A program made the translations under genes and the position numbers. Below, in pieces: positions 1-26,899 of a stretch of DNA of 26,899 nucleotides. This DNA is from a virus: positions 1 through 26,899 of the IMG/VR virus record IMGVR_UViG_3300034117_000688; one strand, written 5' to 3'. The notes beneath the pieces are model-generated. The model saw only the letters and a list, made by a program, of their open reading frames with translations, was not told the origin of the DNA and searched no databases. Position 1 is the first letter of the stretch, and every line of letters starts with the position of its first letter.

Positions 1-1377
1 TCCCTCTCTACGAATACCATAGACAACTCCATCTACGGAGAATTCTAATTGGCAATGGAAATCTTGCTTTCTATTGTTCATAATAGCAGATGCTTTATAA
101 GCCCTACTACACTTATCGAATAAACAAAATGAGATTGCATCAAATAGGGATGATTTTCCCTGTGCGTTTGGTGCGAATAATCCCATCAGTCCGTTTACCT
201 TATTGAAGTTGATTACGTTTTTCTCTCCGTATGAGAACATATTGCTGAAATCGAACTTTATTGGTTTCCAGCTTATGTTTCTTTGTAGTTCTGATGGTTG
301 GATTCTACTATTAATGTCACGATTTATTTTCTCTATTCCAGCTAAGTCCTCCTTTGTCACAAATGGCATCATACGTTCCACATATTCCCCTATTAAAGAG
401 TTTTGATGGTTTATATCAGCCACACTATCTACTTCCAACCTTGCTTCTCTATCGTTGGTTTTCTTCTTATTGAATGTATCCGTTCTAATGATTGTAAAGT
501 CTTCCACACCATACTTTGCCGTAATATCAGCCATCATTCTTTTTGTATCTGCGGTATCCGTATTAGTTATCCTCACTCTTAAACGAGGGTATAACGGCAT
601 ATCAGTTACATCCGGCACAATACCACCATCAACATCTAAAGTGTAATAACCATAATCGTTTTGGATATCAACTTCTTCATAGGTCATTGTATCTAAATCC
701 CAAACTAAGAATCCGTGCTTGTCTAATGTCTCACCGAAGTTTTGTTGTACCAAAGAACCAGCATATACCACCTTACATCCGCTTGGTGATATCATTTCTT
801 GTCTTTTATGGATATCTCCTAACAGGGCTAAATCATATCCATCAAATATTTCAGTTGTAAAGTGTCTACTACTAACTACATACCCTACATCGGTTGTAGA
901 GTTATCAACAGGTCCGTGAAATAGTGCAATCTTCTTATTACCAAATAGAGTATCAGCTTTAGGCCAATTATCTTTGTTATCAAATATACTGAATACTGCA
1001 AAATCAACATCTCCGATTCCGTAAACTTGCGTATCTTTTAAATACGTTAGGTTTGGTAACTTCAATGCATCAACTATTGGAGTAAGTACATCTAATCTAT
1101 CCGCATTGTTCATATTACAATCGTGATTACCAGCGATTACAATAGTAGGACATAGTTTGTTACATTCCGTAAACAACCAGCTAATCTCACTTACCAATTC
1201 AGGACTCATTTCCAATTTAGCATGAGCTATATCTCCAGCTAAGTAGATAATAGAATCTTCCGTTCCTCTTTTTTGTATTTCCTCAAACATTGAGTAAAAT
1301 ACTTCTCTAAACTCTTTGTGTCTTTTTATATTACGAATGTGTATATCCGCAATGTGATAAATTCTCTTTAACCTCAT
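1..1377 (-). CDS. SbcD-SbcC (T4 gp47-gp46) fusion, recombination nuclease/ATPase, partial
   Basis: The reading frame is open from ATG at 1377 to the window edge (459 codons), so the C-terminus is missing. Residues 1-330 are a calcineurin-like metallophosphoesterase of the Mre11/SbcD/gp47 type: DIH at 11-13, GD at 48-49, GNHD at 83-86, HG at 154-155 and GDIH at 187-190. From about residue 372 the same frame enters an SbcC/Rad50/gp46 ATPase N-terminus, with FSYGEKNVINF and a Walker A motif APNAQGKSS (K408) followed by LFDAISFCLF. I checked the frame codon by codon across the junction and found no stop. In T4 these are two genes (gp47 is 339 residues) whose products form the end-processing complex for recombination-dependent replication. 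The start overlaps the primase stop as ATGA, suggesting translational coupling. The family is certain; whether the rest of the ATPase follows cannot be seen. Confidence 0.9.
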   Translation of the reverse strand, partial: MRLKRIYHIADIHIRNIKRHKEFREVFYSMFEEIQKRGTEDSIIYLAGDIAHAKLEMSPELVSEISWLFTECNKLCPTIVIAGNHDCNMNNADRLDVLTPIVDALKLPNLTYLKDTQVYGIGDVDFAVFSIFDNKDNWPKADTLFGNKKIALFHGPVDNSTTDVGYVVSSRHFTTEIFDGYDLALLGDIHKRQEMISPSGCKVVYAGSLVQQNFGETLDKHGFLVWDLDTMTYEEVDIQNDYGYYTLDVDGGIVPDVTDMPLYPRLRVRITNTDTADTKRMMADITAKYGVEDFTIIRTDTFNKKKTNDREARLEVDSVADINHQNSLIGEYVERMMPFVTKEDLAGIEKINRDINSRIQPSELQRNISWKPIKFDFSNMFSYGEKNVINFNKVNGLMGLFAPNAQGKSSLFDAISFCLFDKCSRAYKASAIMNNRKQDFHCQLEFSVDGVVYGIRREG

Positions 1378-2312
1378 ATATTATTTAGTTTGGATAGAAC
1401 TAAGTCATCCCATCCAGTTTGTGTTGCTCCTTTTAATAATTCTCTAACTGCTTTGAATCCCATATCCCCAGCATCCTTTTCGGTTGGTATAATATTCTTT
1501 ACGTTAATACCATTCTTTATAAAATAATCAGTATGCTTTGTAGAATCTGAAATAGCATCTGAATCTAATAGTATTGTTATATCCTTAACCCCTTTCTCTA
1601 TAATCTTATTCTTTAATTTACTTAATAAAAATTTACCAAGCAAAGGAATACAATTTCTCTTAACTGAAAATGAATCAAATACACCTTCCACTAAGGTAAT
1701 AGGTTCATTCCAATTGATTTGATTTTCAAACACAATTACATCTCTATTAACCGGTGGATTCTTATACTTCATTCGTTCCTCTTTGTAATATGAACGAGCT
1801 ACGAAGTAATTTAAGTCACCATTCTCATCATACGAAGGTACAATGATTCTGCCAAAGTATAATCCATCAGAACAATATCCGATGTTGTATTTAACGATAT
1901 CAGCTTGGGTAATTCCTCTTTCTTTAAGATAGTTAATAGCTTGATTGTATTCAGGTTGGAATCCATTTGGTTTGAAGTGTAATTGTTTGAATTCTGATGG
2001 TAATTGTAACTTAGCTACATACTCATCTTTCGCAACTAATGTATAATCATCCTCACCATAGATATCTTTCAATCTATTGAGGTCTCTTATATCTACATTG
2101 AGTTTGCGAAGGAGGGATTGAATACTCCTACCCTTAGAATCACATACCCAGCAATGCCATCTTTGAGTATCTAAGTTTACCTGAAGTTTTCTCTTATGGT
2201 GGTTACAAAATGGACAATGATGTGCCTGCTCATTTCCCTTTAAGGATGAACCTACACCTAATGCGGTGTCTAAAATGTTAATGACTGTTAGTTTATTCTT
2301 CCCAGATACCAT
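1374..2312 (-). CDS. 61: DnaG-type DNA primase (T4 gp61-like)
   Basis: This protein makes RNA primers for lagging-strand synthesis, normally with a gp41-type helicase, which is not in this window. Counting from the ATG at 2312 it has 312 residues (T4 gp61 has 342). The N-terminus has a CHC2-type zinc ribbon, HCPFCNHH at 32-39 and WHCWVC at 52-57. A TOPRIM domain follows, with the acidic motif LVEGVFDSFS (E209) and the DxD-type motif ILLDSDA (D250, D252), then KDAGD near 279-283. An in-frame TTG at 2339 would add nine residues. I prefer the ATG because that extension overlaps a strong promoter -7 element (TATATTTG) and would lie outside or at the edge of the transcript. It forms a unit with the downstream nuclease, whose start overlaps this stop codon. 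Confidence 0.88.
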   Translation of the reverse strand: MVSGKNKLTVINILDTALGVGSSLKGNEQAHHCPFCNHHKRKLQVNLDTQRWHCWVCDSKGRSIQSLLRKLNVDIRDLNRLKDIYGEDDYTLVAKDEYVAKLQLPSEFKQLHFKPNGFQPEYNQAINYLKERGITQADIVKYNIGYCSDGLYFGRIIVPSYDENGDLNYFVARSYYKEERMKYKNPPVNRDVIVFENQINWNEPITLVEGVFDSFSVKRNCIPLLGKFLLSKLKNKIIEKGVKDITILLDSDAISDSTKHTDYFIKNGINVKNIIPTEKDAGDMGFKAVRELLKGATQTGWDDLVLSKLNNI

Positions 2313-2328
2313 ATTAGTATATTCTACA

Positions 2329-2360
2329 CAAATATACAACTTTTTTGGGGATTTACCAAA
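2329..2360 (-). promoter_or_regulatory. Bacteroidota-type promoter for primase and SbcDC
   Basis: On the minus strand TTTGG at 2360-2356 is followed, after 19 nt counted from the end of TTGG, by TATATTTG at 2336-2329. This matches the known Bacteroidota vegetative promoter pattern (TTG-type -33 box and TAnnTTTG -7 box at about this spacing). Transcription would start near 2323, leaving a leader of about 10 nt before the primase ATG. The site fills the only sizeable gap in this part of the window. It differs from the ATATTTATA motif found before the virion gene units. Confidence 0.65.
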
Positions 2361-2561
2361 TTAATGGTTGGAATTCTTCACATCGTATAGAAAATCAGCT
2401 AAAAACTGCATTTTTGCTACAATTGGAGCTTTTGGTTGGTTTGCTTCCAACATTCCTTTAAGGTCTACTATTGATGCAGCTGCTATTTGTAGTGCATCAT
2501 CTTTTGCGTTTAAGTAAGCTTCGGAGATTCCGTACTTTTTTGCGATTTCAGGTATTGTCAT
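2361..2561 (-). CDS. Small protein with HTH-like N-terminus, unknown function
   Basis: This is a 66-residue protein beginning MTIPEIAKKYGIS, which reads like the first two helices of a helix-turn-helix (EIAKKYGISEAYL). The rest is Ala-rich and helical, so the fold could also be a simple helical bundle. There is no second recognisable domain. It starts 4 nt after the stop of the GIY-YIG gene and is the last gene before the primase promoter, so it is probably co-transcribed with 2566-2976 and 2980-3168. I do not recognise the family. A DNA-binding role is only a guess from the HTH-like start. Confidence 0.6.
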   Translation of the reverse strand: MTIPEIAKKYGISEAYLNAKDDALQIAAASIVDLKGMLEANQPKAPIVAKMQFLADFLYDVKNSNH

Positions 2562-2565
2562 AACT

Positions 2566-2976
2566 TTAGTTTATAATATCCCTACGGAAGAATTTTCCCA
2601 TAAGGTTTTCGTTTATTGCTTGTTCGTTGGCTAGTACATCGTAATGAAACTGCCATTTAATTTCGTAATATGATAAGGATTTCTTTGAGAAACAAAACTG
2701 AATGATTTCTCTTTCAAAGTATTCAGCATTTCCAGCTTTTACTTCTGATTTAATCCATTCGTTTGATGAGTAGTATTTCTCCCAATCGGATGCTTTCTTT
2801 ACAACCCTTCTACGAGTCTTTCCCTTAAGGGGTTTCAATCTGCGGGTTTGAGATAATGATTTTTTTCCTATATAGAACCTACCGGTTCTGGTATCAATCA
2901 TTTTATAGACAAATCCAACCGCACCCACTGGTGTGGTTTCTTCTGTAACAATATTTCCATTAAATTTCCAACTCAT
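2566..2976 (-). CDS. GIY-YIG endonuclease (Seg/homing-type)
   Basis: The 136-residue protein carries the two halves of the GIY-YIG motif: GFVYKM at 21-26 and FYIGKKS at 34-40, with the usual 10-15 residue spacing. A basic stretch, an SDWEKYYSS block and a later glutamate in SYYEIKW follow, as in the small phage GIY-YIG nucleases related to T4 Seg proteins. These enzymes cleave DNA and often act as free-standing homing nucleases. There is no intron or split gene visible around it. It sits 3 nt after a tiny gene and 4 nt before another. No separate DNA-binding domain is visible, so target choice cannot be inferred. Confidence 0.78.
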   Translation of the reverse strand: MSWKFNGNIVTEETTPVGAVGFVYKMIDTRTGRFYIGKKSLSQTRRLKPLKGKTRRRVVKKASDWEKYYSSNEWIKSEVKAGNAEYFEREIIQFCFSKKSLSYYEIKWQFHYDVLANEQAINENLMGKFFRRDIIN

Positions 2977-2979
2977 TTA

Positions 2980-3168
2980 TTATCTTTTAACCGAATCAGA
3001 ATATTTCTTTTCGTTTAATTTTCCACCTCTAGCTTTAAGAATAGCTGTTTCGTTTGTTGATAAATCTTTACCACCATCTGCGTTTAGAGGGGTTTTATCA
3101 CCACCCTTAACATCAACTATACCTGTCTTTGGTGGAGTTTTCTTATATATGTCTAATATACTTGCCAT
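2980..3168 (-). CDS. Small hydrophilic phage protein, unknown function
   Basis: This 62-residue, Lys- and Gly-rich protein begins MASILDIYKKTPPKTG and ends RGGKLNEKKYSDSVKR. It has no membrane segment or cysteine and is probably partly disordered. It is the first gene after an ATATTTATA element (3184-3192, 15 nt before the ATG). Like the other genes led by that motif it may be expressed late, and it could be a minor virion protein. An opposite-strand frame covers the same bases but has no start signals of its own. I do not recognise the family. Confidence 0.65.
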   Translation of the reverse strand: MASILDIYKKTPPKTGIVDVKGGDKTPLNADGGKDLSTNETAILKARGGKLNEKKYSDSVKR

Positions 3169-3183
3169 TTTGTGTTATTTGAA

Positions 3184-3192
3184 TATAAATAT
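3184..3192 (-). promoter_or_regulatory. ATATTTATA motif, candidate phage late promoter (copy 6)
   Basis: The minus strand reads TTATATTTATATTC here, containing the nonamer ATATTTATA found before five other gene blocks. It lies 15 nt upstream of the ATG at 3168. An overlapping second, imperfect copy begins immediately upstream (about 3190-3197). Confidence 0.55.
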
Positions 3193-3204
3193 AAATAAAA
3201 TTGT

Positions 3205-4098
3205 TTATGAATCAAATCTAACAATAAAATTCACTGGATAATCTGGAGTTGATTTAATTGGTTGAGGTAATTTTGCCACCGCTACCATATTTAGTTCATC
3301 ATCATACAACGCAATAGTAGTAATATAAGGAGCTAAATACGAACCAGTAGGGTCTAAGCTTACATTATCTTCATAATAAGCAAATTCATCATTTACTATT
3401 TTAGTTCCAGCATTATAAAATGATGCGGTTACCAAATCCCCATTTCTAATTGAACCGGGTCTTTGTACTATATGTGTATTTATTACACCACCATCCTCAG
3501 TTACCGCAGATGGGTTTTGAGATGTATTAAACTCGTTTTCCAATACGGATAGAAATATTTCATTTTCATATATTGTTTTGGTTGAACGAAAGTTTAAAGT
3601 AAATTGAGATAAAACAGAACCACTAACTACATCTTTAGAAACTACTATTAATCCCCTATCGTAAAATATATTACCTTTTATTTGGTTATTATATTTCAAA
3701 TTTGAATATCCATCATCCACATACGTTCTACCTAATTGCGCATCTTCTAATACAACCGTACCTGGTTTTATACCCTCTCCATACTTTGCTTGTGGTACTG
3801 AAAATACTGCTATATTATTTTCTAATATTCTTTCATTTGTAGATGCATAAGAAATTCTTCTACCAACTTCGGTTAATACTGATGCAGTTGCTGGGTTTGT
3901 GTAGAATTGGGATTTTATGGATGCGTAAATTATTTTTTTATTAAATCCATAACTCGTCTCATCGTTATCAATATCAACGAGTGTATTAGCCCCATTTATA
4001 CCAAATACTGGGTATATATCATTTTCATCCAATGTCCATTCTTTATAGACCTTAATTGGTCTAGTGATTACATCGGATTTTGGAATTTCTTTTAACAT
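3205..4098 (-). CDS. Virion structural protein, paralogue of the upstream gene
   Basis: This 297-residue protein is clearly related to the product of 4170-5381. The shared C-terminal signature is YITTIALYDDELNMVAVAK here and FITTIGLLNDANEIVAVAK there, each followed by a Q-P-I and a beta-rich end. Further shared blocks are FYDRGLIVVS versus FYPERGIIIL and NEFNTSQNPS versus REFNYSNNPT. It lacks the long N-terminal region of its paralogue and starts directly in the conserved part. It stands alone between a terminator and two promoter-like motifs. By position after the baseplate genes it is probably a tail, baseplate-rim or fibre component; the exact role is unknown. The ATG is only 6 nt from the ATATTTATA element, so the transcript may be nearly leaderless. 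Confidence 0.75.
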   Translation of the reverse strand: MLKEIPKSDVITRPIKVYKEWTLDENDIYPVFGINGANTLVDIDNDETSYGFNKKIIYASIKSQFYTNPATASVLTEVGRRISYASTNERILENNIAVFSVPQAKYGEGIKPGTVVLEDAQLGRTYVDDGYSNLKYNNQIKGNIFYDRGLIVVSKDVVSGSVLSQFTLNFRSTKTIYENEIFLSVLENEFNTSQNPSAVTEDGGVINTHIVQRPGSIRNGDLVTASFYNAGTKIVNDEFAYYEDNVSLDPTGSYLAPYITTIALYDDELNMVAVAKLPQPIKSTPDYPVNFIVRFDS

Positions 4099-4104
4099 GT
4101 CTTA

Positions 4105-4113
4105 TATAAATAT
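4105..4113 (-). promoter_or_regulatory. ATATTTATA motif, candidate phage late promoter (copy 5)
   Basis: The minus strand reads CGAATATTTATATAAGACATG, placing the nonamer just 6 nt before the ATG at 4098 and 10 nt after the U-tract of the terminator at 4124-4148. This is the shortest spacing of the six copies. If the motif acts like a -10 box, transcription would begin at or next to the start codon. Confidence 0.55.
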
Positions 4114-4123
4114 TCGTTAAATG

Positions 4124-4148
4124 AAAAACCCCCAATGAAGGGGGTTTA
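4124..4148 (-). terminator. Rho-independent terminator
   Basis: On the minus strand AAACCCCC, loop TTCATT, GGGGGTTT form an 8-bp stem with a 6-nt loop. The descending arm runs into TTTTT. It lies 21 nt after the stop of the gene at 4170-5381 and ends the unit that starts at 6027. The hairpin is symmetric and could also work on the plus strand, but I see no plus-strand gene for it to serve. Confidence 0.88.
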
Positions 4149-4169
4149 TTTATTTTCTATAATTTTTAA

Positions 4170-5381
4170 TTAGAATGATAATTTCACTTTAATTAGAACT
4201 TCCTTATCAAATGATTTAACAATTGGCTGTGAAGTCTTAGCTACTGCTACTATTTCATTTGCATCATTCAGCAAACCGATTGTTGTAATAAATGTTTGAG
4301 GGTCAGTTTCAAATGTTGGTTCAGTAAAGAAACCATCTGCATCTAAGTAAGTAGGATTGTTAGAATAATTAAACTCTCTATTTGTTGCTCTTACAAAGAA
4401 GTGTTGTGTTGATACATTTTCAGTTCTTCTAGCATCAAAATCTTTACCTGCTCTAATTGCGTGATATAATCTCTTATGGTTTTCTTTATCAGCAAGTATT
4501 GAATAATCTGGTAATAAACTTCCAACGTTTTGGAAATTTTCATTGAATACATTACCAACTACGTTAGCTATCGCTTTTGGATTAAGAATTATAATACCTC
4601 TTTCAGGGTAGAATAAACCATACCCTTCACCAGAAGTTGGGTCAGTAGTATTTTTAACAGTTGCTTCGTTTTGGCTTCCTAAATTCAATGAACCAGAAAC
4701 CACTTTGAATACATTACCACTTAAACCATAATTATCACCGAATTTTTTACCACTATTATCAATAAATGTAAATAATCCATTAGAACCAGATAGTTTTAAT
4801 GACCAGTTACCAGCATCCATAGATTCTCTATATCTTGCTCTAGCTACGTTTATCACATAAATCTCATTTGAATTTGTTGCCTGCGCAACTGCATTTTCAA
4901 ATTGAAATTGAGATAATGTTGGGTCTAATAATATTGATTTATATTGTGCGTAAGTCGCTTTAGTTGCCAATAATCCATTAGGGTCATTATCCAAACTAAC
5001 CGAACCACTACCATCTAAATGCCCATATGCTACTGCGAATTGAACTTCTTCTATATCAGTATCGATTGGGTCAGTTTGATATACATTGTAATAGTATTTA
5101 CCACTAGTTGCTTCAACTTGCGATGATGTATAAAATGACGTCAACGAACCAGAGTCACTACTCCATAGTCCAGTTGTTACTACTTCTATTTTAGCGTTTA
5201 CTTTATCAAATTCACCAAATCTTTTGTAAAGACCAGTTCCAGTAGTTCCAGTAGTTGCAATTTGTTGCCCAGCTGGTAAAACTGAATTTAATATCTGTAC
5301 TATTTGGTTTGAATCAACAGTACCGGTATTCGCCAATGCTCTTATTTGGTCTGTTATTTTTGGGTCGTTTATTAGTGCCAT
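4170..5381 (-). CDS. Virion structural protein (tail/baseplate-associated)
   Basis: This 403-residue protein has a Thr/Gly-rich N-terminal part followed by a conserved region: FAVAYGHLDGSGS near 120, ATKATYAQYKSILL, then IYVINVARARYRESM and YPERGIIILNP. Its C-terminal half matches the product of 3205-4098 (FITTIGLLNDANEIVAVAK and flanking blocks). I recognise this type of sequence as a recurring virion protein in T4-like phages of marine bacteria, but no precise structural role is established to my knowledge. It starts 19 nt after the gene at 5401-6027 with no motif of its own, so it shares that unit, which ends at the terminator 4124-4148. Confidence 0.75.
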   Translation of the reverse strand: MALINDPKITDQIRALANTGTVDSNQIVQILNSVLPAGQQIATTGTTGTGLYKRFGEFDKVNAKIEVVTTGLWSSDSGSLTSFYTSSQVEATSGKYYYNVYQTDPIDTDIEEVQFAVAYGHLDGSGSVSLDNDPNGLLATKATYAQYKSILLDPTLSQFQFENAVAQATNSNEIYVINVARARYRESMDAGNWSLKLSGSNGLFTFIDNSGKKFGDNYGLSGNVFKVVSGSLNLGSQNEATVKNTTDPTSGEGYGLFYPERGIIILNPKAIANVVGNVFNENFQNVGSLLPDYSILADKENHKRLYHAIRAGKDFDARRTENVSTQHFFVRATNREFNYSNNPTYLDADGFFTEPTFETDPQTFITTIGLLNDANEIVAVAKTSQPIVKSFDKEVLIKVKLSF

Positions 5382-5400
5382 TTTATATTTCTATTTTATT

Positions 5401-6027
5401 TTATACGTTTGCTTTGTACGTTACAATTACAGGTATAGTTTGAGAACCTCCCGTTTCATTGCCAAATACAGTTATCGTTGTTGATACATCAATTGTTAAA
5501 TTTGGATTTGGAGTGAACTTAAATTCTAAACCAGTAGTAACCTGTGCCGTTGTTGTAATTTCATCACCTAAGAACAACGCGGTACCAGTTCCGTTTGCTC
5601 CTCTAGTTACAGTAAGAGTACCAGCTCTTTGGTCGGCTAATACCATAGTGTATCCAGCATTTTGGTTTCCAGCAGGAGATGTTGTTGGAGATAATCCTAC
5701 ACCACCTTCATATTGATTAACACTAATAGAAGGTACACCCAATCTTACAGTTGGGATTTGAGTAGTTCCTTTTGGTAAAGTAACTAACTTATATCTTAAT
5801 ACTTGAGTTTCATCAGGAGAAGCTTCCGTAATAGGAATAGCTCTAATTGCTGAATCGTAGTATGCTGAACCTTTTGGGTGTGCTGGTTCGTAAAGCGTAT
5901 AATCAATCTCATCATCTCCCAAAGCGAACTTTGTAATGTTTAAAGATTGTCCAGATGCCAATTTTTGTCTTCCTTTTTTGGTAAGAATTGCATCTACCGT
6001 AATTTCCGTGTTATCTAAATATGCCAT
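5401..6027 (-). CDS. Virion protein with conserved tail-type N-terminus
   Basis: The 208-residue protein begins MAYLDNTEITVDAILTKKGR and continues LASGQSLNITKFALGDDEIDY, a pattern I associate with phage tail or fibre-attachment proteins of T4-like phages. The remainder is Thr-, Val- and Gly-rich with alternating hydrophobic residues, suggesting beta-sandwich domains such as an exposed decoration or adhesin head. It is the first gene after the ATATTTATA element at 6052-6060 and is followed closely by the structural gene at 4170-5381. No catalytic motif is seen. The structural assignment is likely; the exact location on the virion is unknown. Confidence 0.7.
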   Translation of the reverse strand: MAYLDNTEITVDAILTKKGRQKLASGQSLNITKFALGDDEIDYTLYEPAHPKGSAYYDSAIRAIPITEASPDETQVLRYKLVTLPKGTTQIPTVRLGVPSISVNQYEGGVGLSPTTSPAGNQNAGYTMVLADQRAGTLTVTRGANGTGTALFLGDEITTTAQVTTGLEFKFTPNPNLTIDVSTTITVFGNETGGSQTIPVIVTYKANV

Positions 6028-6051
6028 TTGATATGTTTTTTATCTATATTC

Positions 6052-6060
6052 TATAAATAT
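6052..6060 (-). promoter_or_regulatory. ATATTTATA motif, candidate phage late promoter (copy 4)
   Basis: The minus strand reads TTAGTTATATTTATAGAATA in the 53-nt gap between the 1740-residue tail gene and the gene starting at 6027. The nonamer lies 24 nt before that ATG. Confidence 0.55.
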
Positions 6061-6080
6061 AACTAATTTTTATTTTCAAT

Positions 6081-9000
6081 TTAATCAACGATAAGAATTG
6101 GTTCACCACTACCTCGTCCAGTCTTAGTAACTCTAAGAATATTAGGGTTGGTTGTAAATGTTTCAACCGGGTCTAACCCATCAGGTGTAGTTGATGAATC
6201 TTGAACCGAGCCTTTCCAAAATGAACGAAGCATTCCCTCACCCAAATTATTTGTAAATTTATAATGTGATGGCAAATATCCATTTAAAGCGGTTACCTCT
6301 ACGGTATCGTTACCAAGTTCAATACTACCACTAAAAGGAAGTTTTGCTACTTTATATTTATATTTAGTAACAGCTATTTTTTCATATTTAACTTGCTTAT
6401 CCGCTGTGGTTGGGTATCCTTCGGTTTGTGTATTTATTTTTTGGATATATTGTTGTTTTACCAAAAATATACTCTTTCTGCTTCCAGTATTTTGATTATT
6501 TCCAAATAATGGGTCATAATCTCTAACCAAACCATTACCTCTTATAGCGTATAATCCATATCCCGCATTTGCAATAGAATCTTTATCATTTCCAATTTCA
6601 GTAAATGTAAATGAATCGGCTTCTCCTACCAAATTAGCTCCGGTAGGACATTCTATTAAAGTATCATAAAAAGGAGCAGATGATTCGAATATAATTGAAT
6701 CTGCTGTATTAATAGTTGTATCGTAATTTGGATTAGTTCCCTCAATTACTATTACATCATTTGCGAAAATTGTAGTTTCTTCATTACTAATGTCACCAGT
6801 TAGCATTGCTACTTCTTCTGCGTTTATATGTGCATCTTTCGGAATTGATTCGCCTTCTAATATGTAATTTTCATTCGTATCTATTGAAGTATCAAAATCA
6901 TTTCGTAATGCTTCCGCTTTTTTCCATTGTGTTTTACTTCTTTCTAAATAATGCGGTTCTATTAATAATCCTTTAGATATATTTGTTCTAGCAGGTGCTA
7001 AATCCGAAAGTACCTCGAATAATGATTTATCTATATAGCGTATTAATCTAATATATTCATAGATATCTCTATTACCAAGTCTTTCAAAATAATAATGTCT
7101 TAAAGTATCTAATTGTTTATATGAATTGGTATATTCATCGGAAGGGTCACCAATATAGTTATCAATATTAAAATCACCAAATGCTTTTAGGATATCCATA
7201 TTTAACTCCTTTATTGGAGAGAAGAATAATCCTAAACGATTTGAATCTATTGGAGCTCTATCAAACGCCTTTTTTGTTGCTCTAGTTTTATATGAAAGGT
7301 CTCCAATTAATTCCTGGTCTTCAAAACGTATTTTGTTTGAATAGTTTAATCCCATAGATGGCACGGTAGCGGTTACAGTTCTATCATATGGTATATATTG
7401 ATATGGGTATGCCGATGCAGAATACATATTACTTGCCGATGCAAATGGTTCTGCATATGTATCACTTATAGCTACGTTTTTAATTCCAATATTTTCCGTT
7501 TTAGTTCTATCTTTTGGATATTCAAAATCTAAACGGAACATTAAATCTTTTGTAGATGAATCGTAATCATTACCATTGATTGCGTCTGGGAATAGTGTAT
7601 GATTTTCAAATTTACTTCTTTGTAATGGAACACTCCACAAACGAAATTCATCTAATTCACCCTGATACCCATTTCCACCAACTACTAAGTATGGAGTTGA
7701 ACCGGTCCATTGACTATCGTTATATAACATAGACATACTAACCGAAGTAATTATTCTTTGCCCATCAGATGTTCCCAACCAAATCTCATACCAAGAAGAT
7801 GAATCTGGATTGTTGTGCCTATTAATCGCTACGTTGGAATAATGTTCATTTGAAAGTGGAAAATCTAAACTTCCAGTTTTTAAATCAGGACCATATGCAT
7901 ACTCACCACTTAATTCAGGAGTTACATATACAGTTGTTGTTTCAAAGTATGTACTATTAGAATCATTACCACCAAAATTTAATTCTAATTTATAATAAGA
8001 ACCGGTTGTTTGAACTAAATCTAAAGTAAATTCACTTCCAGATATTAATGTCGCTGGATTAGAGATACTAGCTGAGGGCCTTATTCTAAATTCGATACAA
8101 TTTGGGAAATCCATTGTTGAGCCTACAATATGCCAAGGTACTTGTATACTTGAATTTTCATCTAATACAATAGCCGCGGTTCTATCATCAAACGTAAATT
8201 TTGTAGTGCCATTTTTAACTGGATCTTGCGGTCCGCCAAATTCCATTATCGTCAACATAGATTGTGGTACGCCATAACAAGCCATTACAGCTTTCAATGC
8301 TCTAGAAGTACCCTTATGTTTTAATAGATATGGTAAGTTATTTAAAATTCTTCGCCAAACTTCATAATTAGCATCTTCCAAACTTCGGCCGTATTTTGGA
8401 GCTCCATTTTGATTAGTACCAAACATATATTCCCAAAGTAATTGAGAATTAAATGCTCTTTTTTCTTCCCAACCCATTGCGTTTAGTAAAGAACTAACTA
8501 ACGAATCCGGTACTCCTAATTCTTCTTTATGTTCTACTTTTTTAGCTTTTTTTATCCCATTTATATAGACCCACAAAATATCAAAATGTTGGCCTACCAT
8601 ATCTAAAAATAAAATAAAATCAGCATTATCATAATCTTCCGTTATATATTCTGGAAGATTATTACGCATTGCATATGAATTATATTTATCAAATTCTTCC
8701 GAATCGTTTAATGCGGTTTCATACCAACTTATTGATATCGGATGATTTTTTGGTCTTAGAACTCTGTATGTGTAAGATGTTAATGGATTAAAATAATTTT
8801 CTTTTGGATATGCTAATAAGTTTTCAGATTTAAATAAAAATATTTCATAACCATCAAACGTTTTTATCAAATTACTTATTTTTTGAGCTACTAAATTAGC
8901 TTCTATTAAAGCATATGGTGCTGGGATTACTTGAGGTGTCTCAAATTGTAATTGTAAAATTGGGTCCAGTTGTTCACCTATTAATATTTCATTACCAAGT

Positions 9001-11303
9001 ATTTCAGGAGTACCATCTCCACCCGAATCTTCGGTTAATAAATAACCAATTGGGTAGGATGTTTGTGTTAAATCTAAATACTTTGCTTGATATTCTTGTA
9101 AAACACTTACTTTATAATAAAAGTTTTTTAATCTTTCAGCCGCTGAACCAAAATGCACAAATTGGTCAAATGTATATGAAGACCCACTTGCATATTGAAT
9201 ATTTAATTTTTCAGTATCAATATTATTTTGAGCGGATATTTTATTTAATATATCATTTGAAGTAGTAGAACCGCTTGCAATTAAATCATCAAATATTTTA
9301 AAAGCAGTACCGTTATCAGGTTCTAATAAAAAGTTAGGTCCTTTTAGTGGGGCACAATAACTTGTATCAACTCCACTTATTGTTACCGTTTCAATTATTG
9401 GGTCTGATTGAACTTTTGATATCCAAACTTGTTGGTTTGGTTGTATTGCAGTATCTAACGGTTCATATAATTTTAATATAAGCGATTCATCATCACCAAT
9501 CCAAGTTGTAATTACTTTATTATCACCATCACCAATATGTAATAAGTGAGTTAAGTATTTAGAAGTTTCATCTGCAAAAATAGATTTGTCAAATTGTGCA
9601 ATAAATCCTTCAGCAATTCTACCAATTGCAACATCTCTTGGAATTGTTAAATCTCCTTTATCAAAAAGAATTGTAATTATTTCAGTTTTACCAACTACGA
9701 CTTGTCTTCCACTTGTATTGTATGGTATTAATATTAATTGTAAACTAATTTTATCCTGGTCCTCTGAAACGTTGGTACCTGAATTTACTAATAATTGCTT
9801 AAAATTAAATGTATGTGTGCCATTACTAGGTAATTGTGTAAAATTTGAATTTGTACTTCCGGCATACATTCTAACATAATCAGTATCAACCGAATCAAAG
9901 TATATATTAAAATTTACATCCGTACCAATGTAATCAGGACCTCTTAGAACCGATGGGTATTGTATATTTCTAATATCCGGAACACCAACCCACATATCAT
10001 CCATTGCAACTAATGCCGTTTCTATAAACTCACCATCTCCACTATTATTACTTGGTACTATTTTTATAGAATATTTACCAATTACATCAAACGTTTTAGA
10101 TGGTATTAAAATTATAGAACTATCACCACTTACATCAAATGCATATTTCTTATCCTTTACATACACCGATACTCTATTAGTACCTCCAAATAAATTTAAT
10201 CCAATTGGAACATCTGCGTTTGAATTTATGTTATACTCAGTAAATTCTTTTGATGCTAATCTGTCTAAATTAAGAAATGCTACGGATGGTATTGTTGCTT
10301 GTACTATTGTGAAATTTTCAGTAGTAATACTAATATTTAAATCCCTTTCGGCTTTTATTTTAGTAGATATACTTTCCAATCCACTAGTAGCTTCTAACGT
10401 TTTTGTTACCAACCCCTCACCACTTACTACTATTTTAGTAATCCTGTATAAATTTATATCAGATGTTTGTATCGAATAAACTAAATCCGATGTTGGTACA
10501 TCTTCAAAATTTGTTACTCCTGCATTTAAATTAAATTTTTCATTAGTTATACCAGTACCATCCTTCACCACTAATACGGATGAATTTGGGCCCTCAACAG
10601 CCATGTTTAATTTTATCTTTTCAACTAAAGGGTCAGTTGGATTTCTATCAGCAATGATATTTTGAGTTAATGTAAAATTTATTTTTTTATCTTGCTTATC
10701 AATTTCATAACTATAATCAGTTTGAAGTACCTCATTTATAAATTTTCTTATTCTAAATGTGTATGCCGGTACAGACGAGTAAACCGCTTGATAATTTTCA
10801 GGAATTCTATATAAACTGTTATCTTCATACGTTTGATTGGGTAATCCTCTTGTATCGTATCCAACCAAACTATCATATGGATTTATATTTAAATTAACAT
10901 ATGGTATATAGTAATTTGGATTTTGTACAACATCTATTATATATTCTTCGTTACACGCGTATCCTTCCTTTTGTACCGTAATTTTTTTACTACCTTCGTC
11001 CAACAATTGCGATACCATAATAGGTAACCCATAATTTGTTGTTTGGTATGTAGGTCTACCATTTATATAAATACTTGCCGCGGCATTTGCCTCTATATAA
11101 AATATATTTTTACTATCACTTTGAGCCGTATTTGGAGTATCTATGATAGGTATAAAGCCTCCTCCTCCGCCGCCACCATAGGAGATGCCAGCACCTGAAC
11201 CCCCACCTATACCAATACCCAATTCATTATCAAGATTGTATAATTGTTGTGATTCGTTTACCCCAAATCCATTATCAAATGCGTTTTCTTCTACTGCTCT
11301 CAT
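6081..11303 (-). CDS. Giant tail/baseplate protein (1740 aa) with LamG-like domain
   Basis: This is the largest gene of the window. The N-terminus is Gly-rich with a run of seven glycines near residue 45. Residues 70-650 look like serial beta-domains (short Ig-like or PEGA-like repeats, e.g. ASIYINGRPTYQ). Around 910-1010 comes a conserved helical region, including MGWEEKRAFNSQLLWEYMFG and LPYLLKHKGTSRALKAV, reminiscent of P2 gpI/T4 gp7-type tail assembly proteins. A concanavalin/LamG-like domain follows at about 1030-1230 (FPNCIEFRIRPSASISNPAT to GELDEFRLWSVPL). The C-terminal 500 residues have no clear homology. It closes the gp25-gp6 wedge unit, so a peripheral baseplate protein (T4 gp7 or gp10 position) that also binds glycans is plausible. 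The family call is moderate; the virion role is likely. Confidence 0.78.
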   Translation of the reverse strand: MRAVEENAFDNGFGVNESQQLYNLDNELGIGIGGGSGAGISYGGGGGGGFIPIIDTPNTAQSDSKNIFYIEANAAASIYINGRPTYQTTNYGLPIMVSQLLDEGSKKITVQKEGYACNEEYIIDVVQNPNYYIPYVNLNINPYDSLVGYDTRGLPNQTYEDNSLYRIPENYQAVYSSVPAYTFRIRKFINEVLQTDYSYEIDKQDKKINFTLTQNIIADRNPTDPLVEKIKLNMAVEGPNSSVLVVKDGTGITNEKFNLNAGVTNFEDVPTSDLVYSIQTSDINLYRITKIVVSGEGLVTKTLEATSGLESISTKIKAERDLNISITTENFTIVQATIPSVAFLNLDRLASKEFTEYNINSNADVPIGLNLFGGTNRVSVYVKDKKYAFDVSGDSSIILIPSKTFDVIGKYSIKIVPSNNSGDGEFIETALVAMDDMWVGVPDIRNIQYPSVLRGPDYIGTDVNFNIYFDSVDTDYVRMYAGSTNSNFTQLPSNGTHTFNFKQLLVNSGTNVSEDQDKISLQLILIPYNTSGRQVVVGKTEIITILFDKGDLTIPRDVAIGRIAEGFIAQFDKSIFADETSKYLTHLLHIGDGDNKVITTWIGDDESLILKLYEPLDTAIQPNQQVWISKVQSDPIIETVTISGVDTSYCAPLKGPNFLLEPDNGTAFKIFDDLIASGSTTSNDILNKISAQNNIDTEKLNIQYASGSSYTFDQFVHFGSAAERLKNFYYKVSVLQEYQAKYLDLTQTSYPIGYLLTEDSGGDGTPEILGNEILIGEQLDPILQLQFETPQVIPAPYALIEANLVAQKISNLIKTFDGYEIFLFKSENLLAYPKENYFNPLTSYTYRVLRPKNHPISISWYETALNDSEEFDKYNSYAMRNNLPEYITEDYDNADFILFLDMVGQHFDILWVYINGIKKAKKVEHKEELGVPDSLVSSLLNAMGWEEKRAFNSQLLWEYMFGTNQNGAPKYGRSLEDANYEVWRRILNNLPYLLKHKGTSRALKAVMACYGVPQSMLTIMEFGGPQDPVKNGTTKFTFDDRTAAIVLDENSSIQVPWHIVGSTMDFPNCIEFRIRPSASISNPATLISGSEFTLDLVQTTGSYYKLELNFGGNDSNSTYFETTTVYVTPELSGEYAYGPDLKTGSLDFPLSNEHYSNVAINRHNNPDSSSWYEIWLGTSDGQRIITSVSMSMLYNDSQWTGSTPYLVVGGNGYQGELDEFRLWSVPLQRSKFENHTLFPDAINGNDYDSSTKDLMFRLDFEYPKDRTKTENIGIKNVAISDTYAEPFASASNMYSASAYPYQYIPYDRTVTATVPSMGLNYSNKIRFEDQELIGDLSYKTRATKKAFDRAPIDSNRLGLFFSPIKELNMDILKAFGDFNIDNYIGDPSDEYTNSYKQLDTLRHYYFERLGNRDIYEYIRLIRYIDKSLFEVLSDLAPARTNISKGLLIEPHYLERSKTQWKKAEALRNDFDTSIDTNENYILEGESIPKDAHINAEEVAMLTGDISNEETTIFANDVIVIEGTNPNYDTTINTADSIIFESSAPFYDTLIECPTGANLVGEADSFTFTEIGNDKDSIANAGYGLYAIRGNGLVRDYDPLFGNNQNTGSRKSIFLVKQQYIQKINTQTEGYPTTADKQVKYEKIAVTKYKYKVAKLPFSGSIELGNDTVEVTALNGYLPSHYKFTNNLGEGMLRSFWKGSVQDSSTTPDGLDPVETFTTNPNILRVTKTGRGSGEPILIVD

Positions 11304-11323
11304 TACTTTATAAGTATTTTATA

Positions 11324-12574
11324 TTATTGAAATGCCAGTTGTTCTCTGCCCATACCACCATCTGATAAATTATCTCTATCTAATGATTGTGTATCAAATT
11401 GTCCTCCACCGCCTCCTCCTCCGCCACCTCCAGTATATGGTGGGCTATATGGTGGTTCATCAATTGGTGTAACTATTTCAATTGGTGGGGGTGGGTCCGG
11501 TACTGGCCTACTCACATCAAACGGTGGGTCTGGAATTTGTTTTTTTATTTCTTCTTCCAATTTCAATTCTTTACTTGTTAATATTGGATTTATAATTTCA
11601 GCTTTTCTAATTACAGGACTTGTTGTATCTATTATTGTGTTTGATTCTATTCTTTGTAATACCTTACCAACTACATCAATACTCGTATCAACGCCCATAT
11701 CATATGTAGTTTCAGTTTTTACATCCGGGTTAGGAAAATAAAAATCAATACACATAATTAATATCTTTTTACATATATTTTCAATTTCATTAATAGATAA
11801 TCCTACTACTGGTTTTTCAGATTTAGGTTTTCCATAATTAATATCGTTTATATCAGATATTTTGTTTTGAAATTCATAAAAACAAGCTTGTGTAAATTTT
11901 TCAAATACCTTTGTCGAAAACGTTTCAAAGTTTTTTATTTTAAATTCATATACAAGTTTATTTAGCCAGCTAGCTGTATATTTTGATTTAATAAATTCAT
12001 CAATACCGATTGGACTTATTTTTTCAACAAATGGAAATGTTAAATTTATAGTATCATCTCTAAATTCACCATTATTTACAAATACATCGTATCTTTTTTT
12101 AAGTTCTTCATTTAATTCTAATCCTTTTTTTAATGGTAATAATCTAACCTCAGTACGAGATGGTGATATTTCGGCAATCCACAATTTATCGGATGGAAAT
12201 TCACTGCCCACTCTCTTATTAAGTAAAGTTATTTGTGTTTTAAATATACCATTATCATATCCAGCTTCTCTAAGTAATCTTTCAATATCTATAAAATATT
12301 CAGTTGGGAATTTATATTTTTGAAATACAGTACCTTCTGCGATTAAAAAATAATCTTTAATATTTTGCGTTGTCAATGGAATATATCTTACCAATTCATC
12401 GTTAATCTGTGGTAGTTGGTTATCGTCCAAATCATATACAATAAATTCAATTGCATCGTTTTGACTAAATCCAAAAAAGGAATCAAGATTACCTTCTTCA
12501 AATATCTTTCTATCATTTGAAGATATTCTATATCCCTGATTGTTTAATATTTCCTTAAATGTTTTTATTGCCAT
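11324..12574 (-). CDS. Baseplate-module structural protein with Pro-rich and poly-Gly tail
   Basis: The 416-residue protein has a globular N-terminal region of about 300 residues (MAIKTFKEILNNQGYRIS at the start, LWIAEISPSRTEVRLLPL near 130-150). A helical segment follows, then a Pro-rich stretch (PVPDPPPPIEIVTPIDEPP), ten consecutive glycines, and a short polar end. The phrase on how the protein was designed to be oriented (ISPSRTEVRL) is typical of a conserved baseplate-gene neighbour in Bacteroidota T4-like phages, but I cannot give a T4 equivalent. It overlaps the upstream gene by 10 nt and precedes the giant tail gene by 20 nt, so co-translation and a partnership in the baseplate are likely. 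The Pro/Gly end is probably a flexible linker. Confidence 0.68.
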   Translation of the reverse strand: MAIKTFKEILNNQGYRISSNDRKIFEEGNLDSFFGFSQNDAIEFIVYDLDDNQLPQINDELVRYIPLTTQNIKDYFLIAEGTVFQKYKFPTEYFIDIERLLREAGYDNGIFKTQITLLNKRVGSEFPSDKLWIAEISPSRTEVRLLPLKKGLELNEELKKRYDVFVNNGEFRDDTINLTFPFVEKISPIGIDEFIKSKYTASWLNKLVYEFKIKNFETFSTKVFEKFTQACFYEFQNKISDINDINYGKPKSEKPVVGLSINEIENICKKILIMCIDFYFPNPDVKTETTYDMGVDTSIDVVGKVLQRIESNTIIDTTSPVIRKAEIINPILTSKELKLEEEIKKQIPDPPFDVSRPVPDPPPPIEIVTPIDEPPYSPPYTGGGGGGGGGGQFDTQSLDRDNLSDGGMGREQLAFQ

Positions 12575-13641
12575 GACAACTTATTTCTTTTACTCATTTG
12601 CTTATCATATACATAGTAACAATATTGTTTTCCTACACTATGAATAATTTTACCTATCCAATTATCTTTTGGCAATGTACCTACTTTATACGCCATATGC
12701 TCAGTCCAAGGTTTTACCATCTTATAAATCCACTTAGTATTTTGTGGCTTAGCTTTCATATACTTAACTACATTTCTAGCCCACATCATATATCCTAATA
12801 CCAAACGAGGGTCTTTCTCATACATCATCTCACCATAAATTTCATCGGCGTTCCAAATGTGTTGAGGTAAGAAACCTTGATTGTATAATTCGTTACAAAT
12901 GATTTTCTTCTTTTTAGTAGTTGCATTTGTAAGTTGATTATTAGCTTGCGCCAATTGAGTTGAGTTATTAACCAATTGCGTTTGAGTACTATTCAATTGA
13001 GTATTCAATTGATTAATTGTTTGGTTAAGATTTACTATTTGAGATTGTGCCGATGTTAACTGTTCACTTAATATCGAGTTTTCTTGTAATAAAGATGTAT
13101 TTCTTCCACTCAAAGAAACTCGTTGAATAGACTCCGCAGTTGCTTTTTGAATTGCGTTTTGTAAACTACCAATACTACTTTCTACTTTTAAATTTGATTG
13201 TTGAGTTTGATTTTGAGAAACTGCTAATAATAAATCCTTAGAATCTATTTGAACCAAAAGACTTTGTGTTACAATTTCCAATTCTTTAACTTTAGATGCC
13301 AAATCAAGCGTAACACTATTCAATCTCTCAACCTGTGTTGTTAAATCGCCTATTAACTCATTTGCTTCAGTATATGCCGTTAATAATATTGTTGGTGGTA
13401 ATGCCGGTGGTTCTACTGGAATTAATTCAACTATATTAGTATCAATTGATTTTATAACTTCAACTTCATTATATTTTGGTTTTGTTAATTTTCCAGAAAC
13501 AATACCATCATTTGCAACTGAACCACTAAACACATGAATACCAAATTCATTCTTAGTTTTTATTGCTAATGAACCACTTAACAAAAGTTCGGATATCATA
13601 CCCTCATTTCGTAAACCAGTTTTTATAAGTTGTTTAGCCAT
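12565..13641 (-). CDS. Coiled-coil virion protein with conserved C-terminal module
   Basis: This 358-residue protein has three parts. Residues 1-95 are a beta-rich head (LLLSGSLAIKTKNEFGIHVF). Residues 100-245 form a long Asn/Gln-rich coiled coil with heptads such as LNQTINQLNTQLNSTQTQL. The last 110 residues are a compact aromatic- and His-rich module (ICNELYNQGFLPQHIW, YGEMMYEKDPRLVLGYMMWA, PWTEHMAYKVG). I have seen this last module at the ends of other phage structural proteins, without an agreed function. The layout suits a trimeric fibre or spike with a terminal knob. It is encoded between the gp6-side genes and the giant tail gene, so it is probably a short fibre or baseplate pin. No enzymatic motif is visible. 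Confidence 0.7.
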   Translation of the reverse strand: MAKQLIKTGLRNEGMISELLLSGSLAIKTKNEFGIHVFSGSVANDGIVSGKLTKPKYNEVEVIKSIDTNIVELIPVEPPALPPTILLTAYTEANELIGDLTTQVERLNSVTLDLASKVKELEIVTQSLLVQIDSKDLLLAVSQNQTQQSNLKVESSIGSLQNAIQKATAESIQRVSLSGRNTSLLQENSILSEQLTSAQSQIVNLNQTINQLNTQLNSTQTQLVNNSTQLAQANNQLTNATTKKKKIICNELYNQGFLPQHIWNADEIYGEMMYEKDPRLVLGYMMWARNVVKYMKAKPQNTKWIYKMVKPWTEHMAYKVGTLPKDNWIGKIIHSVGKQYCYYVYDKQMSKRNKLSWQ

Positions 13642-13643
13642 TA

Positions 13644-14714
13644 TTAATCTTTTACTATACTAAATGTTATATTATCATCAAAATATTCAATACCACCGTT
13701 ATTATCTATCTTAAATTCTATTTTATAAACTCTATCTGCTTCCCAATTTGAAAAATTAACTTTTATATAATTTCCGTTAGTATCGCAACTAATTTTAGAA
13801 TAATCACTAAATGGAATTATAATATCATTTGATGCATAATCTCTTATTTGATAATAAGTTGTAGTTGGTAAATACTTTATATTAGTATATGCAAATGTAT
13901 CGGTAAATGTTTTTAGAGGATATAATTCTCTACCAAAAATTTGTATTTTAGCAATAGTTCCTGCTTTGTATTCTTTCTTCAAATTAGTTATACCAACTTT
14001 AATATCACTTGCAGTTAGAGCACTCAATGAACCGGTAGCAAATACCGAATCATCCCATCCTATTCGTATTTTTGGTTGATATATCGTATGTGTTTCTTTA
14101 CTAAAGAATTTCAACTGCCCATAATCAGCAGTGTCACTTTCTTTTTCAGTTGCATATTTTAAAATCATCCCATCATTTGGTTTAGAACCACTCATCCAAA
14201 CTCTTAACATAGATTTTACATCCATATTAATATCGGCTGTCTGATAATTAAATGTTTGTGATGTTCCATAATCCGTGTACCAAGTTCCACCATCTCCGTT
14301 ATTAACACTAGCTGTTGTATTTGTTGCAAAGTTATTTTGCAACCATTCCAATGAAGAATCACCTTCTCTATAATTCCAAGTAACACCTTGAGTTGATATA
14401 TTATCAAATCTAGTACCAGTTCCCATTTCCCAACTACCAGATAGTGGATTCGCATATATCGTATATTCTAAAGGAATTTCGTCACTTTGAGTTTCTTTTA
14501 AAATTAACTCAGCGGAGTTCATTGAAATACTATTATTAGAAATTGATGCCGATATAAATCCAACATCAAATTTAAGTAGTATATGTGATACATCTTTAAT
14601 GTTTCCATAATACACTTTACTTATTTCTAAGATTTCATCAAGCCCAGTATTTTGATTGGGTTGTTGAAGATAAAGAGTTGCATCTTTTGATGCTGTTAAA
14701 AAATAGTATGCCAT
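13644..14714 (-). CDS. Baseplate-associated beta-sandwich structural protein
   Basis: The 356-residue protein begins MAYYFLTASKDATLYLQQPN and continues with HILLKFDVGF, SAELILKETQ and TYIDYGTSQTF-like strands. This resembles DNRLRE/CBM-type beta-sandwich domains that use the pattern ATLY...N.G...LLKFD. A second beta-domain (about 225-356) follows. Its start codon overlaps the gp6 stop by one base (TAATG), and the next gene starts 2 nt after its end, so it is firmly in the wedge operon. T4 has gp7 and gp8 at this position, but I see no convincing match to either. A structural role in the baseplate is likely; the DNRLRE resemblance is weak and by eye. Confidence 0.68.
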   Translation of the reverse strand: MAYYFLTASKDATLYLQQPNQNTGLDEILEISKVYYGNIKDVSHILLKFDVGFISASISNNSISMNSAELILKETQSDEIPLEYTIYANPLSGSWEMGTGTRFDNISTQGVTWNYREGDSSLEWLQNNFATNTTASVNNGDGGTWYTDYGTSQTFNYQTADINMDVKSMLRVWMSGSKPNDGMILKYATEKESDTADYGQLKFFSKETHTIYQPKIRIGWDDSVFATGSLSALTASDIKVGITNLKKEYKAGTIAKIQIFGRELYPLKTFTDTFAYTNIKYLPTTTYYQIRDYASNDIIIPFSDYSKISCDTNGNYIKVNFSNWEADRVYKIEFKIDNNGGIEYFDDNITFSIVKD

Positions 14715-16750
14715 TATTTTGCTCTGCCTTTTATGTCCGAATCCGGATATTTAATTTCAAAAATAGATGGGTCTAAAGATGGATATACAATCTTAGCTTT
14801 AGTTGCCGCTTCTATATTATATGAATTTGGTGCGTACTTACCTCCACATTTATTCACTATTAATAAACTTGGAACAGATGAAACTCCTTCTATATTTGCT
14901 ATTAATAATTCAACTTCACTTAAATTTATTGTTTGATTGAATTGCCAATTATCAATATTAAAATAATCTTTTAATTCTGAAATACATTTTGCCAATACCT
15001 CACTCTTATTATAATTCTGATAAACTGATATTTCAAATTCAATACCTATGTTTATAATAAATCCATCATTAATGTTTATACCATCGGTTAATAATCTATA
15101 TTCATTTAAATAAGTCTTAACATTTTCTTTTATACCACGTGTAAGTGGAATTAATTTTCCAAATAAATCATATCCTAACAAATATAAATTAATTGCAAAT
15201 GGATTATTTTTTTCGTTCTCATTTGAAGTTTTTCCAAGCAAATATCTTGTAATATCTTCTTTAACCGATTGTTCAGAAGGTTCCTGACTATCTGGCATAT
15301 TAACAAATCCCATTACCAAATCGGTAAACTCTTGTAAATTATTAGGAGATGCTAAAATAGATGCTGGTGAATTATTATCTATCGTACCATCTGCTACAGC
15401 ATACGCCTTTGCAACCGCTCCAAATTTTGCTGGCATAGATAATACTCTTACTTGATAATCTTTGGCAGTTACTGCTCTATTTTGAGAACCAAAATTTGCT
15501 AATGCATTTTGTCTAATTTCTTCAACGGTCTCGCCACCTCTACCACCACCTGCAGTAACTTCATTATCAATTGCAACCGAATTTTTAGTTGCACTATATA
15601 TTGCTCTATCACCATCACTTAATGCCTGTGTATCTTCTTCGAATTCTATCTTATCAATTCTAGTTAATTGTCCAGTTGACACATTTGATTTAACACCACC
15701 ACCAACTAAATACTTAACAGTTATAGTTGTATTTGATGGAGATGTGCCATATGTTTTTGTTTTTAAGAAATTTGTTGGGTCAAACGATTCTTCTAATCTA
15801 CTTATGGAATTTGGTAAACCCAATCCAACATTCTTAAGATTTGGAATTAATTGCTCATCCGATGCCGATGAATCCCCCGCACCAAATTGTATTATAGTTC
15901 TACTTTCTTCATCTATTTTTGAAACAAATCTTTTTGGTGTTTTAATTGTTTTTAAAATATATGGTACAGTTGTTTTAAATTGATACAAGTCTTGGTCATT
16001 TACTTCCGTATTTGGTACATCTACAAAAACCATTTCTTGAGCTAAATAAGGAACTTCATACCATTTATTATTATTTGAATCTCTAACATCTAATATTTGT
16101 ATAACATCAGTATCATTTAATGTTATTTTTTCAAAAGGAGAATATGAACCAAATGTAAAAGTTGCTTCTTTTAATTCACCAGATATGACTTGAACATATT
16201 TTTTAATTAAATAAAAGCTTGGTTCACCAGTTATCGCTTCTCTCTGATATACACTAATCTCTCTATTAGCTGCTTCCGAAAAATCAATAGCGTCCGTTGT
16301 TCTAAATGATATACCATCTTTTGTTGAAATGGATTGTAATCCTTCTTTTATTCTTAAAAAATATTTTGAATCTGGTATGTTATTTAAGCCAATACCTATC
16401 GATGGTACTAATTGATAAACTGATAAGGTTGTTATTGCTGGGGAAGTTACTTTTGGTCTATATCCCAAATATTGAGATAATGCCAATACACTTTTTATGT
16501 CTTCTGCATATACCATCAATGATTCTTTTAAAGTATCATCGATGTAATACGATAATGAATCACCTATATACGATGCCATTTCTATAAACATCATACCCGG
16601 AGATGATTCATTGAAATCAGAATATGTTTTAGGAAAATAGTTTTTTGCAAATTCTACTAAATTACTTCTAAATCCAATAAAATCCTTATCAAGATATTTT
16701 ACTTCTTTTCCTTTATTTTTAAAATTCTTATTTGTTACAGTTATTCCCAT
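14714..16750 (-). CDS. 6: Baseplate wedge protein gp6 (baseplate J-like)
   Basis: The 678-residue protein has nearly the size of T4 gp6 (660). The N-terminus has the family pattern: DKDFIGFRSNLVEFAKNYFP, then FNESSPGMMFIEMASYIGDS and YYIDDTLKESL. The middle has VKYLVGGGVKSN and a GGRGGETVEEIRQNA block followed by NRAVTAKDYQVRVLSMPAKFG, characteristic of baseplate J/gp6 proteins. In T4, gp6 dimers form the continuous ring of the baseplate inner wedge and bind gp25. Here gp25 is encoded 10 nt upstream, preserving the known partner. No SD sequence precedes the ATG, only an A-rich stretch. The assignment is secure. Confidence 0.92.
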   Translation of the reverse strand: MGITVTNKNFKNKGKEVKYLDKDFIGFRSNLVEFAKNYFPKTYSDFNESSPGMMFIEMASYIGDSLSYYIDDTLKESLMVYAEDIKSVLALSQYLGYRPKVTSPAITTLSVYQLVPSIGIGLNNIPDSKYFLRIKEGLQSISTKDGISFRTTDAIDFSEAANREISVYQREAITGEPSFYLIKKYVQVISGELKEATFTFGSYSPFEKITLNDTDVIQILDVRDSNNNKWYEVPYLAQEMVFVDVPNTEVNDQDLYQFKTTVPYILKTIKTPKRFVSKIDEESRTIIQFGAGDSSASDEQLIPNLKNVGLGLPNSISRLEESFDPTNFLKTKTYGTSPSNTTITVKYLVGGGVKSNVSTGQLTRIDKIEFEEDTQALSDGDRAIYSATKNSVAIDNEVTAGGGRGGETVEEIRQNALANFGSQNRAVTAKDYQVRVLSMPAKFGAVAKAYAVADGTIDNNSPASILASPNNLQEFTDLVMGFVNMPDSQEPSEQSVKEDITRYLLGKTSNENEKNNPFAINLYLLGYDLFGKLIPLTRGIKENVKTYLNEYRLLTDGININDGFIINIGIEFEISVYQNYNKSEVLAKCISELKDYFNIDNWQFNQTINLSEVELLIANIEGVSSVPSLLIVNKCGGKYAPNSYNIEAATKAKIVYPSLDPSIFEIKYPDSDIKGRAK

Positions 16751-16760
16751 TTTTATTTTA

Positions 16761-17189
16761 TTAAGCGGCTATTGTAAAAGATACCGTGTTTAAATCAACT
16801 TGATTTAACAATCCGAATGTTACGGAAACATTTACTAAATTATTATCTCTATTGTTGCTTGTACTTTCTACATCTATTTGTTCTACTGTAACATATGGTA
16901 ACCATTGCTCTAAAGCTGCTGTTATCGCATCTTCAATTTTACCAGATAATGTATCATCATTAAAATCAAAAAGTAATTCCTGCAACCCACTACCAAATTC
17001 AGGCTGCATTACTCTTTCTCCTTTTTTAGTTAATAATAGATTTTTTACATTTGATTTAATTTGCTCATTTGTTGTAAAGGTTTGATTGAACGCAGTATTA
17101 CCGATTTGGATTGGTAATGATATACCTATCGCATAATCTTCATACTTTTTAGTATCTTGTACTAATTTTTGTCCTAATACAATTGCCAT
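16761..17189 (-). CDS. 25: Baseplate wedge protein gp25 (GPW/gp25 family)
   Basis: The 142-residue protein (T4 gp25 is 132) carries the family hallmarks: NLLLTKKGERVMQPEFGSGL followed by QELLFDFNDD, then EDAITAALEQWLPYVTVEQI and a beta-rich end. gp25 and its phage and T6SS relatives (TssE) sit at the wedge core and start sheath polymerisation. The EFGSGL element with the following phenylalanine matches the conserved EPEFG motif. Its start overlaps the stop of 17189-17689 by one base, and gp6 follows 10 nt later. Identification is secure. Confidence 0.93.
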   Translation of the reverse strand: MAIVLGQKLVQDTKKYEDYAIGISLPIQIGNTAFNQTFTTNEQIKSNVKNLLLTKKGERVMQPEFGSGLQELLFDFNDDTLSGKIEDAITAALEQWLPYVTVEQIDVESTSNNRDNNLVNVSVTFGLLNQVDLNTVSFTIAA

Positions 17190-17689
17190 TACTTCTTCTT
17201 AAATCTTTTTACAAGTTCTGAATAATCTCTATTCAATGCTTTATCTATTTCAGCTACTCCAGTGTTTACTCCCAATCCTGTTGGAGAAGGTCCTTTAGCC
17301 ATTTCACCATAACCCATTTTTTCAGCTAATGCAGTTCCACCTACAAGTGAACCCATATCTGCTTGTCCAAAATTCATTGTTCTAAATCCACCATCACCCT
17401 GTGGGATACCTCCTCTTGTTTCATTAAGAATTTGGTTAATCATTGGGTTTTTGCTGTATTGCTTTGTTGGTATTTCCTTTTGAACTACCGATTCTGTAAT
17501 AGTATCATCTCCCAATACAGCCTTAGCCATTGAGATACTCTTTGATACTGGTTTTGGTGCTACCTTTGTTTCAGATAGCATTTTTTTCATTTCAGCCTTC
17601 ACACCTTCCTTAATTAAAGCAGGTAATTGCTCTTTGAGCTCCTCTTTAATCAGAATTTGAATGGCTTCTAATAGTTTATCCATGTCCAT
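17189..17689 (-). CDS. Conserved virion-module protein of unknown role
   Basis: This 166-residue protein has an amphipathic helical N-terminus (MDMDKLLEAIQILIKEELKE) that should form a coiled coil up to about residue 45. A low-order Lys/Pro/Ser linker follows, then a conserved-looking element (KQYSKNPMINQILNETRGGI) and a Gly/Met-rich end. A second ATG two codons in is possible. It is the leading gene of the unit that contains gp25 and gp6 and lies 27 nt downstream of an ATATTTATA element. By context it is either a wedge-associated structural protein or an assembly factor. I do not recognise a characterised family. Confidence 0.68.
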   Translation of the reverse strand: MDMDKLLEAIQILIKEELKEQLPALIKEGVKAEMKKMLSETKVAPKPVSKSISMAKAVLGDDTITESVVQKEIPTKQYSKNPMINQILNETRGGIPQGDGGFRTMNFGQADMGSLVGGTALAEKMGYGEMAKGPSPTGLGVNTGVAEIDKALNRDYSELVKRFKKK

Positions 17690-17716
17690 AATATTCTATT
17701 CTTTGTTTGTTATGTT

Positions 17717-17725
17717 TATAAATAT
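17717..17725 (-). promoter_or_regulatory. ATATTTATA motif, candidate phage late promoter (copy 3)
   Basis: The minus strand reads TTTAAATATTTATAAACATA in the 58-nt gap between the GH19 gene and the gene at 17189-17689. The nonamer is 27 nt before the ATG at 17689. Confidence 0.55.
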
Positions 17726-17747
17726 TTAAATTAAGTATTTTTGAGAA

Positions 17748-18740
17748 TTAGGCCCAAAGAGTTGGGTCTTTTTGTAATTCTGTCCAATACATCGTAAATT
17801 TTTTAATTCTGTCATCTAATCCATTGTAACCGCCATTAATTCGTTTTGTTATAACTTTTATAGTAACTGTGGTTGAATCTTTACATTTTTCTCCCAATTT
17901 ATTTGCTTTCCAAAATAAGCACGCAGTATCCGCATAATACTTAGAACCTACTAATGTTGGATTACCTTCAAAATCATCCCCAGCGATTGGTCCGAATTTT
18001 TTATAATTAGCTCTTCCGGTTAATTGTATATACCCTCTACCTTTATATCGTTTACCATCACCAGGTTGCGTATTACCCAAATCCTTCCTACCTTCATATG
18101 CAGTTCCAGATGCAATTTCTTCTTTATATACGAAATTACCAGATTCATGGTTAGTTTGTGCCAAAAAATGAGCTCTTTCTAATGGTGTTTTTGCTAAACC
18201 ATATTTTCTCATAGCCGCTACTAATTCACTTGGTACTTTTATCTTTGTTTTGTAATTTGGAACTGGAGGAATGTTATCTTTAGGCTTTTCCTCTTCTGCC
18301 AATGGAGGGTCAGGTTCCTTTTCAGCATCCGCTGTAATTCGTTCCTCAACACTAGTCTGTTCCTCCTCACTTGGTATTGGTGCATCTTCTGGAAGTGAAT
18401 ATGCTTCAGCGGATGCTTCGTTTATATCTGAACCTTCTAAAGATGCTTCTTCTGATGCCACTAATTGAGCATCCGTCATTTCTATTTCAGTTGTATCTAC
18501 TTCCGCAACATCGGCTATTTCTTCAGGTGTTTCCGATGCAGTTGATGCAGCTCCCCCAGGTCTAGATGGAGTTACCATGTATGAGGACCACATTATAACA
18601 CCAGGACCAGGAGTTCCAAGTGGCGGATATAGTGATACGGTATTTATAATACCACTCACAGTAGATAAATGCAATGTTGCATATGATATAAAATCATCTA
18701 CTATAATTGCCGAATTTTTTGTTGGAGGTATTACTGACAT
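17748..18740 (-). CDS. GH19 chitinase/muramidase-type tail lysin
   Basis: The protein has 330 residues in three parts. Residues 1-65 are a small beta-rich domain (PPTKNSAIIVDDFISYATLH, ending GPGVIMWSSYMV). Residues 66-165 are a strongly acidic Glu/Ala/Pro linker. Residues 166-330 are a GH19 catalytic domain: AHFLAQTNHESGNF with the probable catalytic acid E199, RYKGRGYIQLTGRANYKKF at 231-249, and TKRINGGYNGLDDR at 298-311. GH19 phage enzymes cut the glycan backbone of peptidoglycan. It sits 2 nt after another wall hydrolase and in the spike/baseplate unit, not next to an obvious holin, so a virion-borne lysin used at entry is likely, though release at lysis is possible. No signal peptide is seen. 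The domain call is strong. Confidence 0.88.
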   Translation of the reverse strand: MSVIPPTKNSAIIVDDFISYATLHLSTVSGIINTVSLYPPLGTPGPGVIMWSSYMVTPSRPGGAASTASETPEEIADVAEVDTTEIEMTDAQLVASEEASLEGSDINEASAEAYSLPEDAPIPSEEEQTSVEERITADAEKEPDPPLAEEEKPKDNIPPVPNYKTKIKVPSELVAAMRKYGLAKTPLERAHFLAQTNHESGNFVYKEEIASGTAYEGRKDLGNTQPGDGKRYKGRGYIQLTGRANYKKFGPIAGDDFEGNPTLVGSKYYADTACLFWKANKLGEKCKDSTTVTIKVITKRINGGYNGLDDRIKKFTMYWTELQKDPTLWA

Positions 18741-18742
18741 TT

Positions 18743-19975
18743 TTAAGCCGTTTTATTTTTTTCTGATGTTACTACGCTTTTACCGTTTTCATTTAATCTC
18801 CACAATGCAATAGATGATTTATCTACCCAATTTGCTTGTATTTTATTTTGAGTAAAATCACTAACCCATTTCCAACCTGTCCAAACTTGTATGTGGCCAT
18901 ACTTTTTATCATTATACCCCATTACTATAATATCACCAACTTGCCATTTTGTAGAATCTAATGTATATTCATCGCCAACATTAACTTTATCATTATAATA
19001 AGATTTACCACCGATGTTAGTAGCAAACGATGAACGCCCTCCACCAGTTGATGGATTCTTAAATGAGAACCAATCTGCGTTTCCACTAAGAGTTCCTAAT
19101 CCTTTAACACCGGTTAATGCCACAACTACTGCTTGAGTTCCCTGTGGACAAAGTCCATGTATATCCGAGTTGAATCCTATTCTTAAATTTTCATAACTAA
19201 TTCTTGGATTTTTGCCCAATTTGGGGCCCCACGCTCCGGCTTTTTTTAATAATTCATCTAAGTTTTTATATCCACTTTTTAAAGCGGTGTCATTTTCTAA
19301 TTTTTTTGCAGGTGGTAATTTTTCTTCGGATAATACCTTTTGGTCATATAACGCTTTATCAATTATTTCTGCTTTAGTATTATCCATTTCAGTTATTATA
19401 GAAGCACTTTCATCATCACCTGCTATTACTAAATCCGATTGTATAATTTCTTCGTTTATTTTTTCTGGATCTGGATTTATTATTTCTTGAACATCTGGAT
19501 CATTTTTATCCAATGGTATTTCGTTCCAATCTAATTTATCATATGGAGATTGTACATCATCGTTGGATATTGCCGCGGCTGCAGCTGGTGTTGGAGGTGT
19601 CCATTGCCCAGGATTTACTACCATATTAGATACAACCGAAACATTTGATACCGCACCAGGAGCGGGAATTACCGGTGTTGGAAAGTTATTCATAGTTGCA
19701 CCAGACCAATACGCAATTACACCCTTACCCATTTCACCAACCAAATCATATGGGGCAGTTGATGTTTGGCCTTTTTGCAAAGCAGCTTTAAATAATTGTT
19801 GCATTGCATCTACGTTTCCCTTTTGTAAAGATATTTGATGAAGTGAATCCTTTCCTCGTTTAATAGCAGCATCATATTCAGTTGCATATGTTTTTGCAAC
19901 CGTATCAATATCTGCAATACTTTCGGGACTATTAGAAAGATTTAATATATTATTTTTAAATGTTTGCCAAGACAT
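18743..19975 (-). CDS. Tail-associated Cys/His peptidase (CHAP/NlpC-like)
   Basis: The 410-residue protein has a helical N-terminus (1-70) and then a segment MGKGVIAYWSGATMNNFPTP that parallels the GPGVIMW segment of the next gene. A Pro/Ala-rich and then acidic linker (about 125-230) and a C-terminal peptidase-like domain (235-400) follow. That domain has a probable nucleophile in GLCPQGTQAVV (C276), a WQVGDIIVMGY strand and the histidine in KYGHIQVWTGWKWVSDF (H361), the order expected of CHAP or NlpC/P60 amidases and endopeptidases. It would cut peptide bonds of peptidoglycan and complement the GH19 enzyme encoded 2 nt downstream. It has no signal peptide. The fold is a confident guess; the exact family and the third catalytic residue are uncertain. 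Confidence 0.78.
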   Translation of the reverse strand: MSWQTFKNNILNLSNSPESIADIDTVAKTYATEYDAAIKRGKDSLHQISLQKGNVDAMQQLFKAALQKGQTSTAPYDLVGEMGKGVIAYWSGATMNNFPTPVIPAPGAVSNVSVVSNMVVNPGQWTPPTPAAAAAISNDDVQSPYDKLDWNEIPLDKNDPDVQEIINPDPEKINEEIIQSDLVIAGDDESASIITEMDNTKAEIIDKALYDQKVLSEEKLPPAKKLENDTALKSGYKNLDELLKKAGAWGPKLGKNPRISYENLRIGFNSDIHGLCPQGTQAVVVALTGVKGLGTLSGNADWFSFKNPSTGGGRSSFATNIGGKSYYNDKVNVGDEYTLDSTKWQVGDIIVMGYNDKKYGHIQVWTGWKWVSDFTQNKIQANWVDKSSIALWRLNENGKSVVTSEKNKTA

Positions 19976-19993
19976 AATTAACTATTTTGTTTA

Positions 19994-20911
19994 TTAAGCA
20001 TCATCTTCTACTTCATTACAATATCTAGTAGCCACGTCTATTCCACTTTCTGCAGTTTTCTTTGCAAAATTCTGAATTTTATATGAAAATGGGTCTTTTT
20101 TATCATGTACAGATGTATAATAAACCCCAACACTATCTCTTTGTTGATAAAAATAAAATCTATTTCCATTTTTAGGAGTATCATATGATTTGATAAATTT
20201 CATAGGTGTTGATAAATCAGGTTTTCCTATTGTTTCGTTTGATTTCGCCAATGCTGCTTTGGCTGCGTCTTGAGTAGCTTTTGCATCAGTGACCGCCAAT
20301 TCAGTTGTTTTATTAATTATTAATTTATCTTTTTCTACTCCACTTAATGGTTTACTTATATTTCCTTCTTGAATATTTTTTATTTCATTTTGCACACTTT
20401 GTTTAGCTTTTTCTGCCATTGCGGTTGCTTTTTCTTCTACACTCGCGATTCCTTTATTTACTTTATCTTGTGCATCTGATACTATTTTTTGTGCTTTCTC
20501 TTGAGCGGAAGCAATTGTTGATTGAACTTTTGCCTGTGCTCCAGCTACAGCCGCTTGCCCTTTTGCAGCCAATGCCTGTCCTTTTGCAGCCAATTGTTTT
20601 GCTTTGGCCGATGCGTTTGCCAATTTATCTTTGAATTTACTATTTTTAAATTTTTTAGGAACTGGTAGTTTTTTTGTTTTGAATTCAGGAACACCAGGTA
20701 GTTTAGGTATATTTGGTATCTTTGGAAGTTGTGGAATTTTTGATTGCAAATCACTCACCGCAGATGTAGCTGCGCCAACCGCATTTGATGCTGCGGCTTG
20801 AGCATTGCCAACCGCCGCTGTTGCAGTTGCTTGGGCATTACCAACCGCCGCTGTTGCAGTTGATTGTGCTTGGTTTTTTAAATCAGTAGCTTGTCCAGTT
20901 AAATTTTCCAT
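19994..20911 (-). CDS. Ala-rich repeat protein of the spike/lysin module
   Basis: The 305-residue protein opens with 11-residue repeats (TATAAVGNAQA and variants). A Pro-rich element (IPQLPKIPNIPKLPGVPEF) follows, then a long Ala/Lys/Gln helix with AAKGQALAAKGQAAVAGAQA and AQEKAQKIVSDAQDKV. The C-terminal 60 residues are different and globular (NRFYFYQQRDSVGVYYTSVH). The helical part resembles rods and apolipoprotein-like repeats more than any enzyme. It lies between the gp5-like gene (1 nt gap) and the two lysins, so it could be a hub, chaperone or connector that links the lysins to the spike. I do not recognise a family, and no transmembrane segment is seen. Confidence 0.7.
   Translation of the reverse strand: MENLTGQATDLKNQAQSTATAAVGNAQATATAAVGNAQAAASNAVGAATSAVSDLQSKIPQLPKIPNIPKLPGVPEFKTKKLPVPKKFKNSKFKDKLANASAKAKQLAAKGQALAAKGQAAVAGAQAKVQSTIASAQEKAQKIVSDAQDKVNKGIASVEEKATAMAEKAKQSVQNEIKNIQEGNISKPLSGVEKDKLIINKTTELAVTDAKATQDAAKAALAKSNETIGKPDLSTPMKFIKSYDTPKNGNRFYFYQQRDSVGVYYTSVHDKKDPFSYKIQNFAKKTAESGIDVATRYCNEVEDDA
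20769..20866 (-). repeat. 33-bp tandem repeat inside the Ala-rich gene
   Basis: Three tandem units of 33 bp encode the 11-residue repeat. The two nearest the gene start (about 20802-20830 and 20835-20863 on the plus strand) are identical over almost all of 29 bases. The third (about 20769-20801) has diverged. The near-identity at DNA level indicates a recent duplication. Confidence 0.75.
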
Positions 20912-20912
20912 A

Positions 20913-22157
20913 TTAAGATGTTTGATTTAATTTACTTAAGATATTATTTAGCTTTGATTTTATTTTATTAAATGTAGGTAGGTTTTCAGGTCCTACTTTA
21001 GATGGTCCAGACGGTGTTAAATAATTTTGTGCAACTATTGCATCTATAAGTTCTGCTAATAATTCAACTAATTTTGTTCCTTTAACCAATGGTTCTAATT
21101 CAGTATCTCCTAAAAATATAGAACCCTTACCACTATGAATGGCGAAATCTCTATCGTTTGTTATAAAATTAACATTATCTTTTGTACTAACATCAATACC
21201 ACCCTTATTATCTATTGAGAGTCCACCATCTGAAATAAATCCATAATTCTTTTTTGAATAGAATAACATTTCTCCACTTTTTGCAGATAAAATTATTCTA
21301 TCCGAATTTAAAAGTATTTGGTCACCTATTAATTTATCTGGATAGTTTTCAAACGATTCTGGCTTTGTTTCAAAATTACCTTTACCCTTATCATCTAATT
21401 TACCTGGAACAAATCCCAATTGAAACTTATCTGATGTGATAGCTATTATACTCCCATCTCGATTTATATCTTCTTTGGTTACCTCATTATCTAATAATTT
21501 TTTAGAATCTGCGTTTTCCCCATTTCTTATTATAATTACAGGTGAATATTTCTTTTCATCGTTATTATATCCAGAAAATCTAATTGATTGTCCAAATCTA
21601 CTTTCAAATAAAGTATCACCTTCCCATAATTTTAATTTGTGAATACCTTTTTCATATTTAAAATAATCACCATAATTATCATACTTTGCGGATTCATTTG
21701 TATTACTTCTGGTTATTCCGGTCGATTGTACTTTTGAGTAATCTTTTGATGTATTTGTATCTGCTTTTACCGGATTAAATAATTTGGATATTGCATTCAT
21801 ATCCGCATTTACAAATGGTGTTAGTTCAGGACCAATTCGTTTGTAATAGGTAGTACCACCTGCTCCGTTTATAATTTCAACAGCTTCATTTTTTACTGGA
21901 AGTGTTTTAAAGTTTTTATCTAATGGATATGCAATAGGTAAACTGGCCTCATCAGTTGCTAATTGTCCTGTTAATTTGTATTCAATTGCTCCAATAAAAA
22001 TTGATTCTTTGTTTTTAGAATCTTCTCTATTTTTTAAATATGGGTGAGTTTCATCTAATATTATACTATAAACTATACCCTGGCGTTTTTCACTATTAGT
22101 TGCCGTTGCTTGACTGGATTGTACAGCCGATACACTAGCATTTTGCAATCCTGACAT
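20913..22157 (-). CDS. 5: gp5-like baseplate spike protein without lysozyme domain
   Basis: The 414-residue protein starts with a Ser/Ala/Gln-rich leader and then an OB-fold-like region at about 26-115: QGIVYSIILDETHPYLK, SIFIGAIEYKL and PLDKNFKTLPVKNEAVEII. The C-terminal third has the regular beta pattern of gp5/VgrG needles: DQILLNSDRIILSAKSGEML, DGGLSIDNKGGIDVST, DRDFAIHSGKGSIFLGD, then EPLVKGTKLVELL. T4 gp5 carries a lysozyme between these parts. Here that place is taken by an unrelated linker, and wall hydrolases are encoded separately downstream. It starts 1 nt after 22159-22551. The spike assignment fits sequence and context but is by eye. Confidence 0.68.
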   Translation of the reverse strand: MSGLQNASVSAVQSSQATATNSEKRQGIVYSIILDETHPYLKNREDSKNKESIFIGAIEYKLTGQLATDEASLPIAYPLDKNFKTLPVKNEAVEIINGAGGTTYYKRIGPELTPFVNADMNAISKLFNPVKADTNTSKDYSKVQSTGITRSNTNESAKYDNYGDYFKYEKGIHKLKLWEGDTLFESRFGQSIRFSGYNNDEKKYSPVIIIRNGENADSKKLLDNEVTKEDINRDGSIIAITSDKFQLGFVPGKLDDKGKGNFETKPESFENYPDKLIGDQILLNSDRIILSAKSGEMLFYSKKNYGFISDGGLSIDNKGGIDVSTKDNVNFITNDRDFAIHSGKGSIFLGDTELEPLVKGTKLVELLAELIDAIVAQNYLTPSGPSKVGPENLPTFNKIKSKLNNILSKLNQTS

Positions 22158-22158
22158 G

Positions 22159-22551
22159 CTATTTTATTTTTTGTTTTAACTCATCTAACTCAAATTCCAA
22201 ATCATCAACTCTTTCTACTTGTTCTTTAGTTTCTTCCAAATCTTTAAGCAATTGTTCTTTCTCAAATGCTGATAGAAATCCTTCTTGTCCTTCGGTTTTC
22301 TTTTCTGATGCCATAATCTTAGTTGCGATTGTTGCTAACTTAACCAATTGGTCATCGTTCCTAACTGAACTATCAATTAAACCACCAATTACAGGACCTA
22401 AAGTTCCCATATCACCTGCGTGTCTAACCATTTTCTTTAATTCCTCAATTAGAGCACTAATCTTTGTTTTTTTAGAAACTTGGTTGTTATAGATATCTTC
22501 AAAAAGACCACCTAATGATTTACCTTTGAATAATTCGAATTCTGTTGACAT
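22159..22551 (-). CDS. Coiled-coil protein leading the spike/lysin unit, unknown function
   Basis: The 130-residue protein begins MSTEFELFKGKSLGGLFEDI, has a middle helical region with MGTLGPVIGGLIDSS, and ends in a charged coiled coil (EKEQLLKDLEETKEQVERVD onward). No cysteine, membrane segment or catalytic motif is visible. It is the first gene after the ATATTTATA element at 22578-22586, and the gp5-like gene follows after 1 nt. A structural or assembly role in the baseplate hub is the natural inference. I do not recognise a named family. Confidence 0.68.
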   Translation of the reverse strand: MSTEFELFKGKSLGGLFEDIYNNQVSKKTKISALIEELKKMVRHAGDMGTLGPVIGGLIDSSVRNDDQLVKLATIATKIMASEKKTEGQEGFLSAFEKEQLLKDLEETKEQVERVDDLEFELDELKQKIK

Positions 22552-22577
22552 ATTAATATATTTACATTTTGTATGTA

Positions 22578-22586
22578 TATAAATAT
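22578..22586 (-). promoter_or_regulatory. ATATTTATA motif, candidate phage late promoter (copy 2)
   Basis: The minus strand reads AACCATATTTATATACATAC in the 56-nt gap between the Ntn-hydrolase gene and the gene at 22159-22551. The nonamer is 26 nt before the ATG at 22551. Confidence 0.55.
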
Positions 22587-22607
22587 GGTTCTATAAAAAT
22601 GTTGAAA

Positions 22608-23423
22608 TTAAATTGAGATTACTTCGATTGTAATCTTAGGTTGATATCCTTCAGGCAGTTGTCTATTAATACCTTTGAATTCATTTACTTTACCCTTAAA
22701 GTAAGTTATTTGCAATACCTTATCGGTCAGGTTCATTACAGTTTGAGATGATGTAGACATTTCTTCCGTATCTCTTTTCATATTAAGAGCTGGTTTCTTT
22801 GGAAAGTATTCCTTTCTCATAGCGTGTGCTATTTCTTTCCAATCTTCTATTTTATCAACTGATTTCTCTGCTGATATTTTTCTCAATTGTGAACTTAGAT
22901 ATTTCTCACCGCTTGTGTATCCAGCATCAGTGAACATATGTCCGTGATTTGTACGAACAACAGGTGATTCGGTATTTTGAAGTTTAACATCAGGCTTATG
23001 CTTTGATGTAGTTTCAATACTAACCATATGTTTTGGAGATGATACAAATGTATGACCTTTTAAAGACATCCCACTCTTGCCCTTATATGATAGTGTAGCT
23101 CTTACTGCGGCCATTAGAGTAGGTTGCTTAATGATATTTCTCATCTTATCACCATCAGGACCTGGCTTTCCACCTTTCTTTACAATCTTATGTTCGGCTT
23201 CATCGTGTCCAACTAATAGTGCTGAGTTTACAACACCAATTCCGTTTTCGTTTAAACCCTCACTCCAATCCGTTATTAAATCATGTAGATATGCAACTTC
23301 CACACCATCAATGATAGTATGTACGATTTCTAAAGATGGATTATACGCTCTATCTCTATTTTTAGCTAGGATAAACTTATCTTTAATTTCTTTAGATACA
23401 ATAATACACTCTGAAAGTTTCAT
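22608..23423 (-). CDS. Ntn-hydrolase, C45/choloylglycine-hydrolase-like
   Basis: From the ATG at 23423 the protein has 271 residues and begins MKLSECIIVSKEIKDKF. C6 is the probable N-terminal nucleophile after processing. AKNRDRAYNP (20-29), GLNENGIGVVNSAL (56-69) and VVRTNHGHMF (155-164) match the order NxD, NE-GL-V-N and TNH seen in C45 acyltransferases and penicillin/bile-salt acylases. Such enzymes hydrolyse or transfer an amide-linked acyl group; the substrate here is unknown. An upstream ATG at 23447 would add eight residues and overlap the previous gene by 20 nt. The inner ATG, 4 nt after the previous stop, puts the cysteine near the N-terminus as the family needs. The residues before it, LSE, match the L-x-E rule of T4-type prohead protease. 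The family is likely; the role in the phage is unknown. Confidence 0.72.
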   Translation of the reverse strand: MKLSECIIVSKEIKDKFILAKNRDRAYNPSLEIVHTIIDGVEVAYLHDLITDWSEGLNENGIGVVNSALLVGHDEAEHKIVKKGGKPGPDGDKMRNIIKQPTLMAAVRATLSYKGKSGMSLKGHTFVSSPKHMVSIETTSKHKPDVKLQNTESPVVRTNHGHMFTDAGYTSGEKYLSSQLRKISAEKSVDKIEDWKEIAHAMRKEYFPKKPALNMKRDTEEMSTSSQTVMNLTDKVLQITYFKGKVNEFKGINRQLPEGYQPKITIEVISI

Positions 23424-23427
23424 TTTA

Positions 23428-23985
23428 CTATTCGTTTGTTGATTCAAATAATCTAACAGAAAGAATTACATCTTTACCTATATTTAAATTTCTTACTTTA
23501 TGTCTTTCCAAATCATAAGATGGGTTACCAATTGTATTTGCTTTAGCAACTATACCATTTTTAATAAAGTGTGGTTGTAATCCAGAGTAGTTATCATCTC
23601 TAAACATGAAAACATTATTAGGTAATTCTTTGGATATTTTAATTATCTTCTTCAACCCTTCCTTACCCATAAAACAACCACCTTCGCATTTAGTACCACC
23701 ATAAGTTTTACCTTTTTGTAATGTTACTTCGGTTACTGTACTTTCTCCAAACATCCCTACAAAGTTACCTTGATATTTGTTACCAGGTTTTCCACTTATT
23801 GCTGTTGTGAAATCCATTCTATCTTTTAACTTTCCTTTAGATATAAAGTTAAAAAGTTTTTTAGCATTCAAATTGAAATCATCTATAAATTTTTGTACTG
23901 CAATTCCACGAGTACCAGTAAATCCAGCAATTCCCATTGCTTCTTTACTAGCTGTTTCTTTTAGTATATCTTTTAACTTTATCAT
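23428..23985 (-). CDS. Possible packaged internal protein with capsid-targeting-like leader
   Basis: This 185-residue protein begins MIKLKDILKETASKEA. The first ten residues, ending L-K-E, resemble the T4 capsid-targeting peptide (MKTYQEFIAE), which the prohead protease removes after L/I-x-E. The body is basic with RMDFTTAISGKPGN, a CEGGCFMGKEGLKK element holding the only close cysteine pair, and a basic C-terminal half (DLERHKVRNLNIGKDVILSV). No known enzyme motif is visible. It starts 1 nt after the gene at 23987-24259, which has the same kind of leader, and precedes the Ntn-hydrolase. A head-packaged protein is an inference from the leader only. Confidence 0.62.
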   Translation of the reverse strand: MIKLKDILKETASKEAMGIAGFTGTRGIAVQKFIDDFNLNAKKLFNFISKGKLKDRMDFTTAISGKPGNKYQGNFVGMFGESTVTEVTLQKGKTYGGTKCEGGCFMGKEGLKKIIKISKELPNNVFMFRDDNYSGLQPHFIKNGIVAKANTIGNPSYDLERHKVRNLNIGKDVILSVRLFESTNE

Positions 23986-23986
23986 A

Positions 23987-24259
23987 TTAAAATCCTATTG
24001 AAATTACATCACCATCCGCTTCAACCCAACGAATCTTTAATGCTAATAATTTTTTAAGAGTATCAGCTCCAAAACGATAACCAGTTCCAAAATTGCCTCT
24101 TGCTGGAATATCTACAACCATTCCGTGAATACCGGCAAAAATTTGAGAATGGTCTGCACCAATTACTTTTTGAAATGCCACAACCTGTTTTTGTTGAATA
24201 GGTTTTAATTCTTTGAATTTTACTTCAGATGCTTCGTTTAGTTGAGTAAGTTTTATCAT
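23987..24259 (-). CDS. Small protein with capsid-targeting-like leader
   Basis: The 90-residue protein begins MIKLTQLNEASEVKFKEL. The leader ends in L-N-E followed by Ala-Ser, an excellent fit to the T4 prohead protease rule (L/I-x-E, then a small residue). The mature part would be about 80 residues, with HGMVVDIPARGNFGTGYRFG in the middle and a beta-like end (RWVEADGDVISIGF). No known domain is recognised. It lies in a tight run of genes with MIKL starts (24271-24585 upstream, 23428-23985 downstream). A virion-internal role is plausible but unproven. Confidence 0.6.
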   Translation of the reverse strand: MIKLTQLNEASEVKFKELKPIQQKQVVAFQKVIGADHSQIFAGIHGMVVDIPARGNFGTGYRFGADTLKKLLALKIRWVEADGDVISIGF

Positions 24260-24270
24260 ATTATTTATTA

Positions 24271-24585
24271 TTAAAATGCTCCGTTTAATTCTTTAGCTGC
24301 ATCAGAACCATATTTTGATTTAAATTTATTCATTAAATCTTTTAAAATGTTATCTCTATACTTAGAAATCTCCGATGGCATTGAACCTTCTATTGTATGT
24401 ATTGTTTCTATTGCCTCTAATTTTTTAAAAGACTTTGTATCATTTAAAAATACTGATAATTCCATTACTGCACCAGTATGGTCATTTTTATCAGTTGATT
24501 TAGCTACTCTAGCCACTATTTGTTTAGTATCTAAAGATTCAGTTACTTTAGGTTTTCCAGTTACAATTCCCATTAATTTTATCAT
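24271..24585 (-). CDS. Small protein of the MIKL group, unknown function
   Basis: The 104-residue, mostly helical protein begins MIKLMGIVTGKPKVTESLDT. It shares only the MIKL start with its two downstream neighbours; the nearest E-S site (V-T-E-S) fits the prohead protease rule poorly. The body is charged with a Lys-rich C-terminus (LKDLMNKFKSKYGSDAAK). It follows the membrane protein gene by 1 nt and precedes the next gene by 11 nt, so it belongs to the unit led by the motif at 25254-25262. I do not recognise a family. Confidence 0.58.
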   Translation of the reverse strand: MIKLMGIVTGKPKVTESLDTKQIVARVAKSTDKNDHTGAVMELSVFLNDTKSFKKLEAIETIHTIEGSMPSEISKYRDNILKDLMNKFKSKYGSDAAKELNGAF

Positions 24586-24586
24586 C

Positions 24587-25234
24587 TTATTTCTTTAATT
24601 TAAGTTTCCAATAAACACCACCTCTAACGTATGGAGTAAATCCACCATTTGTACCATCGGTTGTTTGATTAGTAACACCCAAACCTAATTGGTATATCTT
24701 ATCTTTCTTAGTATTGATTAAAACGCCAGCTCCTACTGAACTTACAAAATCTGCTTTGTTGAATCCACCCTCTAAACCATAAAATAATTTAGTCTTAGGT
24801 AATTCTTTTACAATTGTAGTTTCTTTGATAGTTCTTTGCTTAACACTTGCGTTGAAAGTTCTACCTAAGATTTTGTTTTGTGAGATAGTATCATTTAAAG
24901 CAACAATACCTAATGAATCAGGTAAAACTAATGTATCTTTGTATAATACTTTTGAGTAATAGTCTTTTAATAAAGCCATAGTATCAATAACCGCTGGAAT
25001 GATTACTTCTTTCTCTACGATTGTTTCATGGTAGATATCTTCACCTTTCTTAGTTACCACTTTAGTCTTTACAATATCAATAGTATCAATATCGTGCTTA
25101 ATTACTTCATAAGCTTTACCAGCTATGAATACTTTCTTACCTGGCATAACTCCACCTGGGTTAAACCACTCCAATAAAACGAATATAATCAATACTGCGA
25201 TTGCTATATTCTTAAAGTTCAACAATTTTTTCAT
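24587..25234 (-). CDS. Single-span membrane protein with beta-rich C-terminus
   Basis: The 215-residue protein has a short basic start (MKKLLNFKN), a transmembrane segment at about 10-25 (IAIAVLIIFVLLEW) with no signal-peptidase site, and then PGGVMPGKKVFIAGKAYEVI. A long charged segment with many Thr/Val/Ile pairs (about 50-145) follows. The last 70 residues alternate like outer-membrane strands: LFYGLEGGFNK, SVGAGVLINT, YQLGLGVTN and YVRGGVYWKLKLKK. It would sit in the inner membrane with the rest in the periplasm, perhaps touching the outer membrane. I recall similar proteins in marine T4-like phages, all uncharacterised. A spanin-like role at lysis is one hypothesis. It is first in its unit after the motif at 25254-25262. 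Confidence 0.65.
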   Translation of the reverse strand: MKKLLNFKNIAIAVLIIFVLLEWFNPGGVMPGKKVFIAGKAYEVIKHDIDTIDIVKTKVVTKKGEDIYHETIVEKEVIIPAVIDTMALLKDYYSKVLYKDTLVLPDSLGIVALNDTISQNKILGRTFNASVKQRTIKETTIVKELPKTKLFYGLEGGFNKADFVSSVGAGVLINTKKDKIYQLGLGVTNQTTDGTNGGFTPYVRGGVYWKLKLKK

Positions 25235-25253
25235 AATATATTTGATTTGTGTG

Positions 25254-25262
25254 TATAAATAT
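25254..25262 (-). promoter_or_regulatory. ATATTTATA motif, candidate phage late promoter (copy 1)
   Basis: The minus strand reads AATCAATATTTATACACACA in the 37-nt gap between the stalked outer-membrane-type gene and the gene starting at 25234. The nonamer is 19 nt before that ATG. Confidence 0.55.
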
Positions 25263-25271
25263 TGATTTATT

Positions 25272-26777
25272 CTAAAATATCATTTTTGAACCAATTTGGA
25301 AGTTATTCAATAAAGAAAACTCAGGTGTGAATGACATTGCCGCTTTATAAGATGTTGAAAATCCAAATCTTTTGCTCAATTTGTAATCATATCCCAACCC
25401 TACCATTGCTCCCGGCGTTCTATTCACAGTACTTCCACCAGTCACCGTATTCCAAGCTAATGGAGATTGCATTAAGAATACTTGTGGAGTTAGGGTAACC
25501 TTTCTATTATAAGTGTAAGGCTTCATCCAAAATCCTACCAAAGATGAACTTAAACTAACATCGTATCCACCGGTCACTGCATTTTGCATCATTAAAGTAA
25601 TCACACCCACATTGTATCCAAATGTTCCGTGTTTAGGATGTGGTTTAATCCAAGTATACCCATTAAGGTTCATTAGCGTTCCTTTAAGATAAGCAAATGT
25701 AGTTCCATATGAATGTATCGCATTTAATTTACCATCCTCAAAATCCATCTTAGTCACCCCAGCACTCAATGCAAATTGGTTTAGGGTACTCCAAATAAGT
25801 GCGGTAGCTGAATATGATTTATCTCCCATTAAAGATGATTTAGATACACCCACACTCATCATTACTGCGTAGTTTCCTTCGTTATCTTCCGTACCTGCTA
25901 AATCACTAGCTAACATCATTGGATTAGCTATTACTTTCTTTTTTTCCTCTTTTTTCTTTTCTTCCTTCTTCTCCTCTTTCTTTTCTTCTTTAGATTCTTC
26001 CTTCTTCTCCTCTTTTTTCTCCTCCGATTTAGATTCCTCTTTCTTTTCTTCTTTGCTTTCCGATTTTGTTTCTTCTTTCTTTTCTTCAGTCTTACTTTCC
26101 GATTTACTCTCCGATTTTGATTCAGATTTGGTTTCAGTTTTAGTCTCCGTTTTGGTTTCAGTCTTTGTTTCTGTAGATGAAGATGAACCACTACCAGAAC
26201 TGCTCCCAGAACCTCCAGAACTACTGCTTCCTGATGAGGAAGCCGGTGGCGGGGTAGAACTACTACTTGATGTTGGTGGAGGGGCTGATGCCGTTGGTGG
26301 AGGTGCCGTTGGTGGTGGTGGAATTGCCGAAGTTGCTGATGAACTAGCTGCCGCACTTGCCGATGAAGATGCAGCCGAACTAGCGGATGAACTTGCCGCT
26401 TTTGCGGCCGCATCTGCCGCTGCCTTCGCTGCTGCATCGGCTGCTGCCTGCGCCGCTGCTGCAGCCGCTGCCGCTGCCGCTTGTGATACTGTGTTTTGTA
26501 CCGTTTGTTGAACTACCACATTCGTAGGACATGCCATTGCATTGAAAGCTGCGTAAGTTGCAGCAATCCAAACATTTACAGCTCCCGCCATTACTTCTAT
26601 TGGTGAGAATACTCTGACCTGATTATAAAATGATACCGTTGCAAACCCATTGGTCATTGTTGTAGTGGCAATCTTAATTTCACCAGTACACTTGTCCTTA
26701 TAAGTTTGTGTATAAGTTTGCCCGCTTACGATTTGACAAAACAATACTAAAATAAAACCTAATATATATTTCTTCAT
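25272..26777 (-). CDS. Secreted low-complexity stalk protein with beta-barrel-like C-terminus
   Basis: The 501-residue protein has a Sec signal peptide (MKKYILGFILVLFCQIVSG, cleavage before Q20). A small N-terminal domain with two cysteines (C32 and C83) spans about 20-95. An Ala-rich helix follows (95-150), then a Ser/Pro/Gly stretch (150-205), Thr-Glu-Lys and Ser-Glu-Lys repeats, and a Lys/Glu-rich rod to about 285. Residues 287-501 look like outer-membrane beta-strands (YNVGVITLMMQNAVTGGYDV, GAMVGLGYDYKLSKRFGFST), ending in MIF with a terminal Phe as barrel proteins often do. A signal peptide plus barrel is unusual for a phage. It may remodel the host surface, block superinfection or act at lysis. 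No family is recognised for the N-terminal domain. Its start overlaps the stop of a second barrel-like gene. Confidence 0.7.
   Translation of the reverse strand: MKKYILGFILVLFCQIVSGQTYTQTYKDKCTGEIKIATTTMTNGFATVSFYNQVRVFSPIEVMAGAVNVWIAATYAAFNAMACPTNVVVQQTVQNTVSQAAAAAAAAAAQAAADAAAKAAADAAAKAASSSASSAASSSASAAASSSATSAIPPPPTAPPPTASAPPPTSSSSSTPPPASSSGSSSSGGSGSSSGSGSSSSTETKTETKTETKTETKSESKSESKSESKTEEKKEETKSESKEEKKEESKSEEKKEEKKEESKEEKKEEKKEEKKKEEKKKVIANPMMLASDLAGTEDNEGNYAVMMSVGVSKSSLMGDKSYSATALIWSTLNQFALSAGVTKMDFEDGKLNAIHSYGTTFAYLKGTLMNLNGYTWIKPHPKHGTFGYNVGVITLMMQNAVTGGYDVSLSSSLVGFWMKPYTYNRKVTLTPQVFLMQSPLAWNTVTGGSTVNRTPGAMVGLGYDYKLSKRFGFSTSYKAAMSFTPEFSLLNNFQIGSKMIF
25934..25991 (+). repeat. 58-nt uninterrupted polypyrimidine tract (plus strand)
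   Basis: From 25934 to 25991 the plus strand has only C and T, and pyrimidine-rich runs with few interruptions continue to about 26160. The coding (minus) strand is therefore polypurine, encoding the Lys/Glu rod with AAG, AAA and GAA codons. It could form triplex or be prone to slippage. Confidence 0.8.
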
Positions 26778-26899
26778 TAAAAGTTATTCAACCCAATACC
26801 CAATTGTGAATAACCTCTTAGTGGGTCAGTATCAAACTTCAAACTAAAGAATTTGAAATCTCTTATGAACCCGAATTTAATTGTTGTAAAATTTATATT
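26777..26899 (-). CDS. C-terminus of a probable beta-barrel protein, partial
   Basis: The frame is open from the right window edge to TAA at 26779-26777, giving 40 residues that end FDTDPLRGYSQLGIGLNNF. The alternating polar/aromatic pattern and the terminal Phe resemble the last strands of outer-membrane barrels. The stop overlaps the next ATG as TAATG, so the two genes are probably translated in tandem. The start and most of the gene lie outside the window, and the call is limited by length. Confidence 0.5.
   Translation of the reverse strand, partial: NINFTTIKFGFIRDFKFFSLKFDTDPLRGYSQLGIGLNNF

Follow-up and report, generated by a model that had tools for sequence, protein, structure and literature searches.

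A run of small viral genes whose products begin with the same four residues raises the question of whether these proteins are loaded into the phage head, and of how an enzyme-like gene at the end of the run is related to them. The window, the whole 26,899-nucleotide stretch analysed here (IMG/VR record IMGVR_UViG_3300034117_000688), carries three MIKL-start genes and the enzyme-like gene at 22608-24585, all in tandem on the minus strand. Their features, with the flanking downstream gene, are given below; throughout, a slash marks a predicted cut, and G006 is a 288-kb relative.

22159..22551, minus strand: downstream conserved gene, 130 aa, coiled coil; it heads the following baseplate run and is syntenic with the hydrolase gene in G006
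22608..23423, minus strand: predicted Ntn (AAT/choloylglycine-hydrolase-type) amide hydrolase precursor, 271 aa, from the fold model and a homologue's Pfam match
23406..23408, minus strand: Cys6 codon, predicted N-terminal nucleophile, invariant in a 43-sequence alignment and placed by the Ntn fold
23409..23423, minus strand: predicted propeptide MKLSE, cut before Cys6, from junction counts in 130 homologues
23428..23985, minus strand: leader-bearing two-module protein, 185 aa; the modules are separate in relatives
23728..23736, minus strand: candidate internal protease site V84-T85-E86, between the two modules; in the homologue alignment, E86 alone reaches 90% conservation
23956..23985, minus strand: predicted 10-residue capsid-targeting leader MIKLKDILKE, cut before T11, from the leader pattern
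23987..24259, minus strand: small protein of 90 aa with a leader; its mature part is a homologue of the C-terminal domain encoded by the gene directly after the S77 protease gene in G006
24233..24259, minus strand: predicted leader MIKLTQLNE, cut before ASE, from the same [LIV]-x-E/A junction across the family
24271..24585, minus strand: leader-bearing small protein, 104 aa (MIKLMGIVTGKPKVTE/SLD..); the start reads MIKLMGIVTGKPKVTESLD..
24538..24585, minus strand: predicted long capsid-targeting leader, residues 1-16, with a V-T-E end, from relatives' sites and from V at P3 in capsid-protein sites

A mobile leader in a variable cassette

The three adjacent MIKL starts described in the initial annotation were confirmed. 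Among the 24 genes of the window, ~0.07 such starts would be expected from position-specific frequencies in G006 (P ~5e-5 by chance). The leader ends L-N-E/A and L-K-E/T are likewise present where they had been placed, the 23987-24259 protein starting MIKLTQLNE/ASEVKF.. and the 23428-23985 protein MIKLKDILKE/TASKEA.. The proposed L/I-x-E rule holds for these two proteins, whereas the third has V-T-E instead. This 104-aa protein possesses no L/I-x-E near residue 10 and has a longer leader, MIKLMGIVTGKPKV-T-E, with V-T-E at 16; its relatives carry V-N-E or V-S-E at that place, and one reads MIKLMGIVSE/G. In PHROGs and Pfam the 104-aa protein was without a match above noise, and sequence searches of PHROGs, Pfam and the PDB returned nothing useful for the small MIKL proteins. 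No relatives of the three were found in the named phages searched.

The genomic setting was extended by a 55-kb contig, G013, which shares 20 kb with the window at 99.995% identity and a further 3.5 kb at 98.4%. Past the window end, it carries genes for the terminase and portal, for an S77 prohead protease, and for scaffold-like and gp23-type capsid proteins. The protease gene (47563-48159, S77 E 6e-28) is of the gp21 type and, since this contig is almost identical to the window, the species has such a protease, the homologue that the initial annotation had proposed to look for. Most relatives have S77 too (20 of 23 records). The relatives' form is a stand-alone protein of 200 aa; in the isolated phage MA9V-1 (OR050627.1, 126501-130544) the S77 domain lies inside a 1347-aa protein. 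The baseplate protein of the window is related to those of Microcystis phage Mel-JY01 (41%) and Flavobacterium phages (immuto, 39%); judging by the named relatives, the host is probably a member of the Bacteroidota.

A search for further leader-bearing proteins, also suggested at the outset, revealed more of them in relatives. The fetched loci yielded 31 different leaders that fit MIKLxx[IL][LIV]xE, and the MIKL leader occurs on ~18 unrelated protein families, defined as clusters built on the mature part after the leader. These include a HAD-like sequence (recognised by eye). In G006, a hydrophobic-x-E with E at positions 9-11 is present in 9 of 11 proteins with MIxL starts versus 25 of 384 others (P = 4e-9). 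In the fetched loci, 68 of 88 MIKL starts carry the site versus none of 44 MKKL starts, many of these being homologues and the counts hence not independent. L/I-x-E by itself falls within the first 14 residues of ~17% of G006 proteins, so the short motif alone is common; the signal is the entire leader together with its conservation. Matches to a position-specific matrix (57 of 2605 at starts versus 7 of 6862 internal) are partly circular, the matrix having been trained on start sequences, and the untrained counts are taken as the evidence instead. Leader codons vary while the residues stay constant. Together, the leader sequences describe a real, mobile N-terminal module that enters and leaves the variable cassette at this locus.

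The suggested match to the T4 capsid-targeting sequence stood in its layout and failed in its letters. In T4, residues 4 and 7 of this sequence target and residues 8 and 10 serve processing (PMC9026906). In the leaders described here, the L at position 4 belongs to the search pattern, position 7 is I or L, position 8 is mostly L, I or V and position 10 mostly E, whereas the T4 sequence itself reads MKTYQEFIAE/A. A leader of T4-like form, MKTFTCFINE/A, is encoded beside the protease gene of MA9V-1.

Mel-JY01 encodes three paralogues (L161:10276-12715) in which MIKL leaders are followed by ISDRVWH[LV]T; an ADP-ribosyltransferase identity was suspected by eye and gained no support from searches. 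A very large head-cassette protein, encoded just upstream of the terminase in G013 (38295-41348; L273:18295 into L274) and G006 (L281:6643-11148), possesses a T4-like leader (MNELSNFLRE / MSTLSTFLAE), a CTP_transf_like (nucleotidyltransferase) domain and DUF5661.

Modular relationships were seen for the 90-aa and 185-aa proteins. In G006, the gene directly after S77 encodes a C-terminal part homologous to the mature domain of the 90-aa protein, joined at STLNE/ASEISF; across the 90-aa family, [LIV]xE precedes A at this junction, behind short leaders and long extensions alike. The 185-aa protein consists of two modules, found separately in relatives and joined at V-T-E86. Its AlphaFold model is poor (pLDDT 59) and indicates, at low confidence, two domains and a disordered linker. 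The motif ES[VI][NS]E occurs 9 times in G006 against 0.4 expected; 8 of the 9 occurrences lie in three proteins whose genes adjoin the protease gene or belong to the cargo cluster, and we infer that these motifs could be internal protease sites.

Close relatives differ in which leader-bearing genes they carry at the window locus, and the flanking genes are constant. The constant upstream flank comprises genes for a membrane-anchored protein with an N-terminal anchor (24587-25234) and a secreted-looking, low-complexity protein that is Ala/Ser-rich and then Glu/Lys-rich (25272-26777). Variable gene content is expected of accessory cargo and not of essential parts. It therefore counts against the possibility, which we hold at rather less than even, that the leader-bearing proteins are structural parts of the head core or scaffold whose leader serves assembly, with no injected effectors among them. 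The presence of enzyme-like leader-bearing proteins (the HAD-like and CTP_transf_like examples) also speaks against such a role. It gains weight from the homologues of the 90-aa and 185-aa proteins, which directly follow the prohead protease in G006, from the clustering of ESVNE-type sites in cassette proteins adjoining the protease, and from gp24 of T4, a shell protein bearing the same kind of leader. Some of the leader-bearing proteins may indeed be head-core components and not effectors.

A predicted hydrolase precursor with a putative cut site before its cysteine

The fourth gene of the locus lacks the MIKL leader pattern and starts with a short extension. It was left uninterpreted in the initial annotation, yet of the four genes it offers the best evidence for cleavage. 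The TTG start given by the ORF lister was rejected because there are homologues with frames that open directly at MKL; the ATG at 23423-23421 is therefore the true start, giving MKLSE/C. The homologue in MA9V-1, a Chryseobacterium phage, is 45% identical and starts MTSANNNEFLNE/C. An AlphaFold model of the 22608-23423 protein (pLDDT 83, pTM 0.85) was compared with known structures using Foldseek, which placed isopenicillin-N acyltransferase best (E 7.5e-9), followed by bile salt hydrolase, penicillin V acylase and TANGO2, with identities to the solved structures of ~10-14% only. Pfam AAT (PF03417) aligned to the MA9V-1 homologue at 1.2e-4 and 22.3 bits, just under the cut-off of 23.2; for the window protein itself, Pfam, PHROGs and PDB sequence searches gave no useful match. 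A genome scan for cellular homologues found none. The protein is thus predicted to be an Ntn hydrolase of the AAT/bile-salt-hydrolase fold and, as a best guess from the fold, its substrate would be an N-acyl amide. In a viral protein of 944 aa (BFVD A0A1B1IVH7), the hydrolase domain (36% identity, TM 0.90) lies inside a much longer chain.

Ntn hydrolases of this kind require a cysteine at the N-terminus. The residues that precede Cys were compared in 130 distinct homologues: [LI]xE was found in 120, VxE in three, the start Met in seven and any other arrangement in none. The first set (n = 102 distinct) had yielded 95 with [LI]xE and seven with Met, and the 28 additional homologues of a later scan all fitted the rule, three with V at P3; one further homologue, missed by the pattern (L343), reads INE/C. 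On the tree, P1 Glu changes zero times and P3 only between L and I, while P2 changes at least 31 times. A fixed P1, L or I at P3 and a free P2 point to a protease site and not to shared ancestry alone. In one relative (G005), the hydrolase gene (MAKLLNE/C) lies between the protease gene and the scaffold and capsid genes. The propeptide is 4-5 residues long in most members and hence too short for a full 10-residue targeting sequence. The seven Met-Cys hydrolases need no protease, although S77 is present in all three of their phages examined; activation by a protease is therefore not universal.

Many Ntn hydrolases, penicillin V acylase among them, are known to process themselves, and the hydrolase might likewise remove its own propeptide, [LI]xE before the Cys being a structural need of that reaction and unrelated to the head protease. 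The members with just Met-Cys fit this explanation as well. It leaves unaccounted for, however, the P1 Glu shared by all 123 extended members, with L/I/V at P3 and a free P2, a pattern that matches the published gp21 rule, L/I-x-E (PMC9026906). The predicted disorder of the propeptide and the position of the hydrolase gene inside the G005 head cassette also argue against self-cleavage, which we consider unlikely.

The head protease and a proposed route of delivery

Evidence for the cut rule of this group comes from its capsid proteins. The gp23-type capsid protein of G013 has a conserved QLLDE/A, and those of relatives a conserved QL[LIV][SD]E/A (QIVSE in immuto), where T4 gp23 has LTE/A. These sites suggest a rule that includes V at P3. 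Nothing specific favours a host or other phage Glu-specific protease that cuts the leaders outside the head, beyond the fact that sequence alone names no protease; as the phage encodes S77 itself and its capsid protein keeps to the same cut rule, we regard this as very unlikely. That MIKL starts are an effect of translation initiation or composition, with L-x-E due to chance, is hardly credible: A-rich starts are common in these genomes and L/I-x-E occurs in ~17% of N-termini, yet the equally A-rich MKKL starts carry no site, the pattern reaches positions 7, 8 and 10 with varying codons, and the 90-aa family retains [LIV]xE/A at the same junction within longer proteins.

From the leaders, the modularity, the protease and capsid genes, the cut-ready Cys and the predicted Ntn fold, we infer packaging, cleavage, activation and injection in the following order. 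MIKLxx[IL]LxE leaders would act like T4 capsid-targeting sequences, carrying unrelated proteins into the prohead core, where the S77 prohead protease would trim them after [LIV]-x-E. The Ntn hydrolase would be made as an inactive precursor, MKLSE-Cys; cleavage by S77 after Glu5 would free Cys6 as the N-terminal nucleophile and switch the enzyme on inside the head. The matured proteins would then enter the next host with the DNA and act early. In T4, the protease is active only in the finished prohead (PMC9958956). Taken jointly, these steps and the reading of the locus as a cassette in which a T4-like (gp23/S77) phage keeps its cargo genes form an explanation that we consider likely. The more specific proposal, that S77 both activates a packaged Ntn hydrolase zymogen, which would turn on only within a finished prohead, and cuts multi-module cargo at ES[VI]NE-type linkers into small individual proteins, appears somewhat more likely than not.

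The internal proteins of T4 have the leader alone in common and block type IV restriction enzymes (PMC12373910); by this precedent, an anti-defence role of the MIKL proteins is plausible. A literature search found no virion proteomics for these phages, and in the open-licence literature no paper linking an Ntn hydrolase to a prohead protease was found. Both the hydrolase and the protease are encoded by the isolated phages MA9V-1 and MA9V-2.

The internal proteins of T4 are few and are recognised through one leader. The present loci would extend the T4-type logic, with another leader and many more cargo families, to widespread environmental phages. As the leader logic applies to many families, lists of candidate packaged proteins can be drawn up from sequence. 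Should the head protease activate the hydrolase, enzyme activation would be tied to particle maturation, and the phage would hold the enzyme silent in the producing cell.

Comparison with known systems

The closest parallel is with IPI, IPII and IPIII of T4, in which a short N-terminal leader with an L/I-x-E cut rule precedes otherwise unrelated small proteins. The leader positions 4, 7, 8 and 10, a gene set that varies between relatives and an S77 protease in the same phage are also shared. The 16-residue predicted leader of the 104-aa protein parallels the 19-residue leader of T4 IPI (MKTFKEFTSTTTPVSTITE/A). In contrast to the T4 proteins, the leader here is MIKLxx[IL]LxE and not MKTYQEFIAE, and the putative cargo families are many more. 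Of the T4 leaders compared (IPII and IPIII, MKTYQEFIAE/A; gp24, MAKINELLRE/S), the gp24 propeptide is nearest to the MIKL leaders; gp24, however, is a capsid vertex protein and not internal cargo.

DarB of phage P1 also shares N-terminal capsid targeting, for which its first 30 residues are sufficient, and acts in defence against restriction (PMC9024508); phage and sequence are unrelated to those described here.

The hydrolase resembles the AAT, choloylglycine hydrolase and penicillin V acylase group of Ntn enzymes in its predicted fold and its invariant, N-terminal-type Cys. Known Ntn members expose this Cys by removal of Met, by removal of a signal peptide or by autoprocessing, whereas here the Cys is preceded by a putative head-protease site.
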